This document shows positions 1 to 64,000 of a DNA stretch of 64,000 nucleotides, in pieces. The stretch covers positions 1 to 64,000 of the forward strand of contig BQML01000022.1 of assembly GCA_022180565.1 (NCBI GenBank), given 5' to 3'. Each line of letters begins with the position of its first letter. Position 1 is the first letter of the stretch. The position numbers and the translations under genes are program-made. Source of the stretch: Bacteroidia bacterium (GTDB taxonomy: Bacteria > Bacteroidota > Ignavibacteria > UBA10030). The notes under the pieces are model-generated. The model was given only the letters and a program-made list of their open reading frames with translations. It was not told the DNA's origin and ran no database searches.

Positions 1-694
1 CAAGTGCGAGGCGTACGGCATCCATCCGCTCTTCTTCGGACGCATCAGGGATCTTCCTGTACACAAAGCTCATCGCCTCGTCCTTCAGAACTCCCGTCGG
101 CTCACCCGTTGCAGGATCGCGCACGATCGATCCTCCAGGCGGATCCGGTGTGTCTTTCGTGACACCGGCGATCTTCAGAGCAAGACTGTTGGCCAGCGCC
201 ATGTGCCCGTCGTACCGGTTAACGAACACCGGAGTCTGCGAAGTGAACGCATCGATGAGCTCCTTGGTGGGCAGATCACCACCCGGCCAGTTGTCATGAT
301 CCCAATCGCCTCCCGTAATCCAGCGCTGGGGATATTTCTCCGCCCTCTCGCGAATTCTCTCTGCAAACTCCCGCCGGCTCTTCGCATCCCTCAGATCGAC
401 ACTCTGGAGCTGAAATCCCCCCGACGAAAAATGGGTATGGTTGTCGATGAAGCCGGGCAACATCAACCGTCCCTTCAAATCAACAACCCTTGTGGTCTTA
501 CGTTTCAAAGCATTGATTTCCCGGTTCGAGCCGACTGCAAGAATCCGCTCGCCGGCAACGGCTACTGCCTCCGCCAGGGGCTTTGACGGATCCACCGTCC
601 ACACCTTCCCGTTCACAAAGACGATATCGGCTGAGGGCGTTTGAGAAGAGACGGCAAGCGGAAGAAGAATGAGGCCCCAAAAAGTGCGCTTCAT
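1..694 (-). CDS. Amidohydrolase family protein (YtcJ-like), 3' end beyond window
   Basis: The reverse-strand frame opens with MKRTFWGLILLP at 694 and stays open to the window edge, so only the N-terminal part (about 231 residues) is present. A short signal peptide (to about residue 18) is followed by a composite-domain start (DIVFVNGKVWTVD) and the metal-binding strand LPGFIDNHTHF, where the H-T-H pair is the usual amidohydrolase site. The later WDHDNWPGGDLPTKELID and TPVFVNRYDGHMALANS stretches match the YtcJ/Amidohydro_3 group. A purine-rich AAAGGGGAAAG precedes the ATG. It is probably exported and hydrolyses a C-N bond in an unknown amide or imide. Family assignment is firm; substrate is unknown. 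Confidence 0.85.
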   Translation of the reverse strand, partial: MKRTFWGLILLPLAVSSQTPSADIVFVNGKVWTVDPSKPLAEAVAVAGERILAVGSNREINALKRKTTRVVDLKGRLMLPGFIDNHTHFSSGGFQLQSVDLRDAKSRREFAERIRERAEKYPQRWITGGDWDHDNWPGGDLPTKELIDAFTSQTPVFVNRYDGHMALANSLALKIAGVTKDTPDPPGGSIVRDPATGEPTGVLKDEAMSFVYRKIPDASEEERMDAVRLAL

Positions 695-877
695 TTCTTT
701 CCCCTTTTGAGTGAGTGTTGAATTGATTGTAGAAGTTACAAAAACGAGAGACGAGGAAAAAGACAAAGTAGGACGTTGAGATTGCCATAATTCCTTGTGA
801 TTCAAAGTCTTAGATGAATATCCCTCATTCGCAGTACTTTACGTTCATGCTGGTATGCGGCATGCACCTTTCCGGGC

Positions 878-1591
878 ATGCGAAAGACAATCCGATACAT
901 TGCACTTCTGGTTCTGATCCTCTCATCGTCTGCCGGAGCAGACACGTTGCTGAGGCTCCAAAAAGGCACATCGTCAGGCGTCGATGTTGTATTGAAAAAT
1001 GACCGGGAAATCGCCGCTCTCCAATTTACGATTCGGGGCGAAGGCGTTCTTCTGGGGGAAATTCTCCCAAGTGGGCGCATGACGGCACCTCAGTGGCAGA
1101 TGAGCTTTCATAGAGTCGATGAGTACACGATCAACGTCGTGATTCTTCGAACCGGGACACATTCCCTGCCGGAGGGCGAGGGCATCATTGCTTCCCTTAC
1201 GGGGTTGTCTGGCCGCGGAACGCTCGTCCTCAGCCGCGTCGTCATTGCTGATCCAGAAGCACGAAGTGTCGCCGTGACGCTGGAAAATCTCGAGTGGTAT
1301 GATGAAACCGGAGCATCAGTGGCGCTGGGCCAGAATTATCCGAATCCTTTCAATCCAACAACGACAATTCCTTATGTGCTCGACCGGGCTTCGACAGTCC
1401 GATTAGTGGTCTACGACATTACGGGGCGTGAAGTAAAAAAAGTGGTGGATGAACAGAAGGAAGCAGGGTCGTACGCGGCGATCTGGGATGGAACCGACGA
1501 TACCGGGCTTCACGTCCCTTCAGGCGTGTATTTCGCGAAAGTCGAAGCGGGGATGGAAGTGAAGACGCGGAAAATGGTCCTTGCTCGGTAG
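878..1591 (+). CDS. Secreted protein with C-terminal T9SS-type sorting domain
   Basis: 237 residues. Residues 1-21 form a signal peptide (MRKTIRYIALLVLILSSSAG). Residues 23-140 look like a small beta-sandwich with cohesin-like features (VVLKNDREIAALQFTI), function unknown. Residues 150-237 are a FlgD-Ig-like sorting domain: ALGQNYPNPFNPTTTIPY, then VYDITGREV and GVYFAKVEAG, ending KMVLAR. In this phylum such a tail directs passage through the type IX secretion system and is normally removed or anchored at the surface. The gene stands alone between an upstream divergent amidohydrolase and a convergent lipoprotein gene. Cargo function is not recognisable. Confidence 0.85.
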   Translation: MRKTIRYIALLVLILSSSAGADTLLRLQKGTSSGVDVVLKNDREIAALQFTIRGEGVLLGEILPSGRMTAPQWQMSFHRVDEYTINVVILRTGTHSLPEGEGIIASLTGLSGRGTLVLSRVVIADPEARSVAVTLENLEWYDETGASVALGQNYPNPFNPTTTIPYVLDRASTVRLVVYDITGREVKKVVDEQKEAGSYAAIWDGTDDTGLHVPSGVYFAKVEAGMEVKTRKMVLAR

Positions 1592-1629
1592 AGACGGTGC
1601 TAGCCTTCCTTCCTCATGTCGCTCGTTCT

Positions 1630-2376
1630 CTATTCCACGATGGGTTCTTTGCGTTGTGTCAGCAGGATTGCCGCCACGCCCAGCACACCCGCGGCGATAA
1701 CAGCTGCGACAACGTAGTCGTTGCCTTCTGCAACGGGATTTGATCCCGGGGGTGGGGCAGGTGGTGCGGGCCGGTACGGCCTCCTGACCTTCTCCCACGG
1801 CACGGGATCGACCGACGTTACTTGAAATCTAAACTTGTAGGGCCACACTTCACCTCCCGCCTCCAGAGGAATCGCAAATTCCACTATGCTCCCCTTGTAG
1901 CCGAGAATCCGATTCCGGTACTGTTCCGAATTCCGGTCGGTCGTCTGCAGAAGGTCCCTCTCCTTCCATCCGGTTTTGGTCCACATGATATTTTCCGACG
2001 GGATTGCCATGTCGATCACATAGCCCGAAGGGGGAATGGTCAGGGTTGTATTTTCCTTGTGGCTTGCGGTGTAGAGCGTTCGTTTGTTCCGGACGGCGTA
2101 ATAGCGGTTTCTGACACCAATGGCCGACTCGTCCCATCTGATTTTGATCGGCACCGGGGAGAGGTTCTGTAACTTGAAACGGATCGCTCCATCGTCGAGG
2201 CGGAACTGGATTTTAATCCGCTGGTCGCGATACGACAATTGGCCAAAGGTGGCGTTGGTCAGACGATAGGAGTACTTGTATTTCGTTCCAAGGGAGGATT
2301 GGAGACGGGAAGCGGCGCTGCAGCCTGCGAAGATCATCAACGCGATCACTGCACAGACAAACAATCGTGGGGTCAT
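1630..2376 (-). CDS. Hypothetical lipoprotein with C-terminal membrane helix
   Basis: The open frame extends upstream, but the ATG at 2376 gives a proper lipoprotein signal (MTPRLFVCAVIALMIFAGC, lipobox FAGC) with AAAGGG a few bases before it, so it is chosen; the product is 248 residues. After the lipidated Cys comes a beta-rich domain of about 170 residues, then a proline-rich linker (APPAPPPGSNP) and a C-terminal hydrophobic stretch (VVAAVIAAGVLGVAAILL) ending in KEPIVE. A lipid anchor plus a C-terminal transmembrane segment is unusual; the segment might instead be a low-complexity tail. No family is recognised. Confidence 0.7.
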   Translation of the reverse strand: MTPRLFVCAVIALMIFAGCSAASRLQSSLGTKYKYSYRLTNATFGQLSYRDQRIKIQFRLDDGAIRFKLQNLSPVPIKIRWDESAIGVRNRYYAVRNKRTLYTASHKENTTLTIPPSGYVIDMAIPSENIMWTKTGWKERDLLQTTDRNSEQYRNRILGYKGSIVEFAIPLEAGGEVWPYKFRFQVTSVDPVPWEKVRRPYRPAPPAPPPGSNPVAEGNDYVVAAVIAAGVLGVAAILLTQRKEPIVE

Positions 2377-2419
2377 GTGCCCTTTATGGTTGACAGTTGA
2401 ATAAACCTGATGCATCATA

Positions 2420-2559
2420 GCAAGACGTAAGAAGTAAGACGTAAGAAAGTGGCTGATGAGTGCAGGGAGCCGTAAACCGTCAACGAGCACTCACGGCGAC
2501 TCAAGAGGCTTTATACTCTCTTACGTCTCGCTTCTTCCTTCTCACATTCCATGTTCTTC
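2420..2559 (+). repeat. Heptad-flanked interspersed repeat, copy A
   Basis: Left array of 7-mers GCAAGAC, GTAAGAA, GTAAGAC, GTAAGAA (2420-2447), then a core beginning AGTGGCTG and ending near GGCTTTATACT, then a right array CTCTTAC, GTCTCGC, TTCTTCC, TTCTCAC (2518-2545) that is the reverse complement of the left unit. It fills the gap between pyrG and the lipoprotein gene. Related cores lie at 7520-7648 (opposite strand) and 51768-51895. Confidence 0.7.
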
Positions 2560-2569
2560 CCCAGGTTCA

Positions 2570-4985
<2,416 letters not shown>

Positions 4986-5009
4986 GAGTTCATCTCACTC
5001 CCTTGTTCT

Positions 5010-5309
5010 TCATCCACCCTCTTCCCCCTTTACCGTCTTCGGTACCTTGAAGAACTTGTCCGTTTTTGCCGGGGCGTTCATCAGGGCCTCCTCGGCGGTC
5101 AATCCCGGCCTCACCACATCGTCCCTCATCCTGTTCTGCAGGTCGATCACGTGGGACAAGGGTTCTACGGTCGCCGTATCCAGTTGATTGAGTTTCTCGA
5201 CGTACTCGAGAATCCGGTTTAGTTGATGAGTGAACTTTTGTTTTTCTTCTTCCGAAAACTCGAGCCGGGCGAGCTTTGCGATATGTTCGACATCCTTTAC
5301 CGTGACCAT
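5010..5309 (-). CDS. gatC: Asp/Glu-tRNA amidotransferase subunit C
   Basis: 99 residues, normal for GatC, which stabilises the GatA/GatB complex that converts Glu-tRNA(Gln) or Asp-tRNA(Asn) to the amidated form. The N-terminal EHIAKLARLEFSEEE, the coiled ILEYVEKLNQLDT and the late FFKVPKTV motif are diagnostic. It leads the gatC-kdsB-pyrG run. No gatA or gatB is nearby. Its 5' flank is occupied, from 14 nt upstream of the ATG, by a 91-bp array of 7-bp units, and no Shine-Dalgarno site is visible. Confidence 0.95.
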   Translation of the reverse strand: MVTVKDVEHIAKLARLEFSEEEKQKFTHQLNRILEYVEKLNQLDTATVEPLSHVIDLQNRMRDDVVRPGLTAEEALMNAPAKTDKFFKVPKTVKGEEGG

Positions 5310-5322
5310 GGGAGAGACACTT

Positions 5323-5413
5323 GGTTTAAGGTTTAAGGTTTAAGGTTCAAGGTTTAAGGTTTAAGGTTCAAGGTTTAAGGTTTAAGGTTCAAGGTTTAAG
5401 GTTTAAGGTTCAG
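5323..5413 (+). repeat. 13-unit heptanucleotide tandem array (GGTTTAA)
   Basis: Thirteen contiguous 7-bp units: GGTTTAA or GGTTCAA, the last GGTTCAG. After one leading unit they form a higher-order 21-bp period (TTTAA, TTTAA, TTCAA) four times. The array sits directly upstream of gatC (start codon at 5309 on the reverse strand) and downstream of plsC. Nothing else is recognised in the 165-bp gap. Confidence 0.97.
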
Positions 5414-5475
5414 AGTTTTCCCGATGCAGCGTCGGTGTCGTCGAGTTCGGTTTCAATGATCCACACTGGAAATTC

Positions 5476-6180
5476 TCATTCCGGTTCCACAAAGTTCCGT
5501 TCCATGACGGCCCTGACTTCTTTCATCAGCGCGATCTCCCCTTCCTTGCCCCGGAATCCTGACGTGTCGATCGGCGGTTCGATCACGATCTCAATGTCGG
5601 TCGGACGGACTTTCAACGATCCTTTGGGGAGGATGCGGAAGCTGTGATTGATGGTCACAGGCACAATCGGTACACCCGACTTCATCGCAAGCACAAAGGC
5701 GCCGCGCTTGAAGGGCTGAAGTCTGCCATCCTTCGTCCGTGTTCCTTCAACAAACAACAAAACCGAGGCACCGCTCCGAATCTGGTCAGCAGCCTTATCG
5801 AGACTTCGGAGCGCGTCCTTCGGGCTTGCACGATCAACGGCAATATAGGGCCCGTACTTCAGCGCCCAACCCCAGATCGGAACAGCGGTCAACTCCCGTT
5901 TCAGCATGATTCGGATGTCATCCGGAATCCCGGCGATGGCGGCCGGGATGTCGAACCAGCTTGCATGGTTCGATGCGTAGATCACGCGTCCCCGTCCGGC
6001 ATGTTCCTTTCCTCTCACCTTCACCCGGATCCCGAAAATCCACAGGATGAACTTTGACCAGTGGCGGGCGCACATATGATAGGTTCGACCGCTCCGGTCG
6101 ATCGGAATCGACACCAGGGCGAGGATTGAATACGGAATCGCCACCAACAGAACCAGGAAACCTTTCAGCAGAGCGATCAT
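5476..6180 (-). CDS. plsC: 1-acyl-sn-glycerol-3-phosphate acyltransferase
   Basis: The frame is open further upstream, but the ATG at 6180 gives a normal 234-residue PlsC starting MIALLKGFLVLLVAIPYSIL, a membrane helix. Acyltransferase motif I is NHASWFD (His72, Asp77), motif III is FVEGTRTK (Glu145 to Arg148), and VPIVPVTI follows. It transfers an acyl chain to lysophosphatidate at the inner membrane in phospholipid synthesis. It follows the M48 protease gene by 67 nt on the same strand. Confidence 0.94.
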   Translation of the reverse strand: MIALLKGFLVLLVAIPYSILALVSIPIDRSGRTYHMCARHWSKFILWIFGIRVKVRGKEHAGRGRVIYASNHASWFDIPAAIAGIPDDIRIMLKRELTAVPIWGWALKYGPYIAVDRASPKDALRSLDKAADQIRSGASVLLFVEGTRTKDGRLQPFKRGAFVLAMKSGVPIVPVTINHSFRILPKGSLKVRPTDIEIVIEPPIDTSGFRGKEGEIALMKEVRAVMERNFVEPE

Positions 6181-6247
6181 CGCGCCTTCCCGCCGCGTCT
6201 CACCGGCCGGAAACCGCCGCTCCTCATCGCCGGCACGGGCGTCAATG

Positions 6248-7438
6248 CTACAGTGCCTCCACAGCCTGGATCCGCTTGTCCAGCGACGGATGGCTGTAGA
6301 ACAGGAACTCGACTGCAGGGTGCGGTGCATGATCGGCCATGTTCATCCGTCCCAACTTGTTCAGTGCGCTCAGAAACGCATTCTTGTTCTGTGTCAGCCT
6401 CACCGCGTAGGCATCGGCCCGACGCTCGTGGGCGCGGGAGACAATATTGGTCAGCGGCGTCGTGACCAACGAGATGAGTCCGAGCCACAGACCGAGGAGC
6501 GGCAGGGCGGCAATCGTCTGTCGCGAACCGAATCCAAACCACGCGAGGCTCGCATCGTAGAGCTGCGCAGCGAGAAACAGCCCCACAAACGTCGTCAGCG
6601 TCCCCAACGCCATCATTGTCCACAGGTGGTTCATCGTCTGATGGCCAAGTTCATGGGCGAAGATCGTTTCGATCTCTTCATCCGTAAAGTTGGCCACAAG
6701 CGTGTCACCCAGAATGATGCGCTTGGCGCGACCGATTCCCGTAAACGCAGCATTCGCCTTTTTGGTAGTCTTGCTCATGTTGAAGACAAACAAGCCCCGG
6801 ACTGCAACGCCCGCCGAAGTGCACAGGGCGAGAAGCCGATCGCGGAGAGGACCCTCTTCGAGCGGCCTGAACGTATAGAAGAGGGGAAAGATCAGAACAG
6901 GGGCGACTCGGGCAAGCACAACGGACACGATGAACAGAACGGCGGCGACGGGGAGCCACCAGGCGGGGCCAAAGGCATCAAGGCAATAATACAGTAAAGC
7001 AAGGAGGAAGATGAAGAACGGAGCACCGACCAATGATCCTTTTGCTCTTTGCCATAACCACGCGCCGAAGGTTTGGTTGGATAACCCGTAACGATGCTCG
7101 AGCAGGAAGCTGGAGTAGTAGCGAAGCGGGAAGCTAACAATGCTTTCTACGACACCCAGAATGAGAGCGAAGATCAGCAGAACGGCATATTCCTGGCCTG
7201 TTCGGTTCCGTATGGCTTCTTCCAGGGTCGAGGTCAGCCCAGAGGCAACCAAGGCGAAGATCAGCACGAAAACGAGCAGAGATTGGGCAAGACCTGCACG
7301 CAGTTTCAGCTGCTGGTACCGTTTGACATCCTGATGTCGGGTGTTGGGGCGAGGAACCTGTTGAAGCGGAAGCTGGTCCGGGGGCGCTTCGGGTGCGGAT
7401 TGATTGGTTATGCGAAGTACAGATCCGTCACGCTGCAT
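6248..7438 (-). CDS. M48 family membrane metalloprotease (Ste24/CAAX-protease-like)
   Basis: From the ATG at 7438 the product is 396 residues. Several transmembrane helices precede the zinc site IFAHELGHQTMNH; SRAHERRADAYAV supplies the third ligand (Glu), and NAAFTGIGRAKRIILGDTL is the conserved Ste24-type strand. It should act at the inner membrane on membrane or signal-derived peptides. Start choice is uncertain: the frame continues to an ATG at 7498 and a TTG at 7522, but those regions run into an interspersed repeat and encode nothing family-like; no ribosome site is seen at any of them. Confidence 0.9.
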   Translation of the reverse strand: MQRDGSVLRITNQSAPEAPPDQLPLQQVPRPNTRHQDVKRYQQLKLRAGLAQSLLVFVLIFALVASGLTSTLEEAIRNRTGQEYAVLLIFALILGVVESIVSFPLRYYSSFLLEHRYGLSNQTFGAWLWQRAKGSLVGAPFFIFLLALLYYCLDAFGPAWWLPVAAVLFIVSVVLARVAPVLIFPLFYTFRPLEEGPLRDRLLALCTSAGVAVRGLFVFNMSKTTKKANAAFTGIGRAKRIILGDTLVANFTDEEIETIFAHELGHQTMNHLWTMMALGTLTTFVGLFLAAQLYDASLAWFGFGSRQTIAALPLLGLWLGLISLVTTPLTNIVSRAHERRADAYAVRLTQNKNAFLSALNKLGRMNMADHAPHPAVEFLFYSHPSLDKRIQAVEAL

Positions 7439-7519
7439 CAAAGCTTGTTGGACATAGGTGAGCTGGACGGTGGTTTGGTTAACATAGCAATATTGCATGT
7501 AAGAAGCAAGTATGTTAGA

Positions 7520-7648
7520 CAAGCGAGACGGAGGAGAGTTTAAAGCCTCGGGAACCGCAGAAAATGTCGGAAGGCAGACCCGGGTCCTCGTTTTTCAACA
7601 GCCACTTTCTCACTTCTCACTTCTTCCCTCTCATTTCTTGCTTCCAAC
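7520..7648 (-). repeat. Heptad-flanked interspersed repeat, copy C (reverse orientation)
   Basis: On the + strand the array TTCTCAC, TTCTCAC, TTCTTCC, CTCTCAT, TTCTTGC, TTCCAAC runs 7607-7648, next to CAGCCACT (7599-7606, reverse complement of core start AGTGGCTG). The far end is TAAAGCC (7541-7547, the GGCTTTA core end), followed by GAGAC/GCGAG sequence. Read on the reverse strand the order matches copy A: array, AGTGGCTG core, GGCTTTAAACTCTC, CGTCTCGC. Confidence 0.7.
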
Positions 7649-7665
7649 GACTGTCCCTCCATATA

Positions 7666-7694
7666 AAACAAAAAGCGCTCCGCGAGGGAGCGCT
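7666..7694 (-). terminator. Rho-independent terminator after the OmpX-like gene
   Basis: On the reverse strand AGCGCTCC, loop CTCGC, GGAGCGCT form a perfect 8-bp stem (7674-7681 with 7687-7694), followed by TTTTTGTTTT. It lies 25 nt past the stop of the small outer-membrane protein. It is the clearest intrinsic terminator in the window. Confidence 0.92.
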
Positions 7695-7718
7695 CTTGCT
7701 TCAACGTGTACTTCACTT

Positions 7719-8249
7719 TCACAGCGCGTAATTGACACCAGCCTTGAAGTTGATGTAGCTGATCGATCCACCGGAAGCCAGCACAATGTTATAGCCCGCG
7801 CCGGCATCGAGATACAACCGGTCGGCGATCTTCGTCTCATATCCTCCACCAAATCCGAGAGAAAAGTTCGTCGAACTGCTGGAGACCGAGAAACCAAACA
7901 CATCCACGCTCGCGCTGACCGAGGTCAGACCAAGATCTGCCTGTCCATACACGCCGCCATCCCCCATAAAATAGAAGCGACCAGAAACGAGAATGGGAAG
8001 GGCGCTTTGGCTCACGGTGTTCTTTTCAGCAAACGAAATGTATCCGAGTGATGCCGCCAGGGCGACCTGGTCTGTCAGTCCGTACTGGAAGCGGCCCTGA
8101 AATCCAAACCCGAACCCCGCACCATTGGCAAAATCTCCGAGCGGGAGACCAAGGTTCAAGCCGCCGCCGACAGCCATGGCGCCTTGCTGAGCCGACGCTG
8201 TGCCGACAAGGCAAAGCGCAACAGCCAGCGTAATGAAGAGTTTTTTCAT
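7719..8249 (-). CDS. Small outer-membrane beta-barrel protein (OmpX/OprF-N-like)
   Basis: The ATG at 8249 gives 176 residues with signal peptide MKKLFITLAVALCLVGTASAQ and is preceded by AGAGAGG; the longer frame is rejected because it would precede the signal and cross the promoter. The mature part alternates glycine-rich amphipathic strands (GGGLNLGLPLGDF, GFGFGFQGRFQYGL, YINFKAGVNYAL) and ends in a typical outer-membrane signature. It is likely an 8-stranded barrel of unknown role. It is a single-gene unit with its own promoter and terminator. Confidence 0.85.
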   Translation of the reverse strand: MKKLFITLAVALCLVGTASAQQGAMAVGGGLNLGLPLGDFANGAGFGFGFQGRFQYGLTDQVALAASLGYISFAEKNTVSQSALPILVSGRFYFMGDGGVYGQADLGLTSVSASVDVFGFSVSSSSTNFSLGFGGGYETKIADRLYLDAGAGYNIVLASGGSISYINFKAGVNYAL

Positions 8250-8319
8250 AAAGCCTCTCTGTTTATTTATTGGTGGAATGTGTTTATACACTTTGCAAGG
8301 TTCCCCTGCATTGGCGCTT

Positions 8320-8348
8320 AATATACGATGACAAAGATCAAATATCAA
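8320..8348 (-). promoter_or_regulatory. Sigma70-type promoter for the OmpX-like gene
   Basis: Reverse strand: TTGATA (8343-8348), 17-bp spacer, TATATT (8320-8325). A transcript starting just downstream would have a leader of roughly 60 nt before the ATG at 8249. Confidence 0.75.
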
Positions 8349-8379
8349 ATCTTCATAATTCTTGCCCCCAGCAAGATTC

Positions 8380-9618
8380 TCACTCGTAGAGCAAATACTT
8401 TTCCCGTTTGATCATGAATTGAGCCCTTTCCCGGTCGATCACCCGGAGAATATCGTCTACATTTCCTTTGGTTTGAAGGAGTTCTCGAACCCGGTTCGAC
8501 CCGTTCACCTTATCGAACATCTGAATTTTCTCTGTCTTTGCCCGCTGAAAGATATCGCGATCCGGAAACAATCTGTACAAGGCCTCGAGGACGGCAAACT
8601 GCACGACCGCCAGTTCGATGCGGCTCCGATCCGTGACGTGAATCTGAACACCCTGGTAGAGCTGACCGGTCGTGTCGAAGTAGAAGGGACGATACGACAT
8701 GGGTCTGAAGCGCACGCCGGCGATTCCCTGAGAATTCAGATACCGCGCCAGCCTGCGGCCGTCGATCCATGGCGCACCCACCACCCGAAACGGAAGCGTA
8801 TAACCCACGCCCTGATTGACCGTACCGAGTTCGCCCAGCAGACCCGTCATCACATAGAACATGGGAGTCTCTTGATCCGGGATGTGAGGCGAGGGAGGCA
8901 CCCAGGGAAGCCCGGTATCGCTCCACCACATCCTCCGCTGCCAGCCCTCCATCGGTACGACATTCAGTCGGCACCGCCTCCCTCCTTGCAGCCATCCCTC
9001 CTCATTAATCATTCTCGCAAGTTCGCCGGCAGTTAAGCCGTACACGTAGGGAATCGGATACATTCCCACAAAGGACTTGAATTCGTCTTCGAGCATCGTC
9101 CCTTCGACGCGGACTCCTGTGAGGGGGTTCGGCCGATCCAAAACGACGAACTCAATGCCGTTTTCTGCCGCCGCCTCCATGGCATACCCCATTGTGGAAA
9201 TATACGTGTACGAACGGACGCCAATGTCCTGAATATCATAGACAAGCACATCCAGGCCCTTCAGCATCTCCGGCGTCGGTTTCCTGGTTTTCCCGTAGAG
9301 TGAATAGACGGGCAAGCGCGTGACTTCATCCACAGTGCTTTCAACGTACTTTCCGGCTTCCCTGTCCCCCCGAACGCCGTGTTCCGGACCAAAGAGCGCC
9401 ACGAGAGTCACTCCGGGCGCCTGAGCCAGGACGTCTACCGTTGTCTCGAGGGTCGATGTGACACCCGTGGGATTGGTGATCAGTCCGACCCGCTTTCCCT
9501 TCAGAATATCGAACCCGCGCTCGCGCAGGACGTCAATCCCGGGCTTTACGCGGTCCCCTGCAAACGCGGAGGCGTTCAGCAGCCAGAGGAGGGCAAACAA
9601 CAGGATGCCTTTATTCAT
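8380..9618 (-). CDS. namZ: Exo-beta-N-acetylmuramidase (NamZ/DUF1343 family)
   Basis: 412 residues with signal peptide MNKGILLFALLWLLNASAFA. The family core is clear: GKRVGLITNPTG, ALFGPEHGVRGD, LPVYSLYGKTRKP, VYDIQDIGVRSYTY, VVLDRPNPL and PIPYVYGLTAGELA. DUF1343 proteins of the NamZ type remove MurNAc from the non-reducing end of peptidoglycan fragments in peptidoglycan salvage. No NagZ, AmgK or MurU partner is beside it. Export indicates a periplasmic enzyme. Confidence 0.9.
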   Translation of the reverse strand: MNKGILLFALLWLLNASAFAGDRVKPGIDVLRERGFDILKGKRVGLITNPTGVTSTLETTVDVLAQAPGVTLVALFGPEHGVRGDREAGKYVESTVDEVTRLPVYSLYGKTRKPTPEMLKGLDVLVYDIQDIGVRSYTYISTMGYAMEAAAENGIEFVVLDRPNPLTGVRVEGTMLEDEFKSFVGMYPIPYVYGLTAGELARMINEEGWLQGGRRCRLNVVPMEGWQRRMWWSDTGLPWVPPSPHIPDQETPMFYVMTGLLGELGTVNQGVGYTLPFRVVGAPWIDGRRLARYLNSQGIAGVRFRPMSYRPFYFDTTGQLYQGVQIHVTDRSRIELAVVQFAVLEALYRLFPDRDIFQRAKTEKIQMFDKVNGSNRVRELLQTKGNVDDILRVIDRERAQFMIKREKYLLYE

Positions 9619-9660
9619 ATCGGAACTTCGGTTGGCGTTGGCGTTGTCAGCAATGGTGCC

Positions 9661-10083
9661 TCAGGGTACCGGCCTGCCGTCCACCAGCCAATTCTTCACC
9701 CATGCAAGCTCCCTCACAAACACCATGAGCGAGGAGAAACTTTCCTCGTCCATCCTGAAGAATCCCTCAACAAATCTCTCCTTCACTTCTTCCGGCCCCT
9801 CTTTAACCACCGTTCTCATGAGGGACGTCGTTTTTTCGATGGCAGACTGGAATTCGGACGCAAGCTTGCCGTACCCTTCGTTCTCTGGACCGATTCTCCT
9901 CATAAGGTCCTGTGACTTGGCAATGAACTTCGCAAAGAAGATAATGTCGTCAAACACCTCCCGCTTCCCCGACGCCGTGCTCTGATCCAGCAGAATGCCG
10001 ATCTCTTCCTTATACTTCATGCTTCGATTCGCATACTTCTCGAGCTCATTCACAAATCGTTCTGTGTCCGGACGCAAGGTCAT
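9661..10083 (-). CDS. Conserved-looking helical protein of unknown function
   Basis: 140 residues without signal or membrane segments, charged and almost entirely helical in appearance (RFVNELEKYANRSMKYKEEI, KERFVEGFFRMDEESF). No family is recognised. It starts 7 nt after the stop of trmH on the same strand, so the two are probably co-transcribed. Codon use resembles the neighbours, which supports a real gene. Confidence 0.65.
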   Translation of the reverse strand: MTLRPDTERFVNELEKYANRSMKYKEEIGILLDQSTASGKREVFDDIIFFAKFIAKSQDLMRRIGPENEGYGKLASEFQSAIEKTTSLMRTVVKEGPEEVKERFVEGFFRMDEESFSSLMVFVRELAWVKNWLVDGRPVP

Positions 10084-10090
10084 TCATTCC

Positions 10091-10687
10091 TCATCTCTTT
10101 GTTGCCCGTCCCCGCTCCCAGCGATTCAGGATCGCTCTGAACTCCTCCGATGAAAGTTTTGGCCGATCGTACTGTCCCCGAATGATCCGTTGACGGACCG
10201 CCTCGTACAGCGTCACCGCGCATGCAACCGAGACATTCAGGCTTTGGATCATGCCGAGCATGGGAATCATGAGGTGAAAATCGGCCATCGCTGCGCACTC
10301 ATCCGACACCCCGCGATGCTCATTCCCGAAGACGACCGCCAGCTTGTTCGTCAGGTCCACATCATAGAGCGACTTTGACGCTTCCCCGATCCTCGTCGCG
10401 GCGATGGTAAATCCCTCCTCCCGCAATCTTCCGAAACACTCCTCGAGGGACCGAAACGTTCGTTGCTCCACCCACTTTAACGCGCTCGCCGAACTCTTCT
10501 TCCCCATCTTCGGAAACTGCTCCTGAGTGTACACGAGCTGTACCTGCAGCACGCCCGCCGCGTCACACGACCTGAGCATCGCGCTGACGTTGTGGGGATC
10601 GTGGATATTCTCCATCACCACTGTCAGATCCGGTTGACGCTTCCGCAACACCGTTTCCAGCCTCTGTCGGCGTTTTTCAGTTCCCAT
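10091..10687 (-). CDS. trmH: tRNA (guanosine-2'-O)-methyltransferase, TrmH/SpoU family
   Basis: 198 residues. Motif 1 is ENIHDPHNVSAMLRSCDAAG, motif 2 VVFGNEHRGVSDE and motif 3 MIPMLGMIQSLNVSVACAVT, forming the trefoil-knot SAM site. The arrangement matches TrmH, which methylates G18 in the tRNA D-loop; a related rRNA or tRNA target cannot be excluded. Its start overlaps the upstream EamA transporter by 11 nt. Confidence 0.92.
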   Translation of the reverse strand: MGTEKRRQRLETVLRKRQPDLTVVMENIHDPHNVSAMLRSCDAAGVLQVQLVYTQEQFPKMGKKSSASALKWVEQRTFRSLEECFGRLREEGFTIAATRIGEASKSLYDVDLTNKLAVVFGNEHRGVSDECAAMADFHLMIPMLGMIQSLNVSVACAVTLYEAVRQRIIRGQYDRPKLSSEEFRAILNRWERGRATKR

Positions 10688-11615
10688 GTCCGTTGGCGGC
10701 TTGTCTCAACGAGAGCTGCCGATGCATCGACCTCATCTGCAACAGCACGACGGCGGCAACCACAGCAGTGCCGCCCGCAACCTGAACGGTATTCAGGGCC
10801 TCGCCCAGCGTGAAGTAAGCCACGGTGATGGCCACAACGGGCTCAAGGGTCGTTACAATGCCCACCGTGCTGGCGTCAAGGAGTTTTAATCCCGCCGTGA
10901 ACATGGTGTGCGGAATCAGAATCGAGACAACGGCAAAGAACCAGAAGACCCCCCAATCCTCCGCAGTATATCCCCGTGCCGCGATCTCTGACGGCGTGTT
11001 GATGACCAGCCAAAACAGCGTTGAAAACCCGAAGGCGTACGTCAGCGTAGTCCAGACCGAGTATGTTCTCAGAAGATGCTTGCTCATCAACAGCATGAAT
11101 GCGTAGCACAGCGCTGAAGCCGTGCCGCTCAGAAGCCCGGATCCGCTCAACCGTATGATCGACCAATCGCCCCCGCTCACCGCCAGCCAGCACCCCGCAA
11201 GGGACAACACAAGGGCCAGCACTTTCGCCCCGTTGAAGGATTCCTCCTTGAGCACAAAAACGGCATAGACCATGACCAGCACGGGAGCGGTATATTGGAG
11301 GAGAATGGCCGTCGCCACCGTGGTTTCCTTCACAGTATAATAATACGTGAAGTTCGTGATGGCTATGCCCAGGACGCCGGCAAGCATGAATTTGGGAAGG
11401 TCTCTTCTGCTCACCCGAAAAACCGATCTGTCTCTCACCAAAAACCATGCGGCCATGAGCACAAAAGAAAGCGACGAGCGAGTTTGAGTAATGATGAGGG
11501 TATCGTACCGCGTGGTAAAGAGAAATTTCGCAAGCGATGCGGAGCCTCCCCAGAAAAGCACAGCGATCACGATGAAGAAATACCCCGCGGCGGGCATTTG
11601 CTGAATCCCCGGCAT
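10677..11615 (-). CDS. EamA/DMT family transporter
   Basis: 312 residues with about ten transmembrane helices in two repeats: FFIVIAVLFWGGSASLAKFL in the first half and SGSGLLSGTASALCYAFMLL in the second, and the late EPVVAITVAYFTLGEAL signature of EamA proteins. It is an inner-membrane drug/metabolite-type exporter of unknown substrate. It starts 2 nt after the upstream gene's stop codon on the same strand and overlaps trmH by 11 nt. Confidence 0.92.
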   Translation of the reverse strand: MPGIQQMPAAGYFFIVIAVLFWGGSASLAKFLFTTRYDTLIITQTRSSLSFVLMAAWFLVRDRSVFRVSRRDLPKFMLAGVLGIAITNFTYYYTVKETTVATAILLQYTAPVLVMVYAVFVLKEESFNGAKVLALVLSLAGCWLAVSGGDWSIIRLSGSGLLSGTASALCYAFMLLMSKHLLRTYSVWTTLTYAFGFSTLFWLVINTPSEIAARGYTAEDWGVFWFFAVVSILIPHTMFTAGLKLLDASTVGIVTTLEPVVAITVAYFTLGEALNTVQVAGGTAVVAAVVLLQMRSMHRQLSLRQAANGHGN

Positions 11616-11616
11616 G

Positions 11617-12174
11617 TTAATTCTCAGATCCTCCTGATTTCTCTGATCCTCCGGATTCCTCGGCCAGCCTTCGGTAGTACTCGCTTCGCTCCTCGTCTCC
11701 GCTCAGCTCATAGAGGCGTGCCAAACGCAGCAGGAGAACTTTCTTGTTTGCCACATGCTTCAGCCCCTCGTTGAGGAAATCAATGAGGATATCGATGGGA
11801 GGAATGTTCAGGTCCGGGTCATAGCAATCGCAGGCATCCAGGTACGGATCGGGTTCGCCTGGCTTTGCTGATGCGGACTTCTTGTAGTACTTGATGGCGA
11901 GCTCGAAGTTGTCGTAGGCCGAGTACGTCACCTCGAAAACGCTGGCAAGCCACATATAGGTGTCGTACGAGATGTCGGGGAATTCCCTTGCCAGCTTTTC
12001 ACCGAAGAGACAGAGTTCGTCGGGGCTGAGGGAATTGTTCCAGAAGAGGAGGCGGTAGAGCTCCACATCCTGAATCTTTTGCTCCAGCGCATCCTGAAAA
12101 GCTTCGAAGAGATCGTTGAAATCCGAGCTGTTGGCAAAGATATGTCGGAGCTCGTCAATCGAGTAGCGGGGCAT
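11617..12174 (-). CDS. TPR-like hypothetical protein
   Basis: The ATG at 12174 (MPRYSIDELRHIFANSSDF) is preferred over the longer frame, whose extra 19 residues are proline- and cysteine-rich and non-conserved in look. The product is 185 residues. Paired helices such as YDNFELAIKYYKKSASAKPG and LLLRLARLYELSGDEERSEYY resemble tetratricopeptide repeats, suggesting protein-protein contacts. The C-terminus is a short Ser/Gly/Glu tail. It is first in a run with the EamA transporter and trmH. Confidence 0.7.
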   Translation of the reverse strand: MPRYSIDELRHIFANSSDFNDLFEAFQDALEQKIQDVELYRLLFWNNSLSPDELCLFGEKLAREFPDISYDTYMWLASVFEVTYSAYDNFELAIKYYKKSASAKPGEPDPYLDACDCYDPDLNIPPIDILIDFLNEGLKHVANKKVLLLRLARLYELSGDEERSEYYRRLAEESGGSEKSGGSEN

Positions 12175-12339
12175 GCACGATCCACACGGAAATCTGCCGG
12201 ACGAGAGCGGGATTGTCCGCACGGGGCGCACGTGCCCGCGCGGGGAACGATGGAAGCTCTCAGGTTCATCAAAGTAAGGAATGGGGGATCGAAAAGCAAT
12301 GGATGCAGAGATCGCGGAGAATGAGGCGGAGCAGAAAAG

Positions 12340-13560
12340 CTACGGAATGACGACGAGCTTTTTGATGTGCCTTTCTCCACCGGCATTCAATTCGAGGAAA
12401 TACACGCCTGCGGCGCGAGATGCAGTCCATACAAAGTCATGCACACCGCTTGCGGAGAGCCTTTCGTCCGCTGACCACACTACCTGGCCGAGCAAGGTAT
12501 ACATTCTGAGCTGAATGAGGGACTCGCGCCGAAGAGAAAATCTGATGCGTATCGGAACTCTGGGATCGGACGGAACGGGGTGCGGGAACACCTGAAAAAT
12601 TTCCACGACACTTTCCGACGCATGTGAACGGGATTTTCCCGTGGAGACAGGAACATCAAACACCAGGTCGCAAACGACGGGAAGATGATCGGACGCTTCA
12701 TGGAGGGCATGGGCGACGCTGTCATGCACAGCGTTGTTTGGAGGGCGGCTGATGGAATCATTATAATGGAGCCCATCATTGCCAAAGGCGCGGTATGATC
12801 CCGGCACTATCCGAATTCCTTCCCCGTCACGGATGGACGGAGAGACGAGGATCATATCGAACCGGTCATCAAGTCCTCCAACAGCCCCACCTGCAAAGGC
12901 CCTCAGGCGGGTTGATTGGGTGTGATGGATCGCATTGGTTGCCGAATTCCAACGGCCCGTGATGCTCACCGGATCAACAGCATGTCCTCGGGAGGTTCCG
13001 GAATCTGTCAGTTTCCTGTAGGCCGGTTCATCGGGGCCATAGATGTTGAAGTCCCCGACAACAATGAAATCAGAGCCTTCGGGAAGCCGATTGGTCACGG
13101 CCCGAAGACTGTCCGCCTCGGCCGCGCGTTTGAGCGAATCTTCAAGACCTGCATTCAAGTGAACGCCGAAAATACGAATGATCCGTCCTGTCTGCACATG
13201 TTTCAGAACGAACTCGTTGATATCGCGTAAGGCTGTTCTGATTGGGTTGTTTTCGAGAAAGAGAAAGAAAGCCGGCTTGTAGAAGATGGCGTTGTCGGAA
13301 TCGGGCCCGTCACGGAGAATTCCCACCGCGTACTCTTTGTTGTTCGCATTCAGAACGTTAAACAGGAATCCAGGCACGGCACGGACCGAATCGATCTCCT
13401 GAACAACCAATATGTCTGGCCGAACGGATTGGATGACCGTCCGAAAATGCGCGTCGCGGACGTTGTCGCCGTAGCGAAGAAGGTTGTAGGTCATGATCCT
13501 GACCGTATCCTGCGCGGCAGAGAGAAATGGGAAAAGAAGAAAAATGATGATCCGCCCCAA
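12340..13560 (-). CDS. Secreted endonuclease/exonuclease/phosphatase with sorting domain
   Basis: No ATG lies near the N-terminus; TTG at 13560 gives the short signal (M)GRIIIFLLFPFLSAAQ, while TTG at 13605 gives a longer one, so the start is uncertain. The EEP fold runs to about residue 310: RIMTYNLLRYG, DILVVQEIDS, IFGVHLNAG, FIVVGDFNIYGPDE, DDRFDMILVS and EASDHLPVVCDL carry the usual Asn, Glu, Asp-Asn and Asp-His catalytic pairs. The tail (VFPHPVPSD, YTLLGQVVW, AAGVYFLELNAGG, KKLVVIP) is a sorting domain. It is probably an extracellular nuclease or phosphatase. Confidence 0.85.
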   Translation of the reverse strand: MGRIIIFLLFPFLSAAQDTVRIMTYNLLRYGDNVRDAHFRTVIQSVRPDILVVQEIDSVRAVPGFLFNVLNANNKEYAVGILRDGPDSDNAIFYKPAFFLFLENNPIRTALRDINEFVLKHVQTGRIIRIFGVHLNAGLEDSLKRAAEADSLRAVTNRLPEGSDFIVVGDFNIYGPDEPAYRKLTDSGTSRGHAVDPVSITGRWNSATNAIHHTQSTRLRAFAGGAVGGLDDRFDMILVSPSIRDGEGIRIVPGSYRAFGNDGLHYNDSISRPPNNAVHDSVAHALHEASDHLPVVCDLVFDVPVSTGKSRSHASESVVEIFQVFPHPVPSDPRVPIRIRFSLRRESLIQLRMYTLLGQVVWSADERLSASGVHDFVWTASRAAGVYFLELNAGGERHIKKLVVIP

Positions 13561-13723
13561 GAGGACCCCCTGCAGGAAGATGGGGATTCTTGGATAGAGA
13601 GTCAAGAGGCAGGGTGGATTTCGGATTTCCCCGCCCGACCAAAGATGATCGAATCATGTTCGGCCCGACGGCGGGTCGGGTTTCAAGTTCAGTTGAAACA
13701 TGGAACCTCAAACCAAACTTTGC

Positions 13724-13729
13724 TATATT
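13724..13729 (+). promoter_or_regulatory. Extended -10 element before the GO-repair operon
   Basis: TGCTATATT (13721-13729) is an extended -10. No good -35 stands at normal distance (TTGAAA at 13693 is 25 bp away). The -10 ends 5 nt before the first ATG at 13735, so either the message is nearly leaderless or the real promoter is further upstream. A GC hairpin, CCCGAC/GTCGGG, lies in the same divergent gap. Confidence 0.35.
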
Positions 13730-13734
13730 CCGAC

Positions 13735-14127
13735 ATGACGAAGGTTGCCGTAGGCATTCTCGAGCGTAACGGAGCTCTGTTGGTGTGTCAAAGAAAGAAG
13801 GGAAGCCGGTACGGACTCAAGTGGGAATTTCCGGGCGGAAAGCTTGAGGCCGGAGAAACCGTGGACCAATGTCTGAGGAGGGAGCTTGCAGAGGAGTTAT
13901 CAATTCACATTCAACACATTGACAGGATTGACGTGCGCACATCGCACTACAAGGATGGGGGTCTGTTTGAGGTTGCCTACTGTTTTGTCACTCAATTTGA
14001 AGGTGAGCCTCGCAACAACGTGTTTGAGCAAATCCGGTGGGTTCGGCCTGAAGAACTTCCGGGCCTGGATCATCTGGAGGGTAATGCAGAGCTTGTGAGC
14101 ATGCTTGCCGGTTCCGGCACATCATGA
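13735..14127 (+). CDS. mutT: MutT-like Nudix hydrolase (8-oxo-dGTP diphosphatase)
   Basis: 130 residues from the ATG at 13735; upstream in-frame sequence is a shadow of the divergent gene. Opening KVAVGILERNGALLVCQRKK and KWEFPGGKLEAGE are MutT-like, and the Nudix box is G-x5-E-x7-REL-x-EE, with Ser in place of the usual Gly after EE. The WEFPGGK segment is typical of enzymes that sanitise 8-oxo-dGTP. The stop overlaps the start of the mutY-like gene by 4 nt (ATGA), which fits a GO repair operon. Confidence 0.9.
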   Translation: MTKVAVGILERNGALLVCQRKKGSRYGLKWEFPGGKLEAGETVDQCLRRELAEELSIHIQHIDRIDVRTSHYKDGGLFEVAYCFVTQFEGEPRNNVFEQIRWVRPEELPGLDHLEGNAELVSMLAGSGTS

Positions 14128-15017
14128 CACGTCGTCGTCCGCCCTCCCGATCCCTTCCTCTGCTTCGCCGTTCCATCACTGCCTGGTATCGCTCAAATGG
14201 GCGGAAGCTTCCCTGGCGACAAACACGCGATCCTTACAAGATTCTGCTTTCCGAGGTCATGCTTCAGCAGACCCAGGTGGCACGGGTCCTGCAGAAATAC
14301 CCCCGCTTTGTCGGTCGATTCCCTACGTTCACTGCGCTGGCCGGGGCCTCAAAAGCGGCCGTCATCAGGGCTTGGAGCGGGATGGGCTACAACAACCGGG
14401 CGGTCAGATTGCGCGAGCTGGCGCGAATCGTCCGTACGCAATACGGCGGAAAGCTTCCGTCGGACACGGAAGAGCTGCAGAGGTTACCCGGCGTCGGTAA
14501 ATACACGGCGCACGCGGTCGCGTGTTTCGCCTTTGGGAAGAGAGTTCCTCTGGTTGACACAAACATCGCCCGCGTGCTGAGCAGGCTTTTTCCGCAGATC
14601 AGCGATCGCTGGCATGCGGCCGAGTGGGCACTCCCCAAACGCAGCGCGTACGACTGGAACCAGGGATTGATGGAACTTGGCGCGACCGTGTGCACAAGTG
14701 CGCGCCCTGATTGTGCCCGATGTCCCGCCGTTCGCGTTTGTCCGAGCGCGTTCGTTGCGGCAAGGCGAAAGACGGCGGCGCAAAAGCGCGAGCCGGGGCG
14801 GGACGGGGTGCCGAACCGCATCTACCGGGGCCGCATCATCGAACTGCTCCGCCGAAAGCCGGGGAGCGGGGTGTCGGAGATTGGTAAGCACATAAAGACC
14901 GGGTATTCAGACCGGGACCGTCGATGGCTCCTCAGTATTCTGGGGAAGCTTGAAAAGGACGGCTTGGTCCAAACCAGGCCTGTCGGCAACGGTCGGAGGG
15001 TGCAGCTTGCATCATGA
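14124..15017 (+). CDS. mutY: MutY-like A/G-mismatch adenine glycosylase lacking the NUDIX-like domain
   Basis: 297 residues. HhH-GPD core: LPWRQTRDPYKILLSEVMLQ (Glu44 equals MutY catalytic Glu37), helix-hairpin-helix LPGVGKYTAHAV, catalytic Asp145 in VDTNIARV, and a [4Fe-4S] loop Cys190-x6-Cys197-x2-Cys200-x5-Cys206. The C-terminal NUDIX-like domain that recognises 8-oxoG is absent; about 65 residues resembling a winged helix (GVSEIGKHIKTGYSDRDRRW) take its place. Tyr127 in the hairpin recalls actinobacterial MutY and the archaeal T:G enzyme MIG. Translationally coupled on both sides by ATGA overlaps. Confidence 0.88.
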   Translation: MTRRRPPSRSLPLLRRSITAWYRSNGRKLPWRQTRDPYKILLSEVMLQQTQVARVLQKYPRFVGRFPTFTALAGASKAAVIRAWSGMGYNNRAVRLRELARIVRTQYGGKLPSDTEELQRLPGVGKYTAHAVACFAFGKRVPLVDTNIARVLSRLFPQISDRWHAAEWALPKRSAYDWNQGLMELGATVCTSARPDCARCPAVRVCPSAFVAARRKTAAQKREPGRDGVPNRIYRGRIIELLRRKPGSGVSEIGKHIKTGYSDRDRRWLLSILGKLEKDGLVQTRPVGNGRRVQLAS

Positions 15018-15658
15018 GTGGAAAGGGACAACGGGAAAAAGCTTTTGAAGCCCTGCGAGAGCTTCACAAGAAAAAGCGCTCTGCGCTTAGACGCCGGTTG
15101 TCCGAATTCTCGTCCGTTTCCCCGTCTGACTATTTCTATGAACTCGCTTACTGCCTCTTGACACCTCAGTCCAGCGCGAGACATGCCGCCCGTGTCGTGG
15201 AGATGTTGAGAAAAGCATCGTTCCGGGAGACTGGGCTCAATCCGGAACCTTTTCTTCGCGAGCGATCCTGCTATATTCGCTTTCACAGAACCAAGGCCCG
15301 TCATTTGCTTCTCGCCCGGGAGCAGTTTTCGAGAGTGATGGAAACCCTTGGCAACGGACATCCGGCAAGCGAACTGCGCGAATGGCTTGTCAGAAACGTC
15401 AAGGGACTCGGATACAAGGAAGCTACGCATTTTCTGAGAAACATCGGGAAGAACAACGGCCTGGCGATTCTGGACCGGCATATTCTGCGAAACCTTCAGC
15501 GCCATGGCGTTCTCCGTTCGATCCCACCCTCATTGTCGCGCAAGAAATACCTGGCGATAGAACGTCGGTTCGGAATATTCGCCGAACGAATCGGCATTCC
15601 GGTTGACGAGCTCGACTTGCTGTTCTGGAGTATCGAAACGGGGGAAATACTGAAGTAA
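15014..15658 (+). CDS. 8-oxoguanine DNA glycosylase/AP lyase, Ogg2-like
   Basis: 214 residues. The helix-hairpin-helix NVKGLGYKEATHFLRNIG carries the Lys (135) that forms the Schiff base, and AILDRHILRNL carries the catalytic Asp154, the arrangement of the Ogg2 family known best from archaea and thermophiles. The N-terminal DYFYELAYCLLTPQSSAR also fits. No iron-sulfur cluster is present. It would excise 8-oxoG opposite C, completing the MutT-MutY-Ogg set. It overlaps mutY by ATGA. Confidence 0.88.
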   Translation: MSGKGQREKAFEALRELHKKKRSALRRRLSEFSSVSPSDYFYELAYCLLTPQSSARHAARVVEMLRKASFRETGLNPEPFLRERSCYIRFHRTKARHLLLAREQFSRVMETLGNGHPASELREWLVRNVKGLGYKEATHFLRNIGKNNGLAILDRHILRNLQRHGVLRSIPPSLSRKKYLAIERRFGIFAERIGIPVDELDLLFWSIETGEILK

Positions 15659-15693
15659 CGAGGGGTGTCGGTTTTCACTTCTTATTCTTCTTC

Positions 15694-16842
15694 ATGAACT
15701 ACCTCATTCTTGGTTCCGGGCTCATGGGTGGCGCGTTGGCGTATGACCTTTCGCGCTCGCCCGGTGTCACTTGTGTAACATTGGCAGATGCCGACGAGGG
15801 AAAGGCCGTTGAAGCCGCGCGCCGAATCGGTTCGGACGTGATCCGCCCGCTTCGTTTGGACGTGGAATACTACGACGACGTCCTCAGGGTGCTCCAGGGG
15901 CACGATTGTGCCATCGGGGCTGTTTCGTACCGTTTCAATCATTTGCTCACCCAAGCCTGCATTGAGGCCGGCGTCCACTTCTGCGACCTGGGCGGAAATC
16001 AGGACGTGGTGGACCGCCAGCGGACTTTGCACGACCGAGCAGTGAAACGCGGTGTGACGATCGTGCCGAATTGCGGGCTCGCGCCCGGCCTCGCCAACGT
16101 TCTTGCCGCGCGGGGAGCAGAGCAGTTTGAGCGCGTGGAGGAAATCAAGATCAGGGTCGGAGGTCTCCCTCAGCATCCCACGCCGCCCTTCAACTACCAG
16201 CTCGTTTTTTCGGTTGAAGGCCTGGTCAATGAGTACACAGGATATTCGGTCGTATTACGTGATTTCAAAAAGACCACTCTCCCGACGATGAGTGAGGTCG
16301 AAACGATCGAATTCCCTCCACCCTTCGGAACGCTCGAGGCATTTCACACTTCCGGAGGAACCTCCCTCCTTCCGGACATGTTCGCGGGGAAGGTCAGGGC
16401 GCTGGACTACAAGACCATCCGATACCCTGGTCACTGCGAGCGGTTCAGAGCCCTGCTCGACCTTGGCTTTGCATCTTCAGAGCCGATCTCAGTCGGCTCC
16501 AACGTCATGACGGCGCGGGAGGTATTTCACGAACTGCTCAAGCGCAAACTGTCCGGCTCCGATCCCGATGTCGTTCTTCTCCGCGTGACCATCCGCGGAC
16601 TGCAAGCCGGGCGCGCGCGGTCGCTGGTGTTCTCGCTGATTGACTCTTTTGACAAGAATACCAATATTAGTGCCATGATGCGCACGACGGCCTATCCCAC
16701 TTCCGTCATCGCACAGTTCATTGTCAGGGGGGTCATCACACAAAGGGGGGTTGCGACGCCCGAGCAATGCGTTCCCCTGCAGCCCTTCCTCAGGGAACTT
16801 CGTCAACGCAATTTCGACATTCGAGAGGATTGGAAAGACTGA
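15694..16842 (+). CDS. Saccharopine dehydrogenase-like oxidoreductase
   Basis: 382 residues. The N-terminal Rossmann motif is YLILGSGLMGGALAYDLSRS, followed by VHFCDLGGNQDVVDRQ and VPNCGLAPGLANVLA, the pattern of the saccharopine dehydrogenase/lysine 6-dehydrogenase group. The C-terminal half (SGGTSLLPDMFAGKV, KTIRYPGH) matches the family's substrate domain. The reaction is probably an NAD(P)-linked amino-acid oxidoreduction, substrate unknown. The stop shares a base with the yajQ start (TGATG). A short pyrimidine-rich stretch (TTTTCACTTCTTAT) precedes the ATG. Confidence 0.85.
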   Translation: MNYLILGSGLMGGALAYDLSRSPGVTCVTLADADEGKAVEAARRIGSDVIRPLRLDVEYYDDVLRVLQGHDCAIGAVSYRFNHLLTQACIEAGVHFCDLGGNQDVVDRQRTLHDRAVKRGVTIVPNCGLAPGLANVLAARGAEQFERVEEIKIRVGGLPQHPTPPFNYQLVFSVEGLVNEYTGYSVVLRDFKKTTLPTMSEVETIEFPPPFGTLEAFHTSGGTSLLPDMFAGKVRALDYKTIRYPGHCERFRALLDLGFASSEPISVGSNVMTAREVFHELLKRKLSGSDPDVVLLRVTIRGLQAGRARSLVFSLIDSFDKNTNISAMMRTTAYPTSVIAQFIVRGVITQRGVATPEQCVPLQPFLRELRQRNFDIREDWKD

Positions 16843-17339
16843 TGGCCCAGACAAATTCGTTTGATATTGTCTCCGAGGTGAATCTGCAGGAGGTGGACAA
16901 CGCACTCAACCAGGTCCGGAAGGAGATCGCCCAGCGGTACGACTTCAAGGGATCAAAGAGCTCACTGGAATTCCTGCAAAAGGAGAAGAAGATCGTCGTC
17001 ATTTCCGACGATGACTTTCGGCTGAAGAGCGTTCTGGACATTCTGCAGTCGAAAATGATCAAACGCGGCGTTCCCCTCAAGGCGCTGAAATATGGGACCC
17101 CACAACCGGCAGCCAACAGCACCCTGCGCCAGGAGATCTCCCTGCGTGTAGGCATCGAGAAGGAAGATGCAAAACTGGTTGTCAGGAAGATCAAGGATTC
17201 GAACCTCAAGGTACAGGCACAGATCATGGATGACCAAGTCAGAGTCACCGGAAAAAACAAGGACGACCTTCAGAAGGTGATCTCCATTCTGCGCGAGGCC
17301 GATTTTCCTTTTGCCATCCAGTTTGTGAACTACCGGTAA
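16842..17339 (+). CDS. yajQ: YajQ family nucleotide-binding protein
   Basis: 165 residues from the ATG at 16842, the normal YajQ length. Signature segments are NSFDIVSEVNLQEVDNALNQ, RYDFKGSKSSLEF and FPFAIQFVNYR. The family binds nucleotides; some members bind cyclic di-GMP and influence transcription. It lies between the saccharopine-dehydrogenase-like gene (1-nt overlap) and the amidase gene, which begins at the base after its stop. Confidence 0.95.
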   Translation: MAQTNSFDIVSEVNLQEVDNALNQVRKEIAQRYDFKGSKSSLEFLQKEKKIVVISDDDFRLKSVLDILQSKMIKRGVPLKALKYGTPQPAANSTLRQEISLRVGIEKEDAKLVVRKIKDSNLKVQAQIMDDQVRVTGKNKDDLQKVISILREADFPFAIQFVNYR

Positions 17340-18944
17340 ATGATGAACGTCTTTCGCGTTGTGTTCTGTGCACTGCTCGCCGCATCACCCTTCCTCCCCG
17401 CCCATGCCTCAAGCGACACGCTCTCAATCGCCCTCACCATCGAGAAGCAATCGAGCGGAACGCTCCGCGGGTTGGACCGTTCAAACGTTGTGTTTCTCGC
17501 TCTGAACGATCTGGTGTCGTCGCTGTCGCTCCCGAGCGCCGTGAATGCGGAGGTACGCAAGCTGGAATTCCGCGTTGCTTCACACCGCGTAAAAATCACC
17601 GCGGGTAATCCGTTCCTCGTCATCACGGATCTCACAACCAACGCCGCCAGCGTGTATCAGATGCCCCTGGGGGCTGTGCTGGACAACGACGTCTATTTCG
17701 TGCCTGCCGAAGAGTTTTTGAAAGCCCTGACCGTTGTATGGCCGAACGAGATCGAATTTGATCCGATCGACCTCGTCTTGTCGGTCTCTTCTGCTCCCGC
17801 CGCCCCGGCCTTCGACATCACCAACGTCGCGATCGAGCGGAAGATGAACGGTTACTTAATGACCGTGGAAGCGTCGAGAAAGCTTTCTGATGTGGAGGCG
17901 TGGCTCAAACCCGACGGATGGCTCTTTGTGACGGTCGCCAATGCAAAGGCAGACACCGCCTCACTCGCCCGCTTGCATCCCTACGGGGCGATTCGCAGGA
18001 TCCTCGTCTTCCAGTCGCCCACCTCGGTCCAACTGACGTTCAAGGTCGCGCCGGATGTTGTCAAGGCGGAGGTGTTGAACGAGCCAGGGAGCAACAATCT
18101 CCTCATCGCGCTCCACACGCAGTCGGAAGCCGAGAAGGCCGAGCTGGAGAGGCTGAGGCAGAAAATGAACCGTGAGCGATTGGAGAAGCACCAGCAGCAA
18201 TGGAAACTGGATGTGATCGTGCTCGACGCCGGCCATGGAGGGAAGGATCCGGGCACGATCGGCGTGCGCGGGACCAAGGAAAAGGATGTGACCCTTGGCA
18301 TCACGCTCCGGCTGGGAAAGTTGATCGAAAAGCACATGAAAGAGGTGAGCGTTGTCTACACCCGGAAGGATGACCGGTTTGTGGAGCTGTACAAACGGAC
18401 ACAGATCGCAAACGATGCGGGGGGGAAACTCTTCGTCAGCATCCACTGCAACTCGATGCCTCGGAAACCTTCGAACAAGAGCGGGTTTGAAATCTATCTC
18501 TTGCGTCCCGGACGAACCCAGGATGCCATTGAGATCGCCGAACGGGAGAACGCCGTCATTCGGCAGGAGGAAGGATTCGAGGAACGTTATAAGGAACTGA
18601 CCGAAGAGTATTTCATTCTCGTTACCATGCAGCAAAGCGCGTTCATGAAATACAGCGAACGGTTTGCAGGAGTGGCTACACAGGCCATGGCAAAGAGGCT
18701 GGCGATCCGGAACGGCGGGGTCAAGCAGGCAGGGTTTTACGTTCTGGTGGGCGCTTCGATGCCGAACGTGCTGGTGGAGACCGGCTACTTGTCGAACCGC
18801 CAGGAAGAGGCCGTATTGAGATCCGCGAAGGGACAGCAGGAGATCGCTCAGGCCTTGTTTGAGGGAATCAAGGAGTACAAGGCAATCTACGAAAGAACAT
18901 TGCGCGAGGAAACAGCCACCGGGGAATCCAAGAGCCAAAATTAG
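17340..18944 (+). CDS. N-acetylmuramoyl-L-alanine amidase (Amidase_3) with N-terminal AMIN-like region
   Basis: 534 residues, starting at the base after the yajQ stop (ATGATG). Signal peptide to about residue 24 (SPFLPAHA). Residues 25-270 are beta-rich and AMIN-like, probably for wall or outer-membrane targeting, followed by a charged coiled stretch (AEKAELERLRQKMNRERLEK). The Amidase_3 domain starts at VIVLDAGHGGKDPGT with zinc ligands His299, Glu314 and His369 (SIHCN), and catalytic Glu480 (VLVETGYLSN). It cleaves the glycan-peptide bond in the periplasm, probably in cell separation. Confidence 0.93.
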   Translation: MMNVFRVVFCALLAASPFLPAHASSDTLSIALTIEKQSSGTLRGLDRSNVVFLALNDLVSSLSLPSAVNAEVRKLEFRVASHRVKITAGNPFLVITDLTTNAASVYQMPLGAVLDNDVYFVPAEEFLKALTVVWPNEIEFDPIDLVLSVSSAPAAPAFDITNVAIERKMNGYLMTVEASRKLSDVEAWLKPDGWLFVTVANAKADTASLARLHPYGAIRRILVFQSPTSVQLTFKVAPDVVKAEVLNEPGSNNLLIALHTQSEAEKAELERLRQKMNRERLEKHQQQWKLDVIVLDAGHGGKDPGTIGVRGTKEKDVTLGITLRLGKLIEKHMKEVSVVYTRKDDRFVELYKRTQIANDAGGKLFVSIHCNSMPRKPSNKSGFEIYLLRPGRTQDAIEIAERENAVIRQEEGFEERYKELTEEYFILVTMQQSAFMKYSERFAGVATQAMAKRLAIRNGGVKQAGFYVLVGASMPNVLVETGYLSNRQEEAVLRSAKGQQEIAQALFEGIKEYKAIYERTLREETATGESKSQN

Positions 18945-18975
18945 AAACTTCAAAAAATGGAACGGCCCGGCTTCC

Positions 18976-20136
18976 TCAGAAGTACGAGGCCAGGCCCAGA
19001 AGCATTCTCATTCCCCTCTCCTGGTTCCCCTCCCTGTCCCTCATCCAATTCAACTCGTAGTTCAGCTTCAACGCAACGTCCTGAGTGAACCGAAGGTTCA
19101 GACCGAGAGTCGTTCGCACATGGTCGTCCCCCCTCACATCAGCATCAAAATCCACGAAGTCCACGCGCGCGGAGGCGGTGAGATGCGACCGCAGCCATCG
19201 TGAAAAGAGGCCGCTCCCAAACGGCACATGCGTCTCAACAGAATACCCATACTGCCGGCCGGCAAAGATGCCGCGCAGGGAAGGCTGAAGATCAATCGAG
19301 GCATGGACGTACTCCGCCTGGATGTTGATCCATCCGAAGGAATGCTCGGCATCTACCGCCAAAATTGTGAGCATTCGCCTGTCGTCAACCTTCAGGCCGT
19401 CCACGCTGAACACATTATAGGCTCCCGCATGGAAGGACAATCCCAGCTCTGATCCAAAGACCGGACTGAATGCCATGCGACCAACGACCGCCGGCTCGCC
19501 ATTGTTATCCTCTTCGAACAGCCGGTTTTTCCCGGCCGCGATCCGAGTCCCCGGAGTATCTTCGATTATGTCCTGGGTAAATCCGTTGACGGCATAGATC
19601 TCGTAGGTCAGCCGCGAACGGTCGGACGGGTAAAAAGCTCCAAAGAATCCGACACCAACTTCGGAGAGCGTTGAGGGAATGATCTCCGTTGCCGCCAGAG
19701 GACGCTCAATCAACTCGAGTCTGGGACTGTCATGCACGAGGTTTGTTTTTCCGAGCGGGGAGAGGATCACTCCGCCTCGAAAATTGACGGCGTCATGCAG
19801 GGCAATATCCACAAGCCCGTATTCCAGTCTGATTTCTTCCGCACCGTGCTCGATCTCAATCTCTGAGGTCACAACAATCCCCTCAGAAACCACCGAATAG
19901 GTGAAGAAATTGAACCTCCGCGCCTCGAACGACCATCCTTCGTTGATTCCCGCGGTGCGCGCAAAGACCCCGACAACATCCGTATACCCGCCGATGACCG
20001 TCCTCCCGCCAAGTCTGGTGATGAACGGCTTGTCGTAGATCCCTCCGGCAACCAGAGCTTTCGGGCGAACGAGGGCCGTGTCCTGGGCGGAAAGGACATT
20101 TCCCATCATGAGCGTGAGAACAGCAAGGCGTTTCAT
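18976..20136 (-). CDS. Outer-membrane porin-like protein at the end of the iron operon
   Basis: 386 residues with signal peptide MKRLAVLTLMMGNVLSAQ. The remainder alternates amphipathic strands and turns (GGYTDVVGVFARTAGINEGW, DVALKLNYELNWMRD) and ends in an aromatic residue (LLGLASYF), as in 14-18-stranded porins. No specific family is recognised, though the GGYTDVVG and HFxxEARRFNF-like start resembles a Bacteroidota porin group. It overlaps the Rieske gene by 4 nt and is last in the DtxR/Feo operon, so it may admit iron or a reductant across the outer membrane (inference). Confidence 0.75.
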   Translation of the reverse strand: MKRLAVLTLMMGNVLSAQDTALVRPKALVAGGIYDKPFITRLGGRTVIGGYTDVVGVFARTAGINEGWSFEARRFNFFTYSVVSEGIVVTSEIEIEHGAEEIRLEYGLVDIALHDAVNFRGGVILSPLGKTNLVHDSPRLELIERPLAATEIIPSTLSEVGVGFFGAFYPSDRSRLTYEIYAVNGFTQDIIEDTPGTRIAAGKNRLFEEDNNGEPAVVGRMAFSPVFGSELGLSFHAGAYNVFSVDGLKVDDRRMLTILAVDAEHSFGWINIQAEYVHASIDLQPSLRGIFAGRQYGYSVETHVPFGSGLFSRWLRSHLTASARVDFVDFDADVRGDDHVRTTLGLNLRFTQDVALKLNYELNWMRDREGNQERGMRMLLGLASYF

Positions 20137-20573
20137 AGGTTCACTTCGATCTCCGCTATCCTCCCTTTCATTCTCACCACATACTCCCTCAGGGGTTTCT
20201 CCGCCGGCCCGTTCAACACCTCGCCCTTCAGATTGAATGCTGAATCATGGCACGGGCAACGCAGAAGCGCCGGCTCCTTCCGCACCGTGCATCCCAGGTG
20301 AGTGCATCCCGAGGAAAGCGCGATCAATGACCCGTTTTCCCCTCTGATGAGGAGAATCGGGTATTCAAGAAACATTGAATCCAAAGCAACGGCATCACCC
20401 GCCTTTTGGAGTTCCGGAATTCCGGTATCGAAGCGTATGAGCGAGCCCTGAACGTCCACCTGCTTCATGGGGACCCCCATGGTTGCGCAGGCGAAATGCA
20501 TGCCGCCGAGCGCAAGAGAACCCGCTGCAATGCCTGCCTGCCTCAAAAATCGTCGTCTGCCGAGTTTGTTCAT
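20133..20573 (-). CDS. Tat-exported Rieske [2Fe-2S] protein
   Basis: 146 residues. Twin-arginine motif RRRFLRQAGIAAGSLALGG at the N-terminus. Cluster motifs are Cys90-Thr-His92-LG-Cys95 and Cys106-Pro-Cys108-His109, i.e. both Cys/His pairs plus the two Cys of the stabilising disulfide, as in high-potential Rieske proteins. It should sit in the periplasm, possibly held by its uncleaved helix, and pass single electrons. It overlaps the di-heme gene by 4 nt and the porin gene by 4 nt; no cytochrome b partner is present, so it is not a bc1 subunit here. Confidence 0.92.
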   Translation of the reverse strand: MNKLGRRRFLRQAGIAAGSLALGGMHFACATMGVPMKQVDVQGSLIRFDTGIPELQKAGDAVALDSMFLEYPILLIRGENGSLIALSSGCTHLGCTVRKEPALLRCPCHDSAFNLKGEVLNGPAEKPLREYVVRMKGRIAEIEVNL

Positions 20574-21775
20574 AGAGTCTCGAGAAAACGGACAAGGGAT
20601 TGTTGTTCGGCATTTGACAGCTGGAGGAATGCGTTCCGCGCGTTCTGCGCTTCGCCTCCGTGTGCGCGGATTGCCTCGCGCAAATCCGAAGTTCGTCCGT
20701 CGTGGAGATAGGCGGCCGAACCTCCCAGGAACTCACGGACAAGCCGCAACCCCCACAGGGGGGTTGTCCGCCATTCCGTTCCTGTCGCGACGCCCTCATA
20801 AACACCGTCGGCAAGGTCCGGACCCATGTCGTGCAAGAGGAGGTCCGAGTAGAGCTCCACGGGCCTGTTGCTGAGCACTGCGACGGGATGATCGCCTGTC
20901 TGAAGCACGGGCACATGACATGATGCACAGCCGATGGTCATGAAGATCTGTTTGCCCTGAAGAACCTCCGGTGTCTCCTCGCCGCGACGCGGAGGAGCCA
21001 GCGTCTGAAGGTAGAAAACCACGTCGTTCACAACCGACGCAGGCAGTTCCGGATCGGGGGCATCGTCCCGCAACGGAACACCGGACTGGGGATGGGGGTT
21101 CTCCACCGGAAGAAATTCTGTGGTGATGCCGATGTCCTGCTGATAGGCCGTGACCACTTGTTGACGGAGAAAAGCAACGCCCGCCTTCCGGCCGAAACGT
21201 CCCAGAAACGGACCCGGCCCCATTCCGACGTACTCCGGAGCGCCGACCCAGTTCGGCCGGCCGGAGATTCCGTCGCCATTTCCATCGGTTTCATCAGCGT
21301 TGGCGAGAATTACGGAATCCGGAATCGCCTCAATGAGGCCTAGTCCGAACACGGGAGGGCCGATGCGCACGGAGACGCCATTGGCTTCCGACGGCAGAAC
21401 CTCGGGCGTGACGCCGGGAATGCTCCGTTCCTGCAGTTGCGGACCTCCCCTGGAAAGCAGAGGATCAAACGTCGAGCCATTCCAAAAACCGAAGCGAACA
21501 AGTTTTGTACGCGGAGATCCGCGCCCATCGCCGGGATGGCAGCTTTCGCAGGAGGGCTGATTGAAAAGCGGCCCAAGACCCTCGCGCACACTGAACGCCT
21601 TTCCGAAAGCCTCATCCCCCCTGGCAAAGGCGGCGTGTTGTGCGCTGGTCAGGCCGGGCAGAGGAGCGTCAAACGTTTCGCCCTCGGCGGGTGGCTCTGT
21701 CAGAAGTGCATCGCAGGCGATGCCCGTGACGGCAATCAGGAGAGCCAGCACAAGATCTCGCAGAGTCGTGAGCAT
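20570..21775 (-). CDS. Di-heme oxidoreductase, DUF1111 family
   Basis: From the ATG at 21775 (TGATG overlap with feoB) the product is 401 residues; the longer frame overlaps feoB and is rejected. An N-terminal hydrophobic segment ends at IAC (Cys21), a possible though imperfect lipobox. Two heme c sites are Cys76-ES-Cys79-His80 and Cys283-AS-Cys286-His287. The stretches VRIGPPVFGLGLIEAIPD and AYLHDGRTSDLREAI are typical of the DUF1111 thiol-oxidoreductase-like family. In some proteobacteria these occur in Fur-controlled iron operons. Periplasmic redox enzyme; reaction unproven. Confidence 0.9.
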   Translation of the reverse strand: MLTTLRDLVLALLIAVTGIACDALLTEPPAEGETFDAPLPGLTSAQHAAFARGDEAFGKAFSVREGLGPLFNQPSCESCHPGDGRGSPRTKLVRFGFWNGSTFDPLLSRGGPQLQERSIPGVTPEVLPSEANGVSVRIGPPVFGLGLIEAIPDSVILANADETDGNGDGISGRPNWVGAPEYVGMGPGPFLGRFGRKAGVAFLRQQVVTAYQQDIGITTEFLPVENPHPQSGVPLRDDAPDPELPASVVNDVVFYLQTLAPPRRGEETPEVLQGKQIFMTIGCASCHVPVLQTGDHPVAVLSNRPVELYSDLLLHDMGPDLADGVYEGVATGTEWRTTPLWGLRLVREFLGGSAAYLHDGRTSDLREAIRAHGGEAQNARNAFLQLSNAEQQSLVRFLETL

Positions 21776-23190
21776 CAGAACAAAAGTCCCCACAGCTGTG
21801 TTACGAGAAAACAAACGACAAACGCGATGGAGAGAGGCAAGAGAGCGGAGAGGGTTGTCCATTTTGCGCTGCCGGTTTCCTTGTAGATGGTGTACAACGT
21901 CGTCGAGCAGGGATTGTGGAGCAGACTGAACAGCATAAGATTGATGCCGGTCAGGAGCGTCCATCCCCCGGCTCTGAGCACCTCGGCGGTCGCGGCTTCC
22001 GATTCCAATTCGAACATGACGCCGGCTCCGCTCCCCACACCGGTCATGCCCGTTACCAGGGCCGTCAGCATGAGAATCGTCGGAATCACGATTTCATTGG
22101 CGGGAATGGCGATGATATAGGCCAGGAGGATCACACCATTGAGGCCCACAAGGAGGCCGATCGGATCAAGAGAGGCGATGGCGTGTTCTGCGATACTGGC
22201 GTTGCCGACATGGATGTTGGAAACAAGCCAGATCACCGCGCCGGACGGCAAAGCCCACACCACAGCACGCCAGAGCACGATGAGCGTACGATCGATGACG
22301 GACGTATAGACGGTCTGCCAGATCCGCGGGGGGCGATATGGCGGGAGCTCGAGACTGAAGAACGATGCCTGCCCTTTGAGGATGGTCTTTGACAGACCCC
22401 AGGAGACGATGAAGGTCATGGCGACGCCGATGACAACGACCGTCACCACAGCGAGCGCCGAGACCGCGCTGGAGAGAAGGGGCGGGGCCAATGCCCCAAT
22501 GAAGATCGTCGCCATCAGAATTTGCGTCGGCCAGCGGCCGTTGCAGAGTGAAAAGTTGTTTGTGAGAATGGCGATGAGTCGTTCGCGCGGGCTGTCGATA
22601 ATGCGTGTTGAAATGATTGCCGCGGCATTGCATCCGTATCCCATCGCCATAGTCAGAGCCTGCTTGCCGTGTGCGCCTGCACGGCGAAAGAGAGCATCGA
22701 GATTGAATGCCACCCGCGGCAGGTAGCCGAAATCCTCGGCGATCGTAAAGAGGGGAAAAAAGATGGCCATCGGCGGCAGCATCACACTGACAACCCAGGC
22801 AACAGCGAGGTACATGCCATCAAACAGGAATCCATTCAGCCACCAGGGAAAGCCAAAGGAGGATCCGGTCTCCTTCAGAAGAGGATGGAGAGAGTCAATG
22901 AGGACCGAAGCCAGAAACGATGATGGGACGTTTGCTCCTTCAATCGTAATCCAAAAAACAATCCCCAGCAGGGCGAACATAATCGGAAATCCAGTCCATT
23001 TTCCCGTCACCAGCCGGTCGAGGGCACGCTCGAAGTCGAAGCCCGGGCGGGTTCCCGCCGCAGAAACTGTCTTGCGCGCGATGCGCGACGCCTCCGCATA
23101 CAAGGCCTCTACGGTAAGGTCATGAAACCGCTCTCCGAGCTCCCATCGCAGGTTTTCCGCGGTTTTCAGGATCTCCTCACGCGACGACAC
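21775..23190 (-). CDS. feoB: FeoB membrane-domain subunit (split FeoB, C-terminal half)
   Basis: 471 residues starting with GTG at 23190, overlapping the G-domain gene by 14 nt in a different frame. After a helical linker ([18 protein letters not shown]) come the FeoB gate helices: [59 protein letters not shown] with the conserved Cys, and [11 protein letters not shown]. It lacks any GTPase domain, so it must work with the preceding product. It moves Fe2+ across the inner membrane. Whether the split is real or a sequencing frameshift cannot be decided here. Confidence 0.88.
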
Positions 23191-24058
23191 GTGCGTCCTC
23201 CTTTGCTTTCCTCATCACAGCGGTGCCCTCCAGAGATGCGATCCTTCCCAACTCTCCCGTACGCACAGCCTCGGCAATGCGTTGATCTCCTTCGAGGAGA
23301 CGCAGAGCCACCCACCGCGCGTTGGGCAGGGTTGGAAAAGCCCGTTTCAGCCGTTCCACGACCCGATCCACGGCCTTGCGCAGTTTCGGGGACTCCGTCC
23401 ATACCCTCCTCGGTCTGCACTCATATGATCCCGTTGCCACCTCCTCAATGCGCTGAAGCAATGCCGGCACCCCCTCCCCTGTCCGTGCGACAAGGGGGAC
23501 GACCGGAACACCGAGCTCCCTCATCAGGGACCGGTCATCCACGGTGATACCGTGCCTGCGGGCCTCATCCATCAGATTCAAAGCCACAACAACTTTTTCG
23601 GTGATTTCGAGAACTTGAAGGACCAGATTCATGTTTCGCTCGAGCCTGGTCGCATCGACGACAACAACCGTGACATCGGGCCGTCCAAAAAGAATGAAGT
23701 CCCTTGCAATTTCCTCGTCTGCGCTGGCAGACAGCAGGGAGTAGGTACCCGGAAGGTCCACAACCTTGTACTTGCGCCTGTTGAACGAATAGGAGCCTTC
23801 CGCCCGCACGACGGTCTTGCCCGGCCAGTTTCCCGTATGTTGTTTGAGGCCCGTGAGCGTGTTAAAGACCGTGCTTTTTCCGACGTTCGGATTTCCGGCC
23901 AGCGCAATCACAACATCGGCCGACGAGGCGTCCAGTCCGTGGCGTACGAGGCGTTCGTCGCGGTTCAGCGGATTCATCGCGCACGCGGCACAGTGTTCCG
24001 GTACGTGAGGATTTCCGTGGGTTGGTACCTGTTCAGTCGACATAGACAAGTTCTGCAT
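23177..24058 (-). CDS. feoB: FeoB G-domain subunit (split FeoB, N-terminal half)
   Basis: 293 residues. Start at 24058 is supported by CAGGGA before it; a second ATG is at 24043. An unusual N-terminal Cys/His patch (HCAACAMNP) precedes the G domain: G1 GNPNVGKST (55-63), G3 DLPGTYSL, G4 NLMD (161-164), then the helical GDI-like region. GTP binding here controls Fe2+ import by the membrane half. The frame ends VVA-TGA inside the GTG start of the second half; conceptually fused, the two would give a normal FeoB of about 760 residues. Confidence 0.9.
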
Positions 24059-25007
24059 GTTCCCTGCGGAGAGCGATCGTGGCTCCCCGGATTCTGTAGG
24101 CCGTAGGATCTCCTGTTGCGCTCCTCAACTCGGCGGCAATCCTGGTTCCCGGGACAACGCCCAGGTCCATCAGACGCCTCCGCTGAAGTCCGCGGCAGGC
24201 CGGTGAGATTCCCGTGACAACGGCCATCTCTCCGGGCTTCAACGAAGCCAGGGTCTTACGCGGGCCGGTCTTCACCGGAGCCGTGCTCCGTTCCACCCGC
24301 AGATTTCCCGCTGTCACTCCCGGAAGGAACGTCGCCCGACCCTCGTGTTCCAACACCACACCGCGGTCGGTCCGCTCACGGATTGTTACATCGAGACCCG
24401 GATACAACCCTGCATCGACGAGATCCTTGTAGACGTTTCCAGGTTCGTCCTCCACGTGCACGACCCGAACCGTTTCGCCTTCCCGAAAGGCCTCCAGATT
24501 CTTCCCTGGTTCGCCGGGAAGACGGCCGCTCGGACTTGGGATTGGATCTCCATGGGGATCGTACACCGGATGGCCAAGCCTCTTGGAGAGGGACTCCGCT
24601 TCTTCGTGCGACAGCGTGTGTTCCTTTTCTTCGGCCTCCTTGTGCCACTCAAGCTCGCCGACCATGGTCTCGTCCGCCAGGTGTCGTTCCCACAGTCTGT
24701 GGACACGTATCACCTTCAAAGCATACTCTCTTCCTTCCGACGTTAGCGCAAGTTCGGAACCGCGGACTGCAACGAGGTTTTGTTCGCCCAGCGTTTTTGC
24801 AATTTCCGCCGCAACGTCGATCGGACAAGAGAGCGCACCGGCAAGGCTGTTCAGCGTACAGGGAGTGCCGGACGAGTCGCAGTGAAAAATGTGCTTGAGA
24901 GCATCCTCTGCCGCAACACGCGCCCGGATACGTCGTTTGCGGACGATCAGGCTCGCGGCAGCAAGGCCTGTCAAGAGAATCGCCAGAAGAATCAGGAATG
25001 TCGTCAT
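24033..25007 (-). CDS. Membrane-anchored DtxR-type regulator fused to FeoA domains
   Basis: 324 residues. Residues 3-23 form a transmembrane helix (FLILLAILLTGLAAASLIV) with a basic following edge. Residues 35-150 look like a DtxR winged helix and dimerisation domain (HRLWERHLADETMVG, HTLSHEEAESLSKRLGHPVY, DPHGDPIP). Two SH3-like FeoA modules follow: LEAFREGETVRVVHVEDEPG and LASLKPGEMAVVTGISPACR ending in [11 protein letters not shown]. FeoA normally docks on FeoB, so this may tether metal sensing to the transporter. It overlaps the upstream dtxR by 4 nt and feoB by 26 nt. Confidence 0.85.
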   Translation of the reverse strand: MTTFLILLAILLTGLAAASLIVRKRRIRARVAAEDALKHIFHCDSSGTPCTLNSLAGALSCPIDVAAEIAKTLGEQNLVAVRGSELALTSEGREYALKVIRVHRLWERHLADETMVGELEWHKEAEEKEHTLSHEEAESLSKRLGHPVYDPHGDPIPSPSGRLPGEPGKNLEAFREGETVRVVHVEDEPGNVYKDLVDAGLYPGLDVTIRERTDRGVVLEHEGRATFLPGVTAGNLRVERSTAPVKTGPRKTLASLKPGEMAVVTGISPACRGLQRRRLMDLGVVPGTRIAAELRSATGDPTAYRIRGATIALRREHAELVYVD

Positions 25008-25663
25008 GATCCGGAACGTTCAACAAAGATGTTCTGTGCAAGTTTGGCGCTGATGAACTGCTCCCTCCTGCCGAATTGAACTCTGAGCGATCCGTCAAAT
25101 TCGATCCGTTCGTTGACCCGGACCGTTGTGCCGAGCGAAATGCCGAGTTTGGACATGTACTGCAGGACTTCGGGGTGTTCGTCGCTCACGCGCGTCACAA
25201 CCGCCTCTTCCCCATTCCCCAGCTTTGCCAGCGCAATGTGGTTTCTATCTTCCAAGAAGCCGTCCCGTGTGGGGATGAGGTCACCGTGCGGATCCCGACT
25301 CGGGTATCCAAGGATCGCGTCAATTCGTTCCTCAAGTTTCTCGGACATGCTGTGTTCAAGCCGTTCGGCCTCCTCATCGATCTCGTGCCAAGAAAATTTC
25401 AACACTTCTACAAGGAACAATTCCCACAACCGGTGTCGCCGTACAATGGCGAGCGCTTTTCGCCTGCCCTTCTCGGTCAATTGCACCCCTTTGTACGGTG
25501 TGTATCTCACCGTCCCCTCTTCCGCCAACTTCTTGATCATCTCGGTCACCGACGGTTGCGAGATCTGAAGCCTGTCGGAGAGAAGCGAAGTCGTGACGCG
25601 TTTTTCCTGCTCCTGGAGCTTGTAGATGTTCTTTATATAGTTCTCAACCTGCTCACTTGGCAT
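25004..25663 (-). CDS. DtxR/MntR-family metal-dependent regulator with SH3 domain
   Basis: 219 residues, soluble. Winged helix at 1-65 (VENYIKNIYKLQEQEKRVTT, ISQPSVTEMIKKLAEEG), dimerisation and metal-binding domain to about 140 with HRLWELFLVEVLKFSW, EEAERLEHSMSEKLEERID and RDPHGDLIPT (His/Glu metal ligands), and a C-terminal FeoA/SH3-like domain from about 145. It should repress on binding Fe2+ or Mn2+. It leads the seven-gene iron operon, and a palindrome that fits its binding site starts 17 nt upstream of its start codon, so autoregulation is likely. Confidence 0.92.
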   Translation of the reverse strand: MPSEQVENYIKNIYKLQEQEKRVTTSLLSDRLQISQPSVTEMIKKLAEEGTVRYTPYKGVQLTEKGRRKALAIVRRHRLWELFLVEVLKFSWHEIDEEAERLEHSMSEKLEERIDAILGYPSRDPHGDLIPTRDGFLEDRNHIALAKLGNGEEAVVTRVSDEHPEVLQYMSKLGISLGTTVRVNERIEFDGSLRVQFGRREQFISAKLAQNIFVERSGS

Positions 25664-25679
25664 CGGTTTACCTTATAAA

Positions 25680-25700
25680 AGATTTAGGTATGCCTAATCT
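25680..25700 (-). promoter_or_regulatory. Palindromic operator, probable DtxR-family box
   Basis: The core TTAGGTATGCCTAA is a near-perfect inverted repeat that extends to AGAT...ATCT on both sides. It resembles TTAGG-containing DtxR/IdeR boxes. On the reverse strand it is followed by TTTTATAAGG, a plausible -10/leader, and then the dtxR start, so binding would block transcription of the iron operon. The facing hybrid kinase gene starts 133 nt away. Confidence 0.7.
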
Positions 25701-25832
25701 ACAAACTTTGACCAAATGTGTCAAGGGCGAAATCCTATTGACTGTTAGTCGCAATTTTGCATTCTTAAGTCTGGGAAAGCCCCACAATTCCATCTCGCCA
25801 CTTTATGCGACGCATGGCCTCTCAGGGGAGGA

Positions 25833-28514
25833 ATGGTGCCAACGTCAATTTCGGTCCTACACCTCGAGGACAATTCGGCTGACGCCGAACTCATCGGGGG
25901 TATCCTGCAGAAGGAATTTCCGGCCTGCACGATCCTCGTTGCCCGAACACGAGGCGAATTTGAAAAGGCCCTTGATGCCGGTCCTTTCGACCTCATTCTC
26001 TCTGATTACAGCCTCCCGTCGTTCACCGGCCTCGAGGGCCTGGAACTCGCCCGCAAGAAGTTTCCGGACACGCCGTTCATTTTCGTTTCCGGCGCCATCG
26101 GTGAAGATCGCGCGATTGAATCGCTCCGCCTGGGCGCCACCGACTATGTTTTGAAGGACAGGCTTGGCCGGCTTGGATCGGTGGTTCAGCGTGCCCTCAC
26201 CGAGGCCCATGAGCGGCGTCGGCGCCTGCAGTCTGAACATGCTCTCCGCGAAAGCCAAATCCTCTACAAAACCCTGGTCGAAACATCGCCCAATGCAATC
26301 ATTCTCACAGACTTGAGCAAGGTCGTCACCATGGTCAACCGCCGGATGGTCGATTTGTACGGCGGGACTTCCGCCGAGGATCTGTTGGGCCATAGCGCAC
26401 TCGAATTCGTGACTTCCGACGATCGCTCCCGTGTTGAGGATGCCTTCCAGGAAATCCTGGACAAAGGCATAATCCGGAACGTGGAATATCGTTTACTGCG
26501 AAAAGACGGGACGAGCTATCCTGCAGAGGTGGACGCGGCGCTTCTGCGTGACGCGGACGGGCGGCCAAAGGCATTCGTTGGAATGGTACGGGACGTTTCG
26601 GAGCGCAATCGCACGCGTGACGCGCTGTTGGAGAGCGAGCGACGGTACCGAAGTCTCATCGAAACCTCACCCGATGCCGTGCTCCTCACCAATCTCGAGG
26701 GTACGATTCTTTTCTGCAATCAGAGGGCCGCCGACCTCCTCGGATTCGACGGCCCCCTCGCACTGGCGGGCAAGCTCATTTTTGAATTCGTTCCTCCGGA
26801 ACAACACGGGGGTCTGCGCGCCATGGCCCGACGCCTCCGAACCGAGGACAAGGTCTACAGCTACGAGTACACGATTTTAACGCGTGCAGGGACCCGCGTC
26901 GAAGTGGACGTCAGCTCTTCGCTTCTGCGCAACCGCGACGGTCAACCGCGTGCCATCACCAGCTTTTTGCGCGACATCACGGCCCGCCGAAAGAATGAGG
27001 AAAAGATCCTCGAGCAGGCCGCTCTGCTGGACGTCGATCCCGCGGCCATTATCGTTTGCGACCTCAATGACCGCATTCAGTTTTGGAACAAGGGCGCGGC
27101 AAGACTGCTCGGAAGAACCTCAGAGGAGGTTCTGGGAGTGCCGGTCACAAACTTCCTCGCCCCGAGTGTTCTCGACGACCACAAGAAAGCCCGGAACAAG
27201 CTTCTGGAAACCGGCAGCTGGGTGGGCGAGCTCATCCGCGTCAGGAAAGACAACTCCCTGGTGCCGGTCGAATCCCACTGGACCCTCGTTCGGGACAGCC
27301 AGGGCAATCCCAAGTCCGTGTACGTTGTAGAAACAGATATTTCGGAGAAGCTCAATCTCCAGAATCAGGTTCTTCGGGCGCAGCGCCTCGAAAGCATTGG
27401 GACGTTGGCCGGCGGCATCGCACACGACCTGAACAACGTGTTGGGACCCATCCTGCTCTCACTCCAGGTGCTTCGCCGAAAACTCACCGACCCGAAGGAC
27501 CTCCGGTTGATCGAGATGATCGAGGGGAGCGCGAACCGTGGCGCAGCCATGATCAAACAAGTGCTCACGTTTGCCCGGGGAATCGAAGGCGAGAGGATTC
27601 CCCTGCGGCTTCACCATATTGTCGGTGAGATCCAGACTATGGCTCACCAGACCTTTCCGCGCTCGATTTCGTTCAGGACTTCGATGCCGAAGGATCTCTG
27701 GACTGTCATCGGAGATGCGACACAGATTCACCAGGTGCTGTTGAATCTCTGTGTGAACGCACGCGATGCTATGCCAAGCGGCGGCACCCTCAGCATCGAG
27801 GCAAGCAATGTCAACATCGACGAGGCCTATGCTCAGATGCACCGGGATGCCAAACCGGGGCCGTATATCCGCATCACCGTGACCGACACCGGCAACGGAA
27901 TTCCCCCCGATCTGCTGGACCGGATCTTTGAGCCGTTTTTCACAACAAAGGGGCAAGGACAGGGAACGGGACTGGGGCTCTCAACAACGCTCGGAATCGT
28001 CAAAAGCCATGGAGGGTTCATGAACGTGTACAGCGAGGTGAGCCGGGGGAGCAGGTTCACGATATATCTTCCTGCCGAGCCGGGGGCCGAGGCCGAGGCC
28101 AGCGCACCTGACGCGTCGGAAATCCCCCGCGGACAAGGAGAACTGATTCTCGTGGCCGACGACGAAGCCACTGTTCTCGAAATCACCCGAGCCGCACTGG
28201 AAGCGCACGGTTATTCCGTTCTGACGGCGGTAGACGGTACGGAGGCTGTCGCTCAGGCCGCTTCACACAAAGGAAGAATCGCCGCGGTCATTTCCGACAT
28301 GAACATGCCCTACATGAACGGGCTGGCAACGATCAGGGCCCTCCGCAAACTCGACCCATCCATGAAATTCATTGCGGTGAGCGGCATGGTCGAAAACGCC
28401 GTCAAGGATCTGTCAGAAATGGAGGGAGTACGAACTCTGCAAAAGCCCTTCACGGCGGAAAGGCTTTTGCAGTTGATTCATGAACTGATCCGGGGGGAAC
28501 CAAAGGCATCGTAA
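25833..28514 (+). CDS. Hybrid histidine kinase: REC-PAS-PAS-PAS-HisKA-HATPase-REC
   Basis: 893 residues, ATG preceded by AGGGGAGGA. An N-terminal receiver has phosphoacceptor Asp58 (ILSDYSLPS). Three PAS domains follow at about 140-260, 265-385 and 390-510, then the dimerisation helix with His531 ([16 protein letters not shown]), an HATPase with [33 protein letters not shown], and a C-terminal receiver with Asp822 (VISDMNMPYMNG). No membrane segment is present, so signals are cytoplasmic. No response regulator with an output domain is adjacent. It diverges from the iron operon across a shared 169-bp gap. Confidence 0.95.
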   Translation: MVPTSISVLHLEDNSADAELIGGILQKEFPACTILVARTRGEFEKALDAGPFDLILSDYSLPSFTGLEGLELARKKFPDTPFIFVSGAIGEDRAIESLRLGATDYVLKDRLGRLGSVVQRALTEAHERRRRLQSEHALRESQILYKTLVETSPNAIILTDLSKVVTMVNRRMVDLYGGTSAEDLLGHSALEFVTSDDRSRVEDAFQEILDKGIIRNVEYRLLRKDGTSYPAEVDAALLRDADGRPKAFVGMVRDVSERNRTRDALLESERRYRSLIETSPDAVLLTNLEGTILFCNQRAADLLGFDGPLALAGKLIFEFVPPEQHGGLRAMARRLRTEDKVYSYEYTILTRAGTRVEVDVSSSLLRNRDGQPRAITSFLRDITARRKNEEKILEQAALLDVDPAAIIVCDLNDRIQFWNKGAARLLGRTSEEVLGVPVTNFLAPSVLDDHKKARNKLLETGSWVGELIRVRKDNSLVPVESHWTLVRDSQGNPKSVYVVETDISEKLNLQNQVLRAQRLESIGTLAGGIAHDLNNVLGPILLSLQVLRRKLTDPKDLRLIEMIEGSANRGAAMIKQVLTFARGIEGERIPLRLHHIVGEIQTMAHQTFPRSISFRTSMPKDLWTVIGDATQIHQVLLNLCVNARDAMPSGGTLSIEASNVNIDEAYAQMHRDAKPGPYIRITVTDTGNGIPPDLLDRIFEPFFTTKGQGQGTGLGLSTTLGIVKSHGGFMNVYSEVSRGSRFTIYLPAEPGAEAEASAPDASEIPRGQGELILVADDEATVLEITRAALEAHGYSVLTAVDGTEAVAQAASHKGRIAAVISDMNMPYMNGLATIRALRKLDPSMKFIAVSGMVENAVKDLSEMEGVRTLQKPFTAERLLQLIHELIRGEPKAS

Positions 28515-28531
28515 GAAATCATCCGCGTTCC

Positions 28532-29767
28532 TTACACCACCCTTTTCAAGCACAACGATGTATTGGTTCCTCCGAAACCGAACCCGTTCGATAGTGCGCA
28601 ACGCACCTTCGTTTCTCGCGCCTTGAGGGGAACGTAATCCAGATCGCATGCGGGGTCCGGCGTTTCCAGATTGATCGTCGGCGGGAGGATCTGATGCTTG
28701 ACGGCAAGAGCGGTAAAGGCAGCCTCCACTGCGGCGGCAGCGCCGAGCAAATGACCGATCATGGACTTCGTTGAACTGACCGCGAGGGTGCGGGCGTGCG
28801 ACCCAAACGCCGTTTTCACAGCGTCGGTCTCCGCAATGTCGCCGAGCGGGGTCGATGTGCCGTGAGCATTGATGTAATCCACGTCTTCCACGGCCACGCC
28901 GCCCCATTCGAGGGCAAGCTTCATTGCCCGCGCCGCTCCTTCGCCTTTCTCCGCCGGCGCAGTGATGTGAAACGCATCGGCACTCATGCCGCAGCTTACG
29001 ACCTCCGCGTAGATGCCTGCGCCCCTTTTTTTTGCATGCTCGAGTTCCTCGATTACCAGCACAGCCGCTCCTTCGCCCAGCACGAAACCGTCGCGGTCTT
29101 TGTCAAACGGCCTTGATGCCTTCTCCGGCTCGTTATTCCGACGCGAGAGAGCTCGTGGAGCGCAGAATCCTGCAAGGCCCACGGGCGTTACAGGCGCTTC
29201 CGCTCCCCCCACGATCATCACATCGGCTTCGTTCCGTCGGATGCTGTGAAGCCCGTCCGCAATGGCATGGTTCCCGGTCGCACAAGCGGAGACCACGCCG
29301 TAGTTTGGCCCTTTCGCTCCCAGACGGATGGCAGCGTACCCCGAGCAGGTATTGATGATCGAGCCCGCGACGAAGAACGGCGATACGCGCCGCGGTCCCT
29401 CTGTGTGGATCTGCACACTCGTCTCTGAAATATTCGTCAACCCCCCGATTCCGGATCCGATGATAATCCCCACACGTTCCGCGTTCGCGGCGGTGATGCT
29501 CAACTGCGCATCCTCGACCGCCTCCTTCGTCGCCGACCAGGAGTAGTGGAACACCAGATCATATCTCCCCGCGTCCTTCTGGTCCATCACCGTCCGGCTG
29601 TCGAATCCCTTCACTTCCCCTGCGATACGCGTCGGATAGGCTGAGGCATCGAACCGGGTAATCGGACCAATACCCGAAACCCCCTCGACACACTTTTTCC
29701 ACGAATCGCGCGTGTTCAACCCGAGCGGAGTGACCATCCCGATTCCCGTAATCACAACTCGTCGCAT
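28532..29767 (-). CDS. fabF: Beta-ketoacyl-ACP synthase II
   Basis: 411 residues. The active-site triad is Cys162 (VVSACATGNHAIA), His302 (NAHGTSTPLGD) and His339 (SMIGHLLGAA), and the N-terminus MRRVVITGIGMVTPLG is typical of FabF. It elongates acyl-ACP chains with malonyl-ACP in fatty-acid synthesis. It ends a run on the reverse strand 2 nt after the LolA-like gene and converges with the hybrid kinase gene 17 nt away. No acpP or fab genes adjoin. Confidence 0.96.
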   Translation of the reverse strand: MRRVVITGIGMVTPLGLNTRDSWKKCVEGVSGIGPITRFDASAYPTRIAGEVKGFDSRTVMDQKDAGRYDLVFHYSWSATKEAVEDAQLSITAANAERVGIIIGSGIGGLTNISETSVQIHTEGPRRVSPFFVAGSIINTCSGYAAIRLGAKGPNYGVVSACATGNHAIADGLHSIRRNEADVMIVGGAEAPVTPVGLAGFCAPRALSRRNNEPEKASRPFDKDRDGFVLGEGAAVLVIEELEHAKKRGAGIYAEVVSCGMSADAFHITAPAEKGEGAARAMKLALEWGGVAVEDVDYINAHGTSTPLGDIAETDAVKTAFGSHARTLAVSSTKSMIGHLLGAAAAVEAAFTALAVKHQILPPTINLETPDPACDLDYVPLKARETKVRCALSNGFGFGGTNTSLCLKRVV

Positions 29768-29769
29768 GT

Positions 29770-30480
29770 TTACTCCGGGTTTGTTTTGAACAATTCGTCC
29801 GATAGTCCAGTGTTCAACCGATAGTTCGAATAGCGGATCTCCATGCTTCCATTTCTCGGCGGGCGGCGGAACTCCTGCAACTGGGGTTTTGCAGCGAAAA
29901 GATCGTTGGCTTCATCGATCGTATCCGGCAATGTCGTCGTGAAAACCGCCGTCATGCGCTCCGGCAGCCAGAAACGGCCTTCCTGCAAGGCATGCCGGAT
30001 CTTCACCGTCACCGAGCGGCCGCGATAGGGCGAGCTCGTTGTTTGTACGATCGTATGATTGGAAGGATCCACCCAGATCGTCATCGACTGCACGGGCGCC
30101 TGCGGGTTCCTGGCCATGAGGATCAGCCGGTATACCTCCTTCCCTTCGATGCTGTCGGTCGCCTCAAAAGCCGCCGTGTAACGGGCGGTGAGGGCCGTCA
30201 CGGGCATGGCAAGGCCGGCGCGCGGAAGAAGCGCAAAGTTGCCGGATTTCACGTGGATGCGGTCAGGACGCTTGAAGTACAGCGTTGCCTTCATCTCGGG
30301 AATCTGCACCCTCTCCATGTTGATCGTCGCCGCCAGATCCACGGTATAATCCTCAATACCTGCATAGGCCTCCTCGCATCGGGCCAGAATTCTCTCACCT
30401 CGTGCTGCCTGTGCAAACGCCAACTGCCATCCGCCAAGGATGAAAACAGCAAGGCAAATCAGGAGGTTATGAGTCCGCAC
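29770..30480 (-). CDS. LolA-like periplasmic lipoprotein-carrier family protein
   Basis: 236 residues with signal peptide MRTHNLLICLAVFILGGWQL ending near AFA. The mature part has the LolA/LppX half-barrel look: an early helix ILARCEEAYAGIEDYTVDLA and a strand with YFKRPDRIHVKSG, then MTIWVDPSNHTIVQT and a long strand pair. Such proteins carry lipoproteins or lipids through the periplasm. The frame overlaps the sodium:solute symporter gene by 14 nt. Confidence 0.75.
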   Translation of the reverse strand: MRTHNLLICLAVFILGGWQLAFAQAARGERILARCEEAYAGIEDYTVDLAATINMERVQIPEMKATLYFKRPDRIHVKSGNFALLPRAGLAMPVTALTARYTAAFEATDSIEGKEVYRLILMARNPQAPVQSMTIWVDPSNHTIVQTTSSPYRGRSVTVKIRHALQEGRFWLPERMTAVFTTTLPDTIDEANDLFAAKPQLQEFRRPPRNGSMEIRYSNYRLNTGLSDELFKTNPE

Positions 30481-31939
30481 GGCGGTTCATCTCCATGTTC
30501 GCCACGAAAGGACGCCACTTTTCCTCCGGAGAGGGTGGAGTCAAAAGGCTTACAGCGATAAGCGCCGCGATGGACACGGCGGCGGCGGGAAGAATGATGT
30601 AGTCCGTTTCCATGAACGGTTCCGGCATGACAAAATTCAGCACGGTGATGATGAACGTCACACCCATACCTGCGATAATGGACGAGACGCCGCCTGCGAC
30701 GGTCACGCGCTTCCACAGGAACGCCGCGAGGAGTGCCGGCGTGATCCCGGCCCCCACCATCGTGTAGGCGGTAAAAGCCATGTCGAGGATGCTTTGAAAG
30801 AAGTTGGCCAGTACAAACGCAAGAACGCCGAGAGCGACGATCCAGAAGCGCTGGAACCGGATGATCGTCCGGTCGGAGACATCGGGGCGGATGAACCTTT
30901 GATAAATATCCCTGGCGATATTCGTGGAAGGGATCATGAGAAACGTGTTCGCGGTCGAAAGAATGATGGCGACCGCCGCGCAGATCAGCAGGACTCCGGC
31001 AAAGGGAGGGATATCGAACCTCGCGATGTGAAGAATAATTGTTTCCGTCGCGGCCTTATCGAAGCTGCCGTCGGGAAGGACGAAGGGGGCCTGCGACAGG
31101 TATTGCGCGCTTCCTGTCACCGCCAACAGGTTCAGCGCAGTTTCGATCACGATCACGCCGACAACCATCCCGATCACCGCTTTTCGCGCAGTCGATTCGT
31201 CTTTCGCGGAGAAGAACTTCTGATACATTCCGCTCTCCCCCAGGAGAAGGAAAAACGTCGGAAAGAACACCCCCATCGCCCATACGACGTCCTCCTGCCC
31301 GAAGACGGCGAAACGGTCCGCGGGAAGAGCGGCAATCTGATCCGGCCCGACGGAAAAATACGCCAGCGGGAGGGCGATGAGCACGCCGAATGTCATGATG
31401 ATGCCATTCATGAGATCAATGGAAATGATCGAGACAAGGCCTGCGAGCACCGTGAATCCGATCACCACGGCACAGGTGATCGCTCCGCCCCAAAGAGGAT
31501 CGATTCCGGTCAGAATATGGAGCAATCGTCCACCTCCGCGAAACTGGTAGCCTGCAATGGTCAGGTAAGCAATGATGATCGCCGTCGTTCCGAACAGACG
31601 CGCGGTCGCGTTGTAACGTTTTTCGAGAATATCGGAAAGGGTGTATTGGGAGATCCGGCGGACGCGGTGCGCCAGAAAATACACGAGCGCAATCCCCACC
31701 CAGGCCCCCGCGCTCATCCACAGCTGGGAGATTCCCGAACGGAATGCCAGGCCTGCTCCTCCGAACAGGCTCCCGGATCCCACCCAGGTACACACAAGGG
31801 TTCCGGCCAAAAAGAGCGCTCCGGTCTTCCGGCCCGCCACCATGAAATCGTCCTGGGTCTTCACCGCACGCGAACGATAGAGGCCGATCCCCGCAAGAAT
31901 CAGCAAATATGCGATGACGCCGATCAGGTAAATATCCAT
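30467..31939 (-). CDS. Sodium:solute symporter family transporter
   Basis: 490 residues with about 13 transmembrane helices. The opening YLILAGIGLYRSRAVKTQDD, then FMVAGRKTGALFLAGTLVCT and later GAGITPALLAAFLWKRVT, are characteristic of the SSS family (Na+-coupled uptake of sugars, amino acids, carboxylates or vitamins). The substrate cannot be read from the sequence. It follows the ABC permease by 13 nt and overlaps the LolA-like gene by 14 nt. Confidence 0.92.
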   Translation of the reverse strand: MDIYLIGVIAYLLILAGIGLYRSRAVKTQDDFMVAGRKTGALFLAGTLVCTWVGSGSLFGGAGLAFRSGISQLWMSAGAWVGIALVYFLAHRVRRISQYTLSDILEKRYNATARLFGTTAIIIAYLTIAGYQFRGGGRLLHILTGIDPLWGGAITCAVVIGFTVLAGLVSIISIDLMNGIIMTFGVLIALPLAYFSVGPDQIAALPADRFAVFGQEDVVWAMGVFFPTFFLLLGESGMYQKFFSAKDESTARKAVIGMVVGVIVIETALNLLAVTGSAQYLSQAPFVLPDGSFDKAATETIILHIARFDIPPFAGVLLICAAVAIILSTANTFLMIPSTNIARDIYQRFIRPDVSDRTIIRFQRFWIVALGVLAFVLANFFQSILDMAFTAYTMVGAGITPALLAAFLWKRVTVAGGVSSIIAGMGVTFIITVLNFVMPEPFMETDYIILPAAAVSIAALIAVSLLTPPSPEEKWRPFVANMEMNRRADS

Positions 31940-31952
31940 TTCTCTCCCGTGG

Positions 31953-32795
31953 TTATGTCAGAATATCCTTCCGAACGAAGATCGCCCATGCTGCCGCGGC
32001 GAAGACAACGGAGGTTCCTCCGAGCCAGGCCAGAGACCGAACGATGTCGCTCCAATCGACCGGCTCCGCGAACAGGCCCATCCAAACGTTGAGATGGGAT
32101 GTGAAGAGATACGGCCGAATCGCTTCGAAATACTCCCCCGGCAGAACCCCCACGATCAGAAGCACGATCAGAACACCCATCGTCGCGACGATCGGTCCGA
32201 TGGCGTTCTCGACGAAGGAGGAAAAAAAGAAGGCGATCGTCGCAATCGTCGCCATGGACCATCCAGCGAGAATATACGCTGCAAAGAAGCGCCACGCAAC
32301 GTCGGACGCCGGAAGAACGAGAATTCCTCCGCGAAACACCAGCAAATCCCCCGTTCCCATCAGGAGAAGGGCAAGACCGATGCTGAAAACACCGAGAAAG
32401 CTTACGAAGATAATTGCATACGCCAGAGTCGTGAGATACTTGGCGAGAAAAATCCGTGTCCTCGAAACGGGTCGGATCAGGAGAAGCCGATACGTGCCCG
32501 CGGTTGCCTCACCGGCCAACTGATCCCCGGCAACGAACGAGATCAACAGCGGGATGTGTACCCAGAGACTGTTCATGAGTTGGTGGGCAACGAACCAGCC
32601 ATTGAAGAGACTCCCGATGAAGAAGAAATCCTGATGAAACGAACGCAGGCTTGCCTCCGTGAACCGTCCTCCCTCGATCTTCATGGCAATTTCAACCAGT
32701 GGGACAACAACAAGGATAATCAGGAATCCCAGGTACGTGCGCTTCTTCAGGAATGTCTTCATGCATTCGGCGCACAGGAGGCGGATCATACTCAT
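31953..32795 (-). CDS. ABC-2 type transporter permease
   Basis: 280 residues. A short cytoplasmic start (IRLLCAECMKTFLKKRTYLG) leads into a first helix, then an extracytoplasmic loop and five more helices (LANYLTTLAYAIIFVSF-like, GPIVATMGVLIVLLIVGVLP). RLLLIRPVSRTRIFLAKYL is the usual ABC-2 cytoplasmic coupling segment. It overlaps the ATP-binding gene by 4 nt, so the two make one exporter. Confidence 0.9.
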   Translation of the reverse strand: MSMIRLLCAECMKTFLKKRTYLGFLIILVVVPLVEIAMKIEGGRFTEASLRSFHQDFFFIGSLFNGWFVAHQLMNSLWVHIPLLISFVAGDQLAGEATAGTYRLLLIRPVSRTRIFLAKYLTTLAYAIIFVSFLGVFSIGLALLLMGTGDLLVFRGGILVLPASDVAWRFFAAYILAGWSMATIATIAFFFSSFVENAIGPIVATMGVLIVLLIVGVLPGEYFEAIRPYLFTSHLNVWMGLFAEPVDWSDIVRSLAWLGGTSVVFAAAAWAIFVRKDILT

Positions 32796-33709
32796 GCGAC
32801 AGAAGAGGATTCAGTCATGGAGAGGAAGAAGTCTTCGAGAGATCGCCGGGGAATCACGGCCTCAAGCCTCACGCCGTTTCGCACCAGAATCTTTACCAGG
32901 TCCGGAATGTGCCGGAATTCCATCGTAGCATGAATTTCCGTTCCGACACGCTGGACAGCGCGTACGAGCGATTTTCGTGCGGCCAGAAGCCGCCGAATGC
33001 GGTTCGAGGGCGTTCCGCGAAAGATCACCTTTTGCTCTCCCGAATCCAGCAGGTCGGCAACGGAACCCTGAACGACGAGATCTCCCTTGTGAATGATCGC
33101 CATCCGGTTGGCCACCAGTTCGATTTCCGGAAGAAGGTGGGAAGAGAGAAAAACGGTCTTGCCGCGTTCGCGGGCAAGATGGTTGATGAGGTCTCTGATC
33201 TCCTTCATGCCCTGGGGGTCCAGCCCTCCGGTCGGCTCATCCAGCACAACGAGTTCCGGATCGTTCAACAGCGCCTGAGCGATACCAAGGCGTTGTTTCA
33301 TACCGTGGGAGAAGGTCTTGACCTTGTCGAAGGCTCTTTCCCGAAGCCCGACGAGTTCGAGAACCTCAAAGATCCGCGATCGCTTCACTCCTCCGCACAA
33401 CGCACCGATGATTTCGAGGTTTCTCACGGCACTGAGGTACAAGTAGAAGTCGGGTTTCTCCACGATTCCGCCCACTCTGGCGAGCGCGTGCGATCGTTCG
33501 GTGAGAACGGATCGCCCAAAGAGCCTCACGTCGCCGGCGGTGGGGCGAATGAGAGACAACATCATGCGAATTGTCGTGCTTTTCCCGGCGCCGTTGGGGC
33601 CAAGGAAGCCGAACACGTCACGAGGAAAGACCTCGAGGTTCAGATTTCTAACGGCGGTTCGTTTCCCGAAGGTCTTGGAGAGACTGAACGTCTGAACGAC
33701 GGGGGACAT
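32792..33709 (-). CDS. ABC transporter ATP-binding protein
   Basis: 305 residues from the ATG at 33709; the longer frame reads back into the tRNA gene and is rejected. Walker A is GPNGAGKSTT, the signature FSHGMKQRLGIA, Walker B VVLDEPTGGLDPQG and the switch His in VFLSSHLLPE. It resembles CcmA/NatA-type ATPases partnered with ABC-2 permeases. It lies 27 nt downstream of tRNA-Arg, separated only by three 7-bp repeats. Confidence 0.95.
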   Translation of the reverse strand: MSPVVQTFSLSKTFGKRTAVRNLNLEVFPRDVFGFLGPNGAGKSTTIRMMLSLIRPTAGDVRLFGRSVLTERSHALARVGGIVEKPDFYLYLSAVRNLEIIGALCGGVKRSRIFEVLELVGLRERAFDKVKTFSHGMKQRLGIAQALLNDPELVVLDEPTGGLDPQGMKEIRDLINHLARERGKTVFLSSHLLPEIELVANRMAIIHKGDLVVQGSVADLLDSGEQKVIFRGTPSNRIRRLLAARKSLVRAVQRVGTEIHATMEFRHIPDLVKILVRNGVRLEAVIPRRSLEDFFLSMTESSSVA

Positions 33710-33715
33710 GGATGG

Positions 33716-33736
33716 GTGAGATGTGAGAAGGGAAAG
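33716..33736 (+). repeat. Three-unit heptad array abutting tRNA-Arg
   Basis: GTGAGAT, GTGAGAA, GGGAAAG fill the gap between the ATP-binding gene's start region and the 3' end of the tRNA. The unit is the same as in the arrays at 2420, 7607 and 51768. Confidence 0.5.
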
Positions 33737-33810
33737 TGACCCCGGCGCGAATCGAACGCGCAACCTACAGCTTAGAAGGCTGTTGCTCTATCCAATTGAG
33801 CTACGGGGCC
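33737..33810 (-). tRNA. tRNA-Arg (anticodon UCU)
   Basis: On the reverse strand the cloverleaf is complete: acceptor GGCCCCG with CGGGGTC (one G-U pair), D-arm GCTC/GAGC, anticodon stem ACAGC/GCTGT with loop CTTCTAA (anticodon TCT), T-arm GCGCG-TTCGATT-CGCGC, discriminator A. CCA is not encoded. It reads AGA codons (and AGG by wobble). Confidence 0.96.
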
Positions 33811-33873
33811 AGACTGTCATTGCACCTACGGCTGTTCAGGGTGTGCGCCTGTCCTTTCCCCTTCCATGCAAGA

Positions 33874-34083
33874 TCAGAATCCACAGCAGCTTTCCGGAAC
33901 CACGACGTTCCGGACCAGGTCGCGGCAAACCTGAGCTTTGACGTCCCACTGCACGTTGCACGATCCGCATTCCTCGGCACAGCGCGGCCCGGCCGGTTCC
34001 TCACATCCCACCACAAACTGAACCGCTATCACCGCAAGAGAGACACTCAGCAGAGCCTTCAGTCCTGTCACCAATGGTCTCAT
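33874..34083 (-). CDS. Small Cys-rich lipoprotein
   Basis: 69 residues from the ATG at 34083. The signal sequence ends in lipobox VVGC (Cys27). The mature 43 residues hold six further Cys (35, 39, 42, 53, 66, 67), including C-x3-C-x2-C and a terminal Cys pair, suggesting three disulfides or a metal site. No family is recognised. It sits between tRNA-Arg and the glycosyltransferase gene on the same strand. The clear lipobox makes it likely to be real despite its size. Confidence 0.65.
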   Translation of the reverse strand: MRPLVTGLKALLSVSLAVIAVQFVVGCEEPAGPRCAEECGSCNVQWDVKAQVCRDLVRNVVVPESCCGF

Positions 34084-34158
34084 GATTCCTTCCAATGATT
34101 TCGCGTGGAGAGAAACTACGAAGATTCCTCCTCTTTACCAACCCCATCCTTTTTCAAA

Positions 34159-35235
34159 TCACGCCCGTTCCTTTTCCCGCGGGACGTCGGCCCTGTCCAT
34201 CATCTCCAACACGGCCCGCCACACAGAATCCACCGATGTATCAAGCATGCATCGGAAATGTCCCTCCGGACACGTGTCTCGTCCGATGTGCGAACACGGC
34301 CGGCAGGCCAGGCCTTTCTGTTCAATGACGATACTGGTCTCGCGCGGCGGGAAGAATCCGAATTCCTCCACCGTCGATCCAAAGACCGCGACCAGCCGCT
34401 TCTGCATCGCGGCGGCCATATGCATCAACCCCGAATCGTTCGTCAACACAACGTCACAGTACTGAAAAGCCGCGGCCGATTCTGCGAGGGTCAATTCCCC
34501 CGTCCAGTCAATCACCCGTTCATCGCCGGAATGGCGCCGCAACACCGCAGAGAGCGTCGTTGCTCTCGGCACGTCGGCCTTACCTCCAAAGATCATCACC
34601 GCCCCCGCCTTTTCAGCCACAAATCTTTTCCCCACCTCTGCAAACCGCTCGGCCGGCCACTCTTTCGTCGCATGCCGGGCAAACGGACAGAGTCCCAGAA
34701 CATGTTCAAACCTGTTCAAATGGAGCTTTGCCACACGACTGGCTACTCCAAACAACACGTCATCGGGCAGATGCAGTTCCGCTCCCTTCCCGTCTGAGGA
34801 AATCCCGTACTCGCTGAGCGTCTCAAGGTACCGATCCGCCACCGGCACAATCCCCGCATAGGAGTTCTTTTTGAACTTGACCAGCAGGGTTCTCTCGGGG
34901 ATCCTCTTGTCCACCACAACGGCTTTCACTCCCCTCATGCTCCGTACAAACCGGCTCCGGATGCTGTTATGAAGATCGACAATCAGATCGTACCGTTCTT
35001 CTTTCAACACGCTCTTCATCCGACGAAGCCCCGCGAACCCCTCGGACGCGTCGAATTCATACGTAAAATTCACGTTCGGATTGAACCGGACAAGGTCGGC
35101 GTACTCTTTTCGGGTCAGGAAATCAATCTGGGACTTCGGGAAGCGCGAGCGAAGCACCCTCAGGAGCGGTGAGGCAAGCACAACATCTCCGACGGAACTA
35201 AACCGAATGACAAGTGTTTTAGAGGGAGGCCGCAT
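34159..35235 (-). CDS. Glycosyltransferase family 9 (LPS heptosyltransferase-like)
   Basis: 358 residues from the ATG at 35235 (RPPSKTLVIRFSSVGDVVLA); a TTG at 35271 would add 12 residues but is less likely. The start matches WaaC/WaaF-type enzymes, and later LGLCPFARHATKEWPAERF, VVLTNDSGLMHMAAAM and VAVFGSTVEEFGFFPP form the nucleotide-sugar site of family 9. It adds heptose or a related sugar to the LPS core at the inner face of the inner membrane. Its stretch LACRPCSHIGRDTCPEGHFRC-type C-terminal Cys cluster is normal for the group. Confidence 0.9.
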   Translation of the reverse strand: MRPPSKTLVIRFSSVGDVVLASPLLRVLRSRFPKSQIDFLTRKEYADLVRFNPNVNFTYEFDASEGFAGLRRMKSVLKEERYDLIVDLHNSIRSRFVRSMRGVKAVVVDKRIPERTLLVKFKKNSYAGIVPVADRYLETLSEYGISSDGKGAELHLPDDVLFGVASRVAKLHLNRFEHVLGLCPFARHATKEWPAERFAEVGKRFVAEKAGAVMIFGGKADVPRATTLSAVLRRHSGDERVIDWTGELTLAESAAAFQYCDVVLTNDSGLMHMAAAMQKRLVAVFGSTVEEFGFFPPRETSIVIEQKGLACRPCSHIGRDTCPEGHFRCMLDTSVDSVWRAVLEMMDRADVPREKERA

Positions 35236-35314
35236 AGACAAAAAGGTACGATTAATTGCAGGGACATTCAATTGCGGGTTTCACCGTCCCCCCCTCACCC
35301 TCCCCGGCCGCGCG

Positions 35315-35343
35315 TTGCATTTTCCTCCGGGAGCAAGTATATT
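35315..35343 (+). promoter_or_regulatory. Sigma70-type promoter for the AAA+/VWA pair
   Basis: TTGCAT (35315-35320), 17-bp spacer, TATATT (35338-35343), followed by GAGGAGG a few bases before the ATG at 35365. The leader would be only about 15 nt. Confidence 0.7.
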
Positions 35344-35364
35344 GAGCGCTGAGGAGGCATCTCC

Positions 35365-36876
35365 ATGACCCGTCCCACAACGATCGCCGGTTTGCGTGCG
35401 AGCGGCTACACCGTCCTTCCCGTCAAGGAGGAGGTGCGCAGAAATCTCATCGGCAAGCTCGAGCGTAAGGAACAGTTGTTCAAAGGCATCATCGGCTATG
35501 AGAAGACCGTCATTCCCGCGCTTGTCAACGCCATTCTTGCCCGCCACGATATTCTTCTCCTGGGACTTCGCGGACAGGCAAAGTCACGCATCGTGCGACT
35601 GTTGCCAACGCTTCTCGATGAGTATGTTCCGATTGTTCGGGGATGTGAGATCAACGACAATCCCTACCGTCCCGTGTGCAAGCGTTGTACCGACCTTGTG
35701 CGCCAGCACGGCGACGAGGTAGAGATTGAATGGATTCACCGGGACGCAAGGTTTGCAGAGAAACTTGCGACTCCCGACGTGACCATTGCCGATCTCATCG
35801 GTGACATCGATCCGATCAAGGCGGCGACGCAAAGACTGCACTACTCGCATGAGGGCGCCATCCATTTCGGCATTATCCCCCGTACAAATCGCGGGATCTT
35901 TGCCATCAACGAACTTCCCGACCTCCAGCCCCGCATTCAGGTCGGACTGTTCAACATCATGGAAGAAAAAGACATTCAGATCCGCGGGTTCAACATCCGG
36001 ATACCGCTCGATGTCATGATCGTGTTCACGGCCAATCCGGAAGATTACACCAACCGTGGGAATCTGATTACACCCCTGAAGGACCGCATCGATTCGCAAA
36101 TCCTCACCCATTATCCCCGCACTCTTGAGGATGCGATCGCCATCACAGCCCAGGAGGCATGGATCCACCGAAACGGGCGTCGGATCGTCATTCCGCACTA
36201 CTTCCGCGAGATCGTCGAATGCATTGCGTTCGAGGCCCGGAAGAGCGAATTCGTCGACCAGAAATCCGGCGTCAGCGCGCGGTTAACGATCTCGGCCATG
36301 GAGAACCTCGTGAGCAACGCGGAAAGGAGAGCCATTCTCCTGAAGGACGATGCGATTGTGCCGCGTATCTGCGATCTCGCTCATGTGCTTCCGGGTCTCA
36401 CCGGGAAGATCGAACTGGTGTTTGAGGGAGAGCAGGAAGGCTCCGTGAAGGTGAGCAAGGCCTTGATTGGAAAGGCGGTACGCGAGGTGTTTCGGAAGTA
36501 TTTTCCGGACCCCCTCGAACGGAGACAAAAGGGTCCCGGTGGTGAACAGCGGCCGCTCCCGCAGGACTCCGAGTATGCGGCCATTATCCAATGGTTTGAA
36601 TCCGGCAACCGCGTCGAAGTCTCGGACGACAGTCCACTTGAAGAATATTTCCGCGAACTCAACCGGGTGAAGGGACTGAAGGACCTCACGCAAAGACACC
36701 TGAACATTCCTGAAGCGAGCCGCGCCGAGCTGGCCTCGGCCATGGAGTTTGTCCTCGATGGCCTCCACCAATCGTCGCGCATTGCCAAAGAAGAAGTCGA
36801 CCGGACGACCGCTTACAAGGATTTGGTCCAGAGCATCTTTGCGGGGCGCGGACGGACTCTCGACGAAGAAAGTTAG
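35365..36876 (+). CDS. MoxR/Mg-chelatase-like AAA+ ATPase
   Basis: 503 residues. Walker A is GLRGQAKS (67-74). An insertion after it carries Cys94 and a C-x2-C pair (Cys105, Cys108), possibly a zinc site. The Walker B position reads GIFAINELPDL, so Asn182 stands where Asp is usual, with catalytic Glu183 intact. Sensor 1 is VFTANPEDYTNRG, and PLKDRIDSQI holds the arginine-finger region. The C-terminal 120 residues are helical and charged. Such ATPases act as chaperones with a VWA partner; the next gene encodes one. Target unknown. Confidence 0.9.
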   Translation: MTRPTTIAGLRASGYTVLPVKEEVRRNLIGKLERKEQLFKGIIGYEKTVIPALVNAILARHDILLLGLRGQAKSRIVRLLPTLLDEYVPIVRGCEINDNPYRPVCKRCTDLVRQHGDEVEIEWIHRDARFAEKLATPDVTIADLIGDIDPIKAATQRLHYSHEGAIHFGIIPRTNRGIFAINELPDLQPRIQVGLFNIMEEKDIQIRGFNIRIPLDVMIVFTANPEDYTNRGNLITPLKDRIDSQILTHYPRTLEDAIAITAQEAWIHRNGRRIVIPHYFREIVECIAFEARKSEFVDQKSGVSARLTISAMENLVSNAERRAILLKDDAIVPRICDLAHVLPGLTGKIELVFEGEQEGSVKVSKALIGKAVREVFRKYFPDPLERRQKGPGGEQRPLPQDSEYAAIIQWFESGNRVEVSDDSPLEEYFRELNRVKGLKDLTQRHLNIPEASRAELASAMEFVLDGLHQSSRIAKEEVDRTTAYKDLVQSIFAGRGRTLDEES

Positions 36877-36888
36877 GTGCCCCCGACG

Positions 36889-37989
36889 ATGAGAATCCGC
36901 TATACGCGATGGACTGCAGATTCCATGACCGATGAGCAGAGGCTGGAATCGCTGATGTCGTTCTTCAGCTATCTCCTCATTCAGTCGAATGGCGACGTTG
37001 AGGAGGCCATGGAGTGGCTGAGGCAATTGGCCGAGGAGTACGGACTCTTCGACGAATCGTTGACGATGGACGAGCTCATCCAAAAGCTCAAGGAGCGCGG
37101 AATCCTGGAAGAAGTCAAGGACATGCTGGTGCTGACGACGCGCGGAATTCAGAAGATCCGCCAAGATGCCTTGCGCCAGATCTTCACATCGCTCAAAAAG
37201 GCTCCCGACGGCTCGCACGAAACCCCGTTGAGCGGAAGCGGAACCGACCGTTTGAGCGAGACGCGTTCGTGGACGTTCGGCGACCATGCGACGAACATCG
37301 ATCTCACTTCCACCATCACCAATGCGCTGAAGAGGGACGGGATTGACCACTTCGCGCTCCAGGAAGACGACCTGGAGGTCTACGAGACCGAACATATGAC
37401 CTCGTGCGCCACGGTTCTCATGCTGGATATCAGCCACAGCATGATCCTGTACGGCGAGGACCGGATCACTCCCGCCAAGCAGGTGGCACTGGCACTGGCG
37501 GAGCTGATCCGCACGAAGTTCCCCCGGGATTTCCTGGCGCTCGTGGTGTTTGGGGACGACGCCAAGATTGTAAGCCTGGACGAGCTACCGTTCCTGAGTG
37601 TGGGGCCGTATCACACCAACACCCGGGCCGGCCTTCAGTTGGCGAGGAACCTGTTGAGGCGCAGTGGGAAGGTCAACAAGCAGATCTTCATGGTGACGGA
37701 CGGCAAGCCTTCGGCCATTTTCGATTCGGCCGGCAGGCTTTACAAGAACTCCTTTGGCCTTGATCCGCGCATTGTCAACAAGACGCTCGACGAGGCCGTG
37801 CAGTGCCGAAGGGAGAAGATTACCGTAAGCACCTTCATGGTAGCACAGGACCCTTCTCTCGTGAATTTTGTCGAAGAATTCACCAAGGCCAACCAAGGCC
37901 GCGCTTACTTCTCCTCGATCAACAACCTCGGCGAGTTCATCTTTGTCGACTACATCCGGAACCGCAGGAAGCGGATCGGATCCCGCTAA
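36889..37989 (+). CDS. VWA-domain partner of the AAA+ ATPase
   Basis: 366 residues from the ATG at 36889; GTG at 36877, directly after the ATPase stop, is a possible alternative. Residues 1-150 are helical and probably contact the ATPase. The VWA domain begins at CATVLMLDISHSM with MIDAS residues Asp180, Ser182 and Ser184, Thr in HTNTRAGLQ and Asp in MVTDGKPSA, so metal-dependent ligand binding looks intact. It ends RKRIGSR. No membrane segment or signal is present. ATPase and VWA genes form a two-gene unit. Confidence 0.9.
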   Translation: MRIRYTRWTADSMTDEQRLESLMSFFSYLLIQSNGDVEEAMEWLRQLAEEYGLFDESLTMDELIQKLKERGILEEVKDMLVLTTRGIQKIRQDALRQIFTSLKKAPDGSHETPLSGSGTDRLSETRSWTFGDHATNIDLTSTITNALKRDGIDHFALQEDDLEVYETEHMTSCATVLMLDISHSMILYGEDRITPAKQVALALAELIRTKFPRDFLALVVFGDDAKIVSLDELPFLSVGPYHTNTRAGLQLARNLLRRSGKVNKQIFMVTDGKPSAIFDSAGRLYKNSFGLDPRIVNKTLDEAVQCRREKITVSTFMVAQDPSLVNFVEEFTKANQGRAYFSSINNLGEFIFVDYIRNRRKRIGSR

Positions 37990-38029
37990 AAAAAAGCCTC
38001 ACCGCTGTTGAGCTTTCGTTTTTTTTTCG
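37988..38029 (+). terminator. Possible intrinsic terminator after the VWA gene
   Basis: A-rich stretch, stem AAAGC(C)TC / GAGCTTT with loop ACCGCTGTT, then a run of nine T. The stem is short with one bulge. It overlaps the -35 of the next gene's promoter, so one of the two readings may be wrong. Confidence 0.45.
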
Positions 38030-38035
38030 TATCTT
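38008..38035 (+). promoter_or_regulatory. Possible promoter for the second hybrid kinase
   Basis: TTGAGC (38008-38013), 16-bp spacer with a T-tract, TATCTT (38030-38035). It precedes the ATG at 38069 by 33 nt. Confidence 0.45.
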
Positions 38036-38068
38036 GGTCCCGACGATCTTCGAGGAACGCTCTCCATA

Positions 38069-41014
38069 ATGCCCAGACAGAACCGCGGCACCTCCCGCCG
38101 CGTGTCGAATTCCCTTCTCGCTTCCTTTCCAGTCCCCTCCGCTCAACTGGATCACAACGGACGTTTTACGGAATGGAACAAACACGCTGAGCGGCTGACG
38201 GGCCTCCGCCGCCGGGATATCATCGGCAGAACGGTCGTCGACCTGTTCCCCCCGCATACCGCAGTGTCGTTCCTCAAGAAGCTTAAGAACGTTGCTAAGA
38301 CCGGTACGACTTCCCACTTCAAGAAACTCGAGCTGCAGACGGGGAAACGATCCGTCTCCATCGATGGCACGGTTTGGAAGCTTCCATCCGGCGTTGGATT
38401 CGTGATCTCGTCTGCGGCCGGATCCGAAGACGATTTTGCCCAATCGGTCTCCATCCTCGACAGTATCACCGATGCATTCTTTCTCCTCGACAAGTCCTGG
38501 AGGTTCGCCTACCTCAGCCCAAAATCCGAGCAATTCCTCAAACGCCTGAATGTCCGCATCGGGGATCTCCTGGGGAAGGATATACGGACGATGTTTCCCC
38601 CGGGAGAGGATCCATCGGGCTATGATCGCCTGCGAAAAGCGTTTGTCGAGCGGGTGACCGTGGAATACGAGGCATTCTTCAAACCGCTGAATACTTGGTT
38701 TGAGGTAAGTGCCCATCCTCTGGGGGACGGACTTTCCGTGTACGTGCGAGACATTACGCGTCGAAAACTCGCCGAGACTGCCTTTCTGAAGCTTTCCAAC
38801 GCGGTCGAACAATCCGCCGACGGCGTGTTTGTGACCAATACGGAGGGCGTGATCGAGTACATCAATCCCGCCTTTGAACAGATCACCGGATATCGCCGCT
38901 CGGAAGTTTTGGGGAAGACGCCTGCGATTCTCAAGTTTGATGATCAGGACCAGAATTACTTTGAGCGAATGTGGGCTCAGGTCAAGGCCGGCGGCGTTTT
39001 CCGGGCCACGATGGTGAATCGCCGCAAGAGCGGCGAGGTGTACCACGTGGAAGAGACCATCACCCCCGTGCGAGACGCCGCGGGCACCATCACTCACTAC
39101 GTTGCGACCTTAAGGGACGTCAGTGAACGAAAGAGGACCGAGGAGAGATTTCGCGCCCTGATCGAGAACAGTTCCGACGGCATCGCCCTCCTGGGCCGCG
39201 ACGGAACCCTTCGATATACCGGCCCCTCCACAGCGCGCATTCTGGGTTACGAGACCGAGGACTTCACGAACAGGCTTGGATTCGATTTCATTCATCCCGA
39301 TGACCGCCCGGCGGCCGAGCAGGCCTTTCGGGAGCTCCTTGCCCATCCGCGCACGATCATGCTCCTCCAGTTCCGTCTGCGGCACAAGGACGGCGTATGG
39401 CGCTGGATCGAGGCAACGGTGAACAACCTTCTCGATGAGCCGAGCATCCAGGCCGTCGTGCTGAATTACCGTGACATCACGGACAGGAAACACATCGAGG
39501 AAGCGTTGAAGAAATCGGAGATTGAGTATCGCAACCTGTTTGAGCGGGCCAACGACGCGATCTTCATCTTCGAGCCGCAGGGGGAGGTCATTCTGGAAGC
39601 CAACAACAAGGCGTGCCAGTTATACGGATTCTCGCGGGACGAGCTCATCGGCATGAGCCTGAAGAATCTGACAAAGGATGTGGGACGCGGCGAGTACGAG
39701 ATTCAAGAACTGCTGCGTCACAAGAGCTCGAGGAACTTTGAGACGATCCATTTCAATAAGAAGGGGGACCCCATGGAGATGCTCGTCAATTCCTCGGTTG
39801 TGGAGTACCTCGGGCGGACGGCGATCATGAGTATCATCCGCGACCTGACTGAACTCAGACGATTGGAGCACCAGCTGAGGCAGGCTCAGAAAATGGAGAG
39901 CATTGGAACGCTCGCCGGGGGCATCGCGCACGACTTCAACAACATCCTGAGCATCATTTTGGGATATTCCTCGCTCATCAAGCGCGGGAAGGCCGACGGG
40001 AAGAAATTTGACGAAGCCCTGGACACGATCACAAAGGCGGCCCAGCGAGGTGCAACGCTGGTAAAACAAATCCTGACCTTCGCGCGCAAAACCGACGTCA
40101 TTTTCGAATCCGTTCGCATCAACGAACTCCTCGCCGATCTCACCAAATTGTTGGGGGAGACTTTCCCCCGTACCATCAGCTTCGATTTGCAACTCGATCC
40201 CGCGGTTCCGACGATCCTGGCGGATCCCAACCAACTGCACCAGGTGTTTCTCAATCTGTGCGTCAATGCGCGCGATGCCATGCCGGAGTCGGGAGTCATC
40301 ACCCTCGGCACGGGGCTCATCAACGGTCTCCACCTCCAGGAACGGTTCCCCGATGCGCGGCAAAGCGAATACGTGCATGTGCGAGTCAGCGACACAGGGA
40401 CGGGCATGGATGAAGCGACAAAGCAAAGGATCTTCGAGCCCTTCTTCACCACGAAGGGCCAGGGCAGAGGCACCGGCCTCGGGCTGGCAGTCGTCTACGG
40501 CATCGTGAACAACCACCGCGGCTTCGTCGACGTTGAAAGCAGGCTGGGCAAGGGCACAACGTTCCATCTGTATTTTCCCGTCCAGATGCGCACCTTCGAA
40601 ACTCTGGGCGAGGGGAAAACCCCGGTCGAGGAGATCCCGGGGGGATCGGAAACGGTGCTTCTTGTAGAAGACGAGCATATGCTCCGATCGCTTGTGAAAG
40701 AACTGCTCGAAGGACATGGGTATAGCGTCCTCACCGCTTCCGACGGGGCCGAGGCCCTCGATACCTACCGCCGGCTCAAAGACGAAATTGACCTCGTGCT
40801 CACCGACATTGGCCTTCCGAAGCTCAGCGGGTGGGACGTCTGCAAAGGCATCCTTGAATCGAATCCGCGCGCGAGGGTGATCGTCGCCAGCGGGTATATC
40901 GATCCGAATCAAAAATCGGATCTGAAAGACTCCGGCGCAAAAGATTTCATCCACAAACCCTACCTCCCCGAGGATGTGCTTCGGCGTGTTCGCGCCGTTC
41001 TCGACGCGTCCTGA
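38069..41014 (+). CDS. Hybrid histidine kinase: five PAS, HisKA, HATPase, REC
   Basis: 981 residues, no membrane segment. PAS domains lie at about 20-115, 130-240, 245-365, 370-490 and 495-610 (e.g. [37 protein letters not shown]). Phosphoacceptor His621 is in [16 protein letters not shown]. The ATPase has [14 protein letters not shown] and [20 protein letters not shown]. The receiver carries Asp913 ([15 protein letters not shown]) and ends at the C-terminus, so output must be through another protein. Architecture and sequence are close to the kinase at 25833, suggesting paralogues. A response-regulator remnant follows downstream. Confidence 0.95.
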
Positions 41015-41082
41015 CTGTTGCTTTGAATTGTTGCCCTCTCCCGCCTGCCAAGGCTCACATTTCCTCATTGCACTCATCCCTC

Positions 41083-41258
41083 TGACGCGGTACGTTGCTA
41101 TGATGATCCCACGCTCCATCCCCGTCGTCATCCTCACCTCCTCTAGCCAGGAGCGGGACATCGTCGAGAGCTACAGACTCGGCGTCAATAGCTATATCAG
41201 CAAACCAATCGACTTCGAAAAATTTGCCGGGGCGGTTTCCGAGATCGGCCTCTTCTAA
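41083..41258 (+). pseudogene. Remnant of a response-regulator receiver domain
   Basis: The frame ending at 41258 reads [20 protein letters not shown], then [20 protein letters not shown] and EIGLF. This is the beta4-beta5-alpha5 end of an RcpA-type single-domain response regulator, with the conserved Thr/Ser and Lys. The upstream half, with the phosphoacceptor Asp, is absent: the in-frame sequence before it ([16 protein letters not shown]) is unrelated. So it is probably a decayed gene left after a deletion. An ATG at 41101 exists, but a 52-residue fragment could not be phosphorylated. Confidence 0.7.
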
Positions 41259-41391
41259 GTACTCCTCAATCCCCCCGCGATAAGACTAACCGCGGTTCGG
41301 CGGCAACAGGCAACACGTTGTCTGTCTTGAGTTTGAGCCAATTTTTGTCGATTTTTGCTGGTTAGGCTTTGTTCCACTTCATGGATCCTTC
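41259..41391. other. Intergenic end of the 377-bp gap before the HisA-like gene
   Basis: The gap from 41015 to 41391 holds the receiver remnant and this remaining stretch. Here CCGCGATAAGACTAACCGCGG contains a short inverted CCGCG repeat, and a run of T-rich words (AATTTTTGTC, GATTTTTGCT) follows. No convincing promoter, RNA or further gene is seen. Confidence 0.4.
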
Positions 41392-42156
41392 ATGCTGCTG
41401 ATCTTCCCCTCCATCGAGATATCCCATGGTGAATGCGTCCATGTCGTCCACGGAGAACCCGGCTTCGAGCACGTGTACTCGGTCGATCCTGTCCGCATGG
41501 CTGTGCTCTGGAGGGGAGAGAACGCCAAGACCCTCCATATCATTGATCGGGACGGTGTTGAGGAGGGAATGATCAGGAACCGCGAAATGATCAAAAAGAT
41601 CGTGGAGGCTGTGGACATCCCCGTCCAAGTCGGTGGGGGGATCAGGAATCTTGAGGAAATACGTACCCTCCTGGACATGGGTGTGTATCGAGTGATCGTC
41701 GGTACGGCGGCAGCAGAGACCCCCGAGCTGGTTCAGGATGTGATTCGCGAACACGGCTCCCGCAAGATGGCCATCAGCATAGAGTCGTACCAAGGTAAGG
41801 TGCGGGTAAGCAGGGGCAGGAAACTGCTTCCGGTATCCCCGATCGAGTTTGGCAGGCAGATGAAGGACCTGGGCGTTTCCCGAGCGCTTTTTTCGTCCAT
41901 TGACGATGACGGAAAAACCAAGAGGCTCGATTTGACGGCTCTGAAGGAAATGGCCACTTCCACCGGGCTCCGCATCACTGCCCAGGGCGGAGTCAGAAAC
42001 TACAAAGATCTGATAGACCTGCAGACCCTTGAGCAATTTGGAGTGGATTCGGCGGTGATCGGACGACCGCTGTACGAAAACACCTTCCCCTGCCAGAGAT
42101 TGTGGCGGCTGAATGAAAAAGATCTGAAGGACCTCGGACCAACACGGCGCATCTGA
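41392..42156 (+). CDS. HisA-like TIM-barrel protein with Glu at both catalytic positions
   Basis: 254 residues, a complete phosphate-binding barrel: PVQVGGGIRNLEEIRTLLDM, YRVIVGTAAAETPELV, AQGGVRNYKDL and SAVIGRPLYEN are HisA-like. The two catalytic Asp of HisA (Asp8 and Asp127 in the Thermotoga enzyme) align with Glu9 (PSIEISHG) and Glu131 (AISIESYQG). HisA isomerises a histidine-pathway intermediate; here the changed acids and the position ahead of pfkB-lysC-dap genes, away from other his genes, suggest a different substrate or a regulatory role. It ends 2 nt before the PfkB gene. Confidence 0.8.
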   Translation: MLLIFPSIEISHGECVHVVHGEPGFEHVYSVDPVRMAVLWRGENAKTLHIIDRDGVEEGMIRNREMIKKIVEAVDIPVQVGGGIRNLEEIRTLLDMGVYRVIVGTAAAETPELVQDVIREHGSRKMAISIESYQGKVRVSRGRKLLPVSPIEFGRQMKDLGVSRALFSSIDDDGKTKRLDLTALKEMATSTGLRITAQGGVRNYKDLIDLQTLEQFGVDSAVIGRPLYENTFPCQRLWRLNEKDLKDLGPTRRI

Positions 42157-42158
42157 TC

Positions 42159-43085
42159 GTGACCGTCACCGTCATCGGCCATCTTTGTCTCGACACGCTT
42201 CATCTTCCGAACCAGGCTGAGCCGGTCCGTGATTTCGGCGGTATTGTTTATTCCATCGCCACGCTCGCCGCCATGATGGACCGGGAAGCGAGGATTCTTC
42301 CGGTCGTCGGAGTGGGGGAGGCCGAGTACGACCGGTTTCTGGATTGGCTGAAGCAGTTTCCGAACGTGGACGCCGCCGGGGTGTACCGGTTCAAGGGCCC
42401 GACCAATGACGTGCATCTCTTTTACGGGGAGGGTGGCTCGCGGATCGAGTGCTCGAAGGACATTGCCCGGCCGATCCCCATCGAGCATATCAGGCCGTTT
42501 CTGGAGGCGGATGGAATTCACATCAACATGATTTCCGGATTCGACATCACGCTTGAGACGCTTGACGCCATCCGTATGGAGACCCGGGACCGAGGAACGC
42601 CGCTGACGTTTGATACGCATTCCCTGAGCCTTGGGATCGATCACGAATTCAAGAGGTTCCGTCGACCGCTCTCCGACTGGCGGCGTTGGTACTTCATGCT
42701 CGACACCGTACAGCTCAGTGAGGACGAAGCCGCCGGGCTCACGCCCGAACGTTATACGGAACAGGACTTTGTCCATCAGGCCCTCTCGCTCATGGTGAAG
42801 AATATCATCATCACCCGGGGCGCCCGCGGTGCGACGCTGTTCGAACAACGCAACAAGAAGATCACTCGACACGACCTTCCGGGGCACAAGCTGACGGATT
42901 CGCCGGACCCCACGGGGTGCGGCGATGTCTTCGGCGCGGCTTTTTTTGCGGAGTATCTCAGAACGCACTCGGCTCTTCGAGCGGCCGGGATTGCCAACAA
43001 AGTCGCCGCCTGGCATACAACCTATTCGGGAACGGCCGGCCTGCAGAGGGCGCGAGAATCCGTTCAGAATGAGTTTCCTGCATAG
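42159..43085 (+). CDS. PfkB-family carbohydrate/nucleoside kinase
   Basis: 308 residues, GTG start 2 nt after the HisA-like gene. The N-terminal TVIGHLCLDTLHLP and a DFGGIVYSIATLAA segment bind the sugar; IITRGARGATLFE and the C-terminal signature DPTGCGDVFGAAFFAEYL (Asp256 as base) form the ATP site. Substrate not predictable. Because it is coupled to the HisA-like gene, it may act on the same phosphorylated sugar or nucleoside. It is followed by lysC 6 nt later. Confidence 0.9.
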   Translation: MTVTVIGHLCLDTLHLPNQAEPVRDFGGIVYSIATLAAMMDREARILPVVGVGEAEYDRFLDWLKQFPNVDAAGVYRFKGPTNDVHLFYGEGGSRIECSKDIARPIPIEHIRPFLEADGIHINMISGFDITLETLDAIRMETRDRGTPLTFDTHSLSLGIDHEFKRFRRPLSDWRRWYFMLDTVQLSEDEAAGLTPERYTEQDFVHQALSLMVKNIIITRGARGATLFEQRNKKITRHDLPGHKLTDSPDPTGCGDVFGAAFFAEYLRTHSALRAAGIANKVAAWHTTYSGTAGLQRARESVQNEFPA

Positions 43086-43091
43086 ACGTTC

Positions 43092-44495
43092 ATGATCGTT
43101 CAAAAATTCGGAGGAACCTCGGTAGAAGACGCGGCAGCGATGAATGCCGCGATCCGCATCATTGAACGCGAGCGATCCCGCACGCCGCTTGTGGTCCTCT
43201 CCGCCATCGGCGGAGCCACAAACACCCTGCTGGGCGCCGCCCGTGTGGCGCAGAACGGTAGATTCGACGAAGCAACGCGGGTTCTGAATGATTTGCTGGA
43301 GCGGCACGTTCTGATTTTGGAAAACCTGCTGGATTCCAGGTCGCGGATCCAGCGAATCCTGCTTGACATCCGACGTCGCTTCGAAGAACTCAAACACCTG
43401 TGCCAGGGCATCGCCCTGCTCGGAGAGCTGACGGACCGCTCTCTGGACACGGTGGCATCCTATGGCGAACGACTTTCGACCGCTATCATGGCTGAGACCA
43501 TGGACGAGCGAGGACTGCCGGCGGTCTTGATCGATGCCAGAACGTTTATGATCACCGACGACAGGTTTACCGCAGCTCGCCCTTTGTTTGACGAACTTGA
43601 CGCACGGCTCAAAGAATCCGTCGCCCCGTACGTCTCCGCCGGGAAGATCGTCGTCACCCAGGGTTTCATCGGTTCCACACGCAAAGGCGTCACGACCACC
43701 CTGGGGCGCGGCGGGTCGGATTATTCGGCTTCCATCATCGGAGCGGCGCTCAATGCGGAAGAGATCCAGATCTGGACCGACGTGGACGGGGTGCTTACGG
43801 CCGATCCGCGGATCTGTCCTGATGCACGCCAACTCGGGGTTATCTCCTTCCGCGAGGCATCGGAGCTGGCTTACTTCGGGGCTCGCGTGCTTCATCCAAG
43901 TACGATTCTGCCCGCCGTCCGGAAGAACATTCCCGTCCGCGTGCTGAATTCGCGGCGGCCCGATCGTCCGGGCACCTTGATCACAGCCAACCCGCCAAAG
44001 TCCAATGTGGCGGTGAAATCGATTGCCTCGAAGAAGGGGATCACGGTCATCAATATTCAATCCACCCGCATGCTGATGGCGTACGGGTTTCTCGAAAAGA
44101 TCTTCTCCGTCTTCAACCGTTACCAAACGCCCGTAGACCTTGTCACGACGTCGGAAGTAGCCGTCTCGGTCACGATCGACAACAAGGACCGTCTGGAAGA
44201 AATCGCGGCGGACCTCGCGGAAGTCGGCGAAGTTGCCGTCTATGACCGCAAAGGAATCGTGTGCATTGTCGGGGAACAAATGCACGCCACGGCAGGCGTT
44301 GCCGACCGGGTATTCCGGGCGCTTGGCGACATCAACGTCGTCATGATTTCGCAAGGGGCTTCCGAAGTAAACATGAGCCTCGTGCTGAACGAGGAGGACA
44401 TTGTGGAAGCTGTGAGGCGTCTCCACTATGAATTCTTCCCAACTCCCACAGCCGGACGGGTGGCCGAGACGGCAAGCCATGAGGTGACGTCATGA
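43092..44495 (+). CDS. lysC: Aspartate kinase
   Basis: 467 residues. The start MIVQKFGGTSVEDAAAMNA and the later VVTQGFIGSTRKGVTTTLGR and GGSDYSASIIGAALNAEEIQ are aspartokinase signatures. Two ACT domains follow (GITVINIQSTRMLMAYGF and VAVYDRKGIVCIVGEQ), so feedback control by lysine or threonine is likely. It catalyses the first step to lysine, threonine and methionine. It overlaps dapB by 4 nt (ATGA). Confidence 0.97.
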   Translation: MIVQKFGGTSVEDAAAMNAAIRIIERERSRTPLVVLSAIGGATNTLLGAARVAQNGRFDEATRVLNDLLERHVLILENLLDSRSRIQRILLDIRRRFEELKHLCQGIALLGELTDRSLDTVASYGERLSTAIMAETMDERGLPAVLIDARTFMITDDRFTAARPLFDELDARLKESVAPYVSAGKIVVTQGFIGSTRKGVTTTLGRGGSDYSASIIGAALNAEEIQIWTDVDGVLTADPRICPDARQLGVISFREASELAYFGARVLHPSTILPAVRKNIPVRVLNSRRPDRPGTLITANPPKSNVAVKSIASKKGITVINIQSTRMLMAYGFLEKIFSVFNRYQTPVDLVTTSEVAVSVTIDNKDRLEEIAADLAEVGEVAVYDRKGIVCIVGEQMHATAGVADRVFRALGDINVVMISQGASEVNMSLVLNEEDIVEAVRRLHYEFFPTPTAGRVAETASHEVTS

Positions 44496-45226
44496 ACATA
44501 GCACTCATCGGGTACGGGAAGATGGGAAAGGAAGTGGAAGCGGTCGCGGGTGAGCGCGGATGGACAGTCGCGTTGCGCCGGACCTCGCGTTCCTCGCCCC
44601 CATCCGAGGCGGACATGCGATCCATTGACGTTGTCATTCATTTTGCCCGCGCGGATTCCCTCCGACAGCATGTGGAGGAATGGAGCAAAGCAGGCAAGCC
44701 GATGGTGGTCGGAACCACGGGATGGGGATCCGATCTCGACGCCATGAAGAGGATCATCGACACCAACGGCACGGGTCTTGTGTACGGATCGAACTTTTCA
44801 CTCGGCATGCAGATCTTTCAGCGCATGGTGCGACGAGCGGGGGCGTTGATCGACCGGTTCCCCGAATACGATGCCGGCATCCGCGAAACGCACCATCGTC
44901 ACAAGGCAGACAGCCCGAGCGGGACGGCGTTGATGCTGGGAACCATGCTCCTCGAGAAGCTTTCCAGAAAATCCGAACTGGTTCACGGGACCTTGCGGGG
45001 ACCCGTCAAACCGGAACAGCTCCCAATCGCTTCCCTGCGGATGGGAACAGAAGTGGGCGAGCATGCGGTTCTCTTTGACTCTCCCGCCGACACGATCGAG
45101 CTTGTGCACAAGGCGAAAAACCGTCGCGGCTTTGCCTTGGGCGCACTCCTTGCGGCGGAATGGATCCGCGGAAGAACCGGTATTCACACGTTTGATGAGG
45201 TCGTCTCGGACCTGCTTGACCCCTAG
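44492..45226 (+). CDS. dapB: 4-hydroxy-tetrahydrodipicolinate reductase
   Basis: 244 residues. N-terminal dinucleotide motif IALIGYGKMGKEVE; catalytic motif ETHHRHKADSPSGTA with His134, His135 and Lys138. It reduces the DapA product with NAD(P)H in the lysine/diaminopimelate pathway. It is coupled to lysC and 34 nt before dapA, which has its own GAGGAG upstream. Confidence 0.96.
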   Translation: MNIALIGYGKMGKEVEAVAGERGWTVALRRTSRSSPPSEADMRSIDVVIHFARADSLRQHVEEWSKAGKPMVVGTTGWGSDLDAMKRIIDTNGTGLVYGSNFSLGMQIFQRMVRRAGALIDRFPEYDAGIRETHHRHKADSPSGTALMLGTMLLEKLSRKSELVHGTLRGPVKPEQLPIASLRMGTEVGEHAVLFDSPADTIELVHKAKNRRGFALGALLAAEWIRGRTGIHTFDEVVSDLLDP

Positions 45227-45260
45227 TACTCTTTTCCGATCCATGAGGAGAATCTGAGGT

Positions 45261-46166
45261 ATGGCACAGCGAACAGCGTTCAAGAAGCGATTTCAAGGGA
45301 CAGGCACCGCCCTGGTGACCCCTTTTAAGAAGAGCGGGGCGATTGACGAACATTCGCTTCTGCAATTGCTCGACTATCAATTGAAGGGAAAGGTCGAGGC
45401 TCTCGTGCCGCTGGGGACAACAGGAGAAAACCCGACGCTCTCGCGGACGGAGATGCGAAAAATCATCGAAGTGGTAGTGGAACATGTGGCGGGACGTGCG
45501 CTGGTGATTGCCGGCGCCGGGAGCAACAGCACAGCGACCGCGCTCGAACTCGCCCGAGAGGCGCAGGCGGCGGGAGCTGATGCGGTACTTGTGGTCGGGC
45601 CGTATTATAACAAGCCCACGCAGGAGGGATACTACCGGCACTTCAGGACTATTGCCGAAGAGATTGAGATACCGATCATCGTTTACAATGTTCCGGGCAG
45701 GACGGGGGGAAACATCGAGGCGGCAACGGTGCTTCGGATGGCCGAGGAGATTCCGTTGATCCGCGGGGTCAAGGAAGCTTCGGGAAACATGGCGCAGATC
45801 ATGGAGATCGCGCGGAACAAGCCTGCGCATTTTTCCCTGCTTTCCGGCGACGATGCCCTCACCGTTCCCATTATGGCGTTGGGCGGCGATGGATGCATTT
45901 CGGTGGTTGCAAACGAGGCACCGAACCTGTTCTCGTCTCTGGTGAGGGCCTGCCTTTCAGGCAAATGGGAGAAGGCCCGCGATCTCCACAACCGTCTGCT
46001 CCCGCTCATGAACGCGAATTTCCTTGAGTCAAATCCTATTCCTGTCAAGTCAGCTCTGGCAATGATGGGATTGATTGAAGAGGTGTACAGGCTCCCGCTT
46101 GTGGAACTGAGTGCGCGTCACCGGGAGCCGCTGAGGAAAATCCTCAAATCCCTCGAATTACTCTGA
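45261..46166 (+). CDS. dapA: 4-hydroxy-tetrahydrodipicolinate synthase
   Basis: 301 residues. FQGTGTALVTPF opens the aldolase barrel, PLGTTGENPTLS binds pyruvate, Tyr142 lies in IVYNVPGRTGGN and Schiff-base Lys171 in RGVKEASGN. It condenses pyruvate with aspartate semialdehyde. No asd gene is present in the window. The gene is 9 nt before dapD. Confidence 0.97.
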   Translation: MAQRTAFKKRFQGTGTALVTPFKKSGAIDEHSLLQLLDYQLKGKVEALVPLGTTGENPTLSRTEMRKIIEVVVEHVAGRALVIAGAGSNSTATALELAREAQAAGADAVLVVGPYYNKPTQEGYYRHFRTIAEEIEIPIIVYNVPGRTGGNIEAATVLRMAEEIPLIRGVKEASGNMAQIMEIARNKPAHFSLLSGDDALTVPIMALGGDGCISVVANEAPNLFSSLVRACLSGKWEKARDLHNRLLPLMNANFLESNPIPVKSALAMMGLIEEVYRLPLVELSARHREPLRKILKSLELL

Positions 46167-46175
46167 AAGAACACG

Positions 46176-47018
46176 GTGCCCCTCAAGGACCATATCGAGG
46201 CCTTCTACGAACAGGATCCCAAACAGCTTGATCGCGCTGGGGCGCTCCGCGCATTTCACGAACTGAAATTCTTCCTGAACGGCGGTGAGATCCGTGCGGC
46301 TTTTCGATCCCCCGACTCCCCCACCGGGTGGCAAGTCAACGATTGGGTCAAGAAGGGTATTCTGCTCGGATTTCGTCTCGGAGAACTCGTGGAACTTCGC
46401 CTCTCCGAGCATTTCCAGTACTTCGACAAGAGCACCTATCCTCTCAAGAAGCTCACGCCGGACCACCGGGTCCGTCTCGTTCCGGGAGGATCGAGCATTC
46501 GCGATGGGGCGTTTGTCGGCAAAGGGGTCGTGATCATGCCCCCCGCCTACATTAATACGGGTGCATTCGTCGACGAAGGGACGATGATCGACTCCCACGC
46601 TCTCGTTGGTTCCTGCGCGCAGATCGGCAAGCGTGTTCATCTCAGTGCCGGCGCACAGATTGGAGGCGTGCTCGAACCCGTCGGCGCCCTTCCCGTCATC
46701 ATCGAAGACGATGTGCTGGTCGGTGGTAACTCCGGTGTGTACGAAGGGACAATCGTTAAGCGACGTGCGGTCTTGGGGGCCGGGGTGATCCTCACGGGCT
46801 CCACCCCGTTGTACGACCTCGTGAATGGAACTGTACTGCGACGAGCCGACGGTCACCCGCTGGTGGTTCCCGAAGGCGCCGTGGTCGTTCCCGGGTCGCG
46901 CGCTGTGGACAATCCCTTTGCCAGAAAACATGGGCTGTCCCTCTACGCTCCGGTGATCGTGAAGTATCGCGACGAAAGCACCGATGCCTCCACAGCGCTC
47001 GAAGAGAGCCTCCGATGA
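46176..47018 (+). CDS. dapD: Tetrahydrodipicolinate N-succinyltransferase
   Basis: 280 residues, GTG start at 46176. The C-terminal two thirds form a left-handed beta-helix of hexapeptide repeats ([59 protein letters not shown]). The N-terminal helical domain and the [11 protein letters not shown] segment identify DapD and point to the succinylase branch of lysine synthesis; DapC and DapE must be elsewhere. It overlaps the next gene by ATGA. Confidence 0.94.
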
Positions 47019-47926
47019 GGCGTTTTCTCCTCTGCGGAAGCAACGGCCTCCTGGGTCAGCGCCTCGCGCTGATGCTCGGGGGAGAGACCGAATATGAGGT
47101 CCTGAACACCTCGCACCACCGCTCGTTCGTGTTCGATCACCATCTCTTCGATTACACCCAGCTTGACCTGACAAGAGCGTCGGACGTCAAAAGCCTCGTG
47201 TCGAGTTTCCAGCCCGACGTGATCATTAACGCGGCGGGCGCCACGAACGTGGACTGGTGTGAAGATCATCGGGAGGAGGCCTGGGCCATCAACGTTACGG
47301 GCGTTGAGCACCTGGTCGAAGCGTCTCGAAAAGTAGGCGCAACCCTCATTCACGTTTCCACAGACTATATCTTCGACGGCAAGACGGGGAATTACCGCGA
47401 AGATGACAGGCCGAATCCCCAGAACTATTACGGAAAGACCAAGCTTGCCGGTGAGAACGCAATCAGAATCGCCGGAATCGATTATGCCATTGTGAGAACC
47501 GTCGTCTTGTACGGCACGGGATACCGCGTCAAACGCAACTTTGCCCTCTGGGTACTTGACAATCTGAAGAGCGGCATGAGCATACGGTGCGTGGACGATC
47601 AGATCAGCTGTCCGACCTATGTCACCGATCTCGCGCTCGGCATTCTGAAGATCGCCGAACTTGAAAAGACCGGGATCTTTCACATCACGGGAAGCGAGGC
47701 CGTCAGCCGGTACGAGTTTGCAGTCCGCATCGCCAGGGCGTTCAATCTCGATGCGGGACTCATCCACCGCGTCAAGACTTCGGATCTCCCTCAGCGGGCT
47801 GTGCGACCGATGAACACAACCATGATTACCGTGAAAGCACAGACGGAACTGGGCTTGAAAACGTCCAACATCGAGCAAGGCCTTGCACTGTTGAAACAGG
47901 AACTTCAATCGGCAGGAAAGAACTGA
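47015..47926 (+). CDS. RmlD-like dTDP-4-dehydrorhamnose reductase family protein
   Basis: 303 residues. The N-terminal [15 protein letters not shown] binds NAD(P)[14 protein letters not shown] and [13 protein letters not shown] give the Tyr-x3-Lys short-chain dehydrogenase site, and [11 protein letters not shown]-type sequence matches the RmlD substrate domain. It reduces a nucleotide-linked keto-sugar or, as in related MAT2B-type proteins, plays a different role. It is translationally coupled to dapD but has no obvious role in lysine synthesis; no other rml genes are near. Confidence 0.85.
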
Positions 47927-47929
47927 TCC

Positions 47930-48601
47930 ATGGAATTCACGTTCGCCCTCGTCAGCGGTTTCGTTCTGGGAACCATCCACGCATTCGACGCGGACCACAT
48001 CACCGCCGTGACGGCCTTTTCCGGAAAGGCCGCGGACGCCCGAAAGGCGGCCTTTTACGGGGTGGTCTGGGGACTGGGTCATTCCGCCGTGCTTATAGTC
48101 TTCGGCCTGGTGATCATGGCCTTTCGTTTTGTGATCCCGCCGTTCATCGAATCCGTTTCCGAAGCCGTGATCGGATTGATGCTTGTGGGCATCGGCGCGT
48201 GGGTTTTGGCAGGCTTGTTCCGGAGAAGGAAAATTCATATTCACCGGCATGAGCACGACGGGGTGGAGCACATTCATTTCCACTCGCATTTCCAAAAAGC
48301 CGACCACCGCCACCGGCACTCCATGTTCCTCGTGGGTGCGGCCCATGGGTTGGCCGGCACGGCGTCCGTTCTCGTTCTTGTTCCGATAACGCTGAGTCAG
48401 TCGCTCCTTGCCTCTGCCGCGTTCCTGCTTCTGTTTGGAGTCGGCACCATGACAGCGATGGGAATTTTTGCGTATCTTCTTGGTTCCGTCGCCCGCATGG
48501 CGGCCGCCGGTCGATTGCTCCCTGTTTTCGAAGGAGCCGCCGGGATCGCCAGTATCGGCGTGGGAGCGCTTTGGATCACGAATGCCGTGAGCAGCATGTA
48601 G
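47930..48601 (+). CDS. Nickel/cobalt permease-like membrane protein (NicO/NiCoT type)
   Basis: 223 residues with six probable transmembrane helices. GTIHAFDADHITAVTAF carries the H-x4-D-H signature of Ni/Co transporters, and WGLGHSAVLIVFGLVI is the second conserved helix. A His-rich cytoplasmic loop (RKIHIHRHEHDGVEHIHFHS) probably binds metal. It would import Ni2+ or Co2+, or export them like RcnA. It follows the RmlD-like gene by 3 nt. Confidence 0.82.
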   Translation: MEFTFALVSGFVLGTIHAFDADHITAVTAFSGKAADARKAAFYGVVWGLGHSAVLIVFGLVIMAFRFVIPPFIESVSEAVIGLMLVGIGAWVLAGLFRRRKIHIHRHEHDGVEHIHFHSHFQKADHRHRHSMFLVGAAHGLAGTASVLVLVPITLSQSLLASAAFLLLFGVGTMTAMGIFAYLLGSVARMAAAGRLLPVFEGAAGIASIGVGALWITNAVSSM

Positions 48602-48630
48602 GTTTTTGAACTCTCAACTTCTTTCCCCCC

Positions 48631-49896
48631 ATGCTCGACCTGAAATACATACGAGAACACTTGCAGGAGGTCCGTAACGGAATACGCGCCAAGGGCTTGA
48701 CGGTCAACCTGGGCTCGCTCCTTTCCCTCGACGAGAAGCGCAGGGCGCTCATCCAGGAAGGGGAAGCTCTGAAATCGAGGCGGAACCAGGTGTCTGCCGA
48801 AGTGGGAAAGCTGAAGCGCGAGGGAAAGAACGCGGACAGCGTGATCGGCGAAATGGAGAGTGTGAAGGCGCGCATTCAGGCTATCGACGCCGAGCTTCGT
48901 ACCGTTGACGACGAGATTCGCGGCATCATGCTGACGATTCCCAATCTCCCCCACCCTTCCGTGCCTGTCGGCTCTTCTCCCGCGGACAACAAGGAAGTGT
49001 TTGTCTGGGGCGAACCGCCGCGGGTGGATTTTCCTCTGAAGCCTCACTGGGAGCTGGCCGAACGGCTTGGGATTGTTGACTTCAGCCGGGGGGGAAAGAT
49101 TGCCGGCGCGGGATTCCCCGTGTACATCGGAAAAGGGGCTGTCCTGGAACGAGCGTTGATCAATTTTTTTCTCGACGAGGCCGCGAACCGGGGATACAAG
49201 GAAATTGCTCCTCCTATTCTCGTCAACGAAGAGAGTGCGCGCGGGACAGGACAGATCCCCGATAAAGAAGACCTTATGTATGGAGTGGAGCGTGACGGCT
49301 TGTTCCTCATTCCTACAGCCGAAGTTTCTGTGACCAATCTCCACAGGGACGAGATCCTGACGGAGCGTGACCTGCCAGTTCGTTATGCCGCGTATACGCC
49401 CTGCTTCCGGAGGGAAGCCGGCTCCTACGGTAAGGATGTGCGGGGCCTCAACCGGGTCCATCAATTCGACAAGGTGGAGCTTGTAAAGTTCGTGAAGCCC
49501 GAAACGTCGTACGACGAGTTGGAGTCCCTGCGAGCTGACGCGGAGCGACTTCTGCAGCTTCTAGGCCTTCCCTACAGAGTGTTGCTTATGTGCACCGGCG
49601 ACATGGGATTCACGCAAAGTAAGAAGTACGACCTTGAAGTCAGGGCGCCCGGGCAGGACCGGTGGCTTGAGGTCTCCTCATGCAGTAATTTCGAGGCCTT
49701 TCAGGCGCGGCGGATGAACGTCCGGTATCGCCCGGCGAACGGATCGAAGCCAGAATTTGTTCATACCCTCAACGGGTCGGGCCTGGCTTTGCCGAGGGTG
49801 TATGCGGCTCTGCTGGAACACTATCAAACACCCGAAGGAAAAGTGGTTGTGCCAAAGGTCCTGCACCCATACACAGGTTTTGAGGTTATCGGGTAG
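48631..49896 (+). CDS. serS: Serine--tRNA ligase
   Basis: 421 residues, normal length. An N-terminal coiled-coil arm (residues 30-100: LDEKRRALIQEGEALKSRRN) contacts the tRNA. Class II motifs follow: motif 2 RYAAYTPCFRREAGSYGKDV with the loop GLNRVHQFDKVELV, and motif 3 LNGSGLALPRVYAALLEHYQ. It charges tRNA-Ser, and also tRNA-Sec if present. It stands between the Ni/Co permease and a pair of ABC genes. Confidence 0.97.
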   Translation: MLDLKYIREHLQEVRNGIRAKGLTVNLGSLLSLDEKRRALIQEGEALKSRRNQVSAEVGKLKREGKNADSVIGEMESVKARIQAIDAELRTVDDEIRGIMLTIPNLPHPSVPVGSSPADNKEVFVWGEPPRVDFPLKPHWELAERLGIVDFSRGGKIAGAGFPVYIGKGAVLERALINFFLDEAANRGYKEIAPPILVNEESARGTGQIPDKEDLMYGVERDGLFLIPTAEVSVTNLHRDEILTERDLPVRYAAYTPCFRREAGSYGKDVRGLNRVHQFDKVELVKFVKPETSYDELESLRADAERLLQLLGLPYRVLLMCTGDMGFTQSKKYDLEVRAPGQDRWLEVSSCSNFEAFQARRMNVRYRPANGSKPEFVHTLNGSGLALPRVYAALLEHYQTPEGKVVVPKVLHPYTGFEVIG

Positions 49897-49930
49897 AAAT
49901 CGTCGATCATCGACCCCGGTTTCGGTGACA

Positions 49931-49994
49931 TCCATTTTGCATTTTTTCAATTCTCCCTGACCATGTACCATTTCCCATTTCCCTTTTTCCATTC
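49931..49994 (+). repeat. Heptad arrays (YCCATTT-type) before the ABC exporter genes
   Basis: TCCATTT, TGCATTT, TTTCAAT (49931-49951), a 15-bp unique stretch, then ACCATTT, CCCATTT, CCCTTTT, TCCATTC (49967-49994), ending directly at the TTG start at 49995. The same array-unique-array plan is seen in the other repeats, but here both arrays point the same way. A GTCGAT-C-ATCGAC palindrome (49902-49914) lies just upstream. Confidence 0.6.
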
Positions 49995-51755
49995 TTGAAA
50001 CCTCTCCTACGCCTTCTTCCGTACCTGAAGCGGTACCGCAAGACCCTCCTGATCGGGGTCGGCACCGTCGTGGGCAGTAATTTGTTTACGGTATTTCAGC
50101 CTTTGTTCATGGGATATGCGGTCGATGAACTGAAGCTGGGCATCGAAACGAAAACCTACGTCAGCACCGACCTTCTGCAATGGGCACTGTTGATCGTCGG
50201 CTTCTCGCTCATTGCCGGCTTCTTCACCTTCATGACGCGTCAGACCATTATCGTTGTTTCGCGGCACATTGAATTCGATCTGCGGAACGACTTGTTGGCC
50301 CATTTGCAGAAGCTCTCATTCTCGTATTTTCAGAACAAGCCCACGGGCGATCTGATGGCGCATGCAACGAACGACATCAGCGCCGTGAGGAACGTGCTGG
50401 GGCCAGGCATCATGTATCCGTCGGACACGCTGATGACGTTCACAATGGTCTTGACGCTGATGCTGATGAAGGACTGGCAGTTAACTCTTCTGGCATTGAT
50501 CCCCCTGCCTTTCGTGTCGGTTGCGGTTTATTGGCTTGGCAAGGTCATTCATCACCGGTTTACGGAGCGCCAGGAGCAGTTCTCGCGTCTGACCACGCGG
50601 GCACAGGAAAACCTTTCGGGTATCCGTGTCATCAAGTCGTACGTGCGGGAAGAGTACGAGACGGAACGGTTTCAGGCGCTCAGCTGGGATTATCTCAAAA
50701 AGAATCTCGTTCTTGCGCGCGTCCAATCCATCCTCTGGCCGCTCATGTTCCTCCTCGTGGGCTGTTCGATGCTGATCACGATGTATGCGGGCGGGATCAA
50801 GGTGATCGACGGGGAAATGACGATCGGCACACTGACGGCATTCGTGGCCTACCTCGTGATGCTGATCTGGCCCATGATTGCATTCGGGTGGGTGATCAAC
50901 CTGATGCAGCAGGGTGCCGCGTCCATGGGCCGGCTGGCGGCAATTTTCGATACCGAACCGGAAATTCGCGATACGGAGAAAACCGACCACAGCATTGACA
51001 GCATCGAGGGAGAGATTGAATTCAGAAATGTCGGCTTCACACACCAAGGAGCCGGAAAGCCGACCTTGCGCGCGATCAATCTGCACATCGCCCCCGGTAT
51101 GACCGTCGCGGTGGTGGGGTATACAGGATCCGGCAAGTCCACGCTCGTGAACCTCATTCCGCGCCTGTACGATGTCACCGAAGGCGAACTGTTGATCGAC
51201 GGGAGGGACGTCAGGACAATTCCTCTGCAGGTGCTCAGGTCAAACATCGGCTATGTGCCCCAAGAGACGTTCTTGTTTTCGGACACCATCTCGGAGAACA
51301 TTCGTTACGGAATGGCCGAGGGCGGGGATGACCGGGTGTTTGAAGCGGCGCACATCTCGCGCATCGCCGCGGATGTGAGCGAGTTTCCAAGGCAATATGA
51401 GACGATGATTGGGGAGCGGGGGATCACATTGTCGGGAGGACAGAAACAACGCACCAGCATCGCCCGTGCGGTCATCCGGCGCCCCTCGATTCTCATTCTT
51501 GACGATGCCATGTCGTCTGTGGATACCTATACCGAGGAGGAAATTCTCTCCCGACTCCGGGAATTCATGAAAGGCCGTACGAGCATCATTATCAGTCATC
51601 GGATCTCAACCGTCAAGGACGCCGATCTAATCGTTGTCCTGGATGGCGGATCGATCGTCGAAAGGGGTACACACGAGGAGTTGGTTGCCTTGGGCGGAAT
51701 TTACGCGGATCTGCATCAGAAACAGCTTTTAGAGAGAGAGTTGGAACAATTGTGA
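49995..51755 (+). CDS. Heterodimeric ABC exporter subunit 1 (degenerate Walker B)
   Basis: 586 residues, TTG start (MKPLLRLLPYLKRYRKTLLI), directly after a heptad array. Six membrane helices to about 320 with coupling segment LQKLSFSYFQNKPTGDLMAH. In the nucleotide domain Walker A is GYTGSGKST, the signature LSGGQKQR intact, but Walker B ends ILILDDAMSSVD, with Asp where the catalytic Glu should be. The switch His is present (IISHR). It pairs with the next ABC gene, whose defect is complementary, as in BmrCD/TM287-288-type exporters. Confidence 0.93.
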   Translation: MKPLLRLLPYLKRYRKTLLIGVGTVVGSNLFTVFQPLFMGYAVDELKLGIETKTYVSTDLLQWALLIVGFSLIAGFFTFMTRQTIIVVSRHIEFDLRNDLLAHLQKLSFSYFQNKPTGDLMAHATNDISAVRNVLGPGIMYPSDTLMTFTMVLTLMLMKDWQLTLLALIPLPFVSVAVYWLGKVIHHRFTERQEQFSRLTTRAQENLSGIRVIKSYVREEYETERFQALSWDYLKKNLVLARVQSILWPLMFLLVGCSMLITMYAGGIKVIDGEMTIGTLTAFVAYLVMLIWPMIAFGWVINLMQQGAASMGRLAAIFDTEPEIRDTEKTDHSIDSIEGEIEFRNVGFTHQGAGKPTLRAINLHIAPGMTVAVVGYTGSGKSTLVNLIPRLYDVTEGELLIDGRDVRTIPLQVLRSNIGYVPQETFLFSDTISENIRYGMAEGGDDRVFEAAHISRIAADVSEFPRQYETMIGERGITLSGGQKQRTSIARAVIRRPSILILDDAMSSVDTYTEEEILSRLREFMKGRTSIIISHRISTVKDADLIVVLDGGSIVERGTHEELVALGGIYADLHQKQLLERELEQL

Positions 51756-51767
51756 TGAAGGCGGGTC

Positions 51768-51895
51768 GTGAGAGGTAAGAAGCGAGAATCAACAGAGTGG
51801 CCGGGGAAACACACGTACCCTGGAACCGCCGACCAAGCACTCACTGCGGCTCAAGCGCTTTTAGACTTTCTCACTTCTGCCATCTCACGCGTCAC
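51768..51895 (+). repeat. Heptad-flanked interspersed repeat, copy B
   Basis: Left array GTGAGAG, GTAAGAA, GCGAGAA, TCAACAG (51768-51795); core from AGTGGCCG (51796) through AGCACTCACTGCGGCTCAAG to GCTTTTA (51857-51863); right array TTCTCAC, TTCTGCC, ATCTCAC, GCGTCAC (51868-51895). Copy A shares AGCACTCAC-GCG-CTCAAG and GCTTTATACT in the same order. It fills the gap between the two ABC exporter genes. Confidence 0.7.
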
Positions 51896-51939
51896 TTTTC
51901 CTGTTCTTCAATTGTAACTCTTGAATTCAATCTTGCCTT

Positions 51940-53733
51940 ATGCATGAAGAAGAAGTCCTTGGTAAAGCCTACGACGCCCGCCTGATGAGGCGGCTCTTGA
52001 AGTACCTCAAGCCCTACCGCTGGCACGTGGCGTTGGGGGTGTTTCTCGCCATCATCGTGAGCGCGTCGGAGGCGGTACGGCCGTACTTTACGAAAATCGC
52101 GGTCGATCAGGATATTGCCAACAGCGACAAGGAAGGATTGCTCGTCACGATCCTGCTCTTCCTCGCCGTCCTCGTGTTCCGCGGCCTCGTGCAGTATTTC
52201 AGCGCCTACCTCACGCAATGGATCGGCCAAAGGACCATCTTCGACCTGCGCATGGAGGTGTTCCGGCACCTCCAACATCTCTCGCTCCGCTTCTACGACC
52301 GCAATCCGATCGGCCGCCTGATCACACGCGTCACAAACGACATCGAGGTGCTTAACGAGATGTTCTCTTCGGGCGTCGTTATGGTGTTTACCGACGTGTT
52401 TACGATCATCGGCATCTTCTACTTCATGTTCACGATGAACTGGGAACTTGCGCTTGTTTCTTTGAGCGTCATGCCGCTGCTGTTCTATGGAACGTTTCTG
52501 TTCCGCAAGAAAGCTCGCGAGGCCTACCGGCAGGTTCGGATTCAGATCGCCCGCATCAACGCGTTCATGCAGGAGCATATCACCGGCATGGTTGTTGATC
52601 AGATTTTCAGCCGCGAGAAGAAATCCTTTGAAAAATTCTCATCGATTAATGCGGCGCATCGCGATGCGAACATCAAGTCCATCCTCTACTATGCCTTGTT
52701 CTATCCGGGTGTCGATCTGATCGGGGCGTTGGCGGTCGGTCTCATTCTGTGGTATGCCGGACTGAGCGCACTTGAAGACACGATCACGCTCGGTACCGTC
52801 ATGGCGTTTTTGCAGTTCAACGAAATGTTCTGGCGGCCGATCCGCGATCTTTCGGAGAAATACAATATTCTGCAAACCGCCATGGCATCGTCGGAGCGTG
52901 TGTTTCAACTGCTCGACGACAAGACGCTTGTGTCCACGCCGTCCGCCCCTGTTCTTCCCGAGACCATTCGCGGCGAGGTGGAATTCCGGAATGTCTGGTT
53001 TGCCTACAACGCTCCTTCGGACGGCACGGCATCTCCGGAGTGGGTGCTCAAAGACGTTTCCTTCCATATCAACCCCGGGCAGACGGTGGCTCTGGTAGGG
53101 CACACCGGGGCGGGCAAGACGTCGATCATCAGTTTGCTGTCCCGCTTCTATGACATCCAGAGAGGCGAGATTCTTGTCGATGGCGTGAACATTCGGGACA
53201 TTCCCGCGGAGCATTTGCGAAAGCACATGGCCGTGGTCCTGCAGGACGTGTTTTTGTTCTCCGGCACGATTCGGGAGAACATCAATCTGGGCGATGAAAG
53301 GATCTCACTGGAGAGGATCAAGGCTGCGGCGCGCGTGGTCGGGGCAAATCGTTTTATTGAGGAACTGCCGGGCCAGTACGACGCCGAGGTCAAGGAACGA
53401 GGCGCCACGCTGTCCGTCGGCCAAAAACAGCTCCTGTCCTTCGCGAGGGCCCTGGCATTTCAACCGAAGATTCTTGTGCTGGACGAAGCCACATCGAGCA
53501 TCGACACGGAAAGTGAGATTCTGATTCAGCAGGCGATCAGGAAGCTTCTGCAGGGTCGCACATCCATCGTCATCGCGCACAGGCTTTCCACCATTCAGCG
53601 CGCCGACACCATCATCGTTCTGCATAAAGGGGAAATACGCGAAATGGGCTCGCACCAGCAGCTCATCGCACGGGATGGGATCTATCGCAAGCTGTACCAA
53701 CTCCAGTACAAGGAACAAGAAATCAGGGCGTAG
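51940..53733 (+). CDS. Heterodimeric ABC exporter subunit 2 (degenerate signature)
   Basis: 597 residues. Six membrane helices with LQHLSLRFYDRNPIGRLITR as coupling helix. Walker A is GHTGAGKTS, Walker B ILVLDEATSSID has the catalytic Glu, but the signature reads LSVGQKQLL, with Val for Gly. In the dimer its signature faces subunit 1's Asp-type Walker B (degenerate site), while its own Walker site faces subunit 1's intact LSGGQ (active site). Such exporters move lipids, peptides or drugs. Substrate unknown. Confidence 0.94.
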   Translation: MHEEEVLGKAYDARLMRRLLKYLKPYRWHVALGVFLAIIVSASEAVRPYFTKIAVDQDIANSDKEGLLVTILLFLAVLVFRGLVQYFSAYLTQWIGQRTIFDLRMEVFRHLQHLSLRFYDRNPIGRLITRVTNDIEVLNEMFSSGVVMVFTDVFTIIGIFYFMFTMNWELALVSLSVMPLLFYGTFLFRKKAREAYRQVRIQIARINAFMQEHITGMVVDQIFSREKKSFEKFSSINAAHRDANIKSILYYALFYPGVDLIGALAVGLILWYAGLSALEDTITLGTVMAFLQFNEMFWRPIRDLSEKYNILQTAMASSERVFQLLDDKTLVSTPSAPVLPETIRGEVEFRNVWFAYNAPSDGTASPEWVLKDVSFHINPGQTVALVGHTGAGKTSIISLLSRFYDIQRGEILVDGVNIRDIPAEHLRKHMAVVLQDVFLFSGTIRENINLGDERISLERIKAAARVVGANRFIEELPGQYDAEVKERGATLSVGQKQLLSFARALAFQPKILVLDEATSSIDTESEILIQQAIRKLLQGRTSIVIAHRLSTIQRADTIIVLHKGEIREMGSHQQLIARDGIYRKLYQLQYKEQEIRA

Positions 53734-53761
53734 AGTGAACCGGGGACGAGGCTCCTTTTCG

Positions 53762-53790
53762 TTGACAAACCCTCCTTTTTCGCTTATATT
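53762..53790 (+). promoter_or_regulatory. Sigma70-type promoter for fbp
   Basis: Consensus TTGACA (53762-53767), 17-bp spacer, TATATT (53785-53790). The best-matching promoter in the window; leader to the fbp ATG at 53838 is about 40 nt. Confidence 0.85.
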
Positions 53791-53837
53791 TTCCCATGTC
53801 GTCCATCCCTCCTTTCGATTTCTTCCTCAAAAGCTGA

Positions 53838-54863
53838 ATGAGCCAGAGCAAAATCGTTACGATCGAGCGGCACATTATCGAGGGCGAACGTGCGCACCCC
53901 GGTGCCACGGGTGATTTCTCCGGCCTGCTGCGCGACCTGACCCTTGCATTCAAGGTCATCTGGCGCGAAGTGAGTAAGGCCGGCCTGGTGAACATTCTGG
54001 GCCTCACAGGCAAGAAGAACGTCCACGGCGAGGAGGTCAAGAAACTCGACGAGTTTGCCGACGATACGATCTATCGTGCCATGGACCACGGCGGCCACCT
54101 CTGCGTTATGGCGTCGGAAGAAAACGAAGACGTCCTCCAGATCCCCGACAACTATCCCACCGGAAAATACGTTCTCATCTACGATCCGCTCGACGGGTCG
54201 TCGAATATCGACGCGCTCGTCACGATCGGAACAATCTTCTCGATTTACCGGCGAGTGACGCCCAAGGGCAAGGGCATGCTCCAGGATTGCCTTCAGCCCG
54301 GTTACAAGCAGATTGCCGCGGGATACTGTGTGTACGGCTCTTCCACGATGCTCGTCTACACGACGGGCGATGGGACACACGGGTTCACCTTCGACCCGAG
54401 CATCGGGGAATTTCTGCTCTCCCACGAGAACATCAAGATTCCGAGGCGCGGCAAGATCTACAGCGTGAACGAGGGGAACTATCGCTGGTGGCACGACGGG
54501 ATGAAAAAGTATGTAAAGTATCTTCAGGAAGAGGACAAGGAAACGAAGCGTCCGTATTCCGCGCGGTACATCGGTTCCATGGTTGCAGACGTGCACCGAA
54601 CGCTGTTGTACGGCGGGATTTTCATGTATCCCGGAGACACGAAGAATCCCAACGGAAAGCTTCGTCTCATGTACGAGGCTAACCCGATGTCTTTCATTGT
54701 TGAACAGGCAGGAGGACGATCAAGCAACGGCCATAAGAGGATCCTTGACCTCCAGCCGGAATCCCTCCATCAGCGAACACCGCTCTTCATCGGAAGCGAG
54801 GAAGACGTGTGTATCGCGGAAGAATTCCTGCAGGGAAAACGCGAGAGTGCCAGGGCGTCATGA
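53838..54863 (+). CDS. fbp: Fructose-1,6-bisphosphatase, class I
   Basis: 341 residues. The metal-binding strand [20 protein letters not shown] and the upstream Glu pair in [10 protein letters not shown] are class I signatures, and the C-terminal [20 protein letters not shown] completes the sugar-phosphate site. It dephosphorylates fructose-1,6-bisphosphate in gluconeogenesis. It has its own promoter and overlaps the exonuclease gene by 4 nt (ATGA). Pyruvate kinase is encoded nearby. Confidence 0.97.
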
Positions 54864-55483
54864 ATCCCGATCAGCTGATCGAACAAACGGATTTCATCGT
54901 TGTCGACGTGGAGACCACCGGGATGAGCCCCATCGACGACCGCATCACCGAGATCGCAATGATGCGCGTGCGCGACGGACGGATCGTCAGCGAATTCTCC
55001 ACACTGGTGAATCCGCTCAGAACGATTCCTGCCTACATTACGGACCTGACGGGAATCGACAATGTGATGGTGGAGGGGGCCCCCACGGCCCGGGAAGTGA
55101 CGCCCTACATGGCCGAGTTCTTAGGAGACGGGGTGTTTACGGCTCACAACGCCTCGTTTGACTGGTCGTTCGTCACCCACACCGCCCGAAGGGAGCGTCT
55201 GATCGAGCTGACCAATGAGCGCCTCTGCACCGTTCGCCTCACGCGCCGGATCCTTCCGTTTCTCCCCAGTCGTTCGCTTGGACCCGTTGCGCGCTTTCTT
55301 GACGTCACGATTCCCCAACGCCACCGCGCTTCAGGCGACGCTTTTGCGACCGCCGAAATCCTCATTCGCTATCTGAAATACCTGCAACGGAAGTACGCCC
55401 TTCGGACCGTAGGAGAAGTCCTCCGGTTTCAGGAAGTGAAAACCGCCGAGGTGCCGGTTTGGGTACCCGGCAAACACCAGTAG
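54860..55483 (+). CDS. 3'-5' exonuclease, DnaQ/PolC-epsilon-like
   Basis: 207 residues from the ATG at 54860. DEDDh motifs: Exo [14 protein letters not shown] (Asp, Glu), Exo [14 protein letters not shown], Exo [16 protein letters not shown] with His and Asp. It is a stand-alone proofreading-type exonuclease for DNA or RNA. Coupling to fbp through ATGA has no evident functional reason. It converges on the M28 peptidase gene. Confidence 0.92.
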
Positions 55484-55528
55484 GACAACATTCAAAAACC
55501 GTGATACCTTTTTCCCTTTTGAATTGTC
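55484..55528. terminator. Inverted repeat between convergent genes
   Basis: GACAA(CA)TTCAAAA pairs with TTTTGAATTGTC over 12 bp with a two-base bulge and an 18-19 nt loop containing CCTTTTTCCC. It fills the whole gap between the exonuclease stop and the peptidase stop, so it probably terminates in both directions. Confidence 0.5.
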
Positions 55529-55531
55529 TCA

Positions 55532-56869
55532 CTACCGTGCCGGCAGCGGTATCGTGATCAGACTCCTTGCCCCTCCGCGGTCCACCGCCTGGACGCCGAA
55601 CAGATAATCATCCTTCAGCTTTGGAATCGTCAGAACCGTGTCGCGCGTAAAGACTTCCTCCTGCCAGACAGGTGATGTCGTTTCGCGTATTCTCACGTAG
55701 TACCCCGCCAGATCCGGCTCCGTATTGGCGTTCCAGCGAAGGGTGGTCTCATACTCGAGCCGGGATACTACCACACCTGCATTTCGGGGAGCGGCGGGAG
55801 CAAGCGCCAGGGTCGCAAGTGCCGCGGCATTGACTCTCGCCACATTCGCCAGATAGGCAAAGTCCATAAACTGAACCAGATCTCCGTATTCCTTTCCATT
55901 TTCCACGCGCACGTTTTGATGCTGCCAGTCATAGTTTTCGCGCGCTACGCTGAACCTCACCGCTGGAATCCCTCGGGCATGGAACGGCGCATGATCCCCC
56001 CCGCGAAGAAATCTGTCCCTGCGGTAGATCAGCCGTACATCGAACCCGTTCACGTACTTGTCTGCCACGTCGTCAATCCACCGCGCCAGGGAACGAGAGG
56101 ATCCATCGCTCTCCAGACCCAAACTGTTGCGCATCCGGAACACGGAACCGGTGTCGAGCGGACTGAACGCCTCGGAAAAGAGCCGGACGCTCCGATCATC
56201 TTTCACTCCGTCGCCACCCATGGAATTTCCTACAATGTCGTTATTGAGCATGGCTTCGACGTTCCACCCCCGATCACGAGCCTGATCAGCCCACGCCGTT
56301 GCTCCGAGCAATCCCTGCTCCTCTCCTGCGAACGCGATGAACACCATGGTGGCATCGAACATCTGATCCGCCATCACACGCGCCAGTTCCAACACGAGCG
56401 CCGTGCCGCTCCCATCGTCATTGGCACCCGGTGCATCGCTCAGGGCATCCAACGGATCGCTTGCGCGGGAATCGTAATGTGCGCCAATGACAATGATCCG
56501 TTCCGGAGCGCTGATTCCCTTCAGGGTCGCCACGACGTTGATTATGTTTGCGGGCGCCGGTACACGTCCCGACGGCGGAACGATCGTCTCATGATACGCA
56601 ACCGACATCCGGCCGCCGCTTCGCTGAGCGCTCTGCTCGAATTCCGATTTGATCCATCTCCGTGCCGCGCCAATCCCCCTTGTCGCATTCCCAGTGTCCG
56701 AAAGCGTATGACGCGTCCCGAATCCAACAAGTTTTTCCACAGACTGGCGGAGCTGAGCCGATGAGACGCGGGACACCACATGTTCCACGACGGCATGCCT
56801 GGCGGGAGGCTGGGCACGAAGAATACCGGCCAGCAATATTGATCCGACCACGATCTTGGAAATGCTCAT
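55532..56869 (-). CDS. Secreted M28-family aminopeptidase with C-terminal FN3-like domain
   Basis: 445 residues from the ATG at 56869, with signal peptide SISKIVVGSILLAGILRAQ. The two-zinc site is intact: His in VIGAHYDSRA, Asp in GANDDGSGTA, Glu pair in AFAGEEQGLLG, Asp in LNNDIVGNS, and a late His (YDWQHQNVR). The last 90 residues form a fibronectin-III-like sandwich (TTLRWNANTEPDLAGYYVRI). It should release N-terminal residues outside the inner membrane. No sorting tail is present. Confidence 0.92.
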   Translation of the reverse strand: MSISKIVVGSILLAGILRAQPPARHAVVEHVVSRVSSAQLRQSVEKLVGFGTRHTLSDTGNATRGIGAARRWIKSEFEQSAQRSGGRMSVAYHETIVPPSGRVPAPANIINVVATLKGISAPERIIVIGAHYDSRASDPLDALSDAPGANDDGSGTALVLELARVMADQMFDATMVFIAFAGEEQGLLGATAWADQARDRGWNVEAMLNNDIVGNSMGGDGVKDDRSVRLFSEAFSPLDTGSVFRMRNSLGLESDGSSRSLARWIDDVADKYVNGFDVRLIYRRDRFLRGGDHAPFHARGIPAVRFSVARENYDWQHQNVRVENGKEYGDLVQFMDFAYLANVARVNAAALATLALAPAAPRNAGVVVSRLEYETTLRWNANTEPDLAGYYVRIRETTSPVWQEEVFTRDTVLTIPKLKDDYLFGVQAVDRGGARSLITIPLPAR

Positions 56870-56933
56870 ACCAGGGCCTCCATGCTTCATTTGCTGTTTG
56901 CAGTGATCTTGATTTGCGTCCAACCACATCACT

Positions 56934-58130
56934 TCACGCTTCCATCATCTCCACATACTTGGTTCCTGCGGCGGTGTTCCAGAGCACGACAGTATCTGAC
57001 GCCTTGATGACCCCCTGTCGAACAAGATGCCCTGCGGCGACAAGCGTTGCCGCTCCTTCGGGACAGCAGAACAATCCTTCTCTGTGTGCCAGATCCGCAA
57101 CGGCTTTCCGGATTTCGTCATCGCTCACTGCGATCGCGCATCCTCCGCTCGCGTAGATCGCATCAAGGATCAGATAATCGGCAAACGCTTTGGGAACGCG
57201 AAGGCCCGAAGCGATTGTCTCTGCATGATCCCAGAATTCCGACTCGGTATTCTTCTGTTCGAATGCCCGGACCAATGGTGCACAGCCTGTGCTCTGCACG
57301 GCGACCATCTTCGGTCTCTTCGGACCGATCAGGTCCAGTTCCTCCATCTCCGCGAAAGCCTTCCACATCCCCACGAGGCCCGTTCCGCCCCCGGCCGGAT
57401 AGATAATAACGTCGGGCAACTCCCAGCCGCACTGCTCCGCGAGTTCGTATCCCATGGTCTTCTTCCCCTCGAGCCTGTACGGCTCCTTCATCGTGGAAAC
57501 ATCGAACCAATCCGGATGGAGGCTTCGCTTTGCGTTCATGGCTTTTGCCGCGTCACTGATGGTGCCCTTCACGAGTTCGACGTTCGCGCCTGCAACCATG
57601 CATTCGGCAATGTTCACCCGCGGAGTATCTTCAGGGATGAAGATATGGGCTTCCATGCCGGCCCGGGCGGCATAGGCCGCCAACGCTCCCGCCGCGTTGC
57701 CCGCCGATGGAATACACACCTTTCGAATGCCGAGTTCTCTGGCCTTCGAAACGGCCATTGCAAGCCCCCTCGCCTTGAACGACCCGGTGGGCAGGCGGGA
57801 TTCATCCTTCATCTGCAAACGCGCCACCCCAAGCGTTTGTTCATACGCCGACAGGTGGAGCAGGGGTGTCGCCGGCTCCCCAAGCGAAACGATGTTTGCC
57901 GGGTTCTCTACGGGCAGGAGCGGCTGAATCTTCCACATGCCGGCGGGTCTCTGCCGGAACCATTCACGGGAAACTGTTTGTTTAAGGTGGGTCAGATCAT
58001 ACCGCGCAGCGAGGATCTTTCCACAGCTCCGGCAAACGGTCTGGACTTCATGCGGAGAATGCCTCTCGCCACAAGCAGTGCATTCGAGATGGGTCAGTGC
58101 TGTTGTTTCTCTGTCCACAGGTATTGGCAA
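56934..58130 (-). CDS. thrC: Threonine synthase
   Basis: 398 residues with TTG at 58130 (GTG at 58118 is also possible). An N-terminal zinc-ribbon-like segment has C-x2-C pairs (LECTACGE, VCRSCGK). The PLP Lys is in LPTGSFKARGLAMA, and PSAGNAAGALAAYAARAG and PAGGGTGLVGMWKAF complete the fold-type II site. It converts O-phosphohomoserine to threonine. Lacks the C-terminal extension of type I enzymes. The start region overlaps the promoter area of the divergent cytochrome-barrel gene. Confidence 0.93.
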   Translation of the reverse strand: MPIPVDRETTALTHLECTACGERHSPHEVQTVCRSCGKILAARYDLTHLKQTVSREWFRQRPAGMWKIQPLLPVENPANIVSLGEPATPLLHLSAYEQTLGVARLQMKDESRLPTGSFKARGLAMAVSKARELGIRKVCIPSAGNAAGALAAYAARAGMEAHIFIPEDTPRVNIAECMVAGANVELVKGTISDAAKAMNAKRSLHPDWFDVSTMKEPYRLEGKKTMGYELAEQCGWELPDVIIYPAGGGTGLVGMWKAFAEMEELDLIGPKRPKMVAVQSTGCAPLVRAFEQKNTESEFWDHAETIASGLRVPKAFADYLILDAIYASGGCAIAVSDDEIRKAVADLAHREGLFCCPEGAATLVAAGHLVRQGVIKASDTVVLWNTAAGTKYVEMMEA

Positions 58131-58148
58131 ATCAGGTTTTCGGCCTTA

Positions 58149-58178
58149 TTGAATCATACGGCGAGTTTCTGTTATATT
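58149..58178 (+). promoter_or_regulatory. Sigma70-type promoter for the cytochrome-barrel gene
   Basis: TTGAAT (58149-58154), 18-bp spacer, TATATT (58173-58178), about 50 nt ahead of the ATG at 58229. Confidence 0.65.
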
Positions 58179-58228
58179 CCCGGTCCCGGTTTCCCGGGAC
58201 GATCGCTCACCAACGCCAAGGGCACATC

Positions 58229-59311
58229 ATGACCAGATTTTTTTTCGCAATCCTCTTTGTGCTTGTTGCACTCGCCGATTCTCTGACCGCTCTTCCGAAA
58301 TTTGCCAGCAGGCTCAACGTCTCCTGCAGGAGCTGTCACGTGAATCCTACGGGTGGAGGTCTGCGGAACGCCTTCGGGGTCTCCTATGGCCAGGACGAAC
58401 TGCCGATTCCCACCTGGCGCGATCAATTCGCCCTCGAGGAATTCTCGACACAGCTCAGCGACATCGTCAGTATCGGTGCAAATTTCCGCACCCTCTACTT
58501 CTCCCAACAAACGGGTCCTTCGACATCAAGGAGCTCGTTCTTTCAGATGCAGGCCGACCTGTATGTGAGCGCCCGGCTCGCGAAGAAAACCTTCCTGTAT
58601 CTCAATCGCGGAATTGGAAACCGGTTCGAAGCCTTCGGTGTTGCCGGCATACTTCCTCTCGATGGCTACGTCAAGGCCGGGTGGTTCGTTCCCGCGTTCG
58701 GCCTGAGAACCGACGACCACAACATCTTCACGCGCGATAGAACCTTGTTTGCGTTCGGCGGAGGACAAGACGCCGGGGTAGAAGTCGGCCTTTCCCCAGG
58801 TCCCTTCGAATTCACGGCAGGAGTGACCAATGGCGCTACGGGCGACCGCGATGACAACACGTTCCGTGCTATCATGGGGCGCGGTGAGGTCCGGTTCAAA
58901 CTCGGGACCGTCAATCTGCGCGGAGGAGGATCCTACTACAACAATCCGCGTCCCACCAGCGCGGTCACCCTCCTGAGCACCCATGGAACCGTGTCCCTCA
59001 AGGACAATCTGACTATCCTGGCAGAATATGTCCAGCGGCGAACGCTGGCCAACAATGTAAAAACCTTTGCCAATATTTTCTATGTCGAAGCTGATTACCT
59101 CCTGATGCAGGGATTGGATCTCAAGGTGGGGTACGAACATTACGATCCGGACACACGATTCACCACGGGAGCGGAATCCAGAATCGTTCTGGGGCTTGAG
59201 GTCTACCCCATCAGCGGAGTTGAATTCAGGCCGCTCTACGTCATCCGCAGGGAAGAGCCGACCGATGTCGCGAACAACCAGTTCATTTTGATGATGCATC
59301 TCTACCTCTGA
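58229..59311 (+). CDS. Outer-membrane barrel with N-terminal heme c site
   Basis: 360 residues from the ATG at 58229; the longer frame passes through the promoter and is rejected. Signal peptide MTRFFFAILFVLVALADSLT. Directly after it comes a single heme c motif, RLNVSCRSCHVNPTGGGLRN, followed by about 300 residues of amphipathic strands (FFQMQADLYVSARLAKKTFL, LTILAEYVQRRTLANNVKTF) ending in ILMMHLYL. A heme at the mouth of a porin suggests a role in outer-membrane electron transfer. A small cytochrome gene follows 25 nt later. Confidence 0.8.
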   Translation: MTRFFFAILFVLVALADSLTALPKFASRLNVSCRSCHVNPTGGGLRNAFGVSYGQDELPIPTWRDQFALEEFSTQLSDIVSIGANFRTLYFSQQTGPSTSRSSFFQMQADLYVSARLAKKTFLYLNRGIGNRFEAFGVAGILPLDGYVKAGWFVPAFGLRTDDHNIFTRDRTLFAFGGGQDAGVEVGLSPGPFEFTAGVTNGATGDRDDNTFRAIMGRGEVRFKLGTVNLRGGGSYYNNPRPTSAVTLLSTHGTVSLKDNLTILAEYVQRRTLANNVKTFANIFYVEADYLLMQGLDLKVGYEHYDPDTRFTTGAESRIVLGLEVYPISGVEFRPLYVIRREEPTDVANNQFILMMHLYL

Positions 59312-59336
59312 CACTTCCACGATACCGGAAATCACC

Positions 59337-59702
59337 ATGACCATTCTGCACCGTATTCTGGGCATCACTGTATTCGGTGCATCACTCGCACTGGCCCAGG
59401 AACCATCTCTTACGTACAAGGAACATATATTTCCGATCATTGAAAAGCATTGTCTTCGCTGTCATCTGGAGGAGAACGACAACCCCAGCGGACTGGCTAT
59501 GGATTCCTTTGAGCTTCTCATGAAGGGGGGAAAGAACGGAAATACCGTGGTACCTGGAAAGCCGGAAGAATCGATCCTTTATCGGAAGCTTCTCTCCGAC
59601 CCGCCCTTCGGAAAGCAGATGCCGCGAAACAGGAAGAAACTCTCCGCGGAAGAGATCGGACTGATTTTCGAGTGGATCAGGCAGGGGGCACGGAAGGAAT
59701 AG
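59337..59702 (+). CDS. Small periplasmic cytochrome c (PSCyt1-like)
   Basis: 121 residues. Signal peptide to about residue 20 (VFGASLALAQ). Heme site HCLRCHLEEN, then SGLAMDSFELLMKGGKNGN, VVPGKPEESILYRKL and QMPRNRKKLSAEEIGLIFEW, the layout of the planctomycete-type cytochrome C domain with Met as likely sixth ligand. It probably exchanges electrons with the preceding heme-barrel protein. Its last 26 nt overlap the convergent pyruvate kinase gene. Confidence 0.88.
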   Translation: MTILHRILGITVFGASLALAQEPSLTYKEHIFPIIEKHCLRCHLEENDNPSGLAMDSFELLMKGGKNGNTVVPGKPEESILYRKLLSDPPFGKQMPRNRKKLSAEEIGLIFEWIRQGARKE

Positions 59703-61155
59703 CACCGGACTCATCGCCAACCCTCACAACTTTGATCGTGTTGGTAGAGCCCTTGGACATCAGGGGAATTCCCGCCGTGAAAACCACGTACTCTCCGTTT
59801 CGTACATATCCGCGCAGAACAAGCTCGTCCTCAATGCGCTTGAAGGCGGTGTCCGAATCGACGTCCAGATCAGGAATAATCATTCCGCGAACCCCCCAGA
59901 TCAGGTTCATCCTGCGCAGGATCCTCTCTCTTCCGCTCACAGCGATGATTGGCGCCGGCGGTCGGTATTTGCTGATGCGCAGGGCTGTACCTCCCGAGTG
60001 TGTTACCGGCACGATGGCTTTTGCTCCAAGTTGTTTGGCCAGAACCGCGGCCGCGCGGGCGACGGCATCGAAAATGTCATCATGACGGATTCCTTCGAGA
60101 CCCTCGCCCAACCTGTCCCGGGCAATCGTCTCGGCCTTGCGAATGATCTGGTCCATCGTATGCACTGCCTCCACGACGTACTTGCCCACCGATGTCTCGC
60201 CGCTCAGCATCACGGCATCCGTGCCGTCTAAGACGGCATTCGCCACATCGTTTGCTTCCGCACGCGTGGGACGAGGACTGTCGATCATCGATTCCAGCAT
60301 TTGCGTTGCAATGATGACCGGCTTTCCGGCTTTGTTGCATTTCGCCACGATTCTCTTCTGCACCAGCGGGACCTCCTCCGCCTGAAGCTCCACACCAAGA
60401 TCCCCGCGCGCCACCATGATGACGTCGGCCTCTTCGATGATCGCGTCAATCGCCTCCACCGCCTCGGGCTTCTCGATCTTTGCGACGATGGGAACCTTTA
60501 CCCCCTTGCGGCCCTGCTGGATGATCATCTTCCGAAGATCCCGGATGTCCTCGGGTTTTCGGACGAAGGAAAGCGCCACGTAATCCACTTCCTGCTCCAA
60601 TCCGAATTTCAGATCCGCCCGATCCTTGTCCGTCAGCGATGACACGCTCACACTCACGCCGGGGAGATTTATCCCCTTCTTGTCCTTCAGGACTCCCCCG
60701 TTCACAACTTCACAGGAAACCTCCGTCGAGGTTTTTCCTGTCACAACCATTTTGATCCTGCCGTCATCCACGAGGATCGTATCTCCCTTCCGGACGTCCT
60801 TCGGCAGGGCCTTGTAGGTCGTCGAAACCCTCCTTGCATTGCCGATCACATCCTCGATCGTGAAGACAAACTCCTGTCCCTTTTCGAGGGACACGGCATG
60901 ATTCTCGACAACACCCGTGCGAATCTTCGGCCCGCCCAGATCCTGGAGGATCGTAATGGCCTCACCGGAAGCGGATGCGGCCGTGCGAACCCGTTCCAAC
61001 GTGAGGCGGTGGTCTTCATGATTGCCATGTGAGAAGTTGAGACGAGCGACGTCCATCCCTGCGCGGATCATCTCCTTCAGAATCTCAGGCTCCTGCGACG
61101 AGGGCCCGATGGTGCAGATGATCTTGGTGTGACCAAACTGGCTAGGACGGTTCAT
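59677..61155 (-). CDS. pyk: Pyruvate kinase
   Basis: 492 residues from the ATG at 61155 (a GTG lies three codons earlier). TKIICTIGPSSQEPEILKEM, MDVARLNFSHGNHEDH, VMVARGDLGVEL and PVIIATQMLESMIDSPRPTR (Mg/K+ and catalytic sites) are all present, and the C-terminal domain is full-length. It forms pyruvate and ATP from phosphoenolpyruvate. It overlaps the sirtuin gene by 14 nt upstream and the cytochrome gene tail-to-tail. Confidence 0.97.
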   Translation of the reverse strand: MNRPSQFGHTKIICTIGPSSQEPEILKEMIRAGMDVARLNFSHGNHEDHRLTLERVRTAASASGEAITILQDLGGPKIRTGVVENHAVSLEKGQEFVFTIEDVIGNARRVSTTYKALPKDVRKGDTILVDDGRIKMVVTGKTSTEVSCEVVNGGVLKDKKGINLPGVSVSVSSLTDKDRADLKFGLEQEVDYVALSFVRKPEDIRDLRKMIIQQGRKGVKVPIVAKIEKPEAVEAIDAIIEEADVIMVARGDLGVELQAEEVPLVQKRIVAKCNKAGKPVIIATQMLESMIDSPRPTRAEANDVANAVLDGTDAVMLSGETSVGKYVVEAVHTMDQIIRKAETIARDRLGEGLEGIRHDDIFDAVARAAAVLAKQLGAKAIVPVTHSGGTALRISKYRPPAPIIAVSGRERILRRMNLIWGVRGMIIPDLDVDSDTAFKRIEDELVLRGYVRNGEYVVFTAGIPLMSKGSTNTIKVVRVGDESGAIPSVPPA

Positions 61156-61894
61156 GGCTTGCACGTTGAGTGAGATGTGTCACAAGGAGTGGAAGGATTT
61201 CGCCCGACGGGCCGATGATCGTTTCGTTCATGCGTGGGGAAAGATCGGTATATTCACGATTGATTTCCACCACATACGCCCCCGCGTTGCGGGCCGCCAG
61301 GGGGATGGATGCGGCCGGATAGACGACTCCCGACGTACCCACCGAAAGGAACACGTCGCAACGATGGGCGGCTTCCATGGCCTTTTCCAACGCGCCTGCA
61401 GGAAGGAGCTCGCCGAACCATACGACGTCCGGACGGAGGAGTCCTCCGCATTCCTTGCACCGGGGCGTCTTTTCGAACACCGCTTGTTCCTCCTCACCCG
61501 CAAAGAGACCGCACTCAACGCAGTAGCTGCGCGTGATGTTGCCGTGAAGCTCAATGACGTCCCGGCTTCCCGCGCGCGCATGGAGACCGTCCACATTCTG
61601 TGTCACGAGCGTGAAGTCAGGAACCAGATCCTGCATGTGAGCCAGAGCGACATGACCCGGATTCGGCAGTACCTCACGGATCACTTTCTTCCTGTAATGG
61701 TACCATTCCCAGACAAGTTCCGGGTTGCTGATAAAACTCTCAAATCGGGCGAAGTCCTCGGGCTTAAACTTCTCCCAAATCCCTCCCGCACTTCTGAATG
61801 TCGGCACGCCGCTTTCTTCCGAAACCCCTGCGCCCGTGAGCACGCAAACGGACTGTGCAGACGATAAGGCCTTAAGACAATTTGCTGAGAACAT
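61142..61894 (-). CDS. NAD-dependent protein deacylase, class III sirtuin
   Basis: 250 residues. GAGVSEESGVPTFRSAGGIW binds NAD, TQNVDGLHARAG and catalytic His117 (ELHGN) follow, and zinc Cys are at 125, 128, 146 and 149. Tyr65-x2-Arg68 (WYHYRKK) is the pair that lets SIRT5/CobB-type enzymes take succinyl- and malonyl-lysine. It probably controls metabolic enzymes by acyl removal. It is coupled to pyk by a 14-nt overlap. Confidence 0.93.
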   Translation of the reverse strand: MFSANCLKALSSAQSVCVLTGAGVSEESGVPTFRSAGGIWEKFKPEDFARFESFISNPELVWEWYHYRKKVIREVLPNPGHVALAHMQDLVPDFTLVTQNVDGLHARAGSRDVIELHGNITRSYCVECGLFAGEEEQAVFEKTPRCKECGGLLRPDVVWFGELLPAGALEKAMEAAHRCDVFLSVGTSGVVYPAASIPLAARNAGAYVVEINREYTDLSPRMNETIIGPSGEILPLLVTHLTQRASHEPS

Positions 61895-61925
61895 GATGAA
61901 AGTCTTCCCGGCTCTCCGCGTGCAT

Positions 61926-64000
61926 TCACTCCGGCCTCAGAATCAGCAGCTGATGTTCTCTCTCTTCTACCTTTTCCCGGTCCATCGGCTGTTGCTTGTA
62001 GGCCCCGTTTCGCCACAAGGGTATCTGATTGTCATAGTTCCTGTGGAACAAATGGCCCGATTGACCGGGGGGGACAACGATTCTCGTGTTGTTCACATCG
62101 GCCATGTCGACGATGAGCCTCATCGACGGGCCAAGATGATTCAAGAACGGTTCCTTGAGCCGATAGTCTCCTTTCCATACTGTCGCGTGCGACCCACCGA
62201 CGGACAGCGGCCCAACGTTGAAGAGACGGCGCAGAAACTGGTTCCGACCGAAGATGTGCCCGAACTCAACGGTGTGAATTTTCCCCCACCTCCACTCCTT
62301 TAACTCTCCGCCAAGCATTGCCCTGAGCCTCTCCACGGCTCTCGCGAGGCTCTTTGTTATGATCCCGGTTTTTGTCTCCGACGCGGGCGTCCGCACGTCA
62401 TCGAACCAGTCCGACGAATCCCTCTGCAAGAGATTCGTTATGGCAGTCATCGGCTTGGACGAAAGGGTGTCATAGAGGCTTGTCAGCAGGGGACCAAGCT
62501 CATCGGCAAAAGTGTTATGGATGGCCTCAACCAGAAACGCCTCGAACAGCGAGCCGGCCACACTCTCCTCGCGCATCTGAAAATCCCAGTTGCGAAAGTA
62601 ATTCAAGGCCGTGCGAACGTCGTCATTTGCCGCGCCAACGCTTTCATACGCTTTGAGGATCTCCGGAATGAGCACGCGGGCCTGGGGCGAGAGGACATCG
62701 AGCTGGATCCTCTGATGATCCTCCAATGTCTTTGCCCCGTCCCGTCCCAGCAGTTCAACGATCCTCTCAGCGCGCCATGGCGGTTCCCAATTGCTGGAAA
62801 GGTAGTACGGATAGTCTCCAGCGACAATCTTGTTGTTGGCCGTGACGATGAATCCCTGCGGCGGATTGTATGCAGAGGGATTCTGTTCGAAGGGCACGAA
62901 ACCCGTCCAGTCATTCCGATCATTCCAACCGGGATACGGCGATGAAAACTGCGGGGAGGGCCTCCTGGGAATTTTTCCCCCTGTCACGTATCCGATGTTT
63001 CCCTCCGCATCCGCATACAGGAAATTCTGTGCCGGCGCGGAAAAATCCTCGAGGGCAGAGCGGAACTCGCGCCAGTTGCGGGCACGGTTCAGATTCATAA
63101 TGGCCCGGACTTCAAGCGACGGCTCACCGGCAACCCATTTCATGGAAAGCAGGCGGTCTGAAGGTTCGGCCGCGGGCTCGATTCTGTTGATGACGGGCCC
63201 CCGATGGGTGTGGTACGTCGTGAGGATAACGGGCGGATTGTCTTTCACCAGGATCGTATCTGTCCGCATCCTTATCGGCACCCATCGATCGTTCAGGCGG
63301 TAGTGCGTGGGAAATTCAACCGAGTCTGTTTCCTCGACATAGTAATCCACGTCGTCGATCATGGCACTGGTCATGCCCCAGGCGATGTGCCTGTTTCGCC
63401 CGATGACCACGAAGGGCACGCCCGGAATCGAAGCGCCGATGACGTCAAAATCCGGGCTGGAGAGATGCATTTCGTACCAGCGAGCTGGAGCCGTAAAGAT
63501 CAAATGGGGGTCGTTGGCGAGGACAGCGTTGCCGGTGACCGACTTCGACGGCGCAATGACCCACCCGTTGCTACCGGAGCCATCATCCGACGGGCCGAAG
63601 AAACGTCTGTATGCCGCGTCGGCCTGAAGAAATGCCGACAGCGTTTGCCGCGCGGGAAGGACCGTGGGAGCGGCTGCCGGCCAGTCGGGATACAGATCCC
63701 GAGCGCGCCTTTCTCCAAAGTGCTGAGCGATGTATCCGTACGTAATGTCCACCCACCGCGAGGTGTTCAGCTCCCAGGCCATCAGCTTGGCCAGCAAGAG
63801 CGTATGCCGGGGCTCCCACGGATCAGGTTCAAAACCAAGCATGTCAAACTCGATTGCATACCGGCCCCGTTGTTCCTCCAGAGCTGCGTTGACACCTCGG
63901 GCAAAAGCCTCCAGGGCCGTCCGCGTTTCGGCATCCAGGAACCGTACGGTTTGTTCGGCAAGGTCGCGCAGTCCGAGGGTTCGAAACATCCGATCGATCG
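61926..64000 (-). CDS. Penicillin acylase family protein, 5' end beyond window
   Basis: The reverse-strand frame is open to the window edge, so the signal peptide and part of the alpha chain are missing; about 690 residues are seen. The autoprocessing site is GSGSNGWVIAPSKS, with nucleophile Ser (codon 63570-63572) at the start of the beta chain after cleavage. DPHLIFTAPARWYEMHLSS and GVPFVVIGRNRHIAWGMTSA are typical of the Ntn-hydrolase family, and DAEGNIGYVTGGKIPRR carries the later Asn region. It is a periplasmic amidase, perhaps acting on acyl-homoserine lactones or acyl-amino acids. Confidence 0.93.
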   Translation of the reverse strand, partial: IDRMFRTLGLRDLAEQTVRFLDAETRTALEAFARGVNAALEEQRGRYAIEFDMLGFEPDPWEPRHTLLLAKLMAWELNTSRWVDITYGYIAQHFGERRARDLYPDWPAAAPTVLPARQTLSAFLQADAAYRRFFGPSDDGSGSNGWVIAPSKSVTGNAVLANDPHLIFTAPARWYEMHLSSPDFDVIGASIPGVPFVVIGRNRHIAWGMTSAMIDDVDYYVEETDSVEFPTHYRLNDRWVPIRMRTDTILVKDNPPVILTTYHTHRGPVINRIEPAAEPSDRLLSMKWVAGEPSLEVRAIMNLNRARNWREFRSALEDFSAPAQNFLYADAEGNIGYVTGGKIPRRPSPQFSSPYPGWNDRNDWTGFVPFEQNPSAYNPPQGFIVTANNKIVAGDYPYYLSSNWEPPWRAERIVELLGRDGAKTLEDHQRIQLDVLSPQARVLIPEILKAYESVGAANDDVRTALNYFRNWDFQMREESVAGSLFEAFLVEAIHNTFADELGPLLTSLYDTLSSKPMTAITNLLQRDSSDWFDDVRTPASETKTGIITKSLARAVERLRAMLGGELKEWRWGKIHTVEFGHIFGRNQFLRRLFNVGPLSVGGSHATVWKGDYRLKEPFLNHLGPSMRLIVDMADVNNTRIVVPPGQSGHLFHRNYDNQIPLWRNGAYKQQPMDREKVEEREHQLLILRPE

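Follow-up and report, generated by a model that had tools for sequence, protein, structure and literature searches.

A compact mutT-mutY-ogg2 cluster in Ignavibacteria joins a predicted winged-helix MutY to an archaeal-type Ogg2

Textbooks present the GO repair system as the defence against oxidised guanine. Within it, the reading of 8-oxoG is credited to the NUDIX domain of MutY. In the window, the 64,000-nucleotide stretch of an Ignavibacteria genome that was analysed here (contig BQML01000022.1), three overlapping genes encode a MutT-type protein, a MutY-type glycosylase lacking that domain and an 8-oxoG glycosylase of archaeal type, raising the question of whether these genes form one functional set and, if so, how it would work with such components. 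We consider it probable, with good confidence, that they constitute a complete set for GO (oxidised guanine) repair, made up of a MutT-type protein, a MutYA-type MutY and Ogg2 and encoded as one operon. The pathway is known and its form is new, a compact operon joining a MutYA-type MutY to Ogg2. The features of the locus are as follows.

13735..14127, + strand: mutT-type Nudix hydrolase, 130 aa, first gene in the unit (PF00293, 77.7 bits)
14124..14127, + strand: ATGA overlap of the mutT stop and the mutY start
14124..15017, + strand: mutY-type adenine glycosylase with predicted winged-helix C-terminus (MutYA-like), 297 aa (TIGR01084 match over residues 14-219)
14148..14759, + strand: HhH-GPD and [4Fe-4S] catalytic part of the adenine glycosylase, residues 9-212 (VIA-align to MutY 5kn9)
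14787..15014, + strand: predicted winged-helix C-terminal domain, residues 222-297, at the NUDIX position (AlphaFold2 model)
15014..15017, + strand: ATGA overlap of the mutY stop and the ogg2 start
15014..15658, + strand: ogg2, 8-oxoguanine DNA glycosylase/AP lyase, 214 aa
15694..16842, + strand: saccharopine-dehydrogenase-like gene (PF16653 and PF03435), found after ogg2 in the majority of the order's named loci
16842..17339, + strand: yajQ (DUF520; NF003819, 206.4 bits), conserved neighbour; its start was taken by us as an internal ATG with a 1-nt overlap with the preceding stop
17340..18944, + strand: N-acetylmuramoyl-L-alanine amidase (PF01520, 170.8 bits), conserved downstream neighbour

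The three reading frames, their strand and both ATGA overlaps are as the original prediction had described them. Because the gene 5' of mutT (12340-13605) reads in the opposite direction, on the - strand, the rightward unit begins with mutT. The product of that divergent gene belongs to the endonuclease/exonuclease/phosphatase family and carries a sorting tail for type IX secretion, so that it is probably exported. On the other side, 35 nt separate the ogg2 stop from the start of the saccharopine-dehydrogenase-like gene, and the transcription unit probably extends past ogg2 into this gene, yajQ and the amidase gene, an order common to most named loci of the window's order. Scans for promoters (3 found versus 1.9) and terminators (10 versus 6.4) gave numbers near chance. 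With start codons picked by script, a 4-nt overlap joins mutY to ogg2 in 18/29 loci and mutT to mutY in 6/28, making the second ATGA the conserved junction. That coupled translation would set the ratio of the three proteins is a presumption, and of the two overlaps mutY/ogg2 alone is well conserved.

The first protein has the hallmarks of a Nudix enzyme. The Nudix-box residues G35, E41, R49, E50, E53 and E54 are all present in 30/30 orthologues, the last Gly of the box being Ser in the window protein. N117, equally invariant (30/30), aligns with the Asn of E. coli MutT (N119), a position that we take to serve base recognition. Because the protein does not reach the cut-off of the curated MutT model TIGR00586 (73.5 bits versus 97.9), we label it MutT-type on the basis of its sequence rather than as a certified MutT.

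The third protein is, by sequence, a solid archaeal-type Ogg2. It scores 157.6 bits against the Ogg-HhH family PF22175 (cut-off 27), 184.1 bits against NF002305 (cut-off 183) and 122.8 bits against MjaOgg (3fhf), and 27/27 orthologues have K135, D154 and, at the C-terminus, K214. The match to MjaOgg and TmaOgg (3n0u) is near full-length and the catalytic Lys/Asp pair and C-terminal Lys are shared with both; in contrast to these two, the window ogg2 lies in a putative operon with mutT and mutY. According to the accessible text of one study, the carboxyl group of the C-terminal Lys of Ogg2 overlaps the 8-oxoG-discriminating Gly42 of hOGG1, and Ogg2 enzymes show little or no opposite-base choice (PMC3397491); in the accessible part of another, the Ogg2 of T. 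volcanium cuts 8-oxoG opposite all four bases and is poorest opposite A (PMC5069365).

The original prediction also held that the 8-oxoG enzyme here is Ogg2 rather than MutM. The archaeal-type assignment stands, while our search for mutM returned one divergent Fpg/Nei-superfamily (Fapy-family) protein in the window genome (G000:C29:45937-46251, beginning MPEYPDI), so that a complete absence of MutM-like proteins is rejected. This protein, also located as L033:1438-2385 (G000:C29), has similar counterparts in relatives, and Fapy-family proteins occur in 16/41 genomes. It lies below the cut-off of the MutM model TIGR00577 (119.7 bits versus 203.3); alignment to MutM and Nei of E. coli shows that the MPE at its N-terminus and the cysteines of the zinc finger are retained, with Asn at the position of the finger Arg of both E. 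coli proteins. Ogg2 likely, if not provenly, acts in MutM's stead. The window genome also has an Nth and a third HhH-GPD-like protein (L047:1096-2022, G000:C21), which scores 41.6 bits against the OGG1 model (cut-off 397.85). The window genome gave no second MutY. At E 1e-20 or better, 31/41 genomes have a MutY match, one strong match each, with a weak second match in G002 and G033.

Is the arrangement particular to one assembly? Ogg2 was found in 37 of the 41 genomes searched, which comprise that of the window and 40 relatives. Inspection of the neighbourhood in every one of these 37 showed mutT, mutY and ogg2 in this order on one strand in 28, a recurrence beyond chance. The 28 include L005, in which mutT runs off the contig, and L020 (seen in the longer stretch L138), in which mutT lies some 250-300 nt ahead of mutY. 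The idea that the cluster is unique to the window assembly is thereby rejected, and the predicted overlapping cluster of pool sanitiser, adenine glycosylase and Ogg2 is kept well beyond it. One genome (G028) has mutY-ogg2 alone; four have mutT-ogg2 with no mutY between (G020, G026, G027 and G032) and four, all of family f2, have ogg2 without mutT or mutY, so the linkage is not essential. As to the Ogg2-less genomes, G002 carries mutT-mutY at the extreme end of a contig, which may have cut off its ogg2, and G014, G016 and G037 gave no MutY match either. A second Ogg2 with 45% identity was observed in G035 (L043, G035:C6), the first copy of which has no adjoining mutT or mutY.

Conservation of the triplet across the phylum, which the original prediction had named as a check, was not borne out: it is confined to the window's order and two other branches of the Ogg2 tree. 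In a survey of 198 genomes of the phylum, MutY was present in 171 and Ogg2 in 25, all of the latter in the window's class; for one of these, G074, the Ogg2 match is partial. Both glycosylases occur in 11 listed genomes of the class that do not belong to the order; G194 has an intact triplet (L139), and in the other 10, mutY and ogg2 either lie about 1 Mb from each other or are on separate contigs. The stretches around both genes examined in 8 of these 10 contain no mutT match. For class genomes other than those of the order, a Fisher test of the co-occurrence of Ogg2 and MutY (11, 5, 3, 17) gave p 0.0017, a value that counts listed rows only and related genomes and that we do not take as proof. 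Ogg2 loci from named database records were also surveyed. The best 80 of 580 confirmed loci comprise 18 with the triplet, 6 with mutY only, 2 with mutT only and 54 with neither, counts that are lower bounds, contig ends having cut some loci (L061, L082), and that overlap with those above, since some of these loci are the same contigs as relatives. All 18 triplets are on records titled Ignavibacteria/Ignavibacteriae, Bacteroidetes/Bacteroidota or Kapaibacterium.

Two of the six loci with mutY only, L111 and L124, have an archaeal ogg2 followed directly by a NUDIX-type MutY with the FSH motif (about 3728-5883) and represent a second, independent ogg2-mutY pairing. In two further archaeal loci, of Woesearchaeota and Aenigmatarchaeota (L087:3276-3932 and L123:3267-3935), a gene that we named by eye as endonuclease-III-like lies directly 5' of ogg2. 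Separately, the Ogg2 tree places L077, whose contig bears the title Deltaproteobacteria, within the branch of Ignavibacteria type, reflecting either transfer or a mis-binned contig.

In a tree of 90 Ogg2 rows built by a quick method, the triplet lies inside one 44-row branch (98) and there at several places, namely the window's order, L072/L078/L081/L119 and L088/L139; the starred branches require at least three label changes. An old triplet broken up in sister families and repeated assembly both fit this tree. The tree also bears on a reading in which nothing but inherited synteny is at work, mutT-mutY-ogg2 and the saccharopine dehydrogenase, yajQ and amidase genes forming a stable block and the triplet itself being unselected. 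Such a reading accounts for the conservation of the downstream genes within the order and for the tolerance of sister families to dispersal. However, the triplet is kept in L072, L078, L081, L088, L119 and L139, on separate branches of the Ogg2 tree, and neither saccharopine dehydrogenase, yajQ nor amidase was found in the flanking sequence examined for these six loci, which extends only a short way downstream in L081 and L139. The three genes hence stay together amid changing neighbours, and we regard inherited synteny alone as possible yet rather doubtful.

In the original prediction, the second protein is the A:8-oxoG glycosylase. Its catalytic part is that of a MutY. It matches HhH-GPD (PF00730, 62.4 bits) and, below the cut-off, the MutY model TIGR01084 (234.9 bits versus 286.5); E44, N147, Q180 and the cysteines C190, C197, C200 and C206 are conserved in 33/33 orthologues, and the catalytic D145 in 32/33, L005 (G012) having Glu. 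The catalytic Glu and Asp, the pocket Asn/Gln and the Fe-S motif are thus shared with the canonical MutYs of E. coli and G. stearothermophilus, from which the window protein differs in staying under the TIGR01084 cut-off and in having no NUDIX/FSH domain: no Pfam match to NUDIX_4 (PF14815) was obtained in it. The best fold match of the catalytic part is MutY 5kn9 (VIA-align, Z 27.8, rmsd 1.6, 206 residues).

The absent domain leaves room for another substrate, in which case the protein would be a general A:G mismatch glycosylase or a T/G-U/G glycosylase of the Mig kind, and the cluster a mixed base-excision operon. Mig.MthI, encoded on plasmid pFV1, shares the fold (1kea, Z 25.6) and likewise has no NUDIX domain; it is also without the additional winged-helix domain described below. 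According to the accessible portion of PMC2714593, this T/G enzyme has Ala (A50) and Leu (L187) at the positions of E. coli MutY V45 and Q182. In our alignment these positions correspond to V52 and Q180 of the window protein; the former is Val in 25/33 orthologues and otherwise Ala, as in Mig, in 6, Leu in 1 and Ile in 1, but the latter is always Gln, and the protein reads QQT where Mig has RRT. Moreover, a tree of catalytic domains separates Mig and a Halorubrum protein from other MutYs (98/95, with long branches), the gene is placed between mutT and ogg2, and archaeal MutYAs that bear a wHTH domain can stand in for MutY in E. coli, as stated in the accessible text of PMC12585504. We therefore consider the Mig-kind or general A:G assignment unlikely and retain that of an adenine glycosylase of a GO set.

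What takes the place of the NUDIX domain? AlphaFold2 modelled the whole second protein with a mean pLDDT of 94.4, and residues 222-297 alone with 91.8, as three helices and a two-stranded wing. This domain aligns with many winged-helix chains at Z about 10, and we predict from the model that a winged helix replaces the NUDIX domain. The same C-terminal tail is present in the aligned MutYs of Thermomicrobium roseum, Natrinema and Tsukamurella and is therefore widespread. Searched alone against PDB sequences, the domain gave weak mixed matches, the best (E 0.00076) to a designed repeat protein. Reading of syn-guanine in the manner of Zalpha was put low as a candidate function: the top match, to the Zalpha chain 4kmf (Z 10.4), is tied by other winged-helix chains such as 2nyx (Z 10.3), and the contact residues that we take to define Zalpha are, by eye, absent.

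The predicted architecture, HhH-GPD plus a winged-helix C-terminus, is that of MutYA, the archaeal wHTH MutY, and of MutYX, as far as these are described in the accessible text. The model of the window MutY (residues 9-295) aligns with the MutYX structure 8uuc at Z 25.1 and rmsd 3.2 over 262 residues, an entry that appears to be the Eggerthella MutYX of PMC12585504, whose accessible part reports a solved bacterial MutYX with a winged-helix C-terminal fold. Judged from the same text, the window protein differs from MutYX, which is clusterless, in retaining the four Fe-S cysteines, and from MutYA in being bacterial and linked to mutT and ogg2. MutYs of about 270-330 aa without the four cysteines were seen elsewhere in the phylum (L161 in G054:C5, L162 in G126:C12 and L163 in G186:C59); they end in a wHTH-like tail, as clusterless MutYX does, two being from family f22 and one from the window's class, and they form one starred tree branch.

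Published work, in its accessible portions, indicates that the NUDIX domain with its FSH loop gives MutY its 8-oxoG preference and that E. coli MutY deprived of it has a weaker preference for 8-oxoG:A over G:A (PMC9266487, PMC10993402). In the accessible part of a further study, mycobacterial MutY (302 aa) excises A or G opposite 8-oxoG, and R262Q in its C-terminal region abolishes complementation (PMC9876569). Mycobacterial MutY would carry the winged-helix tail too, because a 303-aa Tsukamurella protein of the same order has it. The description of the second protein as an A:8-oxoG glycosylase stands as regards the MutY pocket and Fe-S cysteines and requires revision as regards its architecture, which lacks NUDIX/FSH, has a predicted winged helix and is MutYA-like; its preference for 8-oxoG is presumed.

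Read from the sequences, the gene order, overlaps, conservation, catalytic residues and missing NUDIX domain are consistent with the following model of the GO repair set. Joint transcription of the three genes would start in the gap between mutT and its divergent neighbour (13606-13734), with probable translational coupling of mutY and ogg2. The MutT-type protein would hydrolyse 8-oxo-dGTP in the nucleotide pool, the winged-helix (MutYA-type) glycosylase would excise adenine inserted opposite 8-oxoG, and Ogg2 would afterwards excise 8-oxoG and nick the site. The likely gain is that an adenine glycosylase is made together with an 8-oxoG glycosylase less opposite-base-selective than MutM: Ogg2 cutting 8-oxoG:A would fix a mutation, which suggests a reason for co-making the enzyme that may take A out of 8-oxoG:A before Ogg2 acts on that pair.

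It is tempting to go further and speculate that the overlap aids assembly of a MutY-Ogg2 complex, perhaps with MutT, in which MutY clears A before Ogg2 cuts and, in the boldest form, the NUDIX protein reads 8-oxoG in trans. We consider such assembly quite unlikely; were it true, a promiscuous 8-oxoG glycosylase would be made safe by its neighbour. A split MutY, with the adjoining MutT-like protein providing the 8-oxoG-reading NUDIX domain in trans, would fit the facts that the usual MutY reader of 8-oxoG is a MutT-like domain (accessible text of PMC9266487 and PMC10993402) and that a MutY without it here overlaps a mutT gene, but is very improbable given that the intact Nudix box of all orthologues is most simply that of an enzyme, that four genomes have mutT-ogg2 without mutY, that the class's other winged-helix MutYs have no mutT in the stretches examined and that archaeal MutYAs function in E. 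coli (PMC12585504, in its accessible part).

Compared with the E. coli GO system of MutT, MutM and MutY, the three steps of the proposed GO set, pool sanitising, adenine removal and 8-oxoG removal, are the same, whereas Ogg2 stands for MutM and MutY has no NUDIX domain. The E. coli genes occupy distant loci in separate operons, according to the accessible part of PMC11078426, in contrast to the single overlapping cluster of the window. Our literature search, which covered paper listings and passages of PMC11078426, PMC5069365 and PMC3397491, found no published mutT-mutY-ogg cluster. In the accessible text of the Lost City study, MutY candidates without the C-terminal domain and recognition motif were dropped (649 candidates, 160 kept), and surveys filtered in this way would overlook NUDIX-less MutYs of the present type. 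The MutYA form has already been reported, as far as the accessible text shows; the operon is clean and recurrent, and its NUDIX-less MutY beside Ogg2 makes it a sharp test case. A lineage whose sole MutY lacks the NUDIX domain is a natural test of how 8-oxoG:A can be told from G:A without it, and the less selective Ogg2 in the same cluster is a natural test of how cuts at 8-oxoG opposite A are avoided.

What the first reader, a model, noticed from the sequence alone, without database searches (positions are those of the whole stretch)
41392..43085. HisA paralogue with double Asp-to-Glu change, coupled to a PfkB kinase ahead of lysine genes
Both general acid/base Asp of HisA align with Glu (9 and 131), a matched change suggesting an adapted active site rather than decay. 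It is separated by 2 nt from a PfkB kinase and leads lysC-dapBAD, not a his operon. The pair may form an undescribed step on a phosphoribosyl-type substrate, or a regulatory module.
Basis: partly seen in the sequence, partly recalled or inferred. Interest (0 to 1): 0.6.

Follow-up and report, generated by a model that had tools for sequence, protein, structure and literature searches.

The report
HisA kept without its histidine pathway
A gene descended from the histidine enzyme HisA is kept under strong selection in a bacterium that has lost the rest of the pathway; its catalytic end has decayed across relatives while another surface stayed unchanged, which suggests the protein has a second, undescribed job.

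Summary
In detail: the window encodes a HisA-family protein (HisAx) with Glu at both catalytic Asp positions, 2 nt before a PfkB kinase, ahead of lysC-dapB-dapA-dapD. HisAx is the only HisA in this genome, but hisF, hisG, hisB and hisH are absent too, so it is not a histidine enzyme. Orthologues occur in 59 of 61 genomes of the order searched. In family f5 they are real HisA (Asp/Asp) in a hisA-hisF-hisI-(purE)-pfkB-rmlD-serS cluster. Where that pathway was lost or replaced, Asp9 became Glu (Arg in one family) and position 131 varies freely. So Glu/Glu is one stage of active-site decay, not a conserved catalytic pair. PfkB adjacency is a relic of the old operon; PfkB's conserved neighbour elsewhere is an RmlD-like gene. 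The gene is under strong purifying selection (dN/dS 0.04-0.08). A C-terminal motif ENxF[PS]CQxxW and residues away from the active site are invariant in 78 sequences, even where the phosphate site is gone. I infer a second, probably non-catalytic docking function; partner unknown. Closest parallel: PriA retained after pathway loss.

The parts
41392..42156 (+). hisAx: HisA-family (beta-alpha)8 barrel protein, 254 aa, catalytic face altered
   Evidence: Pfam PF00977 1.8e-58; AF2 pLDDT 91, best PDB matches PriA/HisA Z 28-29, rmsd about 2 A
41416..41418 (+). codon of Glu9 (Asp in working HisA; Glu or Asp in nearly all homologues, Arg in family f2)
41782..41784 (+). codon of Glu131 (Asp in working HisA; freely variable among orthologues)
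42070..42117 (+). C-terminal motif LYENTFPCQRLWRLNE (residues 227-242), invariant core N..F.CQ..W, absent from canonical and transferred HisA
42159..43085 (+). PfkB/ribokinase-family kinase, 308 aa, GTG start, catalytic GxGD (Asp256) kept; functional pairing with hisAx not supported
43092..44495 (+). lysC, aspartate kinase (lysine-sensitive type)
44492..45226 (+). dapB
45261..46166 (+). dapA, by position and similarity to syntenic loci
46176..47018 (+). dapD
47015..47926 (+). RmlD-like reductase, the neighbour of PfkB that is conserved outside the order

Best explanation
HisAx is the vertically inherited HisA of this lineage. It once sat in a hisA-hisF-hisI-purE-pfkB-rmlD-serS cluster. The histidine pathway was then lost (as in this genome) or replaced by a transferred his operon (as in many sister genomes). 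That freed HisA from ProFAR isomerisation, and catalytic-face residues decayed differently in different branches; Glu9/Glu131 is the state at the base of the window's family. The gene was kept because this HisA type also has a second function. Shown by sequence: retention, low dN/dS, loss of catalytic residues, and an invariant set elsewhere (R41, N44, P77, R164, D219 and the C-terminal N230-F232-C234-Q235-W238). Inferred: these residues, at the N-terminal ends of strands and along the C-terminal helix in the predicted fold, form a docking surface, so HisAx works as a non-catalytic partner or scaffold for an unidentified protein or complex. Phosphate-site motifs persist in the window's family, so a phosphorylated ligand may still bind and tune it. 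PfkB is a separate, probably active kinase.
For: (1) G000 lacks hisF, hisG, hisB, hisH. (2) Orthologues in 59 of 61 order-level genomes searched, hisB in only 37 of them. Among 58 tabulated loci, Asp/Asp in 5 of 5 with the native his operon, 0 of 23 without hisB, 1 of 30 with another hisB. (3) The window's clade branches beside Asp/Asp HisA of family f5, which sit in his operons. (4) dN/dS 0.043, 0.084, 0.039, 0.057 for four pairs; the 0.039 pair has Ile at 131. (5) At least 5 active-to-degenerate changes on a 73-row tree. (6) Ten positions invariant in 78 degenerate or orphan sequences and not conserved in canonical HisA; of residues invariant in working HisA of this type, 30 of 37 catalytic-face ones fall below 90% but only 7 of 16 bottom/C-helix ones (Fisher p=0.010). 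(7) Seven sequences of families f8/f9/f11 have Arg131 and no GGG phosphate motif yet keep FPCQxxW; L241 (V9/N131), in a genome with other HisA/HisF genes, does too. (8) trpF and trpC are present in G000, so it does not replace TrpF.
Against: No partner is identified and no neighbour is constant across lineages. Invariant residues could be structural for this HisA type. Position 9 stays acidic in nearly all lineages, which a purely non-catalytic role does not explain. In family f7 Asp9/Asp131 remain with fixed W142R and D173N, which looks like an altered enzyme rather than decay. The face assignment rests on the secondary structure of one AF2 model, not coordinates, was made after seeing the data, and treats sites as independent.
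Confidence: 0.55

Rival explanations
1. HisAx is still an enzyme: Glu9 (and neighbouring residues) acts on a different phosphorylated aldose, so the active site was re-tuned to a new isomerase reaction.
For: Glu9 invariant in 30 of 30 family members and common in f3/f4/f6; phosphate motifs kept in the window's family; position 9 changed state at least 6 times on the tree, mostly to Glu; f7 keeps D/D with fixed W142R and D173N.
Against: Residue 131, the second acid/base, is not conserved (E, D, I, V, F, Y, S, K, N); family f2 has Arg9/Ser131; f8/f9/f11 lost the GGG phosphate motif; all keep the C-terminal motif.
Confidence: 0.25
2. HisAx and PfkB form a two-step module (kinase then isomerase) in an undescribed pathway.
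For: Immediate adjacency, 2 nt apart; pair conserved over much of the order; PfkB keeps its catalytic Asp256.
Against: PurE or hisF-hisI lie between them in several families; PfkB occurs with an RmlD-like gene and no adjacent HisAx in other families; HisAx lies beside crp-uspA, ruvA-nuo or proC genes elsewhere; G053 has HisAx but no PfkB match.
Confidence: 0.07
3. HisAx supplies TrpF (phosphoribosylanthranilate isomerase) activity, as PriA and SubTrpF do in Actinomycetota.
For: PriA is the closest solved structure and is known to be retained after pathway loss (PMC5404923).
Against: trpF and trpC are both present and adjacent in G000 (C10:26499-27871); the orphan genomes tested that lack trpF also lack trpC, so the pathway is absent; catalytic residues are lost.
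Confidence: 0.03
4. A dying relic: HisAx is on its way out and persists by chance or for transcriptional or translational reasons at the head of the operon.
For: Catalytic residues decay in many directions; the gene sits first in a cluster with lysine genes.
Against: dN/dS 0.04-0.08 even in the pair with Ile131; fixed invariant residues in 78 sequences; retained in lineages with entirely different neighbours; no internal stops in the order-level hits.
Confidence: 0.1

Closest known systems
HisA, ProFAR isomerase (EC 5.3.1.16)
   Same: Fold, length, two phosphate-binding motifs, direct descent from a working HisA of the same lineage
   Different: Asp9 and Asp131 both Glu, ligand-loop Trp142 lost, scores under the TIGR00007 cut-off, no histidine pathway in the genome
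PriA and its derivatives SubHisA, SubTrpF (Actinomycetota; PMC5404923, PMC13055916)
   Same: HisA-family enzyme kept after loss of his and/or trp genes; active-site changes follow
   Different: There one catalytic activity (HisA or TrpF) remains and explains retention; here neither pathway need explains it and both acid/base positions are abandoned in many lineages
Chlorobi-Rhodothermota HisA with extra C-terminal peptide (Del Duca et al. 2021, PMC8305728)
   Same: That report notes the C-terminal addition and infers that I. album and M. roseus took their hisA by transfer
   Different: In the sections read it does not describe a second, retained native HisA, nor the motif's persistence in proteins with lost catalytic residues
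PfkB/ribokinase superfamily kinases (TM0415 inositol kinase, ribokinase)
   Same: Window PfkB model aligns with Z 28-32; GxGD Asp kept
   Different: 15-22% identity; unusual conserved D.HsLTLG and WRRW motifs; substrate unknown

Membership tests
HisA (ProFAR isomerase) | Catalytic Asp at strand 1 and strand 5 (positions 9 and 131) | tested here: not met
   Glu/Glu in window; variable in orthologues
HisA (ProFAR isomerase) | Curated equivalog score (TIGR00007 cut-off 229 bits) | tested here: not met
   195.4 bits
HisA (ProFAR isomerase) | HisA-type barrel with both phosphate motifs | tested here: met
   GGG 81-83, GT 104-105, GG 199-200, IGR 223-225 present; model Z 28-29 to PriA/HisA
HisA (ProFAR isomerase) | Rest of histidine pathway in the genome | tested here: not met
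   hisF, hisG, hisB, hisH not found; hisD, hisC, hisI, hisE not searched
HisA (ProFAR isomerase) | ProFAR isomerase activity | not testable with these tools
   needs assay or complementation
PriA / SubTrpF | Genome with trp pathway but no trpF | tested here: not met
   trpF and trpC present in G000
PfkB kinase (for 42159-43085) | C-terminal GxGD catalytic motif | tested here: met
   TGCGDVFGAAF, Asp256; GxGD in the 54 aligned orthologues and invariant in A4
PfkB kinase (for 42159-43085) | Ribokinase-like fold | tested here: met
   AF2 pLDDT 89, Z 28-32 to ribokinase-family structures

The most novel reading that the evidence does not exclude
HisA of the Chlorobi-Rhodothermota-Ignavibacteria lineages is a moonlighting protein: besides isomerising ProFAR it carries, on its C-terminal FPCQxxW helix and the barrel face away from the active site, the docking surface of an unknown conserved complex, and that role, not histidine synthesis, keeps the gene in lineages that have lost or replaced the pathway.
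Probability: 0.5. Interest if true: 0.75.

Novelty: new variant of a known kind. Interest (0 to 1): 0.58.

Why it matters
If true, a textbook enzyme has a hidden second role in several bacterial lineages, exposed by natural experiments in which the enzyme role was lost or replaced. It gives specific residues to mutate, would correct the annotation of this family as 'HisA' in histidine auxotrophs (pathway predictions from hisA alone are wrong here), and adds a case, next to PriA, of an enzyme retained after pathway loss, this time apparently without keeping a known catalytic activity.

Tried and rejected
TrpF replacement: rejected, trpF and trpC present. HisH as docking partner of the conserved face: rejected, hisH absent in G000 and in almost all orphan genomes, controls positive. 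HisAx-PfkB pathway: weakened by synteny. A 200-aa gene upstream of HisAx in family f9 was suspected to be hisH but is RuvA by its sequence. An eIF2B-like gene sits near HisAx in family f7 only; not followed. A PDB profile search with the HisAx alignment listed only HisA, PriA, HisF and HisF-derived designs, so no solved complex points to a partner. Literature searches found no report of orphan or degenerate HisA in Ignavibacteria. A Foldseek viral search was submitted but not collected, as it could not change the conclusion. The early idea that Glu9 alone defines a new enzyme was dropped once f2 (Arg9) and f7/f9 (Asp9) were seen.

Full report
Observation. The window encodes at 41392-42156 a 254-residue HisA-family protein, here HisAx, followed after 2 nt by a PfkB-family kinase (42159-43085, GTG start), then lysC, dapB, dapA, dapD and an RmlD-like gene. 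Residues 9 and 131 are Glu where solved HisA and PriA chains have Asp. HisAx scores 195 bits against TIGR00007, under the curated 229-bit cut-off. The AF2 model is confident (pLDDT 91) and matches PriA and HisA at Z 28-29 with rmsd about 2 A. So the description is correct.

The genome. G000 is 3.0 Mb, listed as 100% complete, in 111 contigs. No other HisA or HisF was found (the other PF00977 hits score at most 32 bits), and hisG, hisB and hisH are absent while controls and relatives were detected. HisAx therefore cannot serve histidine synthesis here. trpF and trpC are present and adjacent, so it does not replace TrpF as PriA does in Actinomycetota. Organism names were obtained for close relatives only: Ignavibacteriales MAGs. 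'f1' and so on are the tool's anonymous family codes.

Conservation in the order. All 61 genomes searched had some match; an orthologue at 35% identity or more is in all but G016 and G022, drafts listed as 90% and 55% complete. It lies in a syntenic block: AAA/vWA genes upstream in several families, then hisAx, sometimes purE, then pfkB, dap genes, rmlD, serS. In family f5 the orthologue is Asp9/Asp131 and is followed by hisF, hisI, sometimes purE, then pfkB-rmlD-serS; the exception is G053, a 1.7-Mb genome with Glu/Lys and no hisB. On the trees the window's family branches with the Asp/Asp proteins of f5. The simplest reading is that HisAx is the native HisA, and its closeness to pfkB is what remains of the his cluster. 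Outside the order PfkB relatives sit next to an RmlD-like gene with no adjacent HisAx, so the kinase's partner is more likely that gene. The kinase keeps the GxGD motif throughout and folds like ribokinases and an inositol kinase.

Glu/Glu is not the rule. In the window's family Glu9 is invariant (30 of 30) while position 131 is E 18, I 6, D 3, V 2, F 1. Families f3/f4/f6 are mostly Glu9/Asp131 with Tyr and Asn variants; f2 is Arg9/Ser131. Tabulated against the pathway, Asp/Asp occurs in 5 of 5 loci with the native his operon, 0 of 23 in genomes without hisB, and 1 of 30 in genomes with another hisB. Many sister genomes carry a separate, transferred-looking hisA-hisF pair at about 30% identity. 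Even that second HisA has gone to Glu9 in G006 and G019, which lack hisB. The Trp of the ligand loop (position 142) is also lost in the window's family. In that family both Glu probably arose on the stem branch and Glu131 was later lost in part of it.

Still selected. Pairwise dN/dS is 0.04 to 0.08 where dS could be estimated, including 0.039 for a pair with Ile131. Pairs with saturated dS were not used.

Beyond the order. A sample of 118 genomes of the phylum, not chosen by the motif, and the DNA around the hits show that working HisA of several lineages, including ones whose near relatives are named Chlorobiaceae and Rhodothermota, carries a C-terminal motif, LYENxF[PS]CQxxW or close to it, that other Bacteroidota HisA and transferred HisA lack. 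Del Duca et al. (PMC8305728) already reported an extra C-terminal peptide in Chlorobi-Rhodothermota HisA and inferred transfer of hisA into Ignavibacterium album and Melioribacter roseus; in the sections read they do not mention a retained native copy. Here such copies are common. Family f7 has one beside a complete transferred set (Asp/Asp, but W142R and D173N). Families f8/f9/f11 have this protein, usually as the only match, with Arg131 and no GGG phosphate motif; two of these genomes are single contigs. L241 has Val9/Asn131 in a genome with other HisA/HisF genes. All keep the motif. At least five active-to-degenerate changes are needed on a 73-row tree built without the scored columns; L241 has a very long branch and its place is unsure. 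Loci were found with the motif as search pattern and are biased for it; those were not.

What stays and what goes. Across 78 degenerate or orphan sequences, R41, N44, P77, R164, D219, N230, F232, C234, Q235 and W238 are invariant; none is conserved in canonical HisA. In contrast D9, R17, D131, W142, T168, D173 and S198, invariant in working HisA, are lost or mixed. With faces assigned from the model's secondary structure, 30 of 37 catalytic-face residues invariant in working HisA drop below 90%, against 7 of 16 on the opposite face and the C-terminal helix (p=0.010; top against bottom face alone p=0.07; descriptive, since faces were assigned after the fact and sites are not independent). Neighbouring genes differ between lineages.

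Interpretation. Shown: pathway loss, retention, purifying selection, active-site decay in different ways, an invariant set elsewhere. Inferred: a second function on that surface, most likely docking to another protein, with or without a bound phosphate ligand. The main rival is a re-tuned isomerase using Glu9, favoured by the persistent acidic residue 9 and by family f7, and disfavoured by the free variation at 131, by Arg9 in f2 and by loss of the phosphate site in f8/f9/f11.

Noticed in passing
L254:4087-4740 (G000:C14:68086-68739): A second, stand-alone TrpF-like gene (217 aa) besides the trpC-trpF pair on C10; second PF00697 matches also appear in G004, G006 and G011.
   Followed up: partly
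window 42159-43085 and 47015-47926: PfkB kinase and RmlD-like reductase are neighbours in many other Bacteroidota genomes, separated in the window by lysC-dapBAD; a likely two-gene module of unknown substrate, with unusual conserved WRRW and HsLTLG motifs in the kinase.
   Followed up: partly
L248:8681-9400 (G006) and the matching gene in L249 (G019): A second, transferred-type HisA also carries Glu at position 9 in two genomes that lack hisB, an independent Asp-to-Glu change after pathway loss.
   Followed up: partly
L219-L238 (family f7 loci): HisAx is followed by a CRP-like regulator, a UspA-like protein and often an eIF2B-like gene; W142R and D173N are fixed there, possibly an altered enzyme.
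   Followed up: no
L222, L229, L235, L236, L237: Degenerate HisAx lies near ruvA and nuo-like genes in family f9.
   Followed up: no
window 35365-37989: An AAA (Mg-chelatase-like) and vWA gene pair keeps its place upstream of hisAx in several families of the order.
   Followed up: no
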